A DNA stretch of 64,000 nucleotides, from positions 62,001-126,000 of the forward strand of contig NZ_BBBJ01000006.1 in NCBI RefSeq assembly GCF_001316005.1, in the 5' to 3' direction. The notes below the pieces were generated by a model that worked only from the letters and a program-made list of their open reading frames with translations, searched no databases and was not told the DNA's origin. Numbering within the stretch: the stretch's first letter is position 1; every line of letters starts with the position of its first letter. The DNA comes from Vulcanisaeta distributa JCM 11217. Its GTDB lineage: Archaea; Thermoproteota; Thermoprotei; Thermoproteales; Thermocladiaceae. The position numbers were made by a program, and so were the translations under genes. Shown in pieces: positions 1 to 64,000 of this stretch.

Positions 1-621
1 CTAATGATAATAAGCAATAACCCCTTATAACTAAAGTTTAGTAGTGCCCATAGTAACCCAAGGTTATTTGCACCGAAGGAGAAGGATAGCAGGAAGACTG
101 TGAGTATGGATAATACGCGGTAAATGCCCACGTACCTAAACGATAATCTCGAGAGGGCGCCTAGGGATTTATAGAGAATGTATGAAAGAAGCATAACGAT
201 TATGGGCAGGGACAACCAATAACTAAGTACGAAGACCGCGTTCCTCAGCACACGCCCCAACGCCAGCGAGGCACCCACTAGGCTTGCGTATAAGGAGCCT
301 GTTAGTGACATTGGAACCCTCATGCTTTCGCCGACTATGAATATCACTATGGTAACGGCCATGGCCACCATGCAACATCGCCACTCACCACATTAGCCTC
401 ATGTAAGTACCTTGCAGCCATAACCCAAGTACATAGCCAAGTAATGCAATTACTACGGCGTACTTATAATCAATTGACTTGGAACCAACGGCAGCACCAG
501 CGTTGGCTGATAGGTTATTTCCAGAGACTAGGAACGAAAGCGAGAATGCCAAAGCGTAATTTATAAACAGCGTATACGCCATACTAGGCGGGTATGACCC
601 TTTAATAGCTTTTAAACTCAA
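1..621 (-). CDS. PiT-family inorganic phosphate permease (partial)
   Basis: Membrane permease of the PiT/PHO4 family, which couples phosphate uptake to H+ or Na+. The N-terminal signature GNNLSANAGAAVGS and a second copy, FGANNLG, match the duplicated GAND-type motifs of the family. About five hydrophobic segments are visible. The gene runs off the left edge, so its C-terminus is missing. The frame breaks near 394-400: restoring TGGGGTGAG where the sequence has TGGTGAG rejoins the two halves, which suggests a shortened G run. The upstream gene thi4 ends 11 bp before this start on the same strand, so the two may be co-transcribed. Family call fairly sure; substrate by homology only. Confidence 0.8.
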
Positions 622-632
622 CCTACGTACTA

Positions 633-1419
633 TTATCGCCTCAAATCATTAATTATTAACTCGGCAACCCTCTTACCACTCATTATCATTGAGCCGAATA
701 TAGGCCCCCATCCTCGGTAGCCCATACACGGCAGCAACCGCCATACCCGTCACGTAAAGACCCTCCATAACCCTACCCGTGTACTTAACGACTAAGTCCT
801 CGGCAATCGAGGCATACGCCGACTTCTCACCAGGCACCTTTAAGCCAAGGTCTGGGTTTTTCCTCGCGGCCACCGTCACGACCTCGGCATCATGCCCTGT
901 GGCGTCGACTACGGCCCTAGCCTCTATGAAGAATGGGTCTGTGTGTATGTTAGCCATTTGTATTGATGACCAGTAAACAGCGAGACCTGCTATTCTCGGG
1001 GGATTATCCCTAATTATGACATCCTCAACGTTAATTCCAAGCAAAAACTTAGCGCCTGCATCGATGGCCCTAGTTGCGAGTTTTGCCATCATTTCGGCAG
1101 GGTCAATGGTGAATAACCCATCACCCATGTCCTGAAGCCTAACGCCGAAATCCTCGCTAAGGATCTCAGAGGCCGGGGTCTCAATGACTATGCTCGGTAA
1201 GTGGCTTGCAGCACCGCCAATACCACCACCAAAGGAAAACCTCCTCTCAAGCACCACGGTCTTTAAACCAGCCCTCGCCAGGTAGTAAGCCGCCGTCATG
1301 CCCGATGGACCAGCGCCAACAATAGCCACATCAACGCTTGAATACTCATCAAGTATTTTCAGGGCACTCCTTATTATTGCACGGGTAATGCTCGACTCCG
1401 AGATTGATACGCCCGCCAT
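633..1419 (-). CDS. thi4: Thiazole biosynthesis enzyme Thi4 (archaeal type)
   Basis: FAD/NAD-binding enzyme that makes the thiazole moiety of thiamine. Residues about 28-60 hold a Rossmann motif (VAIVGAGPSGMTAAYYL), followed by the glycine-rich FGGGIGGA loop. MANIHTDPFF and VVDATGHDAEVV match archaeal Thi4. The His in NIHTDP probably sits where the suicidal Cys of the yeast enzyme lies, so a catalytic sulfide-dependent enzyme is likely. As read the frame ends early at 673. Changing GGGGG to GGGG near 702 restores the expected MGPIFGSMIMSGK tail, with the stop at 633. It works with the ThiD-ThiN fusion at 22.8-24.2 kb. Start ATG lies downstream of an AT-rich stretch. Confidence 0.9.
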
Positions 1420-1548
1420 ACAATCACCAAATTATTATTCATAAATAAACAAGTTATAAATTAATTCCCCCCCTTATTAACTAATGACCTGCCCAAAGCC
1501 CGTGAACTTAAAACAAAACAAAACCCACAGGAACTAACACCAGGGTGG

Positions 1549-1626
1549 CGCCCCCCCGGCCGGGATTTGAACCCGGGTCTGCGGCTCGACAGGCCGCCAT
1601 ACTAGACCGGGCTATACCACCGGGGC
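1549..1626 (-). tRNA. tRNA-Asp (GTC)
   Basis: Cloverleaf on the minus strand: acceptor GCCCCGG, anticodon arm with loop CTGTCGA (anticodon GTC), T arm ACCCGGGTTCAAATCCCGG and 3' acceptor beginning CCGGGG. No intron. The 3' acceptor strand should read CCGGGGC to pair with GCCCCGG but carries seven Gs instead of four, so three bases look inserted. The 5' strand has the normal four Cs. This is one of the clearest signs that the G7 runs here are not real. Confidence 0.93.
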
Positions 1627-1647
1627 TACGTAGTGATTGGCTTTGTT

Positions 1648-1662
1648 GAGAATTTAAGTTTT
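1648..1662 (-). promoter_or_regulatory. TATA box of tRNA-Asp
   Basis: On the minus strand the A/T-rich element AAAACTTAAATT lies about 25-30 bases upstream of the tRNA-Asp 5' end, the usual archaeal spacing. Confidence 0.5.
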
Positions 1663-1806
1663 TTGCCCTGATTGTTTGTTGGCGCCGTGCTAGGAGACTT
1701 CTTATTATAGTTATTATGGATTTAAATGCGGTGTTGCGTCTGCATTTCCTGTCTAATTATTGACTGAGTAAACGCTTTAAATTGGCAGTTCCCCCCCGCC
1801 TTAGGT

Positions 1807-2231
1807 ATGGCGGTGAATAATATGAATAGTAACATGGGTGATAAGGAGGATGAGGAGTTGAGCAAGTTATTAGAGAAGAAGGCTAAGGAGTTGGCTAGGG
1901 CTGTGGGCAATGAGCCTGTTGAGTTAAGTGCTGATAGTTTTGACGATTTCATAAGGAGTAGGAGGGTTGTGGTTGTTGATTTCTGGGCGCCTGGTGTGCA
2001 CCGTGCTTCCTGCTCGAGCCAATCCTAAAGGCGCTGGCTAAGGAAATGCCATGCGTTGGTTTTGGTAGGTTAAATACGCAGGAGTGGCCTGACGTTGCGG
2101 CTAAGTACGACGTAATGAGCCTACCGACCGTGATAATATTTAGGGATGGTGAGCCCGCGGATTTCGTGGTTGGTGCAGTGCCTAAGAAAATAATTGCTGA
2201 TAAGATAAGGAGGGTTCTTAACGAGAATTAA
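1807..2231 (+). CDS. Thioredoxin-like protein (frameshifted in active site)
   Basis: Thioredoxin-fold disulfide oxidoreductase of about 140 residues with a charged 45-residue N-terminal extension. The beta strand RRVVVVDFWAP leads into the active site, and MSLPTVIIFRDGEP carries the cis-Pro loop. The redox motif is broken as read: CCTGGTGTGCACCG should be CCTTGGTGTGCACCG, giving WAPWCAPC. One T of a TT pair is missing, so this is probably a base-call error. A TATA-like GCTTTAAATT lies about 30 nt before the ATG, suggesting a leaderless message. Later ATGs at codons 6 and 9 are possible starts. Convergent with the aminotransferase downstream. Confidence 0.85.
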
Positions 2232-2264
2232 AACAACAATTTTTACATAAATAAATAACCTAGG

Positions 2265-3598
2265 TTACTTAATATTCTCCTCCCTCTCAACCTCACCAAG
2301 TGACTTGTCAAGTACGTCTATGGCCTTATCAATGTGCTCCTGCTTAACGGTTAATGGTGGTGCAAACCTAATGACATTGCCATTCCAACCGCTGGTCACG
2401 AAGAGAACACCCCTCTTCAACGCCCTGTTAAGGCATATATCACTTGTCTCCTTGGTCGCCGGCTCCTTGGTCTTCCTATTCTTAACGAGCTCAATACCGA
2501 TCATGAGCCCAATCCCCCCCTGACCTCGCCAATGAGTGGGTGCTTGTCGTAAAGCTCCATTAACCTCTTCATTGCGTACTCACCCATCCTCTTGGCATTG
2601 CTTAACAGCTCCTCCTTATGCATGTTGTAGTAATCAACTGTTGCCTTAACCGCAGCCATAATCAATGCTGAGGCTCCAAAGGTCGAGTGCTCATCATTCA
2701 ACTGCATTGCTGAGGCAATCTCCTTTCTAGTCACCACGGCGGATGCCGGTAATCCGCCGGTCATGCCCTTAGCCGCGACAACAATGTCAGGCTTAACATT
2801 GAATTGCTCAAAGGCCCAGGTGGTGCCAGTCCTACCCATGCCACTTTGTACCTCATCAAATATTAGTAATATGCCATACGTGTCAAGGACCTTCTTCAGT
2901 CTCTCGAAGAAGTCCATCGGCGGCACCACAATACCACCAACACCCTGTATTGGCTCAGTGACTAGGCAGCACACGTCCTTAATCGCCACGTAATTGATGT
3001 AATATTCAATGGCCTCAACGGCTGCCTTACCGCACTCCTCAGGTGGCATGTCACCAAATGGGCACCTGTATGGGTATGGGAATGGCGCTATTAATGTGCC
3101 TGGCGGTAATGGGCCATACTCCTTCCTCCTCATTCCATGGTATGAGCCTGTTAGGTAAGTCCTACCGTGATAACCACCCATTAGGTACATCACGTACGTA
3201 TTCTTCGTATACCTCTTCGCAATCTTCAGCGCTAATTCAATCCCCCCCTCAGAACCACTTAACTTGAAGTGAACCTTATTGTACATGCTCTTATCAGGGA
3301 ATAGACTCAGCACAGCCTTCGCCGCATTCAGTAATTCCTCGGTATACCAATTATAGCCATTGCCGGCGATTAAACGTTTTGCGGTTTCGGCAATCGCGTC
3401 GGCAAGACCTGGTGGGTTATGACCGAGTAGTGCCGTGGTTACTACGGTCATGAAATCCAGGTAAGTATTCCCATCAACGTCATAGACGTAGATGTCACGG
3501 GCCTCCCTAACAACAATCCTATGGGTTGGGTATAAGTTCGTCATTAAGTATTCATCTAGTTCCTTAAGGATTTCCTCGGTCCTTCCCATTAAGTTCAT
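2265..3598 (-). CDS. Class III PLP aminotransferase (4-aminobutyrate type)
   Basis: Pyridoxal-phosphate enzyme that moves an amino group from an omega-amino compound such as GABA or ornithine to a keto acid; the substrate is not certain. About 445 residues. Visible motifs are GSEGGIELALKIA (normally GSE.IEAALK; the extra Gly comes from a G7), the PLP-contact IFDEVQSGMGRTG, and VAAKGMTGG, whose Lys near residue 277 would hold PLP. The C-terminal 80 residues fall in another frame. A G7 at 2514-2520 should be G5 to give GEVRGIGLMIGIELV. Two near starts exist; the second Met (GRTEEIL) is equally plausible. Divergent from the acyl-CoA synthetase genes. Confidence 0.87.
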
Positions 3599-3789
3599 TA
3601 AATGCCCGCTCCTTTTAAGTTTAATCTGCTAGTTATTTCTTTCCATAAAATATATAATATTTTTTCCATAATATCTTCAGCATTTTTGAGAAAAGTTTCT
3701 CTAAACCAGCGCAATCTATAAAGATAAATAGACTATGTATTCATTTAGAAAGGTTTTTAAGAAATGAGTTAAGATGAGCGTCGGTTTCT

Positions 3790-5255
3790 ATGGAGGAACA
3801 AAAGCAGCAACCGCAGGAGATTAAGGCGGTCTCTGAAGTCTCATTGGTGATTACGTCACCACTCGATTTATTGTTTAATCCAAGGTCCGTCGCAATAATT
3901 GGAGCCACGCCTAGGGAGAATAGCGTTGGCGGGGTTATCACGAAGAACCTACTCACTAAATTTAAGGGTAAGGTTTACTTAATCAATCCTAAGTATGATG
4001 AGGTTAATGGCATTAAGTACTATAAGTCAATACTCGATATTCAAGACAGTATTGACTTAGCGGTCATAGTCGTCCCGGCGCCGGCCGTTCCTAAGGTCGC
4101 GGATGAATGCGCCAGGAAGGGCGTTAAGGTCACAATAATAATCAGCGGCGGTTTTAGCGAGGTTGGTGAGGAAGGCGCTAAGCTTGAGGAGGAGTTAAGG
4201 AGAGTTGTTCAAAATCGCATCAGGGTGCTCGGTCCTAACTGCATTGGTGTTTATAATGCGTTTAATGGCCTAGACACGTTCTTCCTCCCTGAGGATAGGA
4301 TGGGTAGGCCCAAACCTGGCCCCCCCGTAGCCTTAATAAGCCAAAGCGGTGCTGTGGCTGGCGCAATCCTTGATTGGGCAGCCAGGAGAAACATCGGCGT
4401 TGGGTTAGCCGTGAACTACGGAAACAAGCTCGATATAAACGAGGCAGAGCTTCTCGAGTACTTTGCCAGGGATAGTAGGGTTAAGGTTATTGTAATGTAC
4501 ATGGAGGGGTTGAAGTATCCTGGGGGGGAGGGGAAGAAATTACTCGAGGTCATGAAGGAGGTATCCAGCGTTAAACCAATAGTAGTTTATAAGGCGGGTA
4601 GGACTAAGGCGGCCACGGGCGCCGTTAAGTCTCATACGGCTGCTCTGGCGGGTAATTACGAGATTTACAGGGCAATGCTCAAGCAGGCCAATGTGATTGA
4701 GGCAGACAACCTAACGGATGCCTTCGACATGGCCAAGGCACTGGCCACACAGCCATTACCCAGGGGGGGCAACAGGGTTTTAGTCATAACTGATAGCGGT
4801 GGTATGGGCATTCAATCTGTGGATGCCCTTGACATGCGTGGGCTTCAGGTTCCTGAGCTATCCGAGAGTCTCCAGGAGATACTGAGGAAGCAATTACCTC
4901 CTTTAGCCGTCACACGAAATCCCATCGACTTGACGGGTAGTGCCACGGATGCAATGTACAAGTTCGTACTGGACACGGTACTACCAACGAGCTACGTGGA
5001 CATGGCCCTGATAATAGCCTTAATGCAGATACCTGGCTTAACGGCTAACCTGGGTAATTACATCATTGAAGCTAAGAGGTTCAATAAGCCAATAGTAGTC
5101 GTTAGCTTTGGCGGTAATGAGTATGTGGCTAAGTTTGAGAGCCACCTTGAGGAGAATGGGATACCCGTCTACCACGCACCACATAGAGCTGCCAAGCGTT
5201 GTGGGCGTTGTATGAGTACTCAAAAATAAAAGGCGTGGCTAAGGAGTGGTGGTGA
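3790..5255 (+). CDS. ADP-forming acyl-CoA synthetase, alpha subunit
   Basis: Subunit of the archaeal acetate/acyl-CoA ligase (ADP-forming), which makes ATP from acyl-CoA during peptide and sugar fermentation. Order of domains: CoA-binding Rossmann domain (SVAIIGATPRENSVGG, about residues 33-155), then two succinyl-CoA-ligase-like domains. The phosphorylated His lies in VKSHTAALAG (about His282). Near the end AAGCG should read AAGGCG. With that base the C-terminus becomes ALWALYEYSK and stops at 5255, so the premature ending at 5229 is a likely error. The beta subunit follows 8 bp later in the same orientation. Acyl specificity cannot be told from sequence. Confidence 0.9.
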
Positions 5256-5263
5256 GGGGGGGT

Positions 5264-5965
5264 ATGAACCCAATAATTACGAAGGCCCTTGAGGAGGGTA
5301 GGTATAAACTGCTTGAGCATGAGTCCTTTGAACTACTTAGGCAGTATAACATACCTGTTCCAGACTTTGCACTGGTTCAGGATGTTAATGAGGCGTTGAA
5401 GGTTGTTAAGGACATAGGCTACCCAGTGGTGCTTAAGGTTGTTTCGCCCGACATAATCCATAAATCAGATGTTGGCGGTGTAATACTCAATATAAGTAAT
5501 GATGATGATCTCAGAAGCGCCTGTGAGAGAATTAGAAATAACATTAAGGAGAAGGCCCCCCCATACGCCAGGATAAGTGGCTTCCTAGTGCAGAGGATGG
5601 TGCCCGAGGGCCTAGAGACGATAATTGGTGCGACTAAGGACCCAATCTTTGGTCATGTAATAGCCTTTGGTCTCGGTGGAGTAATGGTTGAGGTACTGCA
5701 GGACGTGAGTTTTAGGATTGTGCCTATCACCGAGGAGGATGCCAGGGCAATGGTTAGGGAGATAAAGGGCTATAGGCTCTTCAATGGCTATAGGAACATG
5801 CCCGTGAGGGATGAGGAGGCCGTTATCTACATAATAACGAAATTCTCAGAGCTCCTATCTGATAATCCAAACATTGTTGAGGCCGACCTAAACCCAGTCA
5901 TTGTGCTTGAGAGGGGTAAGGGCGCGTACGCGGCTGATGCTAGGTTCATAATAGGGTCTGTGTGA
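5264..5965 (+). CDS. ADP-forming acyl-CoA synthetase, beta subunit (ATP-grasp)
   Basis: Nucleotide-binding partner of the gene just upstream. The 233-residue protein is a complete ATP-grasp beta subunit: PVVLKVVSPDIIHKSDVGG contains the second phospho-accepting His (about residue 66), QRMVPEGLETIIG is the family's central strand, and EADLNPVIVL is the C-terminal metal/nucleotide loop. I chose the ATG at 5264, preceded by a GGTGAGGGG purine run. A GTG at 5246 is in frame but lies inside the alpha gene. Separate alpha and beta genes are usual in Thermoproteales. One G7 or C7 run adds a likely spurious Pro (AKEKAPPYA). Confidence 0.9.
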   Translation: MNPIITKALEEGRYKLLEHESFELLRQYNIPVPDFALVQDVNEALKVVKDIGYPVVLKVVSPDIIHKSDVGGVILNISNDDDLRSACERIRNNIKEKAPPYARISGFLVQRMVPEGLETIIGATKDPIFGHVIAFGLGGVMVEVLQDVSFRIVPITEEDARAMVREIKGYRLFNGYRNMPVRDEEAVIYIITKFSELLSDNPNIVEADLNPVIVLERGKGAYAADARFIIGSV

Positions 5966-6010
5966 GTTCGTGAGTTAGGTTTAAAATTAATACCGTGGTT
6001 TCCGCCTTGT

Positions 6011-6989
6011 ATGAACAAGGCACTACTCCTGTTTAGGTTAAAGATGTCACTCGCAATAATAGCAATATTACTATTAGGCGCCGCGTTTACGTACGGCATC
6101 ATGTGGTGGTTGTCGGGAGGGTCAATAAGCGGCATCGCACTTGTCACCAGCCTAGTACTCATGGCGTTTTTCCTAACGCTATTCCAGTGGTTGATTGGCC
6201 CATTCCTAATTAATGCCATGTATAGGCTCATGAAGTTAAGCCTGATGACCCAACCTACGGCTGGGTCTATGACATGGTCGCTGATGTTGCGAGGGCTAAC
6301 GGCTTTAAGGACGTGCCCAAGGTCTACATAGCCGATGTACCATTCCCCAATGCTTTCGCCTATGGAAGTCCAATAGCTGGTAAGAGGGTCGCAATAACGC
6401 TACCCCTACTAAGGATATTAAAGCCCAGCGAGTTGAAGGCTGTCCTTGGCCATGAGATTGGACACCTAAGGCATAGGGATGTGGAGGTCTTGATGGCCGT
6501 TGGTTTACTGCCCACGGTCATTTACTGGCTTGGTTGGTCACTCTGGTGGGGGGGTGGTTGGTGGGGGGGAGGTTGGTCCGAGGGTAGGAATAACGGTGGC
6601 GGCCTACTACTCCTAATAGGTTTAGCTCTTATCGCCGTTAGCTTCCTATTCCAATTATTCGTCCTTTACATTAATAGGTTGAGGGAGGCCTACGCGGATA
6701 TTAACGGCGCATTAACCGTAGAGAATGGTGCCCGCAACCTACAGAGGGCCCTTGCAAAGATAACGCTTTACATGGATCCAAACGTGGTGAAGAGGACTAC
6801 GAACGGCACATTAAGGATGCTATTCTTCGCACCGCCAGTCAGCACTGAGTATATTGAGAGTAATGTTGATGATTTAATAGAGTATTGGAGCATTATAAGC
6901 CATCAATTTGGGAGGAGCTGTTCATGACACACCCACACCCAGCAAAGAGAATACAAATGCTTGATAGGATTGCCGAGTCATCTCCGTAA
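6011..6989 (+). CDS. htpX: HtpX-like membrane zinc metalloprotease (M48)
   Basis: Membrane-bound protease that degrades damaged membrane proteins. Two membrane helices span residues about 10-33 and 40-65. The zinc site HEIGH lies near residue 147 in [15 protein letters not shown], and EAYADINGA gives the third ligand. Two more hydrophobic segments lie between these. Two breaks need repair: one C is missing near 6246 ([13 protein letters not shown] expected), and another shift near 6900 restores the C-terminus [17 protein letters not shown] with the stop at 6989. The HPHPAKRI tail is typical of HtpX. Gly/Trp-rich [11 protein letters not shown] contains G7 runs, so its exact length is unreliable. 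TATA-like GGTTTAAAATTA lies about 35 nt upstream. Confidence 0.9.
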
Positions 6990-7048
6990 CACAGATTAAA
7001 TAAATTAAACGCGTGTAAGAAGATTCTTATAAATTTTTCAATTTTTCC

Positions 7049-7372
7049 TTAACTCTCCTTCACAGCTGATTGAAGATAGAGAACCCTATACCTATTCCTC
7101 AGCTTAATCAGTGCGAAGGTGAATATTTGCTCGCCATTAACGTAATTGCTCGTTGTTGTAACCCTCACGTACCTGGCATTACCAATTTCATTTGTTACAT
7201 TACCGTCTATGTCGAAGAGCACTATGTCATTAACGCTTAACCCAATATTTGTTAATGTGTCCTTAATGCAATCAATGACTAGGGCCTCATCAATATCATA
7301 GCATTTACCGCTCATAAACTCATTCATTACCTTACTATGTAGTTCATAAACCCTCCTATCTAATCCACTCAT
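7049..7372 (-). CDS. Hypothetical protein
   Basis: A 107-residue soluble protein that I do not recognise. It has an N-terminal helical half with a single Cys pair-like region (GKCYDIDEALVIDCIKD) and a beta-rich second half (NARYVRVTTTSNYVNGEQIFTFALIKL). No signal peptide, membrane segment or catalytic motif is seen. The intact frame and ordinary codon use support it as a gene. It is divergent from the next gene, with the two starts about 65 bp apart. Confidence 0.6.
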   Translation of the reverse strand: MSGLDRRVYELHSKVMNEFMSGKCYDIDEALVIDCIKDTLTNIGLSVNDIVLFDIDGNVTNEIGNARYVRVTTTSNYVNGEQIFTFALIKLRNRYRVLYLQSAVKES

Positions 7373-7437
7373 CCAATTACCATAATTACCCAGTTAAATA
7401 TACCTTACCTAGAATCCAATGCCCAGGGCTTTGGGTA

Positions 7438-7953
7438 ATGCTTATTTTTGGTAAAGCAGTGTTCCACGTGATGGAGGTAATAAACACAGGTAGGAGTGTG
7501 ATGGATATGCTGAATGAACTCCTCAACGACCTTAATAGGGATGATTTATCGCTCATTGAGAGGTTACCCTACGTACGTGAGTACGAGAGGTATAGGGACG
7601 TGATTACAAACATACTAAGGGAATTTCACATAGCGTTGGTCCTCGTTAGATTGACGTTTAATGATGGTTCTCGTAAGGGCTACGTCTTCCTAATAAGGGG
7701 GGGTGAGGGTGGTGAGTTGGGTAAAATACCTACGTCTGGTGTTGTTGAGGGTTATGTAGTGAGTATTAAGGGTAATGACAGGAGGAAGCTCCTGTATAAT
7801 TCAGTGGCGTTTAACAGGGCTGATGACGTGGCGTCAAGGATCATGGAGTTCGCAAACATGTATAGGAGGGCCGAGGAAAGGATATCACAGCTTCAGCTTC
7901 TTCGTGAGGCTGAGAAGGATTACGCATTATTCTATGAGGAAGCCGGCGATTAA
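7438..7953 (+). CDS. Hypothetical protein
   Basis: A 171-residue protein with no recognised family. The N-terminal two thirds mix helices and strands (FHIALVLVRLTFNDGSRKGYV) and the C-terminus is a charged helix that may form a coiled coil (YRRAEERISQLQLLREAEKDY). One G7 run gives IRGGEGGELG. A TATA-like TTAAATATA lies about 40 nt upstream of the ATG. The in-frame ATG at codon 12 is an alternative start. Convergent with the DUF1152 gene, with a candidate guide RNA in the 88-bp gap. Confidence 0.6.
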   Translation: MLIFGKAVFHVMEVINTGRSVMDMLNELLNDLNRDDLSLIERLPYVREYERYRDVITNILREFHIALVLVRLTFNDGSRKGYVFLIRGGEGGELGKIPTSGVVEGYVVSIKGNDRRKLLYNSVAFNRADDVASRIMEFANMYRRAEERISQLQLLREAEKDYALFYEEAGD

Positions 7954-7983
7954 GGCTTAAATTAACCACCATTGCCAACTAAA

Positions 7984-8042
7984 TACTGTGAAGAGCACGC
8001 CCTTACCTGAGCTTAAGGTGATGAATACCGCCGGTCAGATAT
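7984..8042 (+). ncRNA. Candidate C/D-box guide RNA (weak)
   Basis: Box-like elements are in order: C (GTGAAGA, 7988), D' (CTGA, 8007), C' (GTGATGA, 8018) and a degenerate D (CAGA, 8036). The intervals of about 12 and 11 nt would suit guides. The D box departs from CTGA, so the call is tentative. It sits between two convergent genes. Confidence 0.3.
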
Positions 8043-9088
8043 CATCCCTTCATTAACTGCACCTGCGCCTTCAGCCTATTCCTAATCTCATTAATCATTG
8101 AGTACGCCTCCTCAGGACTTGGTATCCTGGACCTAGCCCTATAATACCTATAGACCTCCTCCTCAAAGTTCAGCTCAGTCATTACGCCCCTACTATTCAA
8201 TATTTTCATTGCATCCCAGGGATCCTTAGCATCGATTAATAAATTAGCCAATGGTAAATCACTCATCGCCTTCTTAAGGTCTAGGTAATACGTTATTGAT
8301 GAGGATATATCAAGCCTAACGTACCTAGTACTACCTCTTATACCCACATTACCGTGATATCCCCCCCTCGCAGCCCTAAACACTAACCCACTGGCTTCAG
8401 TTATTGCCTTACTGAGTATGTCCTCAAGTATCATTAGGTCGTTTCGTGTTGGTCCATAGGCGCCCAGGAATGCGCCCTTACTGGCTAATTGACTTATCCT
8501 CATTAACACGTAGTCCCTATCCAACTCGCCATCCACGCCAGGACCTGCGACACCCAGTATTACCGGCACATTAGTTATATCCTGAAGCCTACTTAGAACG
8601 GCTACTGAGTAACTATCGGCAAGTGGGCTGTATAGCCCATCCTCATTACCCAGGGCTAGCACGTCACCACCAACATCAATTCCTATCACGGCGTCAATGC
8701 CGTACCTACTCACGTAGTCACTGAGCTCCTTAGCCACATTACTGACGGAACCACTAATGCTTATTCCCAATCCATCATCCTTAATGATGCTTAATACATT
8801 GGCTATTTGGGGAATAACGCGCCTACCCTCCCTAACTGCGTAGGTATCTCCATTAACGATGGCCAAGTAATCACCAAGGGCATTAGCATTCCTAAGTTCC
8901 TGAACCCTAATGGGTCCCGGCACAACATCGTTCACGTACCTCTCCCAAAGAACTGCGCCTAATACAGCCTCCTTACCCTCATTAACGGCTAAGCTATAAG
9001 TGATCGTAGAGCCAACGACATCACCTCCACCACCAATACCAATCACCAGAACACTCCTTACATCAAATCCTACAACCTCATCAAGCAC
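8042..9088 (-). CDS. DUF1152 family protein
   Basis: A 348-residue cytosolic protein of the archaeal DUF1152 family, whose function is unknown. The N-terminus VLVIGIGGGGDVVGS is a glycine-rich, nucleotide-binding-like loop, and DAVIGIDVGGDVLALG is the family's central motif. GYHGNVGIRG and a helical C-terminus follow. It is full length and shows no frameshift, although one G7 run may add a Gly. It is followed upstream by a separate cluster of small secreted proteins on the same strand, about 60 bp away; a link between them is not established. Confidence 0.75.
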   Translation of the reverse strand: MLDEVVGFDVRSVLVIGIGGGGDVVGSTITYSLAVNEGKEAVLGAVLWERYVNDVVPGPIRVQELRNANALGDYLAIVNGDTYAVREGRRVIPQIANVLSIIKDDGLGISISGSVSNVAKELSDYVSRYGIDAVIGIDVGGDVLALGNEDGLYSPLADSYSVAVLSRLQDITNVPVILGVAGPGVDGELDRDYVLMRISQLASKGAFLGAYGPTRNDLMILEDILSKAITEASGLVFRAARGGYHGNVGIRGSTRYVRLDISSSITYYLDLKKAMSDLPLANLLIDAKDPWDAMKILNSRGVMTELNFEEEVYRYYRARSRIPSPEEAYSMINEIRNRLKAQVQLMKG

Positions 9089-9145
9089 AATGATGTCACA
9101 TTTTAAATCAATTTAAATGTATTAACTGAATATCACAATTATACA

Positions 9146-9948
9146 CTACTTATCATTATTAATCATGCCACTAACTGCAAAGTAATATGTATTATTTACA
9201 TAGGCATTAATTACCACCACGACGTAGAAACTACCGCTAAATTCCAAGCCGCCGCTGCACATACTTTCCCTGGGTGAAGCATGTAATGTATAGTCTATGA
9301 CCCCCCCCAATAAACAGTGCAATTACTCATTCGCTTAATCATCCTAAAGACACCAACGTAACTCAGTGTTACGTTTATACCATGATAATCACCGCCAATC
9401 TTACCCGCTAAGTAATTAGCTATGTTTTGCGTAGTCTCCGTTATATTGCTAGCGTGAATTGTAACATTAGCATTTAAATTATTAATAATGTTATTAATAA
9501 CCTGTGAGTAATAACATAGATTGAAGGGATATGTTACGACAACAACTCCCTCAACGGTATTTGACTGTGTAATTGATTGAATGACTGCGCGATAAATGGT
9601 CTCATTACCCTCGCCATAAACCTCATAACTAATTACCCTATACCTCACGGCATTACCAGTCTCATTACTAATAGTGTTAAGGGCTTCACTCAGGGTTTCC
9701 GTTAGGTTCCTGGCGATAGTACTGCATGAGTAATTTATTGGATTCATTATAACTAGGCATGCATCATTATGTAATATCTGTGGTAGTGTGTCATTCAATT
9801 GCCTAATGACGTTAACGGAAAGGAGATAGGTATTCTCAAGGGTTAATGCCTTTGATGTCTCGTTACTTACGTAATTTATTAAGTACGTGGTTAATGAAAT
9901 CATTACCAGCAAAACTATGATTATGGGTAGTAACGACTTGTAAATCAT
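9146..9948 (-). CDS. Secreted pilin-like protein (frameshifted near C-terminus)
   Basis: One N-terminal hydrophobic helix (residues about 5-27, LLPIIIVLLVMISLTTYL) is followed by an extracellular domain rich in Asn and in NxS/T sequons, typical of N-glycosylated archaeal surface proteins. As read it ends at 9295 inside a G8 run. Shortening the run restores WGVIDYTLHAS and continues about 50 residues to a stop at 9146. It is the last of four tightly packed, same-strand genes, each with an N-terminal hydrophobic helix. This layout resembles archaeal pilus or secretion pseudopilin clusters, but no ATPase or prepilin peptidase is nearby. Function is inferred, not shown. Confidence 0.6.
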
Positions 9949-9954
9949 TCATAA

Positions 9955-10263
9955 TCACCTAACGTAGGCAACATATACATTAACCTCCAACCTGGAATTA
10001 TTGGCTGCAATTCTTGGGCATATAATTAGGTAATTATTGGTCATTACCTCATCCGTTATTACGACATGGTTCAGATCAACACCACCCGTGAAATTACCCA
10101 ATTGGCACTCAATGAATAGGTAGGTTCCAATTGACGCTTTATAATCAATTATTGATAATTTCAATAGTAGGTTTGTTAGGTATATCGTGAGTATGAGTAT
10201 TACGATTACCAGAGTGATTGAAACTAATAGGTCAGGGAATATTAAGGAGTCTACGAGAGCCAT
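9955..10263 (-). CDS. Small secreted/membrane protein of pilus-like cluster
   Basis: 102 residues with one N-terminal hydrophobic segment (about residues 12-33, LLVSITLVIVILILTIYLTN) and a short beta-rich tail ending in EVNVYVAYVR. It resembles a class III signal-anchored pseudopilin in layout, but no clear prepilin peptidase site is seen. Its stop lies 6 bp before the start of the 9146-9948 gene, and its own start lies inside the preceding small gene, so the four form one operon. Confidence 0.55.
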   Translation of the reverse strand: MALVDSLIFPDLLVSITLVIVILILTIYLTNLLLKLSIIDYKASIGTYLFIECQLGNFTGGVDLNHVVITDEVMTNNYLIICPRIAANNSRLEVNVYVAYVR

Positions 10264-10393
10264 TGATTATCACCATGGCGTAATTACTCACGGAATTTGC
10301 TAAATAAAGTACTTTTAGTAGGAAGCTTTCAATGACTATGATCATCACGAATATAATCACAATCAATATCGCTGTGAGTACGTACCTAATCAT
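10232..10393 (-). CDS. Small single-helix membrane protein
   Basis: 53 residues, beginning MIRYVLTAILIVIIFVMI, with a single long hydrophobic helix. It overlaps its neighbours at both ends (4 bp with the gene before, about 32 bp with the gene after), as tightly coupled operon members do. Too short to assign a family. It probably belongs to the same surface-structure cluster. Confidence 0.45.
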   Translation of the reverse strand: MIRYVLTAILIVIIFVMIIVIESFLLKVLYLANSVSNYAMVIINGSRRLLNIP

Positions 10394-10575
10394 TTAATCA
10401 CCGAGTTAATCCATTGAATAATTGAATTAAGCTCTCGAATAAGCCCTATGTTACTCCTTATTAACTCTACATAAAATGAGACGACGATTATTGAGAGTAT
10501 CACCGAAATTACCGTGAGTATTAGTGATCCATACTCCTGAAACAGAATGTTCAGCGCCTCCTCAAGAGACTTCAC
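10390..10575 (-). CDS. Small membrane protein, first gene of pilus-like cluster
   Basis: 61 residues: a short acidic N-terminus (MKSLEEALNILFQEYG), one hydrophobic helix (SLILTVISVILSIIVVSFYV) and an amphipathic C-terminal helix. The helix preceded by a short charged stretch and a Gly resembles a class III signal peptide of pilins, though there is no convincing cleavage motif. It leads a four-gene overlapping cluster running to 9146. A TATA-like element (ATATATCGAATTG) lies about 20-25 nt upstream. Confidence 0.5.
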   Translation of the reverse strand: MKSLEEALNILFQEYGSLILTVISVILSIIVVSFYVELIRSNIGLIRELNSIIQWINSVIK

Positions 10576-10620
10576 AATTAAATTATTGTCAATTCGATAT
10601 ATAAGCCACTACAGCATTGA

Positions 10621-12606
10621 TCATTGGGAAAACAGGCGCGTGCTGCTGATTACGTGGCTTATTAACCGCTTCACCTCATCAGCCAGATACCTCCTACACT
10701 CAACCTCAAGTACCTCACCCTTAACATGCCTCTCCTCACTAAGTGCCTCCTCAATGGTATTTCTCGTAATTATTTCGTAAACCCTCGCCTCAACCTTACC
10801 ATCACTAGCCCTAACCACACGACCAACCCTCTGAATCATTTGTCTCTGGGAACCTGTTCCAGAAAGTATTATTGCCACATCCGCATCCGGCACATCAACG
10901 CCCTCATCGAGTACCGTCGTCGTCACAATAACCTTATACACGCCCCCCCTAGCAAACGCCTTAAAGATCGAGTCTCTGTCGCTCGTCTTAGACGTTATTA
11001 GCGCAGTGATGGGTCCCAACTCCTCCTTAAGGACTTTATACAACTCCTCGGCCTGCTTTATGAACTGGGTGAAGACAATGATCTTACTACCAATGTTAAC
11101 CTCAGCCTTCACTATCTCCTTGGCAACGCCTATTTTGGCGCTAGCCGTACTCGCTATATTCCTCAGGACAATCGCGTTATCACCAGCCTCTCATAGCTCC
11201 TTCTCTCCTCAGGTGTTAAGTCAACGTATATCCTGAAATGCCTAACTGGAACGACCAATTTAGCCTCGATCATGTCCCTATAATCAGCCTGATAAACAAT
11301 ATCACCGGCACTTAGGAAGATCAGGTGCTCATTATTATCACTCCTCCTCGGCGTGGCGGACAATGCAAGCCTAAACGGCGCCCTAAGCCTAAATGCAACC
11401 TCCTTGAAGGTATCGGCAGGAACGTGGTGCGCCTCGTCAAACGTGACCAAGTCAAACCTATCACTTATCTCAGCTATCCTATTAACTGCCGAGTTGTAAA
11501 TCGCCACAGTAACCTCCCCTAATATCATCAAAACCACCACCCAACCTACCTGCCCTAATGCCTAAGTACTTCATTATCCTTTCGTACCATTGATTCATTA
11601 GTTCTTCCGTGATTACGAGTATTATCGCTGGCACCTTCACAGTGGCCAGAGCCTTGAGGGCTATGAAGGTCTTACCGCCACCAGTCGGTACGACAATCGT
11701 ACCCCCCCTCTTACCAGCCTTCAGCCAGGCATCGAGAGCTCTCTCCTGAAAGGGCAGGAGCTTAACCTCATCCTTAGGGACTTGTATTTGCCTTGGGCTC
11801 CATGGCAGGTCAACCACCTTATAACCACTCTTTACCAGTAATTCCCTTACCGTATCCCTGAGAAATACGGGGAATCTAATCACGACCTTATTGCTTTCTC
11901 GAACAATGTCGTCCTTGCGTACGAGCCTTAAATCACGCTTATTCAGATTACCCTCCTTATCGGTGACGTAGTACGGTATGGTTAAGCCCCCTCAACTTCT
12001 CATAGAGCTCCTTAGATAGAAAGTGCAGTTCAGCACTATCAAGCTTAACTTGACCGTCCACCACTCAATCCTCCTCATGAACAAGTCCCTTAACTTATTA
12101 TTGGCCAGGGCAAACTCACGAGCCCTCCTAAGGGCTAGTTCCACATCACCAATCACTGGCTTGCCAATGAGTAACTGCCTAATGTTATCCACGGCCCTAT
12201 CAACATACTCCTCAAATGAGGATACACCGCCTATGTAATTCCTATCACTTTTAATGAAGTCCCTTATTAGGCATGACAGTGAGATAATGTATAAACCACC
12301 CTCCTCGCCCAACACGCAGTCGCTTGGTATGGAACCGAGACTTCCCAAGTCCTCAACACCGATTACACCACCTGACGAGTTTACGAGTATAGTCCTCATT
12401 AATTTCTCAGTCTCCTCACTAGTTAGTTCAAGCAATTCCTTCAGCTCTCTAATCAACGAGAGTGAGTAAACCTTGCCAGACCAATACTCGCCATTCCACC
12501 TAAACCCCCCCAGCTCCTTCAACCTATCCTTAACCCTCGATACCCTATCCCACGGCCACTCCCTCCTAATCTCAACACCGCCATTTATGACAACCCTAAA
12601 TAGCAC
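10621..12606 (-). CDS. XPB/Rad25-type DNA helicase (several frameshifts)
   Basis: SF2 helicase of about 660 residues, probably in nucleotide excision repair or transcription. The N-terminal about 200 residues are a specific domain (VKDRLKELGGFRWNGEYWSGK). The motor follows: motif I PTGGGKTF, motif II DEAHH, motif III SATP, and in the second RecA domain VLDEGVDVPDADVAII and the arginine-finger motif QRVGRVVR. Four breaks (near 12045, 11993, 11530 and 11190) each need one base, for example G5 to G4 at 11993, so I read one gene rather than four. Archaeal XPB often pairs with Bax1; no Bax1 is seen here. It ends 45 bp from the pilus-like cluster. Confidence 0.85.
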
Positions 12607-12667
12607 TAACCATGTATTAATTGCACAGTACTTAAAACTTACAAAGGTTTAATCTTCATAATCCTCA

Positions 12668-13687
12668 ATGAACCTAATTGACTACCCAAGATGGCCATCA
12701 CTCGCGAGGGAGTCAATACTCAATGTGCCTATGGACTTGAGGAGTACTAGGCTGAGCATTGACGGTAAGGTCATTGATTATAGCGAGGAGGTTGATTCAG
12801 TGGTCATTACGGGGATGGGTGGTAGTGGCGTTGTTGGCGACATAATCAATGACCTGTGCTGGTTCTGGGATTGCAGAGTACCCATAATTGTAAGTAAGAA
12901 CATGAGGTTGCCAAGGAGGTTGTCAAGGCCGTTGGTTATAGCCATTAGTTACTCGGGTAACACCGCCGAGACCATAATGAGCGCCAATGAGGCGTTGTCC
13001 AGGGGGGGATATCCAGTGATTGGCATTACGACAGGCGGTAGGTTAAGCACGGCACTCAGTAGCAAGGGCGTACCCGTTGTCCTAATCCCAAAGGCCTCAG
13101 CACCCAGGTATGGACTACCCGCGCTGCTATACCCAGCGCTCCTTATCCTGGAGAGGTTCGGCATTACTTCAATAACTAATGAGTTGGAGAGCGGTATTGC
13201 CGGAATCGAGAATGCCCTTAAGCACGTTGACGATGCGACAAACCTAGCTAAGCAGTTAATGAATTCAATACCCGTGGTTTGGGTCACAGAGAGTAGGCGC
13301 GGTGTTGGTATTAGGTTTAAGAACGACCTTAATGAAAACGCCAAGTACTACTCGGTGGTTTCCGTAGTGCCCGAGGGCGCCCATAACGATATAGCCGCGG
13401 TCACAACGAAGCAAGGCGGTTTAAGGCATGTGGCGATAATGGGACCCAATGATTATGAGGCTTATATGAGGAGGTGCTCATCGACGTGTTATCCTCGTTT
13501 GGAGCGAAGCCAATAATCATAAGGCTTGAGGGTAGGACGCCCCTGGAGACTGAGATGTATGGTGTGACGTACCTGGGCATGGTAACGCTAGCGTTGGCCG
13601 AGTTATTGGGCGTTTGAGCCTGTATCCACGGAACCAATTGATAGGCTAAAGAACTTACTCAGCGAGAGGAGGGTATTTCCGATTTAA
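12668..13687 (+). CDS. Bifunctional phosphoglucose/phosphomannose isomerase
   Basis: Interconverts glucose-6-P or mannose-6-P with fructose-6-P in crenarchaeal sugar metabolism. SIS domain motifs are visible: VVITGMGGSGVVGD (phosphate loop, about residues 44-58) and ISYSGNTAET (about 95-104). VPEGAHNDI carries the catalytic Glu and His region of the archaeal PGI/PMI family. About 335 residues in all. Two shifts occur: near 13470, and an extra T near 13607 (GTTTGAG should be GTTGAG, giving LLGVEPVSTEPIDRL). With both repaired the stop is at 13687, overlapping the 3' end of the convergent transporter gene by 29 bp. Confidence 0.87.
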
Positions 13688-14855
13688 ATGTTTCGAGGCC
13701 TGAACCCATGTAAAACCTAGTGAATGCGATTGCTATGGTTATTACAGGTATCAGGAGCAAGGCCATTGACAGCCTAATACCTATTAAGTCAGTTGAGATT
13801 CCGAATAGTGCTGGTACGATTATTCCCAGGACACCCTGGAATGCCGCGAAGTAAGAGTTCGCCGCATTCCTCTCCTCAACGCTCGTTCCTCTACTAATCA
13901 TTAGTGTTGAAAGTGGGTATGTCGAGCCGTGGGGTATGCCGAGTATTGACATAGAGATTATGAACACTGCGTAATTGGGTGATAGGTAAAGAAGTGCTAT
14001 GCCTGTTATAGTTAGTGCTATGGAGATTAGCATTGGTTTGAATAGGCTTCTTGGTACACGAATTGTTAGGTAAAGCCTAGTAAGGAAGGAGGTAAGGAAA
14101 AAGGGTACGAATGAGAAGTAGGCTAGGTACCTACTAACGTGGTATATGCTCTGTGCGTATATTGCTATGAACGTTGTAAAGACAACGAAGGGAATACTAT
14201 ACGTGGAGTTCGCGAGCAATGCCGATATTAAGCCCTTATTCCTAATCACATGCGCGGCACCAATACTCCTCCTTGGCTCCTTAGGGTCTGGTGGAAATCG
14301 TACCTTCAATGAAAGAGCTAAAGAAAGCACCGCCAGTGGTATGAATAGTAGGAATACGTACCTATAGCCAAGGCGGGTTAATAGGTATGTCTCGAGCAAT
14401 GGGCCAGCAACAAGACTCGTGCTCAAGGCCAGTGTGTAAAGTACGAGTATTCTCTCTGCGGTAAATTGATCACCAACAATGCTCGCCGACGTGAGTATGT
14501 TGGGCATTATTAGGCCATAAGCAAAGCCCGTGAGTATTGAGACGATCCAAATACTTAGAGAATTGGCTAGGAAGTACGCGGGTAATAAGGTCACTATCAA
14601 TGCGTTGGAGATTATGAAGAGTAGTCTCCTCGTTGATCCAGGTAGTCTGGCATTAATGAATACTATGGATGCGAGGTTTACAGCGGTAACTGTCGACACT
14701 AGAAAACCAACTAGGTAATTAGTGAATGATAGGTCGTACTTAGCCAGCAGTGGTGCTGTCGTCCCAATCATATTATTGGTTGCGCGGGTGGCGAAGGTTA
14801 TTAGGAATATAATGATTGCGTAATGGGTTATTTCCCGATTAATACGCACATCCAT
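13659..14855 (-). CDS. Major facilitator superfamily transporter
   Basis: About 398 residues with roughly 12 hydrophobic helices in two halves joined by a basic loop (KVRFPPDPKEPRRS). Substrate unknown. An A-motif-like loop and the overall spacing match MFS sugar or drug transporters. I start it at the ATG at 14855, about 25 nt downstream of a TATA-like TTTTTAAAG; a GTG five codons earlier is also in frame. No frameshift is needed and the gene has no G7 run, in contrast to its neighbours. Confidence 0.8.
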   Translation of the reverse strand: MDVRINREITHYAIIIFLITFATRATNNMIGTTAPLLAKYDLSFTNYLVGFLVSTVTAVNLASIVFINARLPGSTRRLLFIISNALIVTLLPAYFLANSLSIWIVSILTGFAYGLIMPNILTSASIVGDQFTAERILVLYTLALSTSLVAGPLLETYLLTRLGYRYVFLLFIPLAVLSLALSLKVRFPPDPKEPRRSIGAAHVIRNKGLISALLANSTYSIPFVVFTTFIAIYAQSIYHVSRYLAYFSFVPFFLTSFLTRLYLTIRVPRSLFKPMLISIALTITGIALLYLSPNYAVFIISMSILGIPHGSTYPLSTLMISRGTSVEERNAANSYFAAFQGVLGIIVPALFGISTDLIGIRLSMALLLIPVITIAIAFTRFYMGSGLETFKSEIPSSR

Positions 14856-14916
14856 CAACGGGAAACCCACACTTTAAAAACCATTCCCAACCTACCCATT
14901 AATTTTAATCAATCCC

Positions 14917-15831
14917 TTAGTAAACAGGTGTGAGCCAATTCATGTACTTACTTACCTTACCGTGAACCACATCCATGTAGTAATTCCTTACCTTGAGCGT
15001 TATTGGACCTGGTTCTCCATTACCTATGACTCTACCATCTATGTTCACCACGGGAGTTACCTCAGCGGCCGTCCCCCCCGTGAAGAAGACCTCATCAGCC
15101 GTGTACAGCTCCTCCCTGGCTATCCTCTTCTCAATAACCGTCAGCCCCCCCAGGTCTCTGGCTATGGTGATTACCGTATCCCTAGTGATGCCCTCAAGGA
15201 TTGAGTCATAAGTCGGCGGCGTGTAGAGCACGCCATCCTTAACAATGAATACGTTCTCTCCACTACCCTCAGCTACGTAACCATCACGATTAAGCAAAAT
15301 AGCCTCATCAAATCCAGAGACTTTAGCGTCGAGCAACGCGATCACGGAGTTCACGTAAATGCCGCCGACCTTAGCCCTCATTGGAAACATGGAATTATGA
15401 ACCCTCAACCAACTAACAACCTTAGCCTTAACACCCCCCCTGGGTTCCAGGTAATGGCCAAAGGGTATGGCTATTATGGCCGTGGTCGTCTCCAAGTCCC
15501 TAATGTCCAGATTTACCGTTGACGCAGATACGAAGGTTATCGGCCTTATATAAACGTTTTCACGTACCTCATTAGCCTTTAGCAACTCCACGGTAGCATC
15601 AACTAACTCATCAATGCCATAATTAACCCTAATACCCATTATCTTGGCTGAATTATGAAACCTGACATAGTGATCCCTAGCCCTAAATATGTACAGATTA
15701 TTACTCTCGGAGTTCCAATAGGCCCTTATGCCCTCGAAGACTGACGTACCGTAGTGCAATGCATGCGTGAGTATGGGTATTACAGCCTCCCTCTCGGGAA
15801 CAAGCTTACCATCTACCCATACATACTTCAT
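14917..15831 (-). CDS. ilvE: Branched-chain amino acid aminotransferase
   Basis: Fold-type IV PLP enzyme for the last step of Val, Leu and Ile synthesis. The 304-residue protein starts MKYVWVDGKLV and contains HALHYGTSVFEGIRAY, the PLP-Lys context RAKVGGIYVNS (about Lys154), and the conserved GTAAEVTP loop near the C-terminus. That loop reads TGGTAAEVTP because a G4 has become G7. Extra Gly residues at EPRGG and DLGGL have the same origin. The protein is otherwise full length and in frame. It is followed upstream by a metal regulator on the same strand, with no evident functional link. Confidence 0.93.
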   Translation of the reverse strand: MKYVWVDGKLVPEREAVIPILTHALHYGTSVFEGIRAYWNSESNNLYIFRARDHYVRFHNSAKIMGIRVNYGIDELVDATVELLKANEVRENVYIRPITFVSASTVNLDIRDLETTTAIIAIPFGHYLEPRGGVKAKVVSWLRVHNSMFPMRAKVGGIYVNSVIALLDAKVSGFDEAILLNRDGYVAEGSGENVFIVKDGVLYTPPTYDSILEGITRDTVITIARDLGGLTVIEKRIAREELYTADEVFFTGGTAAEVTPVVNIDGRVIGNGEPGPITLKVRNYYMDVVHGKVSKYMNWLTPVY

Positions 15832-15897
15832 TAACTAGCCTACAATAAACTCCTTATTAAGCATTATCACATATATAATATATTTGCATGACGGCAT

Positions 15898-16305
15898 TCA
15901 CGAACTAGGGCTTGGTATGTCTCTACCATGCGGGCACTTACTCGGTCTTCCTAAATACTCATAGAGCTTATCCACGACCTCCTCAGGCAAGGCATAATCA
16001 AACATCCTAGCCAATTCACAGGCCTTGTCCGGATCTATCCCTGCCCTAACAAGCAGCGTTTCAACGACTCTATGGGCCCTAATTAATGAGTTCATCTCCC
16101 TAATGCCCTCATCAGTTATGAAAATACCACCATCCCTCCTCTCCACGAAACCCTTCTTAATTAGGTGATTTATCTCCTCATACGCACTCGCAGTCGAGAC
16201 ACCAAGCGCCTTTGCAACTCCAAATATTGTCGCACCAGAGCCCTTATCATTCATCCCCCCCTTAATCACCAACAGGTATAGGAATTCCCTACTGGATATT
16301 CTCAC
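15898..16305 (-). CDS. DtxR/MntR-like metal-dependent regulator
   Basis: About 135 residues. The N-terminal winged helix (GVAKALGVSTASAYEEINHLIKKG as its recognition region, residues about 28-55) and the beta wing (ERRDGGIFITDEG) are followed by a helical dimerisation domain. RAHRVVETLLVRAGIDPDKA matches the DtxR/IdeR metal-binding helix. There is no SH3-like third domain. It lies about 60 bp from an Nramp-type transporter gene on the same strand, so it probably controls manganese or iron uptake through that gene. A C-terminal KCPHGRDIPSPSS also fits the family. Family call good; metal not known. Confidence 0.8.
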   Translation of the reverse strand: MRISSREFLYLLVIKGGMNDKGSGATIFGVAKALGVSTASAYEEINHLIKKGFVERRDGGIFITDEGIREMNSLIRAHRVVETLLVRAGIDPDKACELARMFDYALPEEVVDKLYEYLGRPSKCPHGRDIPSPSS

Positions 16306-16363
16306 ATGCAGTCACATACTACACTTAGTAAAGGTCTAATAAACCTTATTCCCAAATAACGAC

Positions 16364-17642
16364 TTAAACCGCCGTTATTATCGCGTAGATTCCAGCAATA
16401 ATTAATGCGGTCGTAACAACATATAACGTGATGGCCCTAGCCCTACCTATCACGTAATCACCAACGACATCCCTCCTCGAAACGAGGCTTATCAATAGGT
16501 AGGTGGGTATTGCCAGGGCTACCGCGTTAAATACCATGATACCCAGTATCAAGTTAACGAGATCCCTCATGAAGAGTATTATTAGGGCGGCGGGCACGAC
16601 CTCAACCACGTAAAAAGCATAGAAGCCCCTGGCCTCACACATCCTCCTACTAAGCCTGCGGGCCAATTAAAGTACTCACTAAGTCCATAGGCAAAGCCCA
16701 GGCTTATCACGAATATTGCGAGTAATGCTGCGGCTATCATACCCACGGCAGCCACCACGAACCAATACGGGCTAATGACCCTGCCAATGGAGAGGAGTGC
16801 CGATTGAAAACCATCAACAACCCCCCCACCCCCCCTGGCCCTAAGCAATAACCAACCAATAGGCTACCTATCATCAGCGTCTCACTTATCACGGCCCCCA
16901 TCACGGTCTCAAACCTCTCATGAGTGTAATGCTCCCTCCTTAAGCCCTTATCAACAATCGCCGACTGCTGGTAATAAAGCATCCAGGGCATTATCACCGC
17001 GCCTATATTCGCCGCAAGCAATGTCACGTATAGGGAATTAGCGTATGAGCTCGGTAGAAACATCGATAATAACGCGCCGTAAACCTCCTGGGGGGGCTTA
17101 ATGGGTATTACAATGAAGGCCGCTAGATACACTAGTATGAATGCGGAGATCGCAAGCAACACATTCTCAACTCTCTTATACGAACCACCCATTAGTATTA
17201 TCGCCGTGTGAAACGCCAGGACTGAGATCACGGAAATAACCACGGGCACGCCAAAGAGAAGTCCAATTGCTGATATGGCCGCGTACTCACCGACGTAGGC
17301 AGCACCATCTATTATGAGCATGGCAATCAGCGATATTGCCGCAACCTTATTACCATAGACCTCCCTAAGCAGCGTTCCCATACCCTTCCCACTACCCAAT
17401 GCGGCTCTAATGGTCAATTCCTGAATAAAGTATAGGGGTATGGTTAGGAGTATTAGCCAGGGTATCATCGCAAGCCCCCCCGTGTAGTAACCGCTCTGCA
17501 TAGCCGTGAGTATGCTTGGGGGGGCATCGACATCAGCAAGCATCGTTAACCAGCCGGGACCAATCAATACCCTAAATGAGTCGCTAATTCCCTTAATACT
17601 ATTCGATACTCTCTCCTGAAAATTCACGCTAGAGCCACACAA
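16364..17642 (-). CDS. Nramp-family divalent metal transporter (frameshifted)
   Basis: Proton-coupled metal (Mn2+/Fe2+-type) permease of about 425 residues with 10-11 membrane helices. The first helix carries GPGWLTMLADVDAPPS, corresponding to the DPGN metal site of the family but altered, as in some archaeal members. Helix 6 (LLAANIGAVIMPWM) has the second unwound motif. Two breaks, near 16850 (G7 and C7 runs) and near 16665, are most likely read errors; I join the parts. The adjacent DtxR-like gene is its likely regulator. The altered first motif leaves open a non-canonical substrate. Confidence 0.82.
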
Positions 17643-17726
17643 GCACCTACTTAATTAATATTTTTCCTGAGACAAGTGAAAAAGTAGTGCATGTACTAAG
17701 TACCGTGAACAACCCTAACCTTACCC

Positions 17727-18899
17727 TCAATACCCCCTGAGCAGGGCATAGAATAGGACAACGGCAGTTGCATAAAGAATAGAGGTTATGTATAGGGGCA
17801 TGTCAAGGTAACCAATATCCATTAAGTAACCACCAATGCCTGGACCAACGGCTCGCGGTATCGAGGATATCATATTCCAGATACCAAACACCCTACCTCG
17901 TTCTTCCCTGGGCACCAATTCATTAATGAGTGATGTCAGTAATGGGTTTGCCATGTTCATGAGAGTGTTCCTAATTATGAATAGAGCCAGTAATAGTGGT
18001 AGGTCGTATATTGACGGCATTATCGCAAGCACGCCTGTGGCCAAGCCCTCAAGCGTTACCACGGAGATCACCCTACTACGTAGTAGTCTCGATACTGTTG
18101 GTGCCATCAATGTGCCTAGGGCGAGCGTTGCGTTGGATATTGCGTAGACAATGCCCAGGCTGGCAATGTTTATGTGAAACTTTAGGTAGAACCAAAGGCT
18201 GAATAGTGGTATTATCACGCCAGCCCCCCCAAGGCCTATCAATGCCTCAGGTAATAGTCTCTTTATTAGCCATGACGAACGTAATCTACCCAAATCCCTA
18301 AGGCTTATTCTCTCAATCTTCGCATTCACGATAACTGGGTCCAAATGCCTAATTGCATTGAGCACTAGAGGTATTGTTAGGTAGACGGCTATTGCCTCGG
18401 CTATGAATATCAGCTCATAACCAAGACGCCCAAGGTAGCTAGGTAGAACGGCCATTGCGGAACCAACAACGCTGAAGACTATGTTGAAGGATGATGATAA
18501 GCTAAACGCCTCATCTGAGACATTCCTCTGCTTAGCGAATTCACCGACTATGGCCGTGAGTACTACGTATCGATTAAATAATGCCGTCAATAAGTAGGCT
18601 ATTGAAACAATGATAGGTACTCCAACAGTCATTAATAGTATTAGGGAGCCGCTAATTATGGACAATACCGTGAAGAGCCTAACCCTATCCATGTAATCCG
18701 TTAGATAGCCAACGACTAATGAACCAAGGGCATTTATCAATGAGAAGAGCCCGAGGACGATGCCGATGAGCGTGGTTGACATACCAATACTTAACATGTA
18801 TATTGAGAGGATAACGGAATTAGCACCCCAAATAATACCGCTTAGTGAATTAGCCGTTACCAGGAGAAAACCAATGCGTCCAATGCGCCTAAACGACAT
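17727..18899 (-). CDS. Major facilitator superfamily transporter
   Basis: About 390 residues, 12 predicted helices. The loop after helix 2 (GYLTDYMDRVR) and its counterpart in the second half (LVPREERGRVFGIWN) are classical MFS signatures. The substrate is unknown. I start at the ATG at 18899 (MSFRRIGRIGF); the 31 codons further upstream in frame look non-coding. At the 3' end CAGGGGGTATTGA stops translation; with four Gs instead of five it would read through to RGIEGKVRVVHGT and stop at 17696. Confidence 0.78.
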   Translation of the reverse strand: MSFRRIGRIGFLLVTANSLSGIIWGANSVILSIYMLSIGMSTTLIGIVLGLFSLINALGSLVVGYLTDYMDRVRLFTVLSIISGSLILLMTVGVPIIVSIAYLLTALFNRYVVLTAIVGEFAKQRNVSDEAFSLSSSFNIVFSVVGSAMAVLPSYLGRLGYELIFIAEAIAVYLTIPLVLNAIRHLDPVIVNAKIERISLRDLGRLRSSWLIKRLLPEALIGLGGAGVIIPLFSLWFYLKFHINIASLGIVYAISNATLALGTLMAPTVSRLLRSRVISVVTLEGLATGVLAIMPSIYDLPLLLALFIIRNTLMNMANPLLTSLINELVPREERGRVFGIWNMISSIPRAVGPGIGGYLMDIGYLDMPLYITSILYATAVVLFYALLRGY

Positions 18900-19019
18900 T
18901 AGGCATTGATTAGGAGCTTGGGTTAATAAGGCGTATTCTTCATTTGGAATAGAAAATTTAACAAAAAGATAATTAATGGAATAATTGATCAAAGGGGGGG
19001 ATATTGATCTAAAGAGAAA

Positions 19020-19032
19020 TGTTTAAAAATAG
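19020..19032 (+). promoter_or_regulatory. TATA box of the sedolisin gene
   Basis: GTTTAAAAATAG lies about 25-30 nt before the ATG at 19053, the spacing expected for a leaderless archaeal transcript. Confidence 0.5.
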
Positions 19033-19052
19033 TAAGAGCAATTAGTTAATTT

Positions 19053-21001
19053 ATGACGAATTTAACAAGGGCGGTACTAATAACAATGGCGTTAGTACTA
19101 ATCATGGCAATAACGGTAGTGGCTCATGCCCAAGGATTCCCACCGTCGGGTCCATCAACAACCCCTCAATACTTCACATGCACCGAGGTAATACCAACGG
19201 TATCAGGCTCTACCCTAAGTCACGTAATAATTTGGTTGAGGCTTAATAACGTGACCACATCCAATGGCTTACTATACCTCCTAGACCAAATGTATTACAA
19301 CCCATTTAGTCCGTATTACCACGAATTCATCACTCCTCAAGAGTTTGCCGAGTGGTACTCACCGCCTGGTTATGTCTTTAGTTATATAACGGGTCTTGCT
19401 GAGGAGTATGGCTTAGTCGTTAATTACACATTCCCAATGCTCATAGAAGCCACTGGCAACGCATCGGCAGTAGACAACTTCCTAACAGCCCTACAATCAG
19501 CACCAGGTAATGTCCAGAAATGGATATTATCGGGTGAATGCATACCAATCGGCTACTTCTACGTAGGTAGTGTTACGCCATCCTATAAACCGCAGTACGT
19601 AGCCACGTACTTAAACACCACCAACGTGAATACCGTACTTACAACCAACGTTACCTTACTAAACGGAGTACCATTACAGATTAGGTATCGTCAGGCAGAG
19701 ATATGGCTACCAAAGGGTCTAGAGTTCATCTATGACGAGTTACCACTATTCAGCGGATACACATACAGCGGTTACACGGGCCAGGGCCTAACCATAGCCA
19801 TCGTTGACGCCTTTGGAGACTTTGAGGGTGCCTATAACGCGACATTCACGGGCATCGTTCCATCAAAGTACGTATCAGTTGCGTGCCAGGACCTGGCGAC
19901 TTTCGATAGTAAGTTTAACTTACCGCCGCCTGCTTCATGCCAGGTCATTTACCCAACCGGCGTGCCAATACTCACGCCTGAGAATATCTACACGGCGGCT
20001 GGTTGGTCCTGGGAGACCGCATTAGACATTGAGTATGCTCATACGATGGCACCTGGCGCCAAAATACTTCTCGTTGTATCGCCTGACTCTGGCGATGACC
20101 TATTCGTTGATGTAGAGTATGTGGTCGCTAATCACCTAGCCAACTTCATAAGCCTTAGCTGGGGCGCCTATGAGGACATGTTCTATTACCCACCACCAAG
20201 TTACAACCTACTCTATGGCTATGACGAGATATTCATGCAGGCAGCTGCGGAGGGCATTGGAGTATTCGCTGCATCCGGCGATAGCGGCGCCTTCGACACG
20301 TATTGGCTGTACCTTAACATGCCCATGGAACCAAGCGTCCTATACCCAGCCAGCGACCCATGGGTAACAGGCGTTGGTGGTACTACACTTAGGGGGGGTG
20401 TGATTAGCCCCATAATGACTAGTCGTATTGAATATGCATGGAATTGGAATAGCCACTACATGTGGGGTAGTGGTGGTGGTTACTCCTTTGCCTTCTTAGA
20501 GACGCCTGGGCAGGCGTTGATACATATTATTTATGAGAGGACCTACGTGTATGAGCCAGACCTGGGTGTCTACTTCTACACTGTTGGGCATAGGGGGGGT
20601 GTTCCGGACATTGCGGCGGATGCTGACCCATTCACCGGCGTCTTAATAGTCCTTAATGGCATCATACCACCCTACCTAATCGGTGGCACTAGCTTGGCGA
20701 CGCTCTATCCGCGGGCATGACAACCACAATACAGAGCTACCTATACGGCACTGGCGTTGACTACACAATAGGCGACCTAGCACCCAACCTATACCTACTG
20801 TATTACTATTACCCATGCCAATTCTATGCATGGAGTACAGCATACCCAACCCGTTGGTTCTTAACTGGAGTACCTGGGGGCTATGTTTGTGACTCTTGGT
20901 GGCGAGAATGGACTTTACTGGGTTATTCAGGGCCGGTGGAACCGGTTGATGGCCTTGGGCAGATAAACGTCTATGGCCTAGCCACCTACTTCCGTACATA
21001 A
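19053..21001 (+). CDS. Secreted sedolisin (S53) acid peptidase
   Basis: Secreted serine-carboxyl protease, active at low pH. A signal peptide (residues 1-26, ending AITVVAHAQ) is followed by a pro-kumamolisin domain, then the catalytic domain. Glu321 and Asp in WETALDIEY form the acid pair, AASGDSG holds the oxyanion Asp, and Ser547 lies in GGTSLAT. The frame breaks right after that Ser: one base restores LATPLSAGMTTT and the gene continues to 21001. Near 20875 a further shift may alter the Ca2+-binding tail. Several NxS/T sites suggest glycosylation. It stands alone with its own TATA box, convergent with marC. Confidence 0.88.
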
Positions 21002-21102
21002 CGCCGAGGTATCTCTTCATATCTCAAATGCAGATTGGCTAGGGCAATAATGAAGATTTATTAAAATTAAAATTTATCACTCAATTTCACTATAATATTC
21101 AA

Positions 21103-21693
21103 TTAAATCAGTAACGCTCCTCTAATTCCCTCTATTATCAATGATACTGCCCATGCCATGATTATAAGGCTTAGGAACCTACCGATAAATTTAAGCATGT
21201 TGACTCCAATGAACCTAATTATTGAGAAGCTGAACCTAATCACCAAGTACGTTATTAACGATGCTATGAGTATGCTTATTATGACCTCGGGAATCCCGTA
21301 ATACGTGGTGAAGAGCATCACTGAGGTTATTGCGCCAGGCCCAACGAGCATTGGCGTCACTATTGGCGTGAATATGAACTCCTCTGGACTCAAACTCATG
21401 GTTTTTGGCGAGCCTTCCCTGAGCGTGTCAATTCCAATTACGAGGAGTACTATGCCGCCGGCAATCCTGAAGTCTGCGATGCTTATGTTGAAGGCCTCCA
21501 GTATGTACTGTCCAACAACTGCGAATATTATCAATAGTGATGGTACGGCGATCGCAATTATCCTAAGGGCTTTACTGAATACCTCGGGCTTTTCAATCCC
21601 AGGCATACTAACCATTATTGGTAGTGCACCGACTGGGTCCACTATTGCAATTAGTTGTGTGGTCATTATTAATACGTCAATTGCAATACTCAT
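21103..21693 (-). CDS. MarC-family membrane protein
   Basis: About 196 residues with six hydrophobic helices. DPVGALPIM near the N-terminus and TPMLVGPGAITSVM in the second half are the duplicated signature of the MarC/UPF0056 family, whose function is unclear. I start at the Met of MSIAIDVLIM (21693); the in-frame Met 13 codons upstream is less likely because the intervening residues are polar. A promoter-like AT-rich region follows on the upstream side. No frameshift. Confidence 0.82.
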   Translation of the reverse strand: MSIAIDVLIMTTQLIAIVDPVGALPIMVSMPGIEKPEVFSKALRIIAIAVPSLLIIFAVVGQYILEAFNISIADFRIAGGIVLLVIGIDTLREGSPKTMSLSPEEFIFTPIVTPMLVGPGAITSVMLFTTYYGIPEVIISILIASLITYLVIRFSFSIIRFIGVNMLKFIGRFLSLIIMAWAVSLIIEGIRGALLI

Positions 21694-21821
21694 TATCCAA
21701 TGATAATGCTTAAACCCTTTAAAAGAGTTCACTATGTACGTTGCTATGACATGCTTACATCCTAATTTTTCAAGTCTTAATTAGAAACTTTAATAAATTA
21801 ATTTGTAATCAAATCATTGAT

Positions 21822-22142
21822 ATGGCATCTGGAATATCTAGGGTAAGGAGGGTTAGGAGAAGTATGGTAATTACTAAATTGCCATACGTAACGAAGATAT
21901 ATATAAACTACCAAGTACTTATACCAGCCAGTTTAGTTAAGGCTCTCAATATTGAGAATGTCACGTACGCAAACATAACCATTGAATACTTCGGTCAGGA
22001 AATAACGCTTGAGAAGGTTAAATTATTGAGGACTAGGAACACGGCCAGTAGGCAGTTCACAATACCGAAGGAAATAAGGGAGAAGTACGGGATAAAGCCT
22101 CTTGATGAGATTAAGATTAAGTCAATAATACCCGTTGAATGA
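21822..22142 (+). CDS. AbrB-like (swapped-hairpin) protein
   Basis: 106 residues. The C-terminal half reads RQFTIPKEIREKYGIKPLDEIKIK, a typical SpoVT-AbrB DNA-binding unit. The first half (TKIYINYQVLIPASLVKAL) resembles a second, diverged copy. A double-AbrB archaeal protein of this kind may bind DNA as a regulator, but its target is unknown. It has a basic N-terminus (RVRRVRRS). It precedes eL40 by 50 bp on the same strand; a TATA-like ATATAAAAAG just before eL40 suggests separate transcription. Confidence 0.6.
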   Translation: MASGISRVRRVRRSMVITKLPYVTKIYINYQVLIPASLVKALNIENVTYANITIEYFGQEITLEKVKLLRTRNTASRQFTIPKEIREKYGIKPLDEIKIKSIIPVE

Positions 22143-22192
22143 CCGCTGAAATAGGTAAAAATATAAAAAGGCCCTTAACTTCATAGGCACGT

Positions 22193-22354
22193 ATGCCCAT
22201 TAGCGACCCTGAGAAGCTTAGGATAGCCATTGAGCACAGATTCAATTACTGGATATGCAGGGAGTGCGGGGGGGCTAGAAATCCGCCGGGGGGGGCTGAG
22301 AAGTGCAGGAGGTGTAAGAGTAAGAACCTGAGACCAAAGAGGTTCAAGAGATAA
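22193..22354 (+). CDS. rpl40e: Ribosomal protein eL40
   Basis: Small zinc-ribbon ribosomal protein of the large subunit, 53 residues as read. It starts MPISDPEKLRIAIEHRF and has the zinc motif C-x2-C (WICREC), a spacer, then C-x2-C (KCRRC), ending LRPKRFKR. Two G runs of 7 and 8 give CGGARNPPGGAEKC where the family has CGARNPPGAEKC, so each run appears three bases too long. The frame is kept. A TATA-like ATATAAAAAG lies 25 nt upstream, so translation is probably leaderless. Confidence 0.9.
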   Translation: MPISDPEKLRIAIEHRFNYWICRECGGARNPPGGAEKCRRCKSKNLRPKRFKR

Positions 22355-22468
22355 TTACTCAACACTCTAATTCCAATATTCCTAGTGTATTGCCTAATTA
22401 CGTGCATTCATCGTTGGTTCTGTCGGTGCTTAGATAAAAATATAAAGAGGTGGTTTGAGCTTTATGTA

Positions 22469-22782
22469 ATGGAGGACGAGGATAAATACGAGGAGGAATC
22501 TGAAAACGAGGAAGGTAACGAGGGGGGTCCACGGGCGGTGAGGATTACTCATCACTTGTTGATAAGGCGCCCGAGTGGAGTGTTGGTGTGATACTGTATA
22601 ATGGTAATGCATATCCACTAGCCAAGTCCAAGTTTAAGAGAAGTGAGTATTACTTCTCGCCGAGTTGGAGACCTGTGGCTAAGAACGTAAGTGGTGAAGT
22701 CGTTGTTCTTAGGGATGGTAAGGTAAGTAAGTATAGGATAAGTAGGCGTGGAGATAAGTATCTACAGGTAGTTTTAATTTAA
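22469..22782 (+). CDS. Hypothetical protein with acidic N-terminus (frameshifted)
   Basis: About 104 residues. A strongly acidic N-terminus (MEDEDKYEEESENEEGNEG) precedes a basic beta-rich domain (YPLAKSKFKRSEYYFSPSWR, then VVVLRDGKVSKYRISRRG). Not recognised. The frame shifts near 22530, just after a G6; one added base joins EDYSSLVDKAPEWSV to the downstream part. TATA-like AAAATATAAAGAG lies about 28 nt before the ATG. A nucleic-acid-binding role is possible from composition only. Confidence 0.55.
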
Positions 22783-22804
22783 TGAGCCGCCTTAACATAA
22801 ATTG

Positions 22805-24189
22805 TTAAAAACGAGATTTCTCGTTGACACGCCTCAACAATGTTAACAACTTATTAACAACCTCCGTTGGGCTTCTACCGAGTATCACAATCTCAGGCTC
22901 CTTACCCCAATCACCAAGGTGATAAATAATGTCAGGAACCCTGCCCACGCTCTTTATGGCTTGTTCAGTGCCCCCCCAGGGTATTGACGCACCCTCCCTA
23001 GCCTTAACGTCAGGTGGTTCCTGCCTCCTATCATAGCTACTAACTACATAGCCAAGCTCCTTCGCGGCCTCTATCACCCTATCATCATACTTAATATTCA
23101 TTGCAGACCTGATCTCCGGGTCATACTTCATTGCCGTGAGTATGTAATTAGCGACGTGAGAGCTAACGCCGAAGGTCGGTGGACCACTTGGCCGGGCCCT
23201 TCCTATGTACCTAACTATCCTACCCGGCACTGCAGCGACATCATTTAGATCCCTGGCATAAAAGGCAGGTAATGAGTAGCCCAGGTTTGACTGAACCTCG
23301 GGTATGTAATTCCCAATTAGGTCGGCGTTCTCCTCAATTATGCTTAACGCCTTATTCATCTCATCAATAACGTCAGCCCTATAAGCCCTAAGCTCAAGCC
23401 AAGCCATTGGATTGACTGGACCATGCCCATGACCCAGCGGTAATGAGTACTTGATAGCCGTGGTTATCAACTCCTTAGCCAACTTAATCGCCTCCCAAGG
23501 ATCCAGACCCCTTGCTAAGCCGGCGGCTATAGCCGCTGAAAATGAGCACCCAGTCCCATGGGTATTCTTGGTGTCAATCCTCGGAGCCCTCAACTCCCTA
23601 TACTCACCCGAATCCCTGAAGTAAACAACGTCAATACTCTCACTACCTGTTAAGTGGCCACCCTTAACAATGACGATCTCTGGGTGAAGCTCCTCAGCAA
23701 TAACCTTAGCAGCCCTCTTAGCATCATCGAGTGTCTCTACATGAAAGCCTGCTAGGTGCGATGCCTCAGGCGCATTCGGAGTTACGACCTTGGCGATGGG
23801 TATTATTACGCGTTTTAGGGTTTCCATGGCCTCAGGCCTAATGAGTGGGTCACCACTCTTGGCATACATGACTGGATCAACAACCAGTGGGAATCCCCCC
23901 CACCTCTTGACTGTGCGGGCTACGGCTCCATAATTGGTGAACTACTCAACATGCCTGTCTTAGCCGCGTCAACGCCTATGTCCTCAGCCACAGCATTTAT
24001 CTGCGCCTCAACTATCGATGGGTCAATTTCCTGGACAGCCCTAACGCCGAGGGTGTTCTGCGCGGTTACTGCCGTTAGGGCGACCATGCCGTAAACCCCA
24101 AGTGCGTGGAAGGTCTTTAGGTCGGCCGTGATACCAGCACCACCGCCAGAGTCCAGTCCTGCTATTGTCAGTGCCCTTGGTATCTTCAT
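22805..24189 (-). CDS. thiD/thiN: HMP-P kinase fused to ThiN-type thiamine-phosphate synthase
   Basis: Bifunctional thiamine enzyme. The N-terminal ThiD domain (residues about 1-265) phosphorylates hydroxymethylpyrimidine: [15 protein letters not shown] at the start, [11 protein letters not shown], and [17 protein letters not shown] as the anion hole with the catalytic Cys. The C-terminal ThiN domain (about 290-455) joins pyrimidine and thiazole phosphates: [25 protein letters not shown] and [14 protein letters not shown]. Near 23922 GAGCC should be GAGGCC, which removes a stop and joins ThiD's two parts. With Thi4 this covers thiazole formation and the last coupling step. The fusion is common in archaea without ThiE. 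Confidence 0.92.
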
Positions 24190-24279
24190 GCAAAATAATG
24201 CGCTTATTATGATTATATAAAGCTTTTATTAATGACGGCATTCACGAGAGAGTAGACTGAAAGTAATTAATTAATCGAA

Positions 24280-24678
24280 ATGATAATTAAGGTATTGGTG
24301 AAGGAAATGAGGAAAACCCTGGAGATATTCCTCGTAATACTAATTACCGTGGTAACACCACTGGTGGTTCACGCATCGCAGAGCACCAACGATATTAACA
24401 ATGCCGCGAGTAATGTAACAAGTACGATAAATGACTTCATGAACTCAATAACCAATAGCACAGAGAACGTAATAAATACGGCGCTCGCCGATTTAATATC
24501 ATTCACGAACTTCCTCAAGAATGTAATATACAATGCATCAACAGTGCTCGCACTGCTCTTTGGGATTATTGGCGGCTTCCTATGGCTGTCAGGTATTAGT
24601 CCGTACCGTGGGCGTAGGCTCGTGATATCGGCAATACTACTCGCTCTATTGGCCATTATAATAGCCACATATGAGTGA
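24280..24678 (+). CDS. Secreted/membrane protein with two C-terminal helices
   Basis: 132 residues. An N-terminal hydrophobic helix (about residues 15-30, IFLVILITVVTPLVVHA) with a signal-peptidase-like VHA end is followed by an Asn/Ser/Thr-rich stretch with several NxT/S sites. Two membrane helices close the protein (VLALLFGIIGGFLWLSG and AILLALLAIIIA). The layout resembles archaeal pilin-like or TrbC/VirB2-like small membrane proteins, but no family is assigned. The Met at codon 11 is an alternative start. Confidence 0.55.
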   Translation: MIIKVLVKEMRKTLEIFLVILITVVTPLVVHASQSTNDINNAASNVTSTINDFMNSITNSTENVINTALADLISFTNFLKNVIYNASTVLALLFGIIGGFLWLSGISPYRGRRLVISAILLALLAIIIATYE

Positions 24679-24715
24679 GCAAACGATTTAAGGGACTTAA
24701 TAACGCGGTGATTCA

Positions 24716-25012
24716 ATGCTCATAAACGTTCTTAAGAGCATGGGCTTCAGAAGAAGTGATAATGGTGATTACTGGTTTAAGGACTATGGAAACAACGTAA
24801 TGCTTAAGGTGGCGTCCCAGGGCTTAAATGAAGTGGAGATTGAGCTTGACATGCCAATGCCGACGGGCATAAACCCGCAATCATTGGGCAACCCTGAGGA
24901 AGTAATAAAATCAATAATAAACTCACCAATTACTAAGGACCTACTACAATCACTGCTTCACGCACTAAGTGACTTAATGAGCCTGAGGATGATAATAAGC
25001 ATGGTTAATTAA
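24716..25012 (+). CDS. Hypothetical protein
   Basis: 98 residues, starting MLINVLKSMGFRRSDNGDYW, an alpha/beta protein with no recognised motif. It ends with a helical segment (LLQSLLHALSDLMSLRMIIS). It follows the membrane protein at 24280 by 38 bp on the same strand and overlaps the 3' end of the convergent SRP19 gene by 4 bp. Frame intact. Confidence 0.55.
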   Translation: MLINVLKSMGFRRSDNGDYWFKDYGNNVMLKVASQGLNEVEIELDMPMPTGINPQSLGNPEEVIKSIINSPITKDLLQSLLHALSDLMSLRMIISMVN

Positions 25013-25344
25013 GTGCTCCTGGCCTGCGTCGTTGATTGCCTAATCTTAACCAATTCCCTGGCTATAAGCATGAGCAACCTCCTCTTATTTATTGAATTAA
25101 ATCTCCTAATGGCCGATTCCTTCCTCACAGCAACATAGCCATAAGGCCCCCTCAAACCAATTACCCGGATGCTTCTTATCGCTGTAAACCTCAAACTCAA
25201 GGCCAAGATTACTAACCGCCTTAACTAACTCATCAATTGTCGCGACTTCACAGCCACGCTATTTGGGACCTTCCTACCAAAGCCCCTACTCTTACTTGAG
25301 TCGAAGTAAACAGTCCAAATAATCCAATAATCCCTCTTATCCAC
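25009..25344 (-). CDS. srp19: Signal recognition particle protein SRP19 (frameshifted)
   Basis: RNA-binding protein that assembles on SRP RNA before SRP54, for targeting membrane and secreted proteins. Pieces in two frames make one protein of about 110 residues: WTVYFDSSKSRGFGRKVP, then LGLEFEVYSDKKHPGNW, then a basic C-terminus. These are the characteristic SRP19 blocks. Repairs needed are one G in AAGTCGCG (AAGGTCGCG expected) near 25250 and G5 to G4 near 25150. The start is a GTG at 25344 (DKRDYWIIW). A TAATAAC-like AT stretch lies upstream. Confidence 0.82.
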
Positions 25345-25384
25345 GGGTTATTAATGAAATCACTAATTAATAACGCTTAACCCA

Positions 25385-25789
25385 TTACTTCTCCAGGAGT
25401 ACCGCATTAACCACGCCGTCCTGCCCAGGCCTTGACGTGACCACGGCCCTACCCCCCCTCTCGGTCTCGATAATGGCGCCCTTAACAATGATATCCCTCT
25501 TAGCCAACTCCCTATTTGCTGGCGTCTCGAGAACTCTGAGTATCTTCACCTTAACGGCCTTACCCTCCTTAGGAATGTATAGGTTAGCGTATTGAACACT
25601 GACTGCCTTAACCTTAACATTACCACCATAGACCCTAATCACCCTCCTAACGTCATTACTCGACAACGTGGTGTTGGTCGGAGGTCCACCACCAAGCGCC
25701 TTCCTCTTAACCTTATACGGCCTAGCCCTAAAACCGCCACTCGGTTTCTTCGCATCCCTACCCTGGTAGAAACTCAGCAGCTTAACCAC
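25385..25789 (-). CDS. rps8e: Ribosomal protein eS8
   Basis: Small-subunit ribosomal protein, 134 residues. SFYQGRDAKKPSGGFRAR at the N-terminus is the eS8 hallmark, KRKALGGGPPTNTTLS follows, and VKGAIIETERGGRAVVTSRPGQDG is the C-terminal RNA-binding block. The frame is intact. The G7 in ERGGRA probably adds one Gly. TATA-like CTTTTAAAGG lies about 22 nt upstream of the ATG on the minus strand. It lies upstream of SRP19 on the same strand with a 40-bp gap, so the two may be co-transcribed. Confidence 0.93.
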   Translation of the reverse strand: MVKLLSFYQGRDAKKPSGGFRARPYKVKRKALGGGPPTNTTLSSNDVRRVIRVYGGNVKVKAVSVQYANLYIPKEGKAVKVKILRVLETPANRELAKRDIIVKGAIIETERGGRAVVTSRPGQDGVVNAVLLEK

Positions 25790-25839
25790 GAAGACCCAAC
25801 GCGGGCATTGCCTTTAAAAGATTTTGCCTCGTGAAATTA

Positions 25840-25896
25840 TTGGTGATGATGCGTCCCGTTGCGGAATGATGACGAACCTAACTCCTCGCTGAGGTG
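25840..25896 (+). ncRNA. Candidate C/D-box guide RNA
   Basis: C box GTGATGA (25843), a poor D' (GCGGA) directly before C' ATGATGA (25866), and D box CTGA (25889), with 14-16 nt between elements. It lies in the gap between the divergent eS8 and HdrB-like genes. The first guide carries TGCGTCCCGTTG and the second CGAACCTAACTCC. The second guide is longer than usual, so confidence is moderate. Confidence 0.4.
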
Positions 25897-25952
25897 CAGA
25901 TTTTGCACATACAATAATGTATTAAGGCATTGATAAAACAATGAAATAGGCA

Positions 25953-27340
25953 ATGAGTAATGCCTCAATTAATGAGTATAGGCATGAGAAGGCCCCTCCA
26001 GACCTAATTGAAAGGCTCCATAGCATGATTGGCATTAGGCGAGGTGAGCATGGCATTAATGAGTTTAGGGAATTGCTAAGAAGGAGATTGCGTGAAAACA
26101 GGAACTTAGCTCTTTCGCTAAGTCTTTGTATGGGCTGCGGTGCATGCCTAACGGTATGCTCCGCGTACTTGGCGACACGTAATATTAAGAATTCACCGTT
26201 AGGTAGGATAGCCCTGGCAAGGTCATTAATGCGTGGCTCCGTTAATGAGAATTTAATAAATGAGGCATACACGTACTTTTGACAATGCTTAACATGCAGG
26301 AGATGCGCTTGGGCCTGTCCTTCGGTGTTGACGTTGCCGACATCTCGAGGACCATTAGGTCGATACTTTATGAAATGGAGTTGGCTCCTAATTACGTAGC
26401 GGGGGGTGATAAATAACCTGGAATCCACGGGGGGGAACTTCCTCGGCTTGCCCGAGGACGTAATTAAGGAAATAATACTGAACGTGGTCGATCAAATCAA
26501 GCTTGAGAAGGGCGTTAACGTTAGGGTCAAGATTAATGAACCTGCCTACGCCCTATTACTTCCATCGGCTTGCGCTGACTACACGGTGGCTATAAACACG
26601 CTTAAGGGCTACATACTACTACTCAATGAGTTGGGTATAGACTTCACCCTAAGCACTAGGGCGCCTGATATAACGAATTATGGCTTATTCATGGATGAGA
26701 GACACATGAGGCTCATTGCGGAGAGAATAGTCGAGGAGTCACGTAGGTTGGGCGTTAAGTTAGTGATAGCCGGTGAGTGTGGTCATGGCTGGAGGGTATT
26801 CAAGAACTACGTGGTGCCAAGGCTTAGGGAGTACGGTATTGAGGGGGGGACGCACATACTCTATATAGCAGCAGACGCCGTAAGGAAGGGTTTAATTAAA
26901 CTGAATGCGTTGGCTAATGGCGACCTGACCTATATATACATGGACCATGTCACTATGCCAGGGGGGGTGGCGACCTTGTTAAGGAGCCGAGGTTCATATT
27001 GAGTAATGCCGTGGTGCATTATGTGGAGTTGAATGATAGGCCCGAACTAGCCATATGCTGTGGAGGAACAAGTGGAATGCTGGCTAAGGAAATGGAGGAA
27101 TTATCCATTAAATACGCAGAGCTTTGGTACTTAAAAGCCATTAACGAGGGCGCGGATTGTATTGTAGTACCATGCGCAGCCTGCAAGCTACAGATGGACA
27201 GGGTATTACCAAGACTAAATAAATTGCATAATCATGAACTAACATTCACAGGGCTAATGGACCTAGTGTATAAGGCCATGATACCGAAACGGCGAAAACG
27301 TAGCCTCTCATTTCAATGGACAATACCTTTAATTTTTTGA
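25953..27340 (+). CDS. HdrB/GlcF-like Fe-S oxidoreductase (frameshifted)
   Basis: Iron-sulfur electron carrier related to heterodisulfide reductase HdrD/HdrB and glycolate oxidase GlcF. Two 4Fe-4S motifs come first: CMGCGACLTVC (about residue 55) and CLTCRRCAWACP after a shift near 26281. Two CCG domains follow: AGECGHGWRVFKNY with DPCHYAR, and ICCGGTSGMLAKE with PCAACKLQM. Breaks near 26281, 26330-26406 and 26944 (GACC should be GACCC) split it into four frames. All required motifs are present once repaired, so I treat it as one gene. The electron partner is not encoded nearby. Cytoplasmic or membrane-peripheral role in redox metabolism. Confidence 0.82.
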
Positions 27341-27358
27341 AAATTTAATCTCGATCCA

Positions 27359-27622
27359 ATGATTGACTACGCGTTTTATAAACGCGTAATGGAGTTTCTG
27401 GCCAGGTACTTAGGTCTTGAGAACGAGCCATTGTACATGAGCGTTCTTCGTTACGACAATGTATTGAATAGGATTAAGGTTCTCATAGCCATTTATGGAG
27501 TAAAAACGAACGAATTAATTACCTACTGCGCAGTGAGGTTTGACAACATGGTTGGTAAAGCCGAGCCAACGTGTAATGGAGATAGGAAGTACGTGGAGAG
27601 GGTGTATGAAGAGATGGCTTAA
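27359..27622 (+). CDS. Hypothetical protein
   Basis: 87 residues, MIDYAFYKRVMEFLARYLG at the start, then a beta-rich region (YGVKTNELITYCAVRFDN). Two Cys residues. No recognised family. It follows the Fe-S protein by 18 bp on the same strand and precedes tRNA-Pro by 54 bp. Intact frame. Confidence 0.5.
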   Translation: MIDYAFYKRVMEFLARYLGLENEPLYMSVLRYDNVLNRIKVLIAIYGVKTNELITYCAVRFDNMVGKAEPTCNGDRKYVERVYEEMA

Positions 27623-27676
27623 CGAAGGGAGCATTACACTGAAAAGCTTAAAATTGCCCATGGAATGCAAATTACC

Positions 27677-27811
27677 GGGGCCGTAGTCTAGCCTGGCTAG
27701 GATGCCGGCCTGGGGCACCAGCCCGATGAATGGGTTGGCACGAAGCCGGTGAACCCGGTCGTGCGTCCGATTGGACGTACGGGGTAAGTTCAAATCCCGG
27801 CGGCCCCACCA
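27677..27811 (+). tRNA. tRNA-Pro (GGG) with two introns
   Basis: Acceptor GGGGCCG pairs with CGGCCCC and an encoded ACCA follows (27808-27811). The anticodon loop reads CTGGGG then A, giving anticodon GGG. A first intron of about 28 nt (CACCAGCCCGATG onward) interrupts the loop after position 37, the canonical place. A second insert of about 29 nt (TCGTGCGTCCG to GGGGTAA) splits the T stem between ACCCGG and GTTCAAATCCCGG. Intron ends are approximate. Such off-position introns, removed by the heteromeric splicing endonuclease, are typical of Thermoproteales. No G-run expansion affects this gene. Confidence 0.88.
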
Positions 27812-28087
27812 TGGACTTACATTTAATTAAATGCAGATTCACTGCCATTATTAAGAACATGATTCTAGGTCTCTTCATTCACTATATATTAATATTAATA
27901 TTTAGGTATTCGAAGGATCGTAATTCTTCTGTAAAGTTTTGCATTTATGAAGCATCAGTATTTCCTTAAAGAAGTTTAAAACCTTATTAAGATCCTCTCA
28001 AACTTATCATTGTAGTTTCTCCTAACCTTATAAATGCAGGTCAACTCTTATCAAATTAAATCGCTCATCACTTGTTGCTCTCATTGC

Positions 28088-28453
28088 TCATTGCTCAGTC
28101 AGGTTAAATATTGATTCGTTTATCGTTACCATCCTACCATCATAATCCTCAACTCTTATGCTTCTTTCACCACCATTTATGTAAATGAGCACGGTCTTCA
28201 CCCTACCAATGTTACCTATCGCGATGGCCCTCTGTATTATCCTCCTAAACTCCTTATAATGATCCCCCCCACAACAAAAGTATAGCTTGGCGCCAGCGAC
28301 TTCCTGATAAGTCCCACTCCACGGCTTACCGCACACCTTACACCTAAGCGTTCCATCAATACTCAGGTAGGTACCCGTCTCCCTATTATCACCACATAAT
28401 GCGCATCCACCGTGTTCATCACCAACCTCCCTGCCATTAATTAGGACCTTCAT
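28088..28453 (-). CDS. Zinc-ribbon hypothetical protein
   Basis: 121 residues. Two cysteine pairs look like zinc ligands: CALCGDN (about residues 17-23) and CKVCGKPW (about 38-45). A further KLYFCCGGDHYKEF gives Cys/His candidates. The C-terminal part is beta-rich (TVLIYINGGERSIRVEDYDG). It may be a treble-clef or TA0938-like zinc protein; I cannot assign a role. The start ATG is preceded by AT-rich sequence. A C7 at 28266 adds a possible spurious Gly. Confidence 0.6.
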   Translation of the reverse strand: MKVLINGREVGDEHGGCALCGDNRETGTYLSIDGTLRCKVCGKPWSGTYQEVAGAKLYFCCGGDHYKEFRRIIQRAIAIGNIGRVKTVLIYINGGERSIRVEDYDGRMVTINESIFNLTEQ

Positions 28454-28601
28454 AATATTAAGTTGTTAGTTATCCTAATTTATTGTGTTTTGCGGCTTCT
28501 AATCTTTTATGAACAGTTATATTTATTAATATTTATTTCAATACAAATAAATATATTACACACAGCCAAGCATTTAAACCCGCCCCCCCCACGCATTTCT
28601 A

Positions 28602-28657
28602 ACCGTGATGTTAGGGAGTACGGCTGAGCCTTGATGATGTGGTCCTTCGCTGACGAC
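28602..28657 (+). ncRNA. C/D-box guide RNA
   Basis: Elements in correct order and spacing: C GTGATGT (28605), 12-nt guide TAGGGAGTACGG, D' CTGA (28624), short spacer, C' TGATGA (28632), 12-nt guide TGTGGTCCTTCG, D CTGA (28650). This compact double-guide layout is typical of archaeal 2'-O-methylation guides. It sits about 40 bp upstream of uS8. The targets cannot be confirmed here. Confidence 0.62.
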
Positions 28658-28664
28658 TTAGTAA

Positions 28665-28677
28665 AGTTTTTAATTTG
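28665..28677 (+). promoter_or_regulatory. TATA box of uS8
   Basis: AGTTTTTAATTTG lies about 25 nt before the uS8 ATG at 28698, suggesting a leaderless transcript that does not include the guide RNA. Confidence 0.45.
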
Positions 28678-28697
28678 TGCCTTTGATCGTTGGTTGT

Positions 28698-29092
28698 ATG
28701 GTAATGCTTGATGTTTTGGTGAACGCATTGACGATGATTAAGAATGCGGAGATGAGGGGGGGTCATAGAGAGGTGATTATTTGGCCGTCTTCTAAGCTTG
28801 TTGGTAATGTTCTCAGGGTTATGCAGAGGTATGGTTATGTTGGTGAGATTGAGTTTATTGAGGATGGTAGGTGGTAAGTTTAAGGTTCAACTTCTCGGTA
28901 AAATAAACGATGTCGGTGCCATAAAGCCCAGGTTCAGTGTTAAGGCCTCTGAGCTAATGAAGTGGGAGGAGAAGTACTTACCGGCGAGGAATGTGGGTAT
29001 ACTAATTCTTAGCACTTCGAAGGGCGTGTTATCGCACCTAGAGGCTAAGCAGATGAATATTGGGGGGCGTACTCATAGCCTACGTCTATTAA
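28698..29092 (+). CDS. rps8: Ribosomal protein uS8 (frameshifted)
   Basis: Core small-subunit protein binding 16S rRNA helix 21, about 131 residues. [19 protein letters not shown] starts it, [21 protein letters not shown] and [15 protein letters not shown] are uS8 blocks. Two breaks occur. TGGTAAG near 28873 should be TGGGGTAAG (DGRWGKF), and G6 near 29061 should be G5 so that the end reads [11 protein letters not shown]. An extra Gly in MRGGH comes from a G7. A living cell needs this gene, so errors in the sequence are the simplest reading. It is followed by eL32; uL6, often between them, is absent. Confidence 0.9.
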
Positions 29093-29133
29093 TGGTAATA
29101 AATTTAAAAAGGCATTAACAAGGTGCTTCTACG

Positions 29134-29751
29134 ATGTCCACGGAGGAGAGTAAGCCAACGGAGCAGGAGACTCAACAGCAATCAACGAGTGAGCAAGCCA
29201 CCCAGCCGGAGACCTCAGCGCAGACTCAGCAGGCTCAACAGCCTCAGCAAGCCGCTGAGCAGGCTGTGGCTAAGCCAGAGACTAAGCCCGAGGTTAAGGA
29301 GGTTAAGTTGCCCAGGCCCAGGGTTTCATTAAGTGGCAAATTAAGGCAGTTGTTGAGGCTTAGGTTGTTGATGGAGAGGAGGGAGCCGCGTTGGATGAGG
29401 ATGGATGAGTGGAGGTACTTGAGGGTTGCCCATGGCGAGCACTGGCGTAGGCCCAGGGGGGGCGATGATAATAAGATCAGGCTTGAGATTAAGGGTTACC
29501 CGAAGAGGGTTAAGGTTGGTTATGGAAAGCCGAGGCTAGTCAGGAACCTACACCCAAGCGGTTTTAGGCTTGTGATTGTTCATAGGCCTGAGGAGGTTGA
29601 TAGGGTTGACCCAACGAGGGAGGCGATAGTTATTGGTAGGACCGTCGGTCTTAGGAAGAGGATCGAGATTGTAAAGAGGGCTATTGAGAAGGGTGTGAGG
29701 GTCATTAACGTGACAAAGGACGTTATTGAGGAATTAAGAAGAAGCCAGTAA
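29134..29751 (+). CDS. rpl32e: Ribosomal protein eL32 with Gln-rich N-terminal extension
   Basis: Large-subunit protein. Residues about 75-205 are eL32: HWRRPRGGDDNKIRLEIKGY, YGKPRLVRNLHPSGF and a conserved helical end. The first 65 residues (MSTEESKPTEQETQQQ onward) are rich in Gln, Glu, Pro and Ala and look unstructured. The extension is in frame with a good upstream TATA (AATTTAAAAAGGC), so it is probably translated. A later Met could give a shorter protein. The G7 in PRGGDD probably adds one residue. It ends 3 bp from the convergent S9 peptidase gene. Confidence 0.9.
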   Translation: MSTEESKPTEQETQQQSTSEQATQPETSAQTQQAQQPQQAAEQAVAKPETKPEVKEVKLPRPRVSLSGKLRQLLRLRLLMERREPRWMRMDEWRYLRVAHGEHWRRPRGGDDNKIRLEIKGYPKRVKVGYGKPRLVRNLHPSGFRLVIVHRPEEVDRVDPTREAIVIGRTVGLRKRIEIVKRAIEKGVRVINVTKDVIEELRRSQ

Positions 29752-29754
29752 TCC

Positions 29755-31685
29755 TCAAGCCTTTAACTTCTCATTGAACCAATCAACGATAGCCCTTAGC
29801 CTAACTATCCTGTGATTTGGCTTACCGAACCTGGAAAGGTCATGGTTCTCCCCCCCAGGAAAAACAACCATCCTGACCTCCTTACCCAGGTACTTAAGTG
29901 CTGTGTATAGTTGTATTGCCTGTTCGAACCAGCATCGGTAATCCTCGAGTGAGTGTATTATCAGTAGCGGTGTCTTGACATTCTTCACATACATAATCGG
30001 TGACTTAGCCGTGTAGCTCTCGAGGTAGGTCCAGAAGTCCCTATTCTCACCGCCACCTATTTGGTCATTGGCGAAGTAGGGCCCTATGTCACTGGCGCCA
30101 AAGAAGCTGACCCAGTTAGATATTGACCTATCGGTGATGGCTGCCCTAAACCTATCCGTGTGCGTTATTACCCAGTTGGTCATGAAGCCGCCATACGACC
30201 CACCAATGACGCCCAGTCGATTTGGGTCTATGAAGTCATAATTCCTAATTACGTAGTCCAAACCCTCCATTAAGTCCTCATAATCCCTCTCGCCGTAATG
30301 CCCACGTATATCCGCGAACTCCTCATCATAACCATCACTACCCCCCCTTGGATTCATGAAGATCACGGCAAAACCCTCACTAGTCAATAATTGGAATTCG
30401 AACATGAATGAATAGCCGTAGGCGTCTTCGGACCGCCATGTATCTCCAGAACCGCTGGATATTTAATGCCCTGCTTAAACCCAGCGGGTCTCATTAACCA
30501 ACCCTCAACCTCCCTACCATCACTGGCGCGGAACCTAAAGGGTTCAGGTCTCGAAAGCTCCACTGAGCTGACCCAGTCATTGAAGTTCGTTACCCTATCC
30601 TCACTGCCATTGAACCACCTATATAGCTCAGTGGGTCTCAGTGGGTCCATAGAGATGAAGTAGATAGTGCCATCCTTCATGACCACGAAATCCTCAATAC
30701 TCCTTTCACCGCCAATCACGGTCTCGACACCACCATTGACGCCGGCCCTAACGAGCTTTGCTGACCCACCATCCATCATTATGAAGTAGACCCAGTCATT
30801 AACCCACTGAAGCTTTATTGGCGGTGCTGAGCCTCTAACATCACTATTTAGGCTGTTACCAACATTCCTATCGACGTCCTTCATCAAATCAATGATCTCA
30901 CCACCATCAGGTCTCATGAGTAGTACGTGGTCATGGGTTGCGAAGCCCCCTGTGAAGATCATTACCAACAAGCGCCAGGTACTTGCCATCCGGTGACCAC
31001 CTAATTGCCGATACACTATAATTACTAAGGATGGTGTATCTCTCATTCGTTTCCAGGTTTATTACCCAAACCTCATTCCGATAAGGCCTAAACCTATCAG
31101 TACTCACGCTACGGCAACCCTCTTACCGCCAGGTTCGACGTCATACGCCACCACGTTGAAATCACCGCTGGTTACCTGTCTAATGGAGCCGCTCAAGTCC
31201 ATTGAGAATAATTGCGACCTAAATGTGTGTATGAACCCCCCCCTACCGTTGAACCACAGGGGGGGCCAATCATCAACGAACTTAACATCCTCCTGGACAG
31301 GACCAACATTACTAATAAAGTACATGGTATTACCAACAATACGTAAGTCATTAACGCCACCACTAACGTGGGCTATCTTAACGGCCTCACCACCATCAAA
31401 TGGCAAGTACCAAACCTCAACACCCGGCTTGTCCTTACCAAGCCCTCTCCTCGATAGGAATACCAAGCCCCTACCGCTAAAAATCCTTGGTGAGAAGTCA
31501 CTATTACCCCTTGTAACCTGCCTAAGGGATTTACCATCATAAACCCATACATTTCTTTCGTAATCCTCTAGGGAATCCGCAATTTTAGAGACTGTGAAGG
31601 CTAGGATACCGTTATCGATGTCTGCGTCTAGGTCATGGACCATTCTAATGAGTCTTAAGTCCTCAATTACCAACCTCCTAACCAT
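29755..31685 (-). CDS. S9-family acylaminoacyl-type peptidase (frameshifted)
   Basis: Cytosolic serine peptidase of about 640 residues that trims peptides. The N-terminal beta-propeller (residues about 1-380) shows repeated WVYDG and SMDLSGSIRQVTSGD blades. The C-terminal alpha/beta hydrolase has PAVLEIHGGPKT, the nucleophile in GVIGGSYGGFMTNW, the Asp near IIHSLEDYRCWFEQA and the His in GGENHDL. Breaks near 31050-31104 and 30405 split it into three frames, each repairable by a single base. Promoter lies in the 160-bp gap before the next gene. Substrate range unknown; relatives include archaeal APEH and DPP-like enzymes. Confidence 0.85.
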
Positions 31686-31848
31686 TAATAATACGGGAAT
31701 TTATTGGACTATTAAGATTTCACCCAAGTCAATGGGCAAGTATTCCCATCACCGCAATTATGAACGTGAGCTCTGCAATTTCGTAATAACCATAACGCCT
31801 AAGGTTACTGCGACTACGTGATAGATAGCTCAACGAACCCCCCCTCAC

Positions 31849-32103
31849 TTATAAGTAAGTCCCACCTACATGTATTATCAGGAACAGCACAGTAATCCCC
31901 CCCAGCAGTACAGCGGCGTAATGGTTAAGTATAACGTAGGTTAGAAGCAGCACGTAATAGGCACTCTCATAAATTGCTATCGGTAGGCCAATAAGCCTAG
32001 GCACCGTTAAGTATCTTAGGCTAATCAATGCTATTGTTGCGTGTATAATAACCATGGGTATTGAAAGAATAATCAACAGGTCTATGAACGGCACGTAAAC
32101 CAC
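31849..32103 (-). CDS. Small multi-span membrane protein
   Basis: 84 residues with two to three hydrophobic helices (LLIILSIPMVIIHATIALISL, then YYVLLLTYVILNHYAAVLLG, then ITVLFLIIHV). No family recognised. C7 runs at 31839 and 31899 flank or lie in it, so the C-terminus may differ. It lies between the S9 peptidase and eS28 genes on the same strand. Confidence 0.5.
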   Translation of the reverse strand: MVYVPFIDLLIILSIPMVIIHATIALISLRYLTVPRLIGLPIAIYESAYYVLLLTYVILNHYAAVLLGGITVLFLIIHVGGTYL

Positions 32104-32221
32104 GGATTACTGCGGTAATAAATTCCTTATTTACGTGGCTAAATAAGTTCTTATTACCGTGGTCAGTACCGAGAAATTTAATTGAGAGATTAATTATTCA
32201 TGATTTAATAAGTAACTATGC

Positions 32222-32464
32222 TTATTTGACCGTTAGCTTCCTAGCCTCCCTCTCCGTCTCCCTAAGCATTACAATGTCTCCAACCCTGACTGGGCCCTTC
32301 ACGTTCCTAGTTATTACCCTACCCTTATCCCTACCCTCAAGTATCCTAACCCTAACAATACTAACCTCACCGGCTATGCCAGTCCTACCCAGTATTTGAA
32401 CTACCAATGCGGCAACGGCATCCTCATACGGACTAAACCTCTCAACCTTAGTCTCCTCACTCAC
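32222..32464 (-). CDS. rps28e: Ribosomal protein eS28
   Basis: Small-subunit OB-fold ribosomal protein, 80 residues. [20 protein letters not shown] and [17 protein letters not shown], ending [12 protein letters not shown], are diagnostic. The start is a GTG at 32464 that directly follows the eL8 stop codon (TGA then GTG), so the two are translationally coupled. Archaeal eL8-eS28 pairs are common, often followed by eL24, which is not seen here. Frame intact. Confidence 0.94.
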
Positions 32465-32989
32465 TTAGATTCACCCTTCCTGGCAGCCCTCTTGGCAGGT
32501 GCCTTCTCGCCGGCGGCGCGGCCTGTGGCTGCGGTAGTTGTATTGGGTTGAGGCCGGCCTTAACCCTAACATCGTTTATCTGCTTAACGAGGTTCTCCAA
32601 TTCGGCGCCTGCCTGCCCTGGGTCGATTATTACTGCTGAGGCTGCGACGTATTCTGTAATCCAGCGGCCTTGCCAAGCCTCTCCTTACTTGGCACGTAGA
32701 CGTAAGGCACGCCCTTCTCCTCGCAGAGTATTGGTAGGTGTGCGACGATCTCTGGTGGGTCGACATCCTCCGCTATAAGGACTAACTTAGCTAAGCCCCC
32801 CCTCTCCACAGCCTTCGTTACCTCATTCGTACCCTTCTTTATCTTCCCCCCCGTCTCCCTGGCGGCCGACAATACTTCATAGGCCTTCTCAGCTATTTCC
32901 TGCGGCACTGCGAATCTAACGTAGAATGGCTTCCCCCCCTGTGGTGGGTTTGCGTAAAATGTCTTTGGGTCTATACTTACTGTTGCCAT
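32465..32989 (-). CDS. rpl7ae: Ribosomal protein eL8 (L7Ae), kink-turn binder (frameshifted)
   Basis: Binds kink-turns in rRNA, C/D and H/ACA guide RNAs and RNase P. The N-terminal 100 residues carry [14 protein letters not shown], the K-turn-recognition core, and [18 protein letters not shown]. Three G7 runs add Gly residues compared with the family: [18 protein letters not shown] and ERGGLAKL. Near 32655 the frame shifts; repaired, the protein continues [11 protein letters not shown] and a basic tail to the stop at 32465. The C-terminal extension (about 40 residues, Pro/Ala/Lys-rich) is longer than usual. This is the protein that would bind the guide RNAs noted nearby. Confidence 0.92.
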
Positions 32990-33050
32990 ACTCGTCTAAA
33001 CCGTGAAATTGGCATTTATAAGTATTTTTCAATACGAAGTAATGAAGGGA

Positions 33051-33653
33051 TTACTTTGAGGCTATGTGCAGCGTACTCCTCGTAGCCTTGAGACCGGGTT
33101 CACCATGCTGCACAATCTTTGAGGTTATCGCGAACTCGCCCAGATAGTGACCGACGTGCCATGGGCTAATCGTGACCGGTAAATAGGTAATGCCGTTGTA
33201 TACCGCGACCGTTAAACCAACCATCTCAGGTAGTATTATCATGTCCCTGGCGTGGGTCTTAAGGGTTACCTTCTTACCCTCAGCCATTAGCTTCTTAGCC
33301 TTCCTAACCTTCTCGAGGAACTTCCTATGCTCAGGCTTTAAACCCCTCATTAACGACCTCCTCTGCCTAGCCGGCAATAACTTAATGAATTCCTCCATGG
33401 ACATCCTGGAGATCTCCTCAAACGTGAAACCCCCTGTACCTAAATCCCTTCCACTCCTCCTGCGGTATCACGCAGCCGTTAACCAACCCTTCCTACCAGC
33501 CTCTGCACCCTCCTCTTCCTCCTTAGCCGCTGCTGCAGCGGCTGGCGCAGCTGCTGGCTTTTCGGCAGCCTTCTCTGCTGCCTTACCAGCAGCCTTGGCT
33601 CCAGCCTTCTCCTCAGCCTTACCCGGCGCCTTTGTCTCTGGCTTCTTCGACAT
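33051..33653 (-). CDS. rps19: Ribosomal protein uS19 with Ala/Lys-rich extension (frameshifted)
   Basis: Small-subunit head protein. [34 protein letters not shown] ([15 protein letters not shown] here) and [15 protein letters not shown] identify uS19. Upstream, after G5 is corrected to G4 near 33431, the core begins [17 protein letters not shown]. In frame before that, after one more shift near 33485, is an about 55-residue low-complexity segment of Ala, Lys, Glu and Pro starting [17 protein letters not shown] interpret it as an N-terminal extension. A separate small protein is the alternative. Confidence 0.87.
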
Positions 33654-33788
33654 TCAAAACCGCAGTAACCACCTTATTTATAACTTTTACTCGTTGCGTG
33701 ACTTACGGATTTATTAATCGCTTCACCTATGTAAAGCGGTATTTAAATGAATTAATTTTAATAAGGTACTTAATAAGCAATAATTAAT

Positions 33789-35812
33789 ATGACGGAGGAG
33801 GTTAAGGTTCTTTGGCAGCCCAATCAAGATGTAATTAGGAATTCCAACATATTGAGGTTCGTTGATTGGCTTGGTGAGGTTTTTGGTCTTAGGTTTGAGG
33901 TTTCCATTGATGATCCTTTGAGGAATGTGGGTAATTATGATAGGCTTTGGAGGTGGAGTGTTGAGGATCTCGAGAACTTCTGGGTTAGTGTCTGGCGGTA
34001 CTTTGGCGTTATTTCCCACTCACCCTATACTAAGGTTCTCGAGCCAAAAACCATGCCTGGAACTCGCTGGTTCATTGGTTCTAGGCTTAATTATGCGGAG
34101 CACGTGTTTAAGGCTGCCCGTTGGGGGGGCGAGGAGGCTGTGATCTACGTTAGGGAGGATGGGCTTAGGAGGAGCCTTACGTGGGATCAACTGTATAGGG
34201 AGGTTGCGGCTTTGGCTGATTGGCTTAGGAGTGTTGGTGTTGGCAGGGGGGGTGATAGGGTCGCCGCGTACGTTAGCCAGGTCCCGGAGGCGGTGGTGGC
34301 GTTGCTGGCCACGGCGAGCATCGGGGGGGCCATTTGGGTTGGGGGGGTTGGTGCTGAGTTGGCGCCTAGGGCCGCAATTGATAGGTTTAACCTTCTCCAG
34401 CCCAGGGTGTTGATTGCGGTGGATGGCTACCCATACAGGGGGGGTAGGGTGTTTGATAAGTACGGCGACATTAAGCAGATAGTTGACTCGGTAAAGAGTA
34501 TTGAGAGGGTTGTCGTAGTGCCAAACATGAGGGACTCGGTGGAGCTAAGCCTTGGTAAGCCAGTGCATGATTGGAGGGAGGTCACAGGCAGGAGGGGGGG
34601 TGTTGGGCTCTCCTTCGAACCCATGGAGTTCAATGAACCACTATGGGTTTTATTCACGTCGGGGGGGACTACAGGTATACCGAAGCCCGTGGTCCACAGC
34701 CACGGTGGTGTCCTCCTCGAGGCGTATAAGGTTGGTCTCCACATGGATTATAAGCCAAGTGATAAGTTCACCTGGTACACGACACCCTCATGGATGATGT
34801 GGAACTTCACGGTTGATGCCCTACTCTTCGGTACGACAATACTCTTCTATGATGGTGATCCAACGGCCAGGAACTTCGAGCCTACTGGGAGATTACGGAG
34901 AAGGAGGGTCTCACAATACTTGGTCTCAGTGCGCCCTATATTCACGCTGCCATGAAGTCCACCATAGAGCCTGGAAAGCAATTCAACCTGAAGACGCTTA
35001 GGGAGATTGGATCAACGGCAGCACCCCTATCGCCTCAGGGCTTTGAGTGGGTTTACACCAAGGTTAAGGAAGACGTGTGGCTAGCACCAATTAGTGGTGG
35101 TACTGACGTTGTCTCGGCATTCGTTGGGGGCTGTCCAATACTGCCCGTGTGGGAGGGCGAGATGCAGTGCAGGTGGTTAGGAGCTGCGGTTAATGTGTAT
35201 AATGAGGAGGGTAAGCCCGTGGTTAATGAGGTCGGTGAGCTAGTCATTGAGAAGCCAATGCCCTCAATGCCCATCTACTTCTGGAACGACCCAGACTACA
35301 ACTGGTACAGGGAGTCCTACTTCAGCATGTTCCCGGGTGTGTGGAGGCACGGTGATTGGGCGTTAATAACGGATAGGGGCACAATAATAATAAGTGGGCG
35401 TTCAGACTCAACGATAAAGAGGAAGGGGATTAGGATTGGGACCCTGGACATATACAAGGTCGTTGAGTCCCTGCCAGAGGTCGTGGGTAGCCTAGCCGTT
35501 GAGGTCAAGAATAAGCTAATACTCTTCGTAGCCCTGAGGCCCGGCCTACAATTAACTGAGGAGTTGAAGAAGAAGATAAATGACGCATTAAGGAGTCAGT
35601 TGGGGCCTTACTACATTGCTGACTACATAATTCAGGTCCCAGACATACCAATGACGAGGAACTACAAGAAACTTGAGGTCCCCATTAAGAAGGTCCTAAT
35701 GGGCTGGCCCATTGACAAGGCCGTGAACATAAACGCAATCCTAAATCCCGAGGCCTTTTACGCCGTTATTGAGGCGCTGAAGCCATACATGGACGAAATA
35801 ATGAAGGAGTGA
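33789..35812 (+). CDS. Acetoacetyl-CoA synthetase-like AMP-forming ligase (frameshifted)
   Basis: Adenylate-forming enzyme of about 670 residues that activates a short acid, probably acetoacetate, with ATP and CoA. N-terminal cap: NFWVSVWRYFGV and GTRWFIGSRLNYAEHVF. The AMP-binding P-loop reads FTSGGTTGIPKPVVHS, where family members have SGTTG; the extra Gly comes from a G7. YRESYFSMFPGVWRHGDWA and SDSTIKRKGIRIGT are motifs A7-A8, and the catalytic Lys lies in MTRNYKKLEVPIKK. Near 34884 a T is missing (CCTAC should be CCTTAC). TATA-like TTTTAATAAGG lies about 30 nt upstream. Confidence 0.88.
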
Positions 35813-35851
35813 TATTCCTTAAACCTTAGTTATTTATTTCATAAAATATCA

Positions 35852-36369
35852 ATGAAAATAACGGAGTAATTAATGGACCAAGGCTCAGGAGGATATATGC
35901 AAAGTGCGTTGTTGAAGTTGAGCGCGGGACCCTACCAGACCTAGTCAATGATAGGTATGACTACTTAATGATAGACCTGGCGAGCATAACCTACGGCCTC
36001 AGAGACCCAAGGGCATTCCTAGTGAACGTTAGGCTCGCCCTTGATTATGATTACCTAAGGCCAAGCGTGGTGTTCGTGATTGATTACTCAAGGCCTGAGC
36101 ATAAGGCCATCGCCGAAACCAGGATTAAGTGGCTTAGGGAGCTAGGCCTCGACTACATACTGGCAGAGGACGAGCCAGCCGAGGTTAGGGCCGCCAAGGA
36201 ATGCCTGAGGAAGGGTAGGTGCATAGTCCTGAGTAGGGATTACGACCCACTCACTGTGATGGATGAGATGATACAGCCAATAAAAATAACCGAGAGGGCA
36301 TGGATAAACAGGAGAATAACAATAAATAAAGAATGCCTAAGTAATTATTTAAAAGAGAAAAATAATTAA
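35852..36369 (+). CDS. Hypothetical protein (frameshift near start)
   Basis: About 172 residues. Starting at ATG 35852, one G must be added (GGAGTAATT to GGAGGTAATT) to join MKITEVINGPRLRRIYAKC to the downstream frame. The middle reads PSVVFVIDYSRPEHKAIAE, and CIVLSRDYDPLTVMDE near the end recalls PIN-like or DUF5615-like acidic strands, but the similarity is weak. No membrane segment. It follows the synthetase gene by about 40 bp on the same strand. Confidence 0.5.
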
Positions 36370-36498
36370 TGGCATAATGCCAAACATTTTTATTTACTCA
36401 TTTAAATAAATACCCACGTTTAGTTTTTGTTTACTTTGTTTTCTATAGGAAACAGATTTATAATTAGATTGTTTCCTATTTATACTTGAGTTCACGGC

Positions 36499-37775
36499 AT
36501 GAGTATTGAGAGTGTGCTTAGGGAGGTTATTGAGGAGTGGTTTGCGTTTAACTTGCTAGGGTTGTACCTAGGGATATTTCGTACTTATTACCTGAGGGTT
36601 CGGCCCTCGCGTTGGTTGGTCCCCGTAGGGCTGGTAAGACGTACTTCATGTATTGGATTGCCCAGGACTTAATGAGTAAGGGTTGGCCTAGGTCAAGCAT
36701 TGTCTATATTAATTTTGAGGATGTTAGGTTAAGCGTTCTTAAGCCGACGGACTTCAGTGTGTTTCTTAAGGTCATTAATGAGGAGGCACGTGAGTACAAT
36801 GGCAGGATATTGCTAATGCTTGATGAGGTTCAAAGCCTACCAGAGTGGGGTCGCTGGGTGAGGACCCTACTTGACAGGGGGGGTAGGTACTTCGTGGTAC
36901 TCAGCGGTTCATCATCAAAGGTGAGGGCTAGTGATGTGGCTACGGAGTTGAGGGGTCGCTATATCGATAGGTTAGTGCTGCCATTCTCCTTCAGGGAGTT
37001 CCTAAGGGTTAGGGGGGGCTTTGAGCAGGAGTTCCTGGAGGTGCCCGAGAGACACGGTAAATTACTTAATTATCTGAGGGATTACGTACTCAATGGTTCC
37101 TTACCCGAGGTGGTGCTCAAGCCGGAAATGGCCAGTGACTTAGTCAGGACATATAGGCAGACAATTATTTATAGAGACATAATCGAGAGGTATAAAATTA
37201 GGGATGCGGCATTCTTCGAGACCTTCCTAGAGATTGTTGAGAATAACTTTGGCGGTTATGTCTCAGTGACGAAATTAGACAACTACTTTAAGAGCCTAGG
37301 TATTAGTAAGAGTAAGAGAACGCTCAGTAATTATCTCAAGTACCTGGAGGAGTCTTACTACGTAATACTTGTTCGAAGGTTTGGGTTTTCAAGTAGAGAG
37401 GTCATTCAACAGCCGAGGAAGGTATACCCAATAGATACGGCGTACTTCAGGAGAAGATCCATTGGGCCGATGATGGAGAGCGTGGTCGCCGTGGAATTAA
37501 TGAGGAGGGGTCTTGGTTATAACTACCTGAGGATAAATGATTACGAGGTTGATTTCGTAATTAATCAAGAGCCCAGGGAGTATATCCAAGTCACCTACGC
37601 CTCGGCAATGGATGAAATCGATAAGAGAGAGTTCAGGGCCTTAGTTAAGGCTAATGAGGTGCTTGGGCGTGGGGGGGTGGCTAGGGTAATTAGTTGGGAC
37701 TTGGAGGATGAGGTCGAGATCGAGGGAATCAGGGTTAAGGTAACGCCACTCTGGAGGTGGTTACTCATGGGCTAA
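36499..37775 (+). CDS. AAA ATPase with C-terminal DUF4143 domain
   Basis: About 425 residues. Walker A is GPRRAGKT (about residue 40), Walker B is ILLMLDEVQSLPEWG, and SGSSSKVRASDVATELRGR is the sensor/arginine region typical of this archaeal family. The C-terminal DUF4143 domain (about 215-400) has SVTKLDNYFKSLGISKSKRT and ends in a nuclease-like YEVDFVI strand. Function unknown; these genes are often mobile and strain-specific. Near 36562 CTAGGG should be CCTAGGG, which joins the true N-terminus MSIESVLREV. Two promoter-like AT tracts lie upstream. Confidence 0.8.
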
Positions 37776-37809
37776 TGCTTAAAGCCCATGGTCGTAACGC
37801 CAATAGGCA

Positions 37810-38003
37810 ATGCAGGAGTTAAGGTGTGGGGGGGAAAGTAATAATGAGTTGTTGAGGGCTATGAAGGTCATTGAGGAGTTAAGCCCTACTGGGAATTAAT
37901 AGGGATTAGGGTTGAGGATGTGAGTAGGGACTGCGCCATAGGCCTTGTGGAGGTGGGCAGGAAACACCTACAGGTACTGGGCACGGTGCACGGAGGAGTT
38001 CAT
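37810..38003 (+). pseudogene. Hot-dog thioesterase, N-terminal half (interrupted)
   Basis: Reads AMKVIEELSPYWELIGIRVE, then CAIGLVEVGRKHLQVLGTVHGG, the first half of a PaaI/YbgC-like hot-dog thioesterase, with a missing T near 37890. The conserved HGG turn lies at the end of this piece and should run straight into the central helix. That helix is found 1.76 kb away at 39762. The gene is thus cut by an insertion. Confidence 0.7.
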
Positions 38004-39761
38004 AGCGTAAACTCGCTCGAATCTCTAGGGATGGTGAGATAAGTGTAAGGGTTGAGGATTATGATTGTGGGTGATGATAGATGAATCAATTTTAATTTAG
38101 TTGGGCAATAAATAATAATGATTAAGCCACGGGTTTTTACGTGGGTTTTGTATAATTATTTTGGGCCTGTGGGTCCTTGGGCGAGGTTACGCACTGATGT
38201 TGGGCGTGCCTTGACATCTTAGGTTTGCCATTGCCTTGGTTACTGCTCGGGTCCTCTTTTTGTTTTTCTCGTTAAGTGCCTCATCAAGCATTTTCCTTAA
38301 TATCTCACAGACCTTTTTGATGAGTGCCGTCTTAATACGTTCTGGGTAATTCATTAATTTATCATAACTTATGTAGACGCAGTATCCATTATTCCATGTC
38401 CTCAACTCTGCGTCATAGCCTGCATTCTTTAATTTCTCTAGAATCGCCGTCGCATCCTCACGATTCTTACGCACAACTCTCAACACAACACAGCCGCTGC
38501 CACTCACGTTTACATTCATCCAAATGCCATCAATTATCTCAATCATCAACCTACCTAACGGCTTGACCCTCATGCCGGCTAACGTTATTAGGTTCTTTAA
38601 TTTGTCCGCATCTGGCAATAGGCTGAGGTCCTCAATTAAGGACTTTATCAACTGATTGCTAAGCCACTTCCGGGCAAGATCAACGGCCCTTGAAGGGCGA
38701 GTTTTGATTACTTTTAAGTGATTCCTATTACGCTCCTTAAAGCTGAGACTCCTCATCCTATCAACAATGCCTTTCCATAGTTCATACTTCGAGTTACCAA
38801 TTGTAAGCCAAACCCTCTTTTCCTTGGCATCAATACTACCATCACCGAGAACTGCAGAGAGTAGAAATGTTAGGAATTTATCATCGCTTAGATCAACTAC
38901 TTCCTTGACGACTTTAGCCTTACTCTTGATTACACCCTTATGGTCAGTGGCCCTTAAATGCCACTTAACCTTTACATCACCATCATTGATACTTAAGCCA
39001 TTTATGCGCACGTGGCTCTCCCCCCCAGGCCACGTTAATGCCCAAGCAATGGCTTGCCAAAGGTGGTTAGTGACCATCCTTGGATAGCCTCATCATCAAC
39101 TGAGCCATCGGTTAGTAACCATCCATACTGCATCGCCCTTAGGACGTTATCATCAAATAGTTTCGGCGTAACCACATCCACACCATCAAGCCAGTCAGTG
39201 TTATGTTCATTGTTATGTCTCCCGACTTAGCAACCCTCCTTACATTGATTGCCAAGTGATCCGTGTATAGGTACGCTGCAAAGCTCTTATTTTCGTCAAA
39301 CGGCTCACCACGTATTATGACCGTCGCCTCATCATCCCTCAACCTACTGAGCAACTCCATGAGCTCTCCCTGATAAGTCCTAAGCCACTTCTCCCTTGCT
39401 TGCCTAGCCAACTCGAGCAACTTACCACCTACCTTGTTCATTGTCTTCCTCAACTTGATATTCTCGTCATCACCACTCTCACTAATTCGCTCCTCAATTA
39501 CCGATAGCCAATTGTCTAGCGCGTTGATGACCTCATCGAAAGAAGTGTTTGACCCACTCAGCAGCACGGCTTTATGTCTCTCGACTCGGTCTAAGAACAC
39601 GTTGATTAACTCATCAACCTTCTCAATAATTCTCGGATCATCGACCTCCTCATCACATATCAGTCTCTTCTCACCCTTCACTTTCTTACCCCCCCAGCAA
39701 ATCCTTGGTATTGAAGCCATTAAACATCAATATAGTTAATACACAGTAGGGCTATTAAGGC
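38004..39761. mobile_element. 1.76-kb insertion carrying a PaREP2b gene
   Basis: This stretch separates the two halves of a thioesterase gene. Both edges show GCGT (left ATAGCGTAAAC, right GGCGTTGG), which could be a short target duplication. The only gene inside is PaREP2b on the opposite strand. The left 180 bp (38004-38186) hold no clear gene, only a short frame ending VRVEDYDCG. No terminal inverted repeats or transposase are evident, so the mechanism is unknown. Confidence 0.5.
38187..39720 (-). CDS. PaREP2b family protein with LAGLIDADG-like motif (frameshifted)
   Basis: About 510 residues over two frames, joined at about 39078-39145 (YGWLLTDGSVDDEA continues into LWQAIAWALTWPG after one base). 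The N-terminal half is helical (VDELINVFLDRVERHKAVLL). The second half carries FLTFLLSAVLGDGSID, resembling one LAGLIDADG homing-endonuclease motif, then VWLTIGNSKYELWKGIVDRM. This matches the PaREP2b proteins described as repeated families in Pyrobaculum, known to me from memory only. Lying alone within an interrupted gene suggests it travels with, or drives, the insertion. Enzymatic activity is not established. Confidence 0.7.
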
Positions 39762-40057
39762 ACTACACGGCGTTGGTCGACGCAATGGCCTGGGTAGCCG
39801 TAATAAGCCATTACTACCCGAGGTACGTAATCGCAGTAACCACAGACCTAACAGTGAAGTACCTGAAGCCAATAACTGAGGGAGTACTTAGGGCGGTGGC
39901 GAGGATAACGCACATCAAGGAACCAATGGCACTAATAACAGCGGAACTAAGGAACAAAGACAACGAACTAATAGGAGCATCAACAATGACCTACTGGGTA
40001 ACACCAACGGACAAGACACTGAACGACGTAATAAATGAATTAAGAAGTAAGGCGTGA
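39762..40057 (+). pseudogene. Hot-dog thioesterase, C-terminal half
   Basis: Reads LVDAMAWVAVISHYYPRYVI, then TTDLTVKYLKPITEGVLRA and TYWVTPTDKTL: the central helix and remaining strands of a hot-dog thioesterase. It continues the fragment at 37810-38003. The Asp in LVDAMA is the position of the usual catalytic acid. Frame intact and ends normally. Translation on its own would lack the first strand and helix. Confidence 0.7.
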
Positions 40058-40097
40058 ATTATATTGGAAGCTTTTCGAAAAATTCTTCCTTAGGTTG

Positions 40098-40126
40098 TTC
40101 CGTGGCAAAATTTTGCCATGGCTCGA
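40098..40126. repeat. Palindrome, left copy of inverted pair
   Basis: CCGTGGCAAAATTTTGCCA is a near-perfect palindrome. Its reverse complement, with the same flanking bases, recurs at 41732-41757 (one T fewer). The two copies bracket a nucleotidyltransferase gene pair and a zinc-ribbon gene. Confidence 0.6.
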
Positions 40127-40221
40127 TTTGTTGGAAGTTGTTTTTCGTAATTCATTGTGTGGTGCTCATGGTATTGTGGATTGATATTGCTTTTAAGTTG
40201 TTCTTGCCTTGTTTACTTTTT

Positions 40222-40751
40222 GTGGAGGTTCCTCGGGAGGTTTCGTTGGTGGTTTCGGTGCTTAGGGGGGGGCTTGGTTTTAGGTTTTCCTTATTGGTGC
40301 TAGGGCCTTGGCTTTTTATGGCATTAGTAGGGAGACGAGTGATTGGGGGGGTTTAACCATTGATAAACCATTCAGTATTGAGGTTAGGGATGTGGTAACT
40401 AGGGAGTTGAGGGGGGGTTTGGGGGGGTTCTCCGTGCAGTGGCGTAGGTGGGGGGGTTTCTATGTCGATGCCGGTGCTGTTCATATCGACATTAATTACA
40501 TGCCTTTGACGCTGGATGAGGAGTTCATGTAGGTCTAGGGCTTTTGGGGGGGATGTCCTCGTTCCATCGATTGAGGATTTAATAATCCTTAAGTTAATGA
40601 GTGGTGAGGATAAGGACGTGGAGGACGTCAAGAGACTGCTCAGGCTACCTAACCTTGACCTACCCTACCTACTTCGCGTTCGCGCGATGCCGGCGTTGAT
40701 AAGGATTTATTAGGGATTGCCAGGAGGATTGGATTGAGGATTGATGGTTAG
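40222..40751 (+). CDS. Nucleotidyltransferase-like protein (frameshifted)
   Basis: About 175 residues of the DUF6036/AbiEii-like nucleotidyltransferase fold: VPREVSLVVSVLRG then, after a shift near 40284, GARALAFYGISRETSD (the G-S/A-R-A and D-type active-site strand), INYMPLTLDEEFM, VPSIEDLIILKLMSGEDKD and DVKRLLRLPNLD. Five G7 runs and at least three shifts (40284, 40533, 40680) distort it. The start is taken as GTG 40222, after TATA-like CTTTTAAGTTG. Its stop overlaps the next gene's start by 8 bp. Such proteins are often toxin-antitoxin or abortive-infection components, but no toxin activity is evident. Confidence 0.6.
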
Positions 40752-41243
40752 GGAGTTCACGTTTAATGAGGGTTGCGTTGTGGTTGATAATGTCAGGATG
40801 CCCATTGAGGTCGCCAGGGCATTGGGTGTTTATGGCTGCTCCTTCACTGGCTGGACTGCCTTAGCCATTCACGCCGGAAGCAAGTTGTTGATTCCCTACC
40901 ACCCGAGCTACCTCGAGGTCGCGTGCCCAGACATCGAGGCCGTGATTAACGGGCTCAGGGGGGGACTCGGCCTAGTGATTTGGCGCGGGAGGCGCTGGGC
41001 CACGGTTGGTTGGGTCTACAGACCACTTAGGGTGGCGCTTGGCGAATTGAAGGTCTTCAATGAGGAGGTTGAGAGTGAGGGTGAGAAGTGTGGGTTGGGC
41101 GTGGCTCGGTAATCGATGCTGCCAGGCACATAATGCGTTTTAGGGAGCACGTGAGAGACCTCAAGCTCGTTGAGAAGTACTCAAACGGCAGGATTAAACC
41201 ACCGCAAAAATCAACCATGAGGAGAATTAATTTTAATGGGTAA
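40744..41243 (+). CDS. Unknown partner of the nucleotidyltransferase (frameshifted)
   Basis: About 165 residues, not recognised. It begins MVREFTFNEGCVVVDNVRM, has a central strand-rich block (SKLLIPYHPSYLEVACPDIE) and a basic helical end (KYSNGRIKPPQKS). One base is missing near 41111 (CGGTAATC to CGGGTAATC), after which the frame runs to a stop at 41243. The 8-bp overlap with the upstream nucleotidyltransferase implies coupled expression, as in two-gene toxin-antitoxin units, but this is inference. Confidence 0.5.
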
Positions 41244-41258
41244 TGCCGTGGCCGTCAA

Positions 41259-41527
41259 TCACGAGTCAGAACCACCCCCCCTCATCTCCCTCAAGGCCTC
41301 AACAGCGCCCCCCTTATGTACTCCTCCTCCCTATCAGGAACCACAGCACCATAGATAGTCAAGGTCCTCCACTGAGTCCTAGTCGCATACACATACTCAG
41401 CAGGACCCACATAACAACGAGAACCATCACCATGATAAAACCTGAAATAAACCCTACCATTAGACCTAAACGAATGCACAGACCTAACAGGCCTACCACA
41501 CCTCGGACAAACCAACAACCCACTCAT
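41259..41527 (-). CDS. Zinc-ribbon protein
   Basis: About 89 residues. The N-terminal MSGLLVCPRCGRPVRSVHSF holds a CPxCG half-ribbon, and GSRCYVGPAEYVYATRTQW is a conserved-looking block of small Thermoproteales proteins. As read it stops at 41291 in a G6; with four Gs it continues GAVEALREM to a stop at 41259. The ATG at 41527 lies about 28 nt after a TATA-like AATTTATAAG on the minus strand. Function unknown. Confidence 0.6.
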
Positions 41528-41731
41528 CAGCAAACAAATACTCAACCAGGCTTATAAATTACTTTCACCATAACTAATACCTATTATATAAATAAAAACT
41601 TCATAATATAACAAAAATATAGCAATTATACAACCAAATAAATACTAAACATCGCAAACCACAACCACAAAACATTACAACAACTATTTTCCTTCGCTAA
41701 TTCGGCATATCATACTATTTTTCAATAAGTC

Positions 41732-41757
41732 AAGCCATGGCAAAATTTGCCACGGAA
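41732..41757. repeat. Palindrome, right copy of inverted pair
   Basis: GCCATGGCAAAATTTGCCAC mirrors the element at 40098-40126. The about 1.6 kb between them could be a small mobile unit or simply share a regulatory palindrome. Confidence 0.6.
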
Positions 41758-41854
41758 CGATTCAGGGAATAAATCTCTAAATTCTTTTTATGGTTTGTTT
41801 TCGTGGTTTGTGCGTTGTTTTTATATTGGCGTTTGTTGTTTATTGTTGGTGTTT

Positions 41855-44802
41855 ATGGGTTTTAATTTGAGGGATGTTGGTGGTGTTAGGACTAAGTTGT
41901 TTTATCTTGAATCTGCTTCCGTGATGGGTGTTGATGCTGTGAATCTTGAGGCTTGTGGTGGTGCTCTCTGTGGTTCTGTCGTGGTTAGGGGATTTTGGTG
42001 AGCCTTGGTTTTTCGTGGATGTTGTTGGTGAGGGTACCCTGAGGTTGATGATCTTCAATTCGCGGTTTTTAACTACGGTGATGAGGGTGAGAGTAGGTGG
42101 GTTAGGGCGTCCCCCCCAGGTAGGCACTCCCTGTCGCTTATTTTGTCCCCCCCTGTTAGGATGTTTGGTGAGCGTAGGGTGAGCTTCAACGGAATGTACG
42201 TTGTTTATAGGGAGCCTTCACTGTTCAACTTTGTACTGAGGGCTAAGTTGCTGCTTGATGTTGCTGAGGCCTTCGAGGACTTAAGAACCGACTACCTTAA
42301 GGTGCTTAATGAGGCCCTTGACGTGGTTCCCCCCCTGGACTCCGTGGCCAATTGGCAATTGGAGTTTGCGGTTAGAGCGCATATTGTTGAGCCTCCCGGC
42401 TTCGTTAGGGCATTATTTAATTATTACGATGTTAAGGAATTGACGCACCTGAGGCCGCCGGACTTCAACGAGCTTGGTAGGGCTGCTAAGGAGGGTTTGA
42501 GGGTCCTTGAGGAGGGTATTGAGGAGTTGAGGGTTAGGAGGGGCCATAGGGGGCGTTGTGTATGTGGCGGGCCATGCGCACATTGATCTTGGTTGGCTGT
42601 GGAGTAGGGACGTGACTAGGGAAAAGGTTAGGAGGACGATCATCAATGTCCTATCACTGCTCCAGTCCTACCCAGAGCTTACGTTTCTGGTGTCAAACAT
42701 GGCTTACTTGAGGTGGCTTAGTGAGGATAGGGATTTGTGGGCTAGGGTTAGGGAGGCCGTTAGGGCTGGTAGGATAGTGCCCGTGGGCGGTATGTGGGTT
42801 GAGAGTGATGCTAATCTGCCTGGTGGTGAGTCTTTGGTTAGGCAGTTCCTCTATGGGCAGAGGTTCCTCCTCAGGGAGTTTGGGTTTACGACAGAGATTG
42901 GTTGGTTGCCCGACACCTTTGGATTCCCTGCTTCATTACCGCAAATACTCAGGAAGGCGGGGATTAGGGTGTTCTTTGAGCATAAGATGTATTGGAACAC
43001 GGTTAATAGGTTTCCATACTCAGTGTTCCTGTGGGAGGGTATTGATGGCTCGGTGATACCCACAATTAACTACGCAACCTACGGCGCTGACCTAACGCCT
43101 AGGCAAATAGCCAGGGCTTGGTCAGACCACACAAGCCCCCCCGAATTACCTGCCTTCCTACCCTTCGGTAAGGGCGATGGTGGTGGGGGGACCAACGTGG
43201 TTAATGCTCGAGAGGTACAGGTGTATAGGGACTTACCCGGCATGCAAGGCTCGTAATGGGCAATCTAAGGGATTTAGTTAATGAGGTTGTTAAGGACAAC
43301 TCATTACCGAGGTGGAGGGGGGGTGAGCTGTACCTTGAGATTCACAGGGGGGGGTCTACACTAACGGCATAAGGCTCAAGCAGTTGGTTAGGGCCCTTGA
43401 GAATAGGCTTAGGGAACTGGAGACCTTCAGCGTAATCGCCGGCGTCAGGAGGAGTTATGAGGAGCTTTGGTACCCACTACTCGAGGCTGAGTACCACGAC
43501 CCAATGGGGGCCACATCGACTAAGGCAGTCTATGAGGAGGTAATTAACGAACTTGAGGATGACCTGAGAAGGGCCGGTGAGGAGTTAATGAGTGTGCTAA
43601 GGAAGGCCCTTGCACGGGCCACTTCGTAACAATAGTAAACCCACTACCCTGGGCTCGAAGGGAGTTGGTAATGGTTAAGGAGGAACTGAGCGGTGTACCA
43701 ACACAGAGAGTTAACAATGGTTACCTAGCACTAATTGAGGTCCCCCCCGCACTTGGTTGGAGGTCCTTTGAGAAAGGCGCGGGGGGTTCCTCAGGCGATG
43801 TTACTGTTGGTAGTAATTTTGTTGAGAATTCCGTGGTTAGGGTTGTCTTCGATGGTTCATTGAGGATCTACGACAAGGAGGCTGGTAGGTGGGCCGTTGA
43901 GGACGGATACCTAATGGCCTGTGAGGACATGCCCAGTAAGTGGGATGGTTGGGACATAGATGCCTACTATAGGAGGGTTTGTAGGAGGTTGGAACCTACG
44001 GGCTTCAACATCGTGGAGAGTGGGCCATTGAGGGGATGCATTGAGGTTAATTATGTGTTTAGGGAGTCGAGTATTAGGCAGAGGATTTGCTTGAGCGCCT
44101 TCAGTAGGCGTGTTGATGTGGAGAATGAGGTTGATTGGAGGGAGAGGTTAACACTGCTCAAGGCGTTTATAGACTGGCATATTCGGGCAAAACGCATCCT
44201 TTGAGATACCCTATGGAGTGATTAATAGGCCAACGAGGCCCAGCAATACCTGGGAGGTGGCTAAGTTCGAGGTACCTGCCCTGCGCTGGGTCGATGTTTG
44301 GGACCCGGATTACGGCATTGCCATACTCAATGATGGTAGGCAGGGCTACTCGGTGGAGGAGAATACCGTGGCAATAACACTGCTCAGGTCGCCCATTTAC
44401 CCAAACCCATTCCTGGACTACGGCCATAACAAGTTCACCTACGCCATATACCCACACCCAAGTGATTGGAGGACTGCTCAAGTGCCCAGGAGGGCCTATG
44501 AATTCAATCAACCGCTAATCGTTGTTGAGGATACGGCAGGCGGCGACTCCTCATTCCTCGAAATTACGAACCCAGCAATAATGCTCGAAGCCCTTAAGTG
44601 GGGGGGTGAGGACTCGGGAATTGCCCTGAGGCTTTACGAGACCTACGGGGGGGTGAATGCGTGCACCGAGATCAAGGGCCTCATCAGGGGGGGTGAGGGC
44701 ATCGAGACGGACCTCCTCGAGCTAAATAATTACGGCAATGCAAATTTAGGCAGCCTATGCTTCAAGCCCTTCGAGATAAAGACGATACTCATCAAGTCAT
44801 GA
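41855..44802 (+). CDS. GH38 alpha-mannosidase (multiple frameshifts)
   Basis: Glycoside hydrolase family 38, about 970 residues when joined. VAGHAHIDLGWLWSRDVTRE is the metal-binding GHxHxDxxW-type start of the catalytic domain, TEIGWLPDTFGFPASLP holds the nucleophile Asp, and FEHKMYWNTVNRFPYSVF follows. The N-terminal beta domain (41855-42540) and the C-terminal beta-sandwich (43665-44802, ending LCFKPFEIKTILIKS) complete it. Shifts occur near 42000, 42150, 42560, 43180-43380, 43630 and 44190, many beside G7/C7 runs. Some may be real decay, but the rate matches that in essential genes here. Likely intracellular, acting on mannosides or glycans. The stop overlaps the convergent Sm gene. Confidence 0.82.
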
Positions 44803-45019
44803 CGTGGCCGGGCTAATGAATAGCACCGTGTCACCCCTAATAATCATCAAGCCACTCTTAACACCACCCTTCGGATTAATCTCCTCCGTATTCGTAAGCA
44901 GCAGGTTAAGGTGCTGATCATAACCAACGAGGACACCCCCTAATCTCGGTACCATTCCTAAGCTTCACCAGAATCACCTTATTCAAACTCTTCTGCAACT
45001 CCTCATTAACAATCTCCAT
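44797..45019 (-). CDS. Archaeal Sm protein (SmAP, frameshifted)
   Basis: Small RNA-binding ring protein of about 73 residues. Sm1: NKVILVKLRNGTEIRGVLVG with DQHLNLLLTNTEE; Sm2: LMIIRGDTVLFIS. These are textbook LSm motifs. The frame breaks in the middle of Sm1: GATTAGGGGGTG should be GATTAGGGGTG (G5 to G4). The stop overlaps the end of the GH38 gene by a few bases. It lies 190 bp from the tRNA-His fragment, just outside the accessory island, and is distinct from the three Sm-like proteins inside it. Confidence 0.88.
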
Positions 45020-45209
45020 ACAGCGAGGCATCGAGTTTTAAAACCCAAACCATATTTTAAAGGTTAATCTCCACAAAACACCCACGGAAAGGCCATACAA
45101 TAAAATACCGATATACACAAGAAGAAACTAAACCAAAACCTTCACATGAATGAAGTAAATAAGGCACGTAAACGCTTACGATTACGGACTAGGAATCAAT
45201 ACTCTAATG

Positions 45210-45258
45210 GGGCCGGGGGGGCCGGGATTTGAACCCGGGTTCACGGGCTCCACAGGTC
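45210..45258 (-). tRNA. 3' half of tRNA-His (GTG): attachment-site remnant or split tRNA
   Basis: On the minus strand CCTGTGGAGCCCGTG (anticodon loop with GTG and 3' anticodon stem) is followed by a T arm (ACCCGGGTTCAAATCCCGG) and an acceptor 3' strand, where C7 stands for the expected C4 before GGC. The 5' half of the gene is not found in the next several hundred bases. Immediately upstream lies a hairpin, TTAATCA-CGTAAC-TGATTAA (45260-45279). Archaeal integrases commonly leave exactly this anticodon-to-3'-end copy at one end of an integrated element. A split or long-intron tRNA is the alternative. Confidence 0.7.
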
Positions 45259-45383
45259 TTAATCACGTAACTGATTAACCGAGCAAAAACGTAACCGCAA
45301 AACCACGAACGAGTGATGCAAAACACCCAGGAACAATGAGGAGTTGGGTGATTTTGAGCGAGAAATGAGGCAAGCGTGATTGG

Positions 45384-45608
45384 TCACGGCTTGAGGAGTT
45401 CATCAGGTATTTCAAGTGTCACCTTGATCTTCTTGCCTTCGAGCTTCTCGAGGTCGATGCCGAGGGATTTTGGGAGCGATATGTAGTAAGTCGTGTATCT
45501 CTTGCCACGGCTCGTTGATACCCTACCCCCCCTGACCTCTGCGAGGAATGTTATTTGCATACCAGTGAATAGTGCGGTTCTGGGGTTTTTAACTGTTTCG
45601 TTTGCCAT
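45384..45608 (-). CDS. AbrB-like DNA-binding protein of the element
   Basis: 74 residues, starting MANETVKNPRTALFTGMQIT. The C-terminal half, TTYYISLPKSLGIDLEKLEG then KKIKVTLEIPDE, fits the SpoVT/AbrB swapped-hairpin fold. A promoter region of about 50 bp separates it from the divergent gene at 45662, so it may regulate that operon. One G7 adds a Gly in EVRGGRV. Family call moderate. Confidence 0.55.
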   Translation of the reverse strand: MANETVKNPRTALFTGMQITFLAEVRGGRVSTSRGKRYTTYYISLPKSLGIDLEKLEGKKIKVTLEIPDELLKP

Positions 45609-45661
45609 CAGTGCATAATCAGCAAAAAGCTTATAAACTGGCAGTGCACTGAATAATCGGT

Positions 45662-46031
45662 ATGCAGGGGGGGCAAAACCAGAACAGGGCTTCCCTGGGG
45701 GGGCTTGAGAAGGAGCCCCCAGGGGGGGCAAATCCAAGTCCCGAAGCTCAGGATTAGGGCTTTCCGTGGGAACGTAAACATCCTGGCTAAAGTCGGCAGC
45801 AGGTGGGTGAGGATATGCAGGGCTGATTACTGGTTTGACTATGAGATGTTTAGGAAGTTGAGTGAGTACGCAGAGCGTAATGGCAGGCAGAGGGCGATGT
45901 TTGTGTACGGCTCGAGGTACCCAGCCATCTACTACGAGGTTGAGGTCACTGTTGAGGAGCTGGGCAAGATCCTGGGTGAAAGCGAGATCAAAAAGATCGC
46001 ACAAGGCTTGATGAGGGTGATCAAGGCATGA
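45662..46031 (+). CDS. Hypothetical protein, first gene of element operon
   Basis: About 120 residues. A low-complexity start (MQGGQNQNRASLGG) with three G7/C runs is followed, in a second frame, by a folded domain: VPKLRIRAFRGNVNILAKVG, WVRICRADYWFDYEMFRKLS and a helical C-terminus. The G-run errors make the true N-terminus uncertain; a TTG start at 45705 is the other option. Its stop overlaps the next start (ATGA). Not recognised. Confidence 0.5.
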
Positions 46032-46390
46032 GCCTCAAGGACGCAATAAAACCAATTAATTCCTATAATAAAATTAGTAATAACTGCATCAACATCACAA
46101 GGAACTACGGAGACTGGGAAATTGAACTCGACGTATGCATAGATGAAACGTTAAGGAGGCTAAACGATCGCGGAACCTCCGAAAGTTTAACGAGCCAAGT
46201 GTCGACCCAGGTGATAATCCAGGAGACAATACAGGAGAAACTACTGTCGGTTGCAGACGTACTCGTCATCCACGAGCAACATGAAACAAAAAACACAGCC
46301 AACGCAATAAACACTGAACTTCTTACCACGAATCAAGAAAAACCGGAGTTAGACCGTGAAACAGTTGGGGGGAAAACTGTTTCACGGTGA
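46028..46390 (+). CDS. Hypothetical protein of element operon
   Basis: 120 residues, begins MSLKDAIKPINSYNKISNNC. The middle is helical and rich in Glu, Gln and Thr (LTSQVSTQVIIQETIQEKLL). There is no membrane segment or recognised motif. It overlaps the upstream gene by 4 bp. A strong C/G-run hairpin immediately follows its stop and may end transcription. Confidence 0.5.
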   Translation: MSLKDAIKPINSYNKISNNCINITRNYGDWEIELDVCIDETLRRLNDRGTSESLTSQVSTQVIIQETIQEKLLSVADVLVIHEQHETKNTANAINTELLTTNQEKPELDRETVGGKTVSR

Positions 46391-46393
46391 TGA

Positions 46394-46416
46394 ACCCCCC
46401 CCACGAGGGGGGGGTC
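46394..46416. terminator. C-run/G-run hairpin after the first small genes
   Basis: A run of nine Cs, ACGA, then eight Gs folds into a tight stem. The arms are homopolymers, so their length is doubtful. It follows the stop at 46390 and could stop transcription or act as a structured element. A similar motif (C-run TCGTGGA G-run) occurs at 52411. Confidence 0.35.
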
Positions 46417-46431
46417 AAACATTATTAATTT

Positions 46432-46914
46432 TTGAACGATAGTCTTAAGAACCGGTCAAGACAAAATTCAGTGACCCGGTATGGGGGGGGTCAGCACTCA
46501 AACTCAGTCAAGGCCCACCCACGGGGATATTTAACATCACTCACTCCGCAGTTTATACAGAACTTTTTAAATGTATCAGTTGGGCTGCCGACGGTTGTCT
46601 ACGCTCACGTTATAAAGAATCAACGTTCCCTGGCCTTCTCGATAACCAGGGGAGAGGCGGAGAAATTGAGGAAGGTTGGTTATGTCGATAGGATGATGGT
46701 GCTCGTTAGGGAGATGGGGACAGGTATTACCTTTCAAGGCACGTTGAGGAACAAGTTCAATGCCTATGTGATCAGGATTCCTGTTAGACTCTCGAATTTC
46801 TTCATTCACGGCTCGACGGTGATAATCACAATAATACCCATTGCCGTGAAGGAAAACCAGCGTCCTAGTGCAAGGGCCCCCAGTGAGAGAGACCCAGAGG
46901 GTGATCCACAATGA
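46432..46914 (+). CDS. Hypothetical protein, beta-rich
   Basis: 160 residues as read, but the first 45 (MNDSLKNRSRQNSVTRYGGG) cross a G8 and may be wrong. The folded part, from about 46570, reads LPTVVYAHVIKNQRSLAFSI, then LRKVGYVDRMMVLVREMG and AYVIRIPVRLSNFFIHG. The last block resembles an AbrB-type strand-helix, so a DNA-binding role is possible. Its stop overlaps the next start (ATGA). Confidence 0.5.
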   Translation: MNDSLKNRSRQNSVTRYGGGQHSNSVKAHPRGYLTSLTPQFIQNFLNVSVGLPTVVYAHVIKNQRSLAFSITRGEAEKLRKVGYVDRMMVLVREMGTGITFQGTLRNKFNAYVIRIPVRLSNFFIHGSTVIITIIPIAVKENQRPSARAPSERDPEGDPQ

Positions 46915-47276
46915 AGGAGCCAGTACTGCTTTTTAGAGTTTCCCGTTCAAGAAACAATAAGGTCATACTAGGTCTATACATACTGCTGCGCGAGGCTAAA
47001 GGGAACGTTGTTGTTTACCCAGGCAAGATCGCTCGAGTTACCGCAAAAATGGGCTACGATAGCCCATTCAAATACGTCAGGCCGGCAGCGAGACTGTTGG
47101 GTAATCTTGAAAAGCTGGAGTTGATCGAGCCTTTCAATTTCACGAGGGCAAGGACCTCCCGAATATGGGTTATCTCGTTCAATTCACCATTGATGGCCAT
47201 GGCTCGTTCAATGACTGCCGAGGAGTTTGTTGAGAAACTGAATGAACTAATTAAGGAGGGTGGTGGTCACGCCTGA
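46911..47276 (+). CDS. Winged-helix-like protein of element
   Basis: 121 residues. LGLYILLREAKGNVVVYPGK, then AKMGYDSPFKYVRPAARLLG and LEKLELIEPFNFTRARTSRI look like a winged-helix arrangement with a basic recognition helix. The C-terminal MTAEEFVEKLNELIKEGG is echoed in the following small gene (MSQGEFVRELTKIIEV), suggesting a duplicated tail. It overlaps both neighbours. A regulatory or replication-initiation role is possible but unproven. Confidence 0.5.
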   Translation: MKEPVLLFRVSRSRNNKVILGLYILLREAKGNVVVYPGKIARVTAKMGYDSPFKYVRPAARLLGNLEKLELIEPFNFTRARTSRIWVISFNSPLMAMARSMTAEEFVEKLNELIKEGGGHA

Positions 47277-47373
47277 CTCGAAACTTATGACAATGGCCAA
47301 GTCGATGAGCCAGGGCGAATTCGTGAGGGAATTGACCAAAATAATCGAGGTGATTGGGCATGACGGCCGTTAG
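47263..47373 (+). CDS. Mini-protein between wHTH and primase genes
   Basis: 36 residues from a GTG start, preceded by a good ribosome-binding site (AAGGAGGGTG). It contains MTMAKSMSQGEFVREL, which parallels MARSMTAEEFVEKL at the end of the previous protein. It overlaps the previous stop by 14 bp and the primase start by 14 bp. It may be a detached C-terminal module or a real small gene. Confidence 0.4.
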   Translation: MVTPDSKLMTMAKSMSQGEFVRELTKIIEVIGHDGR

Positions 47374-49831
47374 GGCAATTGGCCTCAGCATTGAGGAGAC
47401 GGCTAGGTTACTGGTTCATGCTGGGTATAACGTCATCTTCGTTAATGAGTCAAAGATGCCAATCGGTATTGAGGAATACGCCAAGTACTATGACGAGCAC
47501 ATGACTGAGGACTTCATAAACGAGTACGTGAAGAAGGCATTGAGGAGGGCTAAGGGCATTGCACTGCTTGGCAACATCAACCCGTGGTTCCCCCCCGATA
47601 AGAGGCTCGTGATTATTGACGTGGATAACCCATGGACTTGGGATGATGTTAAGCAGAGACTGCCGCAGGAGCTGGCGAATAAGATTGAGGGCTCGTGGAA
47701 GTGGCTCACTGGTCCGAGGTGCCCAATTGACAGGGATAAGCACGGCATTAAATGCGATGGTGAGGTGTGCACGCATGAAATGGGTAATGAGCCACACTCA
47801 TTCAAGCTGCCTGAGGCTAGGCGTGGCTTGGCTTACGCTGTTTTAGTTCCAGGCAACTGCGTTGGTCTTAGCGAGGGAACTAAGAAGTTGATGGGTGGAG
47901 ACATCGAGCTCAGGCTCAGGGGGGGTTATGAACTCATTCCACCTAGCCTTCACCCAAGCGGCATTAACTACGAGTGGAGTAATCCAGCGATTGTAAATGG
48001 CTTGGTCGTGCCACCGAGTGAGTTGACTTGCGATGAGTGGAGGACGCTCCTAAACGCCCTGGGCTATGGAAAGGAGTCGAAGCAGCAGGAGGTTACTCAG
48101 CAAACTGGTGGCCTCGGCACTAGGAGGTGCCGTGAGGAGGTGATTATTCCAGAGGACAGGATTGCTCAGGCTGTGCAAATGTTCAAGGACGTCTATGTAC
48201 CCAATTTCAGAGACCACATGCTCTTCGGCATCCTCGGCATGCTTTGGTGGAGGTGCGTCAGCTATGAATCGGCCAGGAAATTCGTTGACATGCTCACCAC
48301 ATGGGCCCAGCAGCAGTACCCAGATGAAAACGTCAAGAAGGACTACTACATTCTGGACTGGGTTTATGGCAGGGCAGGTGGTTCTGACGAGGATAAGCGC
48401 AGGTGGGGGGGTAAGCCAAAGTTTTACGAGCATTTAATCGAGCTTTTCAAGTCAAGGGGGGGCTTGAGTGAGGAGGAGGCCATTGCAAAGGCCGAGGCAT
48501 TCATAGGTGAGTTATTGAATGCCCTGGGCATTAGCTCGGGTGTTAGGAGGCCGCTGGCGTGTGAGGGTGCCTCATTCACGGCGTGTCTGAAGAGAATCGT
48601 GAGGTACGACGGGAATGTGAGAGTCGACTGTAAGGTCAGCATTTGCGGAATCGAGAATGATGACCACATCGAGGTGAAGAAGGTTACGCACAATGAGGAC
48701 TTCGACGTGGAGGAGATTCTTTGCACACTGCCGAAGACCATTGTGTGGTTCAACGAGAAGTTCACGGGTAACGCCTACATAGTCTTCGTTGATAAGCGTG
48801 GCAGGATTCACATAGTTGATGATGTTAATAACCTAGTTAATGAATTAAGGAATTCTGGCTACATAATCGAGAGGCTGAGTAATGAGGTTCAGCAGGCAAT
48901 CGAGAAGATGATGATTAAGGAGGAGGGCTACCTAACCCCCCCTGGCATTACTGAGGATGGCGTCATAGACCCAACCCTCAGGCTGGCTGAATTGCTCGGG
49001 CTTGATAAGTCCAGGCTAAAGCCCCCCCTTGACCTCAATGACTACGGCATTGAGTCGTTAGCCGTGATTCACGACTTCATAATGAGCCACTACCCAGGCA
49101 ATAATAAGTGGCGTGCCCTGGCCAACGTCGCCTTTGTCCTCGGGAAGATTGTCAGCCCGTACGTTAGGAAGTTCAATAGGACGTTCATAGACTCATTGAT
49201 TTGGAACTATGGCCGTGGTGGTGAGGGTAAGACATCACTCGTGGAGTACATCATGATGCCACTCCTGGGCATCACGGATGAGTTCAACGAGATGTACTTC
49301 GTAGTACTTAAGGGTAGCGTGAGGACTTACCAGCAATTCCGCAATCTAATTAGCCTAAACAGGCTGCCTCTAATACTAGATGAGCAGACCGAGAAGGAGC
49401 TAACTAGCAATGAGGAGTTCATTATTGAGGCAACGATTGGCTTCGGCATTATCGGCGTCCACGCCGCTAGGTACGGCCCTGGAATCGGCGCATTCTTCAG
49501 GAGTAATAGGGGGGGCATCATAGTCTTCACAAATGTGCAATTCAGCAAATTCCTGAGGAAGGTTCAAGCCCGTGCCACTGAATTCGCCTTTGCCAGGCGT
49601 GTCGTAACGATTAATTGGGAACACGAGCCACTGAACGCTAGCACCGATGAGTTGATCGACCTAGCGAGTAGGGTCAAGCCGATATACGGGGGGGCAATAA
49701 ACAGGGTGTGGCCTAAGTACAGGGATGAGCTCATTAAGTCCAGGGATATTTACGAGCTCTCGAAGAAGCTACTCCTGGCGCTAGGCAGGGAATACGCAAT
49801 GGGTGATGAGGGGGCTGGGCAAAGTCATTGA
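47360..49831 (+). CDS. Primase-polymerase/helicase fusion (replication protein)
   Basis: 823 residues. N-terminal archaeo-eukaryotic primase domain (about 1-240): LVIIDVDNPW has the catalytic acidic pair (about residues 84-89), a Cys-rich insert (GPRCPIDRDKHGIKCDG, CTHEM) suits a zinc site, and GGYELIPPSLHPSGINYEW is the conserved nucleotide-binding end. The C-terminal SF3/D5-like helicase has Walker A GRGGEGKTS (about 618), Walker B LPLILDEQTEK (about 670) and GGIIVFTNVQFSKF as sensor. This is the layout of pRN1-type and viral replicases, and fits autonomous replication of the element. I use the ATG at 47360. The frame is open throughout despite six G7/C7 runs. Confidence 0.85.
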   Translation: MTAVRAIGLSIEETARLLVHAGYNVIFVNESKMPIGIEEYAKYYDEHMTEDFINEYVKKALRRAKGIALLGNINPWFPPDKRLVIIDVDNPWTWDDVKQRLPQELANKIEGSWKWLTGPRCPIDRDKHGIKCDGEVCTHEMGNEPHSFKLPEARRGLAYAVLVPGNCVGLSEGTKKLMGGDIELRLRGGYELIPPSLHPSGINYEWSNPAIVNGLVVPPSELTCDEWRTLLNALGYGKESKQQEVTQQTGGLGTRRCREEVIIPEDRIAQAVQMFKDVYVPNFRDHMLFGILGMLWWRCVSYESARKFVDMLTTWAQQQYPDENVKKDYYILDWVYGRAGGSDEDKRRWGGKPKFYEHLIELFKSRGGLSEEEAIAKAEAFIGELLNALGISSGVRRPLACEGASFTACLKRIVRYDGNVRVDCKVSICGIENDDHIEVKKVTHNEDFDVEEILCTLPKTIVWFNEKFTGNAYIVFVDKRGRIHIVDDVNNLVNELRNSGYIIERLSNEVQQAIEKMMIKEEGYLTPPGITEDGVIDPTLRLAELLGLDKSRLKPPLDLNDYGIESLAVIHDFIMSHYPGNNKWRALANVAFVLGKIVSPYVRKFNRTFIDSLIWNYGRGGEGKTSLVEYIMMPLLGITDEFNEMYFVVLKGSVRTYQQFRNLISLNRLPLILDEQTEKELTSNEEFIIEATIGFGIIGVHAARYGPGIGAFFRSNRGGIIVFTNVQFSKFLRKVQARATEFAFARRVVTINWEHEPLNASTDELIDLASRVKPIYGGAINRVWPKYRDELIKSRDIYELSKKLLLALGREYAMGDEGAGQSH

Positions 49832-50356
49832 GGATTACATAAAGGCCCTGGACTTTGTGCTTCAGGAGTACGAGGGTGAGAAGCCCCCCCAGTTATTGAG
49901 GAGTGATGAGGAGGAGTTTAGGGATGCAGCATATGAATTCGCCAGGGGCCTTGGCATTCAGATAAGGACGTGGATGGACGTGGTTGATGCATTGCTAAAC
50001 AATCTATCGAGTGGCATCGAGCTTCATAATGCCAAGTACTCGAATGAGGTGATTGAGATACAGGACAGGGTGCTTAAGCTGCTTGGTGTTGGGCCGAATG
50101 AGGATTTTGTCAAGAGCCCCCCCAAGGTGCCTAACTCAATAGCCAGGGCTTTGCAGGAGGGTAAGGTCAAGGTCTACGTTAAGCCATACGCCTTAGGCGT
50201 AGTGCAGGAGGAAGGCGCAAGTGGTTGGGCAAGGAGGGCACGCCATACAAAGGCACTAGGTACTACGTCCTTGACCTGGACGAATTCATAAGAATCTTCT
50301 ACGAAGCAACCGAGGAGTCCACGAAAGAGAGTGAGAAGCAGAAAGAGAGCTCTTAA
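49806..50356 (+). CDS. Hypothetical protein coupled to the replicase
   Basis: About 183 residues, all-alpha in the first part (VIEDYIKALDFVLQEYEGEK, FARGLGIQIRTWMDVVDALL). After a shift near 50218 the end reads KWLGKEGTPYKGTRYYVLDL then DEFIRIFYEATEES. Start overlaps the replicase by 26 bp, so it is translated with it. It could be a helicase accessory factor. No family recognised. One G5/C7 region could alter details. Confidence 0.5.
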
Positions 50357-50833
50357 ATAAAGTAAAGAAATCATTTGATTTAAATAAAATAAAGCACGAC
50401 TTTCTACCTTTCTACCGGTTCTACCAAGTTTCTCACTTACTCTAGTAACTAGTTAATTACGTATGCACGATTCACGCACAATTCAACCCCCCCTCACTTT
50501 CAGCCTCTAATAACCCCCCCACGTAGAGACAGAAGTATAGGGGGGGTTAGTGCAGAGTTCAGTAGAATCAGCAGAAAAGTAGAATCCCGTAGTACACTTG
50601 GCAAAGTTTAAGCCACGGAGTCTCACGTGAATACCGTGAGCCCCCCCGTGTACTTTTCACATAATAATTAATGCCGAGTGTAGGTTAAGTAGTTAGCGTT
50701 TTGTTTTTCAAGGTGCCCAGTGACTTGAGCTGCTAGCTACTCAGCCCCCCCCTTAAGAAAGGTGGTTTACGCACTTTTGCACAGCCTGAGCAAAGCAAAG
50801 CTCCTAAATACTGGCTAAGCCTATTGGGCATTG
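50357..50833. other. 477-bp non-coding region, candidate replication origin
   Basis: No gene is visible. It holds a perfect inverted repeat CTCACG-TGAATAC-CGTGAG (50622-50640), paired C7 and G7 runs (50513-50551), a tetranucleotide palindrome near AGCTGCTAGCT (50723) and several C7 tracts. It lies directly after the replicase operon and before the strand switch to the genes at 51.2-53.5 kb, a usual position for an origin in small archaeal elements. Confidence 0.35.
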
Positions 50834-51100
50834 ATGAAAATCACGTGCGATGACATTAAGGAGTTCATGAACAAGTACGTGGAGGTTCAACTCAAGCAGT
50901 ACAAGGAGAGTGTTTGGGGGGGTAGGCTCATTGATTGTAACGGGCGATTCATAACGCTTGAGGACGCCCACAGGGGGGGATTGGGCGTTGGGCGAATGAG
51001 GAGGGTAATCATCAGGCTTGACTCGGTCACGTACATCGCCGAGTACGAGGAGCCACCTGAGGAGGAGGCACTCATTAAGGCGGTTCGAGGACTGAGGTGA
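50834..51100 (+). CDS. Sm-fold (LSm-like) protein A of the element
   Basis: 88 residues, MKITCDDIKEFMNKYVEVQL. A short N-terminal helix is followed by an Sm1-like hairpin (YVEVQLKQYKESVWGGRLID, then CNGRFITLEDA) and an Sm2-like strand pair (RRVIIRLDSVTYIAEYE). The C-terminus is acidic. It is clearly paralogous to the protein at 53866 (shared CDDIKEFMNK/CEDIKDFMNK and RLIDCNGRFIT/RLVDCNERFIT). Probably a ring-forming RNA-binding protein. I use ATG 50834 over the TTG one codon earlier. Two G7 runs may add Gly residues. Confidence 0.65.
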   Translation: MKITCDDIKEFMNKYVEVQLKQYKESVWGGRLIDCNGRFITLEDAHRGGLGVGRMRRVIIRLDSVTYIAEYEEPPEEEALIKAVRGLR

Positions 51101-51237
51101 ATCAGTGAGGTGCCTCTCATAAACTAGTTTCTATTAATATGTGTTAGAAGTGCTGGGTGAGGAGACGCACTCAGCCTGACGGGTGATGAGTGCACCCCTA
51201 CCGATACTAATCAATGAGCCCAATGAAAAACCACTGT

Positions 51238-51591
51238 TTACTGCCCAGCCCCAAGCATTGAGTCGAATCTATCCACGACACCCCTCCTAAGCTCCTCCTC
51301 AATCCACCTCAGCGCCTTCTCAGCGGCGCTCCTCAGTATCATGCATGAGGCTGGCTTAGAGGACTTGGCCCCAGCGAAGGCCACGCATATCCACCTAATG
51401 ACCTCGGCAATGATTAGCTCGGGCCTCTCCGTGTCTATCGGCACTGTCCCATACTTGCGGATTGCGAACCTAACCACCCTCCTTATGGTCAGCGGTATAA
51501 AGCCACCCTTCACCGAGCTAATCTCATGCTGTAGGTAATCCCTAACCACGCGAATAGCCTCGAGCCTAAGGACCTCCCTGTCCCTTGGCAT
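51238..51591 (-). CDS. Hypothetical helical protein of element
   Basis: About 117 residues, starting MPRDREVLRLEAIRVVRDYL; mostly helical with a central IRRVVRFAIRKYG and a Cys-containing helix (WICVAFAGAKSSKPASCMIL). Not recognised. The start overlaps the end of the small gene before it, in a run of three overlapping genes on the minus strand (52350 to 51238). Reading further upstream in frame adds only a basic, unlikely stretch. Confidence 0.5.
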   Translation of the reverse strand: MPRDREVLRLEAIRVVRDYLQHEISSVKGGFIPLTIRRVVRFAIRKYGTVPIDTERPELIIAEVIRWICVAFAGAKSSKPASCMILRSAAEKALRWIEEELRRGVVDRFDSMLGAGQ

Positions 51592-51727
51592 GCCCACCAC
51601 CCTCAAGCCCAACCTCAGCCACCGCCCTCTGGACAAGCCTCTCGAGTAGGGGTATCAAGGCGAGTGAGCCCTCCAACTCCGCGTTTTGAAAGCCCCCCCG
51701 CACAAGGGCCTCCCTAACACTGCCCAT
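51566..51727 (-). CDS. Small hypothetical protein of element
   Basis: 53 residues, MGSVREALVRGGFQNAELEG then LALIPLLERLVQRAVAEVG: an amphipathic helical protein. It starts 3 bp after the upstream stop and overlaps the next gene by about 26 bp, so it is likely translated as part of the operon. Alternatively it is the N-terminus of the 51238-51591 protein separated by one frameshift; the frames do join well at AEVGL, so that option is real. Confidence 0.45.
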   Translation of the reverse strand: MGSVREALVRGGFQNAELEGSLALIPLLERLVQRAVAEVGLEGGGHAKGQGGP

Positions 51728-51729
51728 CT

Positions 51730-52350
51730 TCAAGCCCCCCCAATGAATGCCCTCGCTACGTCGACTAACTTCTCAGCGTGCCTATTGATCACGGCCAAGT
51801 CAACAGCATCCCTTGACCCTTTGACATACCTAACCAGGGCCTTGAACAGGTTAAGCACCTCACCCTCTGGCTGCGCCACCAGGCAATGCAGTAGGTAGGG
51901 CTCTGCGAAACCCCCCCTGAGCAGGACCTCACCGGCTTGCCTCAGTGCCTGGGGCCTCGCTGACCTAGCATCAACCTCATTAATCAATGCGTAGAGCCTG
52001 AGCGCGTCAGCCACGTCGTTCGTCTCAAAGTAAACCAGGTTAGCCCATGCCTTCCTCCTGCCCTCCCTGCCGAGCCTTTTCATGGCAACTACCCACTTGG
52101 CGCCGAAAAGCACCAGGCTGCCTGGCCCGCCTTTGACGGGTGGCGTGTAATCGGTCAAGCCGATGACTGGGGTGAAGCCGCGCCTGATGAGGCTCGTTGC
52201 ATAAGCGATGCCAGGCAGGTAAACCACCTCATCAAGGGGGGGTTGATTTCCTGGCAGGTAGAACGGCGAATACATCCTCAGGAGCTCCTCTGCGTTTATT
52301 ACCTCGTGCCTCACTGACTTTATGGGGGGTTTCCGTTCAATCCCAGGCAC
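51730..52350 (-). CDS. Hypothetical protein of element
   Basis: 206 residues from a GTG start. Alpha/beta with LDEVVYLPGIAYATSLIRRG, GSLVLFGAKWVVAMKRLGRE, and a helical C-terminus (EVLNLFKALVRYVKGSRDAV). Not recognised; no catalytic motif is visible. It lies between the ATPase gene at 52554 and two small genes, all on the minus strand. Confidence 0.5.
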   Translation of the reverse strand: MPGIERKPPIKSVRHEVINAEELLRMYSPFYLPGNQPPLDEVVYLPGIAYATSLIRRGFTPVIGLTDYTPPVKGGPGSLVLFGAKWVVAMKRLGREGRRKAWANLVYFETNDVADALRLYALINEVDARSARPQALRQAGEVLLRGGFAEPYLLHCLVAQPEGEVLNLFKALVRYVKGSRDAVDLAVINRHAEKLVDVARAFIGGA

Positions 52351-52410
52351 TCCTCAATCACGTTATTAAGCCCGAATTGCTTATTTATTTGAGTGTCGAC
52401 TCACCGAGAA

Positions 52411-52436
52411 AACCCCCCCTCGTGGAGGGGGGGGTT
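52411..52436. terminator. C-run/G-run hairpin upstream of the minus-strand operon
   Basis: AACCCCCCCTCGTGGAGGGG and onward form an inverted repeat with loop CGTGG. The gap between 52350 and 52554 otherwise holds nothing obvious. It may be a terminator of the ATPase gene or a structural element. The stem length is unreliable because it is made of G and C runs. Confidence 0.35.
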
Positions 52437-52553
52437 GGTTCCTACCCAATAGCCAGCCTGCCTCTTTCCCCCCCTATAATCAAAGTTTATTAAGTCATAA
52501 TGAGGAGACGTGACTTGATTTTTAAGGTTGTGATCGATTAATTACTTCCCCCC

Positions 52554-53453
52554 CTAGGGCCTCGACTGCAGTATCTTGGTGACGAGGACGTCCCTAGCCA
52601 CCGTGCTCGCCTTGCGGTAGCCAACCGTGTTTCTAACCCTGTCAGCAAACTCATCGCATATCATCGTTAGCGTGGGGGGGCCGAAGCCCAGGTTAATCGG
52701 TTCCCTACCCCCCCTCGAGCCACTGCATGTGGCTGTCTTATCAACGCACTTAACCCAGTTAATCCTGATCCCACTACACTCCTCAGCTACGTACTGACCA
52801 ACCTCGCCCACGAGGGTTGCATTCCTCCTGATGTCCACGAAGACTTGGTTGAGTCCGGCTGCCGTGCCTATTACAATGCCTACGTAGCTTCTGAACGTGG
52901 TTAGTAGGCCCGTGAGTGTTTTCCAGATGCTGATGTCTCTGCTGCTTGCCCAGGCGCTTAGGTCGTCAAGGACAACGACTGGGTACTTGATCCCGCTTGG
53001 CTTGGCAGCCGCGATTAGGGCTATTAGTGAGTCCAGGTTGTTTATGAAGAGACCCTCATCAACGATTGCGTTGACACAGTCTTCAAGGGTCTCGAATGGC
53101 GGTGGCTCCCTACTGACCCAGTCGTACCTCCTCCAGAATTCCCTTGTCATGGGCCTGCAGGCGAAGAATAGGGCTGCCGTGGTCTTGCCAACCCCCTGCA
53201 TGCTCGTTGAGAGTCTCCAAGGCACCAGGAGGGTGGTCCCAGTGAGTGCCCAATAGGTTATGTCCGGCCTCAACTCCTTAACGCTTTTGGACTTGGTTGT
53301 CGTGAGTAGTGGGTATGTCCAGGGAAAAGTCTCCAGCATGAAGGGTATTAGCCTGCCCGGCTCATTGGTCTTCTCATAAACAGCCCAAAGCCTGTGTAGG
53401 TTAACCGCCAGGTTGTAGCTGACGAGTGCTGTTATCCTTCCCCCCCAACCCAT
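52554..53453 (-). CDS. P-loop ATPase of element
   Basis: 299 residues, MGWGGRITALVSYNLAVNLH. Walker A is MQGVGKTTAA (about residue 86), Walker B is YPVVVLDDLSAWASS (about 160), with a Cys-containing N-terminal half of the domain and a C-terminal region with CSGIRINWVKCVDKTATC, which could bind zinc. The fold fits a small AAA/STAND-type or packaging/partition ATPase; which one cannot be told. It lies divergent from the Hfq-like gene with about 80 bp between. The C-terminus ends in a C7-flanked region. Confidence 0.65.
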   Translation of the reverse strand: MGWGGRITALVSYNLAVNLHRLWAVYEKTNEPGRLIPFMLETFPWTYPLLTTTKSKSVKELRPDITYWALTGTTLLVPWRLSTSMQGVGKTTAALFFACRPMTREFWRRYDWVSREPPPFETLEDCVNAIVDEGLFINNLDSLIALIAAAKPSGIKYPVVVLDDLSAWASSRDISIWKTLTGLLTTFRSYVGIVIGTAAGLNQVFVDIRRNATLVGEVGQYVAEECSGIRINWVKCVDKTATCSGSRGGREPINLGFGPPTLTMICDEFADRVRNTVGYRKASTVARDVLVTKILQSRP

Positions 53454-53536
53454 CATGTACGCAGCGATTAAGCAGTTAAATGAGATTCGGCGCTTAGTTC
53501 GATACTCAAATAAGTTTTGGATTGCCTTACTCGGTA

Positions 53537-53869
53537 ATGAGTGGTAAGATTACAATGGGTGGTAGGCCCGTCACAAACATTAGTCAGAAGGAGCTTCTTC
53601 AGAAGCTCGCCCAGAGGCAGGCCCAGGCTAAGCCCGGCGAGGATGGCAAGAAGGAGAAAAGGCGTGGCTATAGGGACTCGTTTGATGATGATTACCTGAA
53701 TAGGACTATAGTCATTACGATGGATGATGGCAAGGCCGTGACTGGTCAATTGATTGCCTACACAAAGTTCTGGCTTAAGGTCGTAACGACTGACGGCAAG
53801 CTTGTTTATATCAATAAGGGTTATGTCAAGACAATCGAGCCTCAACCTGAGGCTGGTGGTCAGCAATGA
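53537..53869 (+). CDS. Hfq-like Sm-fold protein of the element
   Basis: 110 residues. A basic, charged, probably disordered N-terminus (KELLQKLAQRQAQAKPGEDG, KKEKRRGYRDS) precedes an Sm fold: LNRTIVITMDDGKAVTGQLI, AYTKFWLKVVTTDG, KLVYINKGYVKTIEP. The order and the final YINKGYVKTIEP recall Hfq's YKHAISTI more than archaeal SmAPs, although the similarity is judged by eye. Probably binds RNA. The stop overlaps the next gene (ATGA). A TATA-like CTCAAATAAG lies about 30 nt upstream. I chose the ATG at 53537 over an in-frame TTG at 53522. Confidence 0.65.
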   Translation: MSGKITMGGRPVTNISQKELLQKLAQRQAQAKPGEDGKKEKRRGYRDSFDDDYLNRTIVITMDDGKAVTGQLIAYTKFWLKVVTTDGKLVYINKGYVKTIEPQPEAGGQQ

Positions 53870-54156
53870 GCTTCACGTGTGAGGACATCAAGGACTTCAT
53901 GAATAAGCTCGTTGAGGTTCGGTTGAGACGCTCGAGGTTCGGCATAATGGGCAGGCTCGTTGACTGCAACGAGAGATTCATAACGATTGTCAATGACGAT
54001 CGCGAGTGCGAGGACGTCGACGTATGCATGAGGAAGGCGCTCGTCAGGCTTGACGAGATCGCGTATATCGCCGAGCTCGCGAGAAACCACACCGTAGATG
54101 AGGATGAGCTGGACATGGACTTGCTAGAGGAAGTCGGTTCGATGCGTCCGCGATAA
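53866..54156 (+). CDS. Sm-fold (LSm-like) protein B of the element
   Basis: 96 residues, paralogue of protein A at 50834: MSFTCEDIKDFMNKLVEVRL, MGRLVDCNERFITIVNDD, and Sm2-like ALVRLDEIAYIAELA. The C-terminus is acidic (VDEDELDMDLLEEVGS). Co-translated with the Hfq-like gene (4-bp overlap). Together with protein A and the Hfq-like protein this gives the element three Sm-fold proteins, which could form hetero- or homo-heptameric/hexameric rings. Confidence 0.65.
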   Translation: MSFTCEDIKDFMNKLVEVRLRRSRFGIMGRLVDCNERFITIVNDDRECEDVDVCMRKALVRLDEIAYIAELARNHTVDEDELDMDLLEEVGSMRPR

Positions 54157-54283
54157 TAGTTTGTGACAGATTGATTGTCGAGAGACTTAGAAAGCCTAAG
54201 GAGGGTTCTTTGTCGATGATGTTGAAAATGCGGGTAACAAAAGTAAAGACTTAAGTGGAGCAAAGGGAGAGTGGGGGGGTGGT

Positions 54284-56481
54284 ATGAAACCCCCCCCGTT
54301 ATGGGGGGGATTACGGTAGTAATCACGACGGTCATGATCATCACCGCATTGGCTCTTGTTGTTCATGCTCAGTACGTGCCTCCGCCCTCTCCAAACATTG
54401 AGTTCGTTTACTGGTCTCTCTCCTTGAATTCCACTGGTTATGCGGCTGTTGGAGCGAGTGGTTGCGTGCCTAGTCAGCAGTACAGCCTCTACGTATTCAC
54501 GCAGAGCCAGTACAATGCGTGGTACTCCGGTCACGCTGTAAATGCCGTTTACGCATCAACAATTGGCAGTACGGGTTCGCAATTAGTCATTTTACCCGCT
54601 GGTGACTACGTCGTTGTTGTCTACCCAGCTCCAAGCAATTACGAGACATGCCTAGAGCTGAGGTACGAAACAAGCCCATTCGGCATGGGTATTTCCTCAG
54701 CACCGAGTACGCCAATAACGACAAACGCAGTCATGGGGGGGTTCTTCAACATAACATCAATCTCGGGCTACAGCCTATACGCGAGCGAGTACAACATCCC
54801 AAGCGGCGCAGTCTCGCTCCAACTCAACGCCTGGCTAGTCGTGAGGCTCGCCGACGGCTCAACCCAGTACTTCTGGCTACAAAACACCATGAGCCTCCTC
54901 ACGCAGAGTAATGAGTTTAACCTAGTGGTTAATGTTTGGAACTACACGACATACCCATCAACACCGAGCAACATAGTTGGCGGGGGGGGCTCCATACAAA
55001 ACTCGACGGAGGGCTACGCGTACATATACATGACGCAGAACATGACTTACTCACTGCCGTTCTCCGGCTACCTAGTCATTGCAGTGGAGCAGGCAGGCAG
55101 CAACACGGTGAATGTCGGCTTCGGCTACGTCATTATCCAGAGCGGGAGTTACGAGCCCCCCCCACAGGTTGTTTGGTACGACAACGCCACAATAACGTTC
55201 AACGAACCCATTGAGGGCGCGGGCATTGAAATAAGCAACCAACTCACGCCAAGTGATTTACCGCTTAATGCGGAGTTCGTATTTGGTGGCTACTCAAGCG
55301 GTGTCCCCCCCGCGGTGTTTAACTCCCTAAGTGCGGAGTTGGCGCTTGTTTATTGGAGTGGCACATCCTGGCTGCCCCCCCACCCAATGACTACAGCTTT
55401 GCACTTACCACAGCCGAGTCAGCGACTGACCTACAGGTCAGCATGCCGGGCGCCTACGCAATTGTGAATGTGGGCACGCCGAACATCGGCTTGATCAACC
55501 CACAGCCGCAGATCCCGCTTTTGCCAATGACCTACGTCGAATTAAGTAACCCGGTGACTGGGGGTTAGCAGTGCGTTCTACGTGACTCAGCCGTACACCG
55601 TGAATTGCACGTCAATAATCAACGCCGGTTATGGGGTTAGGTACGTACTAACTGGGTACTACGTGAACGGTGAATTCACGACAACCCCCCCGCCAGTCAT
55701 TGAGCCGGGCAGTTGGTTCGCGACTTACGCGGTCTCCCCCCCAACCTACCAAGTGCAGTACCTGGTCAGCATAGCGAGCCCACTCCCAATCACGGTGAAT
55801 GGGGGGGTGCAGACCACCAACTACACGGGGGGGTGGGTCAACGCAGGCTCAACACTGAGTATTGAGGCTGGCAGGGTTATGATGAGCAACGGAACAATGC
55901 TTGTGCCGGGAATCAGCAATGAATCAATCACGGTGAATGCGCCAATGACCATGAGCATCACCTGGACACCATACTACCTAGTGAGCATTGCAAGCGTGCT
56001 GCCCATTTACGTGAATGGCAATGAGACCACGAACTACGTTGGTTGGGTGGCTAGGGGGGGCTCAACACTCCTTATTGAGGCTAACAGCGTGGTCTTGAGT
56101 AACGGCACCATGTTCAAGCCGTCAATCAGTAACGAGACGATTACCGTGAACTCACCCACATCGCTGAGCATCACCTGGACCACGTACTACCTAGTCACTG
56201 TGAGCAGTAACTACCCAGTCATTGTTAATGGCTCGTTAACGACGAGCTTCAGCGGTTACGTGAGGGCAGGCTCAAGCATTGGCATTGAGGCGAAGCCAAT
56301 ACCGGAGTACTGGGGGGGCTTAATCACACTCCGGCCAAACGCCACAGAGCTAGCCCTAACCATAGACAAGCCAACCACTGTCACAATAACCTACACACCA
56401 AACTACACAAACCTAGTAATTTTAATCATGGCGATTGCCGTAGCCACAGCAACAACACTACTCATTAAACGCAGGAAGTGA
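54284..56481 (+). CDS. Secreted membrane-anchored repeat protein (spike/S-layer-like, frameshifted)
   Basis: About 730 residues. Start ATG 54284 (MKPP..) is followed by a signal peptide (ITVVITTVMIITALALVVHA). The ectodomain is beta-rich with many NxS/T sites. Three tandem repeats of about 70 residues (55758-56400) share YLVSIAS-LPI-VNG, TNY-GWV and SNGTM-P-ISNE-ITV. A C-terminal helix (LVILIMAIAVATATTLLI) followed by KRRK anchors it in the membrane. Breaks at the G/C-run start, near 55360 and near 55570 are likely errors. It could be a viral spike, an adhesin or an S-layer-related protein; a hairpin terminator follows. Confidence 0.7.
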
Positions 56482-56585
56482 GCAACCGAAAACTAAACGA
56501 ACCTATTAAATGAGTAAAGGCATGAGTGGGTCAGTAGTCATTAAACGGAAGGGGGGGCAGCATACATGGCTAAACAAATGACAAG

Positions 56586-56610
56586 TCCCGCCATCTAAAG
56601 ATGGGGGGGG
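56586..56610. terminator. Hairpin after the surface-protein gene
   Basis: CCCGCCATCT-AA-AGATGGGGGG forms a strong stem-loop about 105 bp beyond the stop of the repeat protein. The G8 run is probably over-long. No U-run follows, so termination is inferred from position only. Confidence 0.35.
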
Positions 56611-56655
56611 AGTAGAGGGATAATCATTATATAAGGAAAAGCAGTTACTAGGCGC

Positions 56656-56852
56656 GTGGCGTGGAGGAAAACAATTGGGATTGTCCTGCTCGTGCTCGGC
56701 GCGCTCTCTGTAATCGGTGCGATTCAAACCAGTCTAGAAATATTGTCGTTCGGCGTCATAAGCCCGGCGTGGTTGGGTTCATAGTCGGTGCTTGGTTACT
56801 ACCGGCAATACTGCTTTACCTTGGGGGGGTTAGGTTCGTGAGGAGGAAGTGA
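56656..56852 (+). CDS. Small two-helix membrane protein (frameshifted)
   Basis: About 65 residues from a GTG start: WRKTIGIVLLVLGALSVIGA is the first helix, and FIVGAWLLPAILLYLGGV the second, ending in basic FVRRK. The frame shifts near 56777 (GGTTGGGTTC), repairable by one base. Its stop overlaps the next gene (GTGA). Such small holin- or vesicle-like proteins are common in archaeal viruses, but this is only an analogy. Confidence 0.5.
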
Positions 56853-57076
56853 GCTGCATGGGCAGGCTTAGAGGCCTAGTTTGGCTCTGGGCCAAGAGAA
56901 TCACCGGTGCATTCCTCATAGCCTTCGCGGCAGCGAGCATCCTCAGCATCATCATAACCAGGGAATTGAGTGGGGTTGGGCTGGCGATCATCGCCATACT
57001 CATGCTTATTAAGTACGGCATCCGCCTACTCAGGAGTAAGGAAAGCAATGGGGGGGAGGAAGAAAAGGCGGGTTGA
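56849..57076 (+). CDS. Small two-helix membrane protein
   Basis: 75 residues (GTG 56849 or ATG 56858). Two hydrophobic helices (ITGAFLIAFAAASILSIII and GVGLAIIAILMLIKYGIRLL) and a charged tail (SKESNGGEEEKAG). It is coupled to the upstream small membrane gene. No family recognised. Confidence 0.5.
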   Translation: MSCMGRLRGLVWLWAKRITGAFLIAFAAASILSIIITRELSGVGLAIIAILMLIKYGIRLLRSKESNGGEEEKAG

Positions 57077-57259
57077 TTTTGAGACTGCCCCCCCAGGGAC
57101 GGGCGTCAAAATCAGAACCACCTTATTTCCTCCAGGAACCTCCCAATCGACGGCCTCGCTATTATAGCCCTGGAGCTCAGTGCCGGTGACGCCGCCGAAA
57201 ATAACCCTATCCCTCCAGTACTCAATTGGTTAGTCGAAAACCATTGCAGGCGGAATTAA
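57048..57259 (+). CDS. Small hypothetical protein (doubtful)
   Basis: A basic start (MGGRKKRRVDFETAPPGTG) overlaps the previous gene, and after a shift near 57142 a second stretch, LPIDGLAIIALELSAGDAAE, runs to a stop at 57259. If joined it gives about 69 residues. Coding signal is weak and one frameshift must be assumed, so it may not be a gene. Confidence 0.3.
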
Positions 57260-57264
57260 CTGAA

Positions 57265-57510
57265 TCAATGATTTATGTGAGTATCAAGCTCCCTCATGTA
57301 CAGGTTAATTAAGTCCCTGAAGCTTGAGTTTAGGGTTACTACATCATCATGGACTGTGATTACGCCACTCTCCCTGAGCCTATCCAGGTATGCGTAGACG
57401 TTCTTACCGAATAGCCTCCTCAGTTCTTTGGTTTGAACGGTCTCCCTCCTAGCAATTAACACCAGGAGCACGTGCGTCAAGTTATACCCCCCCTGCCTAC
57501 GCCTGGGCAT
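57265..57510 (-). CDS. Winged-helix regulator
   Basis: 81 residues. VLLVLIARRETVQTKELRRL, GKNVYAYLDRLRESGVITVH and DDVVTLNSSFRDLINLYMRE form helix-turn-helix and wing in the order of small archaeal transcription regulators. Basic start MPRRRQGG with one G7. It faces the small genes on the plus strand, with their 3' ends adjacent. The operator is unknown. Confidence 0.6.
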   Translation of the reverse strand: MPRRRQGGYNLTHVLLVLIARRETVQTKELRRLFGKNVYAYLDRLRESGVITVHDDVVTLNSSFRDLINLYMRELDTHINH

Positions 57511-57782
57511 CTGTGAAAGGCTGCAACTCGGTATTTATGACTAACTCTTATTAGCCATCATAGGTAGCGTAAAACATCGCTAGTTTATTTTATTTTGTCT
57601 GAAGACGTGGAGGGCTAACTAGTGTTAGGCACTCATCCAATCTGGCACCAGCAGTGGCGCAGGCAAAAACCATTTTATCTGAAGCACGGAGACCCACCGA
57701 GAAGCAATTCACTTGGTGCCAGGAGCCTTTTGTTTCACGAGTTGCCAAGCCCCTTGACGCTAAGCTGTGAAACAAAAGCTCC

Positions 57783-57828
57783 CTAATTGATTCACGGGAA
57801 TCATTAAGTTCGATCTTAAAGATTGTGA
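57783..57828. repeat. 46-bp direct repeat, copy 1
   Basis: Begins CTAATTGATTCACGGG and ends TTAAAGATTGTGA. 38 of 46 positions match copy 2 at 59016-59061, in the same orientation. The two copies flank the DUF3800 gene. Confidence 0.65.
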
Positions 57829-58053
57829 ACATGTTTTTGTTGTTAACGCGTTTTTCCGTAGGCGATTCATAAACTTTAATCCAAGTGGTGGTCATGATAC
57901 GAGATACCCGGCATGTAATTGGAGGCGTTAATAACCTTGCCCAATTGCTAATATGCCACAGGTGGCGGACCGTTAATGAATTGCTAAGCTCATCATTTAC
58001 AAAAGGGTCTATAGCGTTAAGCATTTAAAGTATGAGAATGGGGGGGTTCACCC

Positions 58054-58098
58054 ACCCCCCCACGGCGGCGGCAAATGAGGGCCGCCCGCGTGGGGGGT
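58054..58098. other. Long GC-rich hairpin
   Basis: The left arm (C7 then ACGGCGGCGGC) pairs with the right arm (GGCCGCCCGCGT then G6) around an AAATGAG loop, about 17 pairs. A smaller inverted G7/C7 pair lies just before it. It may be a terminator, a recombination site or a structured RNA end. Confidence 0.4.
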
Positions 58099-58255
58099 CC
58101 CCCCCCACTGCCTGTTCATTATTTAGCTCATAATACGTGCTTAAAAAGCTATCTCTTATGGATAGGTTGTTGAGTATTAGTCTCATGGTTCCGCCATTAA
58201 TTCAATAAGTAATTAATAATTTTTTATTATTGAGTGGGGGGGTTCGTGCATATTA

Positions 58256-59011
58256 ATGTGTTTAATGATTTTCATTGATGAGTCGGGGGGGAAGCCTAAT
58301 GAGCTTGGGAGGGGGGGTCCTTTCGTCATCGCCTCTGTGGCGATTGATGAATTAAGTGCTTGTGATGCTAGAAATAGGGTTAGGGAGTTCGTGGGTTCCG
58401 TTTCGCGGGGGGGGCTTGGCATTAGTATTAGTGAGATTCACGCGAGTGACTTAGTCGGTTACTCCAGTGAGTGGAGGAGGAAGAGGGTTGACATATCTAG
58501 GAGGGTTCAAGTCTTCAATGACTTTGCCCAATTGATTTCTGGCCTGAATATACTGTTGAATATAGTTGTTGTGAGGGCCTTGGGGAACGTGGTTGTGAGG
58601 AATCCAGGTGGTGTGATGAGGGTTGCAATCACAAACCTTGTTGAGCGTGTGTTTATGTCGAAGCCGTGGTTCCCCCCCAATTGTTCCAGGGCGACTTTAA
58701 TATTTGACTCCCAATCCCCCCCAAGGGAGAATAGCCGGGTTAAGATGGATGTTGGGTATGCCATTAGGAAATCCCGTGCCAAGCCAACGTTTAAGTTATC
58801 CGTGGTATTCAGGGATTCGAGGGATGAACCTCTCATTCAAGTGGCTGATTACGTTGCGTATGTGGTGAGGAAGGTGTACATGGGGGGGCATACTCAATAT
58901 AGGTCATTCAACTTCCAGCACGCATTTCAACTGCTTGAGGGCAAGATAAGGAGGTGCCCAGGCAAAAACACGTACATGGGCTGCGGACTTAAGGAATGGG
59001 TCATAAAATGA
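58256..59011 (+). CDS. DUF3800 family protein
   Basis: 251 residues. FIDESGGKPN at the N-terminus and EPLIQVADYVAYVVRK near the C-terminus are the two acidic signatures of DUF3800, an RNase H-like fold whose members often occur in mobile elements and defence islands. A Cys-containing tail (RRCPGKNTYMGCGLKEW) is unusual. The gene is in frame across seven G/C runs, each adding probable spurious Gly or Pro. TATA-like AATTTTTTATT lies about 35 nt upstream. It is bracketed by 46-bp direct repeats. Nuclease activity is inferred from fold only. Confidence 0.75.
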   Translation: MCLMIFIDESGGKPNELGRGGPFVIASVAIDELSACDARNRVREFVGSVSRGGLGISISEIHASDLVGYSSEWRRKRVDISRRVQVFNDFAQLISGLNILLNIVVVRALGNVVVRNPGGVMRVAITNLVERVFMSKPWFPPNCSRATLIFDSQSPPRENSRVKMDVGYAIRKSRAKPTFKLSVVFRDSRDEPLIQVADYVAYVVRKVYMGGHTQYRSFNFQHAFQLLEGKIRRCPGKNTYMGCGLKEWVIK

Positions 59012-59015
59012 CCCG

Positions 59016-59061
59016 CTAAATGATTCACGGCCTTCATTAAGTTCAGCCCTAAAGATTGTGA
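59016..59061. repeat. 46-bp direct repeat, copy 2
   Basis: Begins CTAAATGATTCACGGC five bases after the DUF3800 stop codon and ends CTAAAGATTGTGA. Same orientation as copy 1. Confidence 0.65.
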
Positions 59062-59253
59062 GTGCCTTTTGATTGTCGAGATTCCTTGACGACTCTCTCG
59101 TTGTATTACCCCCCCTCACTACTCATCGCATTACTCATGTAATTCACTTTAAAATCGGGTGGTTACGTGTATTAAGTACTGCCGGTGTAATCACCCTCGT
59201 ACGTTAACTATGATTAGCAATGCTTTAATGTTGTTCCTATCTTTACTAATTTA

Positions 59254-60779
59254 ATGGGTGTTTTTGATTCATTTGTTGATTGCCTCAGTAATTGTGAGGG
59301 TTTGTACCCTGTTGGCTCGGGTAGGGATAGGTGCTATGAGATTTGCCTCAGCAAGGCCGAGAGATTAATCGAACTAGGCACCAAGGATGGTAGTATTTCG
59401 AGGGATGAGGCCGAGAGACTGAGGAGCCTACTAAGCACGTGCAAATCAAGCATCGGCAAGGTTGAGGGGGGGTTGAGGGAGTACTGCGTTAGAAAGAATG
59501 AGGAGTTGATTAGGGCGTTATCACGTTCGAGCGAGGTTGTGGAGGCGCCGCCTGCCCAATCAAGTGTGGCTGAGGAGCAGTTACCGAGTAAGTTGGTTGA
59601 TTGCTATCAGTACTGCGTTAAGTATCATGGTGATGACCTAGCCGCGCTGCAGAGTTGTAGGTCTATGTGTGATGCCATGTGGAAGTCCGGCATTCAAGTT
59701 GGTACTGAGCAATTCTCGAATTGCTTCCCACAGGGAATTCTGGAGCTTGGTGAATTCGAGGCGAGGTATAGGAGGGCCGGTAGGATTGGGCTTGATGATT
59801 GGCAGATTGTCGCCCACGTCTCGTTCATCATAAACAAGATGCTTGAGGAGGGCAGGCAAAACAAGTGCCCAGACCCGGAGGAGATGATAGTTAGGATAGT
59901 GACCAGTAAATTGGACGAGATGGGCATAGACAGGTACTCAGTGAGGAAGGCGCACCTACACGGAATGCCCAAGGAGGTAAGACAATTAATCATGGAGATA
60001 TTCCCAAATGTTGAAGAAATAAGGAGACCGTCAATTGATGAAATAGCGAAGTACTACGAAGCATCGCAAAAACGAGCTACGGACATACCCAGCGGGCCCA
60101 GAGCCATTATTCCTCCAGGGTATGAGAAGTACCTATCCGAGAATAACGACCAGGGAATACCGCCAGAGCCCCCCCAGAGACCCCCCCCGGAACCTCCAAA
60201 TCTCTCTGAACACCCTAATAATGAACGAAAGCCTGAAGCAAGTGGTAATGAGTGCGTTGAGCCAGATTACTCATACATAGGTAATGTATTAATGGGCTTG
60301 ATCATCAATTACATAATCTTTGTATCACCAGCTGCCTATTTCGCCTATTTGGCATACATCAAGTACGTCACCTCTGTATATGCTTTCGCTCTCTCCATGT
60401 TTTTCTCCGCACTATTCTTTGCAACAGCATTAGGTCTTATACTAGGCGTTGAATATGCTAATTGGAGAGCGAGACGTCTTCGCTTTATTTCTTCTCTTAA
60501 TGCAGAAACAGGATGTTTACGCGTCATACCCCCCCTTGGTTTGAGCACATTGAGAGTTTATTTGCACCATTCTTTGCAGCGGCCTTCATTAATCCGGTGG
60601 TTGAGTACATTGTGTATAAAATGCTTAAATCAGGACCGATCACGCTTAATCCAGAGACTGTTACGTTGTACGAATCCATGGTGGCATTCTTCGTAATCAT
60701 AATTTTAATACTCATACTTAATACTCTCATTGACTGGAGTGATTGGCGCAGAAGACGCTTATTGGCTCCACCTCGTTGA
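59254..60779 (+). CDS. Twin-CX3C membrane protein 1 (novel family, frameshifted)
   Basis: About 507 residues; no family recognised. N-terminal domain: CLSNC and CYEIC about 12 residues apart (a twin CX3C pattern), then a helical spacer, then a second twin CX3C (CYQYC, 13 residues, CRSMC, about residues 118-140) followed by a helical block FEARYRRAGRIGLDDWQIV and a Pro-rich linker (about 290-335, GIPPEPPQRPP). The C-terminus has four membrane helices. A shift near 60530 is cured by C5 in place of C7 (RVIPPWFEHIE). The second twin motif and following 120 residues match the protein at 61128. Disulfide-stapled helical hairpins and a role at the membrane are inferred. Confidence 0.65.
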
Positions 60780-61127
60780 GCCAATAATAATACTTAGGCA
60801 GAACATTACTCATGAGAAGTAATCCATTTATTATCCTGCCAACACCATTATCTAGCTTAGGCAAACTTACCCAGCCATGGGCAGTACTGGAGTGGTGGGG
60901 TATCCTCATTAGCTCTATACTCATTAACAATAACAATGGCTAACATAATTGGGGTCAATAATAATGGATTAAGCCGTTGATTAAATATTTTGAAACACGA
61001 TGATTACAAACCCAGCAATGCTTTAAAGGGGAGGTGCGTTGTTCATATTGATGTCTTTTATTGATTATTCTCCGATTCATGAACTCCCCCCCATTCCTAT
61101 TACTTGTTTTCTTACCGGTGATTAGGT
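60780..61127. other. 348-bp gap with a possible Fic-domain remnant
   Basis: No intact gene. On the minus strand (about 60812-60890) a short open frame reads LPKLDNGVGRIINGLLLM, which resembles the Fic core HPFxDGNGR in a decayed form. The downstream end contains TATA-like GCTTTAAAGG (61018) far from the next start and an AT-rich stretch before ATG 61128. Confidence 0.3.
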
Positions 61128-62585
61128 ATGGGTGGTTCAAGTGATTTAGATAGACGCGTTGAGTGTTATCGGGATTGTGTTAAGTATCATGGTGATGATA
61201 AGGCGTCATTGCAAACGTGCTATTCCATCTGCGATGCACTATGGAAACCTGAGCTGCAGTTTACCGATTTAGAGGCGTTTGAGAAGTGCTTTCCACATGG
61301 GATGCTCGAGCTTAAGGAATTCATGGCAAAGTACCGAAGAATTGGCAAGATAGGCTTTGAAGACTGGCAAATAGTGTCTCAAGTTTCAAGTGCTATTCAT
61401 AAAATGCTTGAGGAGGGTAAGCAGAATAAATGCCCTAATCTGTACGAGAGCATCATTAGGGTTGTAGTGAGCGTACTAAATAGTCTTGGGATAAATAGGG
61501 TTGAAATAAAGACTGCATACGCACATCACCTAACAACTGAGGAGAAGGCAATACTATCAGTCATATTTCCAAGCCTAAACCTGGGGGGGGTTTCACCAAT
61601 ACCATTGCCGGAATCACCAGGTAAGGATATGACGCAAAGTACCTCCGCACCAACTACCTCGGTACCTCAGGAATCACAATCAACGCAGTCTGCGCAGACA
61701 CAGGCGCAAAGGCCATTGGAGCAAACCAGTAGGCAGATATCCCTTGATGAGGCTTTGATTAAGGCCGTGAATGACTGCATGGCAAATAAGGAATGCGCCA
61801 ATAACACCTCTAAGATTAGGGAGTTACAGAACACTATAAACACGTTAATTAAGCTTGGGGGGGCCAATATAAATACCAGGGATTTCAGGGGGTGGACACC
61901 GCTTCATTACGCAGTTTCACTTGGTAATTTAGAGCTTGTTGAGTTCTTGGTTGAGCATGGTGCCAATATTAATGCTAAGGATATTAATGGAGTTACGCCA
62001 TTACATATTGCGGCAAAGAATGGGCACTTTAGTATTGTGAAGTTCTTGGTTAAGCATGGTGCGTTGATTGATGTAGTGGATATTTATGGTAAGACCCCCA
62101 TTGACTATGCAAGAGAAGGAGGTCATAAGTCCATTGTCAAATACTTAACGAATAAATTAATGAATAAACCACCAATTGGGTTATTCACGGCAGGCATTAT
62201 CGGTGGTATTGCCTTATCAATACTATTGATGTACCCGCCAGCATACCTATCCTCGGAGCTATATCTAATAGCCATACAAAATTCATCACCTGCCTTCGCC
62301 GCCTTAGCATCCTCAATTATAATACTACCATTAATGAGCGTAGTACTGTTATTCCTCGGATATGTTAGGTGGCTTGGCAGGCGTTATAACGTGTTGAGCC
62401 AATCAATATTATCTACATTAAGTGAAGTTATGGAGAGGGTTGCTATCTCAATAATAATTTCAGGCATTATTGAGTTAATGATTATATATTTACTCATGGG
62501 ACTCTCATTAAGTACTGCATATTTCGTATCAATATTTATAGGGATAGTAATACTCACGAGCATGCTCCTCATAAAAACGAAATGA
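61128..62585 (+). CDS. Twin-CX3C ankyrin membrane protein 2 (novel family)
   Basis: 485 residues, intact frame. The N-terminal twin CX3C domain (CYRDC, 13 residues, CYSIC, residues about 13-35) with FMAKYRRIGKIGFEDWQIVS matches protein 1 closely. A Ser/Thr/Gln-rich linker (about 165-205) leads to three ankyrin repeats (GWTPLHYAVSLGNLELVEFL; GVTPLHIAAKNGHFSIVKFL; GKTPIDYAREGGHKSIVKYL, about 260-345). Four membrane helices close the protein. Ankyrin repeats are rare in archaea, so transfer is possible. The layout (sensor-like domain, ankyrin adaptor, membrane part) recalls membrane effectors, but no function is shown. Confidence 0.7.
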   Translation: MGGSSDLDRRVECYRDCVKYHGDDKASLQTCYSICDALWKPELQFTDLEAFEKCFPHGMLELKEFMAKYRRIGKIGFEDWQIVSQVSSAIHKMLEEGKQNKCPNLYESIIRVVVSVLNSLGINRVEIKTAYAHHLTTEEKAILSVIFPSLNLGGVSPIPLPESPGKDMTQSTSAPTTSVPQESQSTQSAQTQAQRPLEQTSRQISLDEALIKAVNDCMANKECANNTSKIRELQNTINTLIKLGGANINTRDFRGWTPLHYAVSLGNLELVEFLVEHGANINAKDINGVTPLHIAAKNGHFSIVKFLVKHGALIDVVDIYGKTPIDYAREGGHKSIVKYLTNKLMNKPPIGLFTAGIIGGIALSILLMYPPAYLSSELYLIAIQNSSPAFAALASSIIILPLMSVVLLFLGYVRWLGRRYNVLSQSILSTLSEVMERVAISIIISGIIELMIIYLLMGLSLSTAYFVSIFIGIVILTSMLLIKTK

Positions 62586-62682
62586 GTAGGTCACCGGCAA
62601 AGTAGGCACGGTGCGTGCCTCAAGTACCACTGCTTAAGCTCCTCATTAGGCCTGGGCTTTTAGGCTGTGAGTGTCGGTCTTA

Positions 62683-63607
62683 TTACTCGGTCTCGCCCTC
62701 CACCCCCCCCTTTAGCACTGGCTTTCTGGCCAGTAGTACTCCCCCCCTACCAAGCTTAATGTTTATTTCCTGGCCCATGTCCGGTGGTGTGAGTAGTTCC
62801 TCTGTCTTAACGACATTCGTTATGAAGGACTCGTAGAGCCTCCACAGAAGCTCCTCCTCACGGCCTGCGGCAGCCCTAACCCTGATCCCAAGCTCCACCA
62901 AGTCATTGATTGTTATTGCGGCACTGTGCTGCTTATAGCCCGTGAACCTCCTTGCAACCTCAAGGGCCTTACTAGAATCACCCCCCCTGAGCATCCTAGC
63001 CGTTAAGACCCTAACCATTAAGTCTATGTTGTGCTCGAGAGCCCTTGCGTAATCCCCAATCTCAATTATTGGGGGGGCCTATCGAGGATCTCGGAAACAA
63101 CCTTATTCGGCAAATCACCAACCCTCAATGCCTCGAGAACCCTATTGAAGGACTCAATCACCGACTGAATGGGCACGAATGTCTTACCCCCCCTCGGGTA
63201 GTATATCACTGGTCTATCGGCCCAAGCTCGGCGATTGGCATCATCGCCAACTCATCACCGGCCAGGGCGAGTATTGATGCCGCACTCTTGGCAAGCCTAA
63301 GCACGTAAATGATTAATTTACCACTGACAATACCCTGAAGGTGCCTAGCCAGTAGGTATGCCTCATCAATATTGCCACCGGCTGAGTTGAGCACCACGGC
63401 CAAGTCCTTAAAACCACCCAATCCCCTAATCACCGAGTAAACGGTGTCGACAACTGTGTGATCTATGAACCTGTATGGGGGGGACATGATTATTGGTAGG
63501 ACGGGCATGCCAACCAAGCCCTCAAACTCATTGATTATGCCCAAGGCATCATCAACAAACCTCCTAAACACGTAAGGAACACCCTCACCAGAGGAATCAA
63601 CAAGCAT
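62683..63607 (-). CDS. ClpP/SDH-class serine protease (frameshifted)
   Basis: About 305 residues of the SppA/ClpP-fold serine dehydrogenase proteinase group. VVLNSAGGNIDEAYLLARHL supplies the oxyanion loop, LAKSAASILALAGDELAM the nucleophile Ser, and ELGPIDPVIYYPRGG follows after a shift near 63212. The C-terminal part has RFTGYKQHSAAITINDLVEL, with the conserved His, and ends GGVEGETE. A shift near 63072 (G7) is also needed. The start at 63607 (MLVDSSGEG) leaves no signal peptide; a longer frame would add a hydrophobic start (VWLVCFISHLTIFVLM), so membrane anchoring is possible. Convergent with protein 2. Confidence 0.72.
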
Positions 63608-63762
63608 TAAAACGAAAATAGTGAGGTGGGAAATAAAACATACTAACCAAACGCGGGTAATGATCACCGCACCACGTCAATAAACCTTAAATTGGGTTTT
63701 GCCATGACTTTTTAATGCAGGTGGGTCCTGCATCTTCATGGCCTCCCGCTAATTGTAATTTC

Positions 63763-64000
63763 TTGAGTGGTGGGGGGGTTTCTTGGTTTAGGGTTCGTGA
63801 TTCCACGGCTGAGGTTGAGCAATTGGTTGGTGGTACTAGGGGGGGTACTGACTATGTGTATGTTGAGGATGAGTCCGGCCTTCTAACCAATGTTAAGTAC
63901 CTGCGTGGGGGGGCTAGGATCATTAGTAGGCGTGAGTGGGGGGGTAGGGACCGCACTGAGGAGGTTTACGAGGTCCCACTGGACGTTATTGGTGATAGGC
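63763..64000 (+). CDS. Unknown protein (partial, runs off right edge)
   Basis: Open from a TTG at 63763 through the end: VSWFRVRDSTAEVEQLVGGT, YVYVEDESGLLTNVKYLRGG and EEVYEVPLDVIGDR. Five G7 runs inflate the Gly content. It is divergent from the protease gene, about 155 bp away. No family recognised from 79 residues. Confidence 0.45.
   Translation, partial: MSGGGVSWFRVRDSTAEVEQLVGGTRGGTDYVYVEDESGLLTNVKYLRGGARIISRREWGGRDRTEEVYEVPLDVIGDR

Follow-up and report, generated by a model that had tools for sequence, protein, structure and literature searches.

Most of an integrated replicon of 22 kb, plasmid- or virus-like in character, falls within the analysed window (64,000 nt of the genome of Vulcanisaeta distributa JCM 11217); this heat-loving archaeon carries it in a tRNA-His gene. 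As an earlier note on this DNA had proposed, evidence from predicted folds and sequence profiles supports the presence of three Sm-fold proteins, one of them Hfq-like, in a single mobile element. The three ORFs, starting at positions 50834, 53537 and 53866, are intact and encode P0001, P0002 and P0003, respectively. Judged from sequence and modelling, P0002 is clearly Hfq-like; P0001 and P0003 seem to be SmAP-like in their fold, although the sequence support for this is weak. Codon-position identities and dN/dS values show selection, and the three are therefore real genes and not chance ORFs; the Sm-fold genes are under purifying selection.

Structure of the element and its integration site

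The element is 22.1 kb in size, and its ends, at position 45215 and at window-equivalent position 67358, are marked by a 42-bp tRNA-His repeat. The left attachment repeat (45215..45256, minus strand) is the 3′ part of tRNA-His and is identical over 42 bp to positions 129317-129358 of the contig (C6). This right copy, equivalent to 67317-67358, lies within the intact tRNA-His gene. The mobile-element island suggested earlier is borne out by the tRNA-His repeat, a tyrosine integrase and a Prim-Pol protein, with the amendment that it extends beyond the window to 67358. The features that define tRNA-integrated archaeal elements are all present: a direct repeat of the tRNA 3′ end at both ends, a tyrosine integrase and an element-free site in relatives. 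An Rfam search over the region gave one sub-threshold tmRNA match only, which is the tRNA fragment.

The host has its own SmAP set of three. A host SmAP gene (44797..45019, minus strand; split over two frames in the assembly) is placed outside the element, and the distance of 190 bp noted earlier agrees with its start codon at 45019 and the tRNA-His repeat from 45215. We considered a link between this gene and the Sm proteins of the element and rejected it: SmAP adjoins tRNA-His in element-free relatives too, and the proximity is therefore coincidental.

The replication protein of the element (47354..49831, plus strand; 825 aa) combines a Prim-Pol domain (Pfam Prim-Pol, 5e-8) with a P-loop helicase and shares 29% identity with the HAV2 primase/polymerase. 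It is directly followed by an ORF (49803..50356, plus strand) split over two frames in the assembly, and homologous DNA is also located 3′ of the helicase in a relative (G020:C8). The subsequent ORF-poor gap upstream of P0001 (50357..50833, plus strand) is a candidate origin or control region and includes a segment of approximately 59 nt (50554-50612) in which the motif GTAGAA recurs and which is conserved next to the helicase in other elements. The gap is structured (z -4.4), a value partly owed to suspect G7/C7 runs; the equivalent gap of Vulcanisaeta JCM 16159, which has no such runs, gives a sounder value (z -6.4).

Between P0001 (50834..51100, plus strand) and P0002 (53537..53869, plus strand) there are two ORFs on the minus strand (51238..51636 and 51730..52350) and a gene for a P-loop ATPase (52554..53456, minus strand) with weak likeness to viral DnaA-like replication initiators (PHROG 5484, E=4e-5). 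The latter and P0002 are divergent, with 80 bp between them. The start codon of P0003 (53866..54156, plus strand) overlaps the stop codon of P0002 (ATGA, 53866-53869), and a thermopsin-like secreted protease (PF05317, 7.6e-45) is encoded downstream (54271..55467, plus strand).

The Hfq-like protein P0002 and its family

P0002 (110 aa) consists of a basic disordered tail (residues 1-48, pI 10.4) followed by an Sm core (residues 49-104). Its AlphaFold2 model shows the Sm order of a helix and five strands (57-62, 67-75, 79-84, 89-93 and 97-102), with a 3-10 turn before the last strand, a short beta3-beta4 turn as in Hfq, and core pLDDT values of 89-95. Hfq accounted for 45 of the 50 best matches when this model was compared with the PDB using Foldseek. 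In a profile comparison with Hfq, the P0002 family scored 31.7 over 50 columns, which none of 60 column shuffles reached (the reversed profile scored 9.2) and which is comparable to the score of the known Hfq-SmAP relation in the same test (29.5). The best family member scored 16.2 bits, below the curated Hfq cut-offs of 27 (PF17209) and 61.7 (TIGR02383), and P0002 itself was not among the matches listed.

Of the earlier description of P0002 as a protein with an Hfq-like Sm2 end after a basic tail, the fold, the profile and the tail held, but the Y-K-H motif of the Hfq Sm2 is absent: the family has an invariant N-K instead, in which the Lys alone is kept and there is no His. This residue, Lys94, is invariant, and position 78 is aromatic in 12 of 12 members; the profile alignment pairs them with Lys56 and Phe42, respectively, of the Hfq uridine pocket. 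Identity between P0002 and its JCM 16159 homologue at the three codon positions is 0.79/0.78/0.47.

The family has a patchy distribution (7 of 81 genomes of the class, plus the Acidianus two-tailed virus, ATV). Its members, found in Vulcanisaeta, Caldivirga and further archaea, recur in archaeal integrated elements. In JCM 16159, no other substantial ORF comes between the helicase and the homologue, which are separated by a gap of 390 bp, and a Caldivirga homologue is found some 2 kb past a D5-type helicase; in the window, it is P0001 that is close to the helicase, with P0002 located 3.7 kb away. Two members (G105 and G118) were found among transporter genes, with no obvious element. A weak match of the family to CalpT10 (E=0.1) is within noise. 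The plasmid collection contained no P0002 homologue, and a search of it with a query based on the Methanocaldococcus jannaschii Hfq-like sequence, its last residues approximate, matched bacterial plasmids only, with several of the matches annotated as hfq.

The SmAP-like pair P0001 and P0003

P0001 (88 aa as read) and P0003 (96 aa, with an acidic C-terminal tail) share 49% identity over 71 residues (E=2e-21 in a single comparison), with a dN/dS of about 0.44. P0001 contains two G7 runs (at 50916 and 50973), which probably represent G4 runs expanded by the assembly, each adding one extra Gly. The AlphaFold2 model of P0003 (pLDDT 71.5; best blocks 83-91) has the same Sm order as P0002, including the 3-10 turn before the last strand, and the fold of P0001 is taken from this model, whose alignment included P0001. 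The models of both P0002 and P0003 came out as Sm barrels, and the outcome that the earlier note had named as refuting, folds other than Sm barrels, did not occur. Gemin6/7 was among the better TM-score matches of P0003 in the PDB, and its Foldseek probability to Sm proteins was 1.00, though with E>0.001.

The profile of the pair, built from two sequences, aligned with archaeal SmAP over 66 columns in register, with a score of 20.6 that 1 of 60 shuffles reached. The pair retains the Arg and Asp of Sm2; the Sm2 Gly is replaced by Leu and the Sm1 Asp-Gly is missing. Of the proposal that these are paralogous LSm-like proteins, the paralogy and the predicted Sm fold stand, while SmAP profile support is marginal and neither protein matched Pfam LSM (PF01423). 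Profile comparison supported no direct relation of the pair to P0002. We found no homologues of P0001 or P0003 in 45 genomes of the order, 398 genomes of the phylum, two viral-contig scans, phages or plasmids; with no counterpart in the collections searched, the pair appears unique.

Predicted role of the Sm-fold proteins

The element would provide its own Sm-family RNA-binding proteins, and their most likely role, to which we assign a probability of about 0.5, is to form RNA-binding rings that tune the element's own replication genes. P0002 would most likely assemble as a homomeric ring, whose core and basic tail may bind U- or A/U-rich RNA and affect how stable the element's own transcripts are or how well they are translated, above all those from the adjacent genes for the Prim-Pol/helicase and the DnaA-like ATPase. 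P0003, whose translation is coupled to that of P0002, and its paralogue P0001 would be SmAP-like partners in separate or mixed rings. The folds, the Hfq profile score, the uridine-pocket alignment, the mobile element, the replication-gene neighbourhood and the patchy occurrence were counted for such self-regulation. Counted against it were the marginal profile of P0001/P0003, the missing His in P0002, the family members among transporter genes, and the ability of Hfq and Sm folds also to bind DNA or serve as non-ring modules.

An alternative reading is that the Sm-fold proteins bind the origin or helicase of the element as accessory replication or nucleoid proteins, with RNA secondary. Their linkage to the helicase, Prim-Pol and DnaA-like ATPase, the structured, partly conserved non-coding segment between the helicase and the Sm gene, and the basic tail of P0002 fit such factors, and a role in plasmid replication has been speculated for plasmid Hfq-like genes (PMC3543421); however, the conserved residues of the P0002 family align with the RNA pocket of Hfq, and we consider this reading unlikely. 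A similarly low probability is given to P0001 and P0003 being small SH3-like barrels apart from Sm function (e.g. RimP-C-like or protein-protein modules), with P0002 as the sole true Sm-family protein. Weak Pfam matches to the RimP C-terminal domain and DUF6897, a best Foldseek E of only 5.6e-3 for P0003 with RimP among the matches, and the lack of a profile relation to P0002 point that way, whereas Sm/LSm/Hfq proteins make up approximately 40 of the 50 highest-ranking PDB matches of P0003, and both the 'IRLDxVxYI' end and the length of loop 4 fit the Sm2 layout.

Steering of host or element RNAs, as envisaged in the earlier note, is plausible. On the host side, the element proteins might enter the rings of host SmAP or compete with them, and shift the decay or translation of host RNA in favour of the element, in a takeover or anti-defence strategy. 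Three element genes stand alongside a host set of equal number, the P0003 profile can be aligned over its full length with host SmAP, in the correct register and with the Sm2 'R-x-D' kept, and a virus, ATV, has a P0002-family member. Against this, the pair is too diverged from host SmAP to assume mixed rings, P0002 belongs to a different, Hfq-like subclass, and the PADLOC defence library, which is without anti-defence coverage, gave no match; takeover of the host is also considered unlikely. Among the forms that regulation of the element's own RNAs could take, the most far-reaching would join a two-class Sm ring set (Hfq-like P0002 and the unique SmAP-like pair) with a non-coding RNA from the structured gap as self-contained post-transcriptional replication control, which we regard as distinctly improbable.

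If Sm-fold proteins do control element RNAs, archaeal mobile elements would have their own Sm/Hfq riboregulation.

Comparison with known systems

The closest solved archaeal Hfq to P0002 is MJ1435 of M. jannaschii (2QTX, 4X9C and 5DY9; TM 0.76-0.82 by target), with an rmsd of about 1.0 over 50 columns, the best PDB profile match (E=0.018) and identity of about 15%. Unlike the element-borne P0002, it is a chromosomal protein. P0001 and P0003 resemble archaeal SmAP (the host LSm, PF01423) in fold, in their long loop 4 and in the Sm2-like end with Arg, and differ in lacking the Pfam LSM match, the Sm1 Asp-Gly and the Sm2 Gly. ORF86 of ATV (PHROG 26902) is a sequence homologue of P0002 (tblastn 8e-10, PHROG 4.7e-13), and its predicted structure is also matched by the P0003 model; ATV is, however, a virus with other neighbouring genes, and the phage collection that includes it holds no P0001/P0003 homologue.

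The earlier note knew of no comparable system on record; for the Hfq-like member this is incorrect. Genes of that type lie directly downstream of the replicative helicase in the Thermococcus and Methanocaldococcus plasmids pP12-1, pCIR10, pIRI48 and pMETVU01, and a variant gene is mentioned for Pyrobaculum spherical virus (PMC3543421). P0002 shares with these the archaeal mobile replicon, an Hfq-like domain and an N-terminal extension. It too is encoded downstream of the helicase gene, at a distance of 3.7 kb, against a gap of 390 bp for the JCM 16159 homologue. Likened by description only, the plasmid proteins mostly carry an N-terminal C2H2 zinc finger (PMC3543421), whereas P0002 has a basic disordered tail with no Cys. 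Archaeal plasmid Hfq-like genes were first described in 2013, with no function assigned to them since, and our analysis ties a crenarchaeal Hfq-like family (P0002, ATV ORF86 and members in Vulcanisaeta, Caldivirga and further archaea) to the replication modules of integrated elements. Borg elements, archaeal and extrachromosomal, also encode Sm proteins, some with N-terminal disordered extensions, but these are huge linear elements of methane-oxidising archaea, likened here by description only (PMC9879509). What is new is a crenarchaeal Hfq-like family lacking a name, together with a single small element that has three Sm-fold genes belonging to two classes.

The integrated element

Two Vulcanisaeta relatives share the flank left of window position 45256, one at 95% and the other at 87%, and in both it runs on through an intact tRNA-His gene. 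In V. distributa, the intact tRNA-His and the right flank are found from C6:129312 onward (the same contig, C6), and a 42-bp repeat is common to window 45215-45256 and C6:129317-129358. The positions of this repeat therefore delimit an element of 22.1 kb, 18.8 kb of it inside the window. The element encodes a tyrosine integrase (C6:127929-129194), a Prim-Pol/helicase related to Hyperthermophilic Archaeal Virus 2, a DnaA-like ATPase, a thermopsin protease (54271-55467), a repeat-rich, probably surface protein (55582-56481), a DUF3800 protein and ankyrin repeats. The N-terminal part of the ankyrin-repeat membrane protein (61128-62585) resembles the ORF at 59254, these being two related element genes. 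No capsid protein was recognised among its proteins, so that the element may be either a plasmid or a virus.

A non-coding segment of ~59 nt with repeated GTAGAA motifs (50554-50612), conserved beside the helicase of other elements (genomes G018 and G020, contig C8) and present in a second copy elsewhere in G018, is a candidate origin or control site. A large imperfect palindrome (L030:4692-4886; fold z -6.4) separates the helicase from the Hfq-like gene of Vulcanisaeta JCM 16159; it recurs downstream of the helicase in the related genome G016 (contig C22), where only a remnant of similarity to the Hfq-like gene comes after it.

In the window, most long G/C runs have a length of exactly 7 nucleotides (148 of length 7, 9 of length 6), as also in G016, whereas the aligned runs of a complete relative are mostly of 4 (true of 8 of 9 runs of length 7). 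The runs of 7 look artefactual, as if residues had been added during assembly, and this may account for split genes and broken frames. The host SmAP gene (44797-45019), split across two frames in the window and in G016, is probably such a case.

Predicted Sm-fold proteins of the element

P0001 (50834-51100), P0002 (53537-53869) and P0003 (53866-54156) were found where the earlier note had placed them, the last two overlapping by four bases, and the proposed paralogy of P0001 and P0003 agrees with their 49% identity. G/C runs of 4 or longer are absent from P0002 and P0003, and two runs of 7 lie within P0001. The codon-position identities of P0002 and its JCM 16159 homologue (0.79/0.78/0.47) and the dN/dS of the P0001/P0003 pair (~0.44) show genes under protein-level selection.

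Local hhalign comparisons of profiles were controlled by shuffling the columns 60 times and by reversal. The P0002 family scored 31.7 against Hfq (shuffle maximum 14.8) and 30.9 against SmAP (13.5), the yardstick Hfq versus SmAP giving 29.5 (15.1). P0001/P0003 reached 20.6 against SmAP in a 66-column alignment of the expected register, a score equalled by one of the 60 shuffles (maximum 20.6); signal was absent in their shuffle-tested comparisons with Hfq and P0002. None of the three has a named family in Pfam, NCBIfam or PHROGs. The P0002 family gave only sub-cut-off matches to LSM, Hfq, SM-ATX, DUF6897 and DUF2642, and P0002 matches PHROG 26902 (ORF86 of Acidianus two-tailed virus, ATV; listed without function).

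Structure prediction, proposed as a check in the earlier note, yielded Sm-type barrels for P0002 and P0003 (AlphaFold2). In the P0002 model (six-row alignment), the core (residues 51-100) scores ~89-95 and residues 1-48 are poorly ordered; Hfq accounts for 45 of the 50 best PDB matches in Foldseek (M. jannaschii Hfq: TM 0.76-0.82 by target, rmsd ~1.0), which, with the profile score of 31.7, confirms the suspected Hfq-like character. The P0003 model (two-row alignment of P0003 and P0001) has a helix and five strands at pLDDT 71.5, the five models disagreeing (45 to 71); Sm, LSm, Gemin6/7, SmAP and Hfq structures make up about 40 of its 50 best PDB matches, none of which has E < 0.001. The predicted strand 3-4 loop is short, Hfq-like, in P0002 and long, Sm-like, in P0003. 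On profile scores and predicted folds, P0002 is a member of the Sm/Hfq superfamily by both; P0001/P0003 belong to it by predicted fold, so that their LSm-like designation holds in this respect, with suggestive sequence support. That they are barrels unrelated to Sm, as the lack of a profile relation to P0002 and the E-values would allow, seems unlikely beside these matches.

Asn93-Lys94 is invariant across 12 P0002 family members, Trp79 occurs in 11 of the 12, and position 78 is Phe or Tyr in all. In the hhalign register, Lys94 aligns with Lys56 and position 78 with Phe42 of Hfq, both residues of its proximal uridine pocket.

Relatives of P0002 were detected in 7 of 45 order genomes by single-sequence search (the three weakest, L008-L010, being different proteins on inspection), in 7 of 81 class genomes, and in ATV and ATV2; a profile search of 398 phylum genomes gave matches in 11, some of them partial. 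Their setting is mobile in the present element, in ATV, in JCM 16159 (D5-type helicase, serine recombinase), in genomes G371 (archaeal integrase) and G040 (HTH-integrase, resolvase, SF1 helicase) and on one Caldivirga contig (D5-type helicase); in G105 and G118 the neighbours are transporter genes. P0001/P0003 had no relatives in the 45 order genomes, the 398 phylum genomes, two viral-contig scans, phages or plasmids.

Possible role and known systems

Because of the adjoining helicase and DnaA-like ATPase, the pocket residues and the recurrence among replicons, we favour, at a probability of about one half, a role in which the Sm-fold proteins would assemble into rings, these would bind the element's own RNAs, and the RNA-bound rings would tune its replication genes. 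The same neighbours would suit a DNA-side replication accessory, which we find improbable alongside the pocket residues. Action on host SmAP or host RNA would fit the alignment of the P0003 profile with SmAP and the presence of the P0002 family in a virus (ATV); it is equally improbable, P0001/P0003 having diverged too far from SmAP to presuppose mixed rings and P0002 being of the Hfq-like subclass.

The earlier note knew of no described system of this kind, which does not hold for the Hfq-like part. Hfq-like genes lie downstream of a helicase in thermococcal and methanococcal plasmids (PMC3543421, which also cites an Hfq-like variant in Pyrobaculum spherical virus), Borgs encode 19 Sm proteins (PMC9879509), and one bacterial Hfq is plasmid-borne (PMC5348863). 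An Hfq/Sm gene carried by a mobile element is therefore already known, the archaeal cases (PMC3543421, PMC9879509) being without assigned function.
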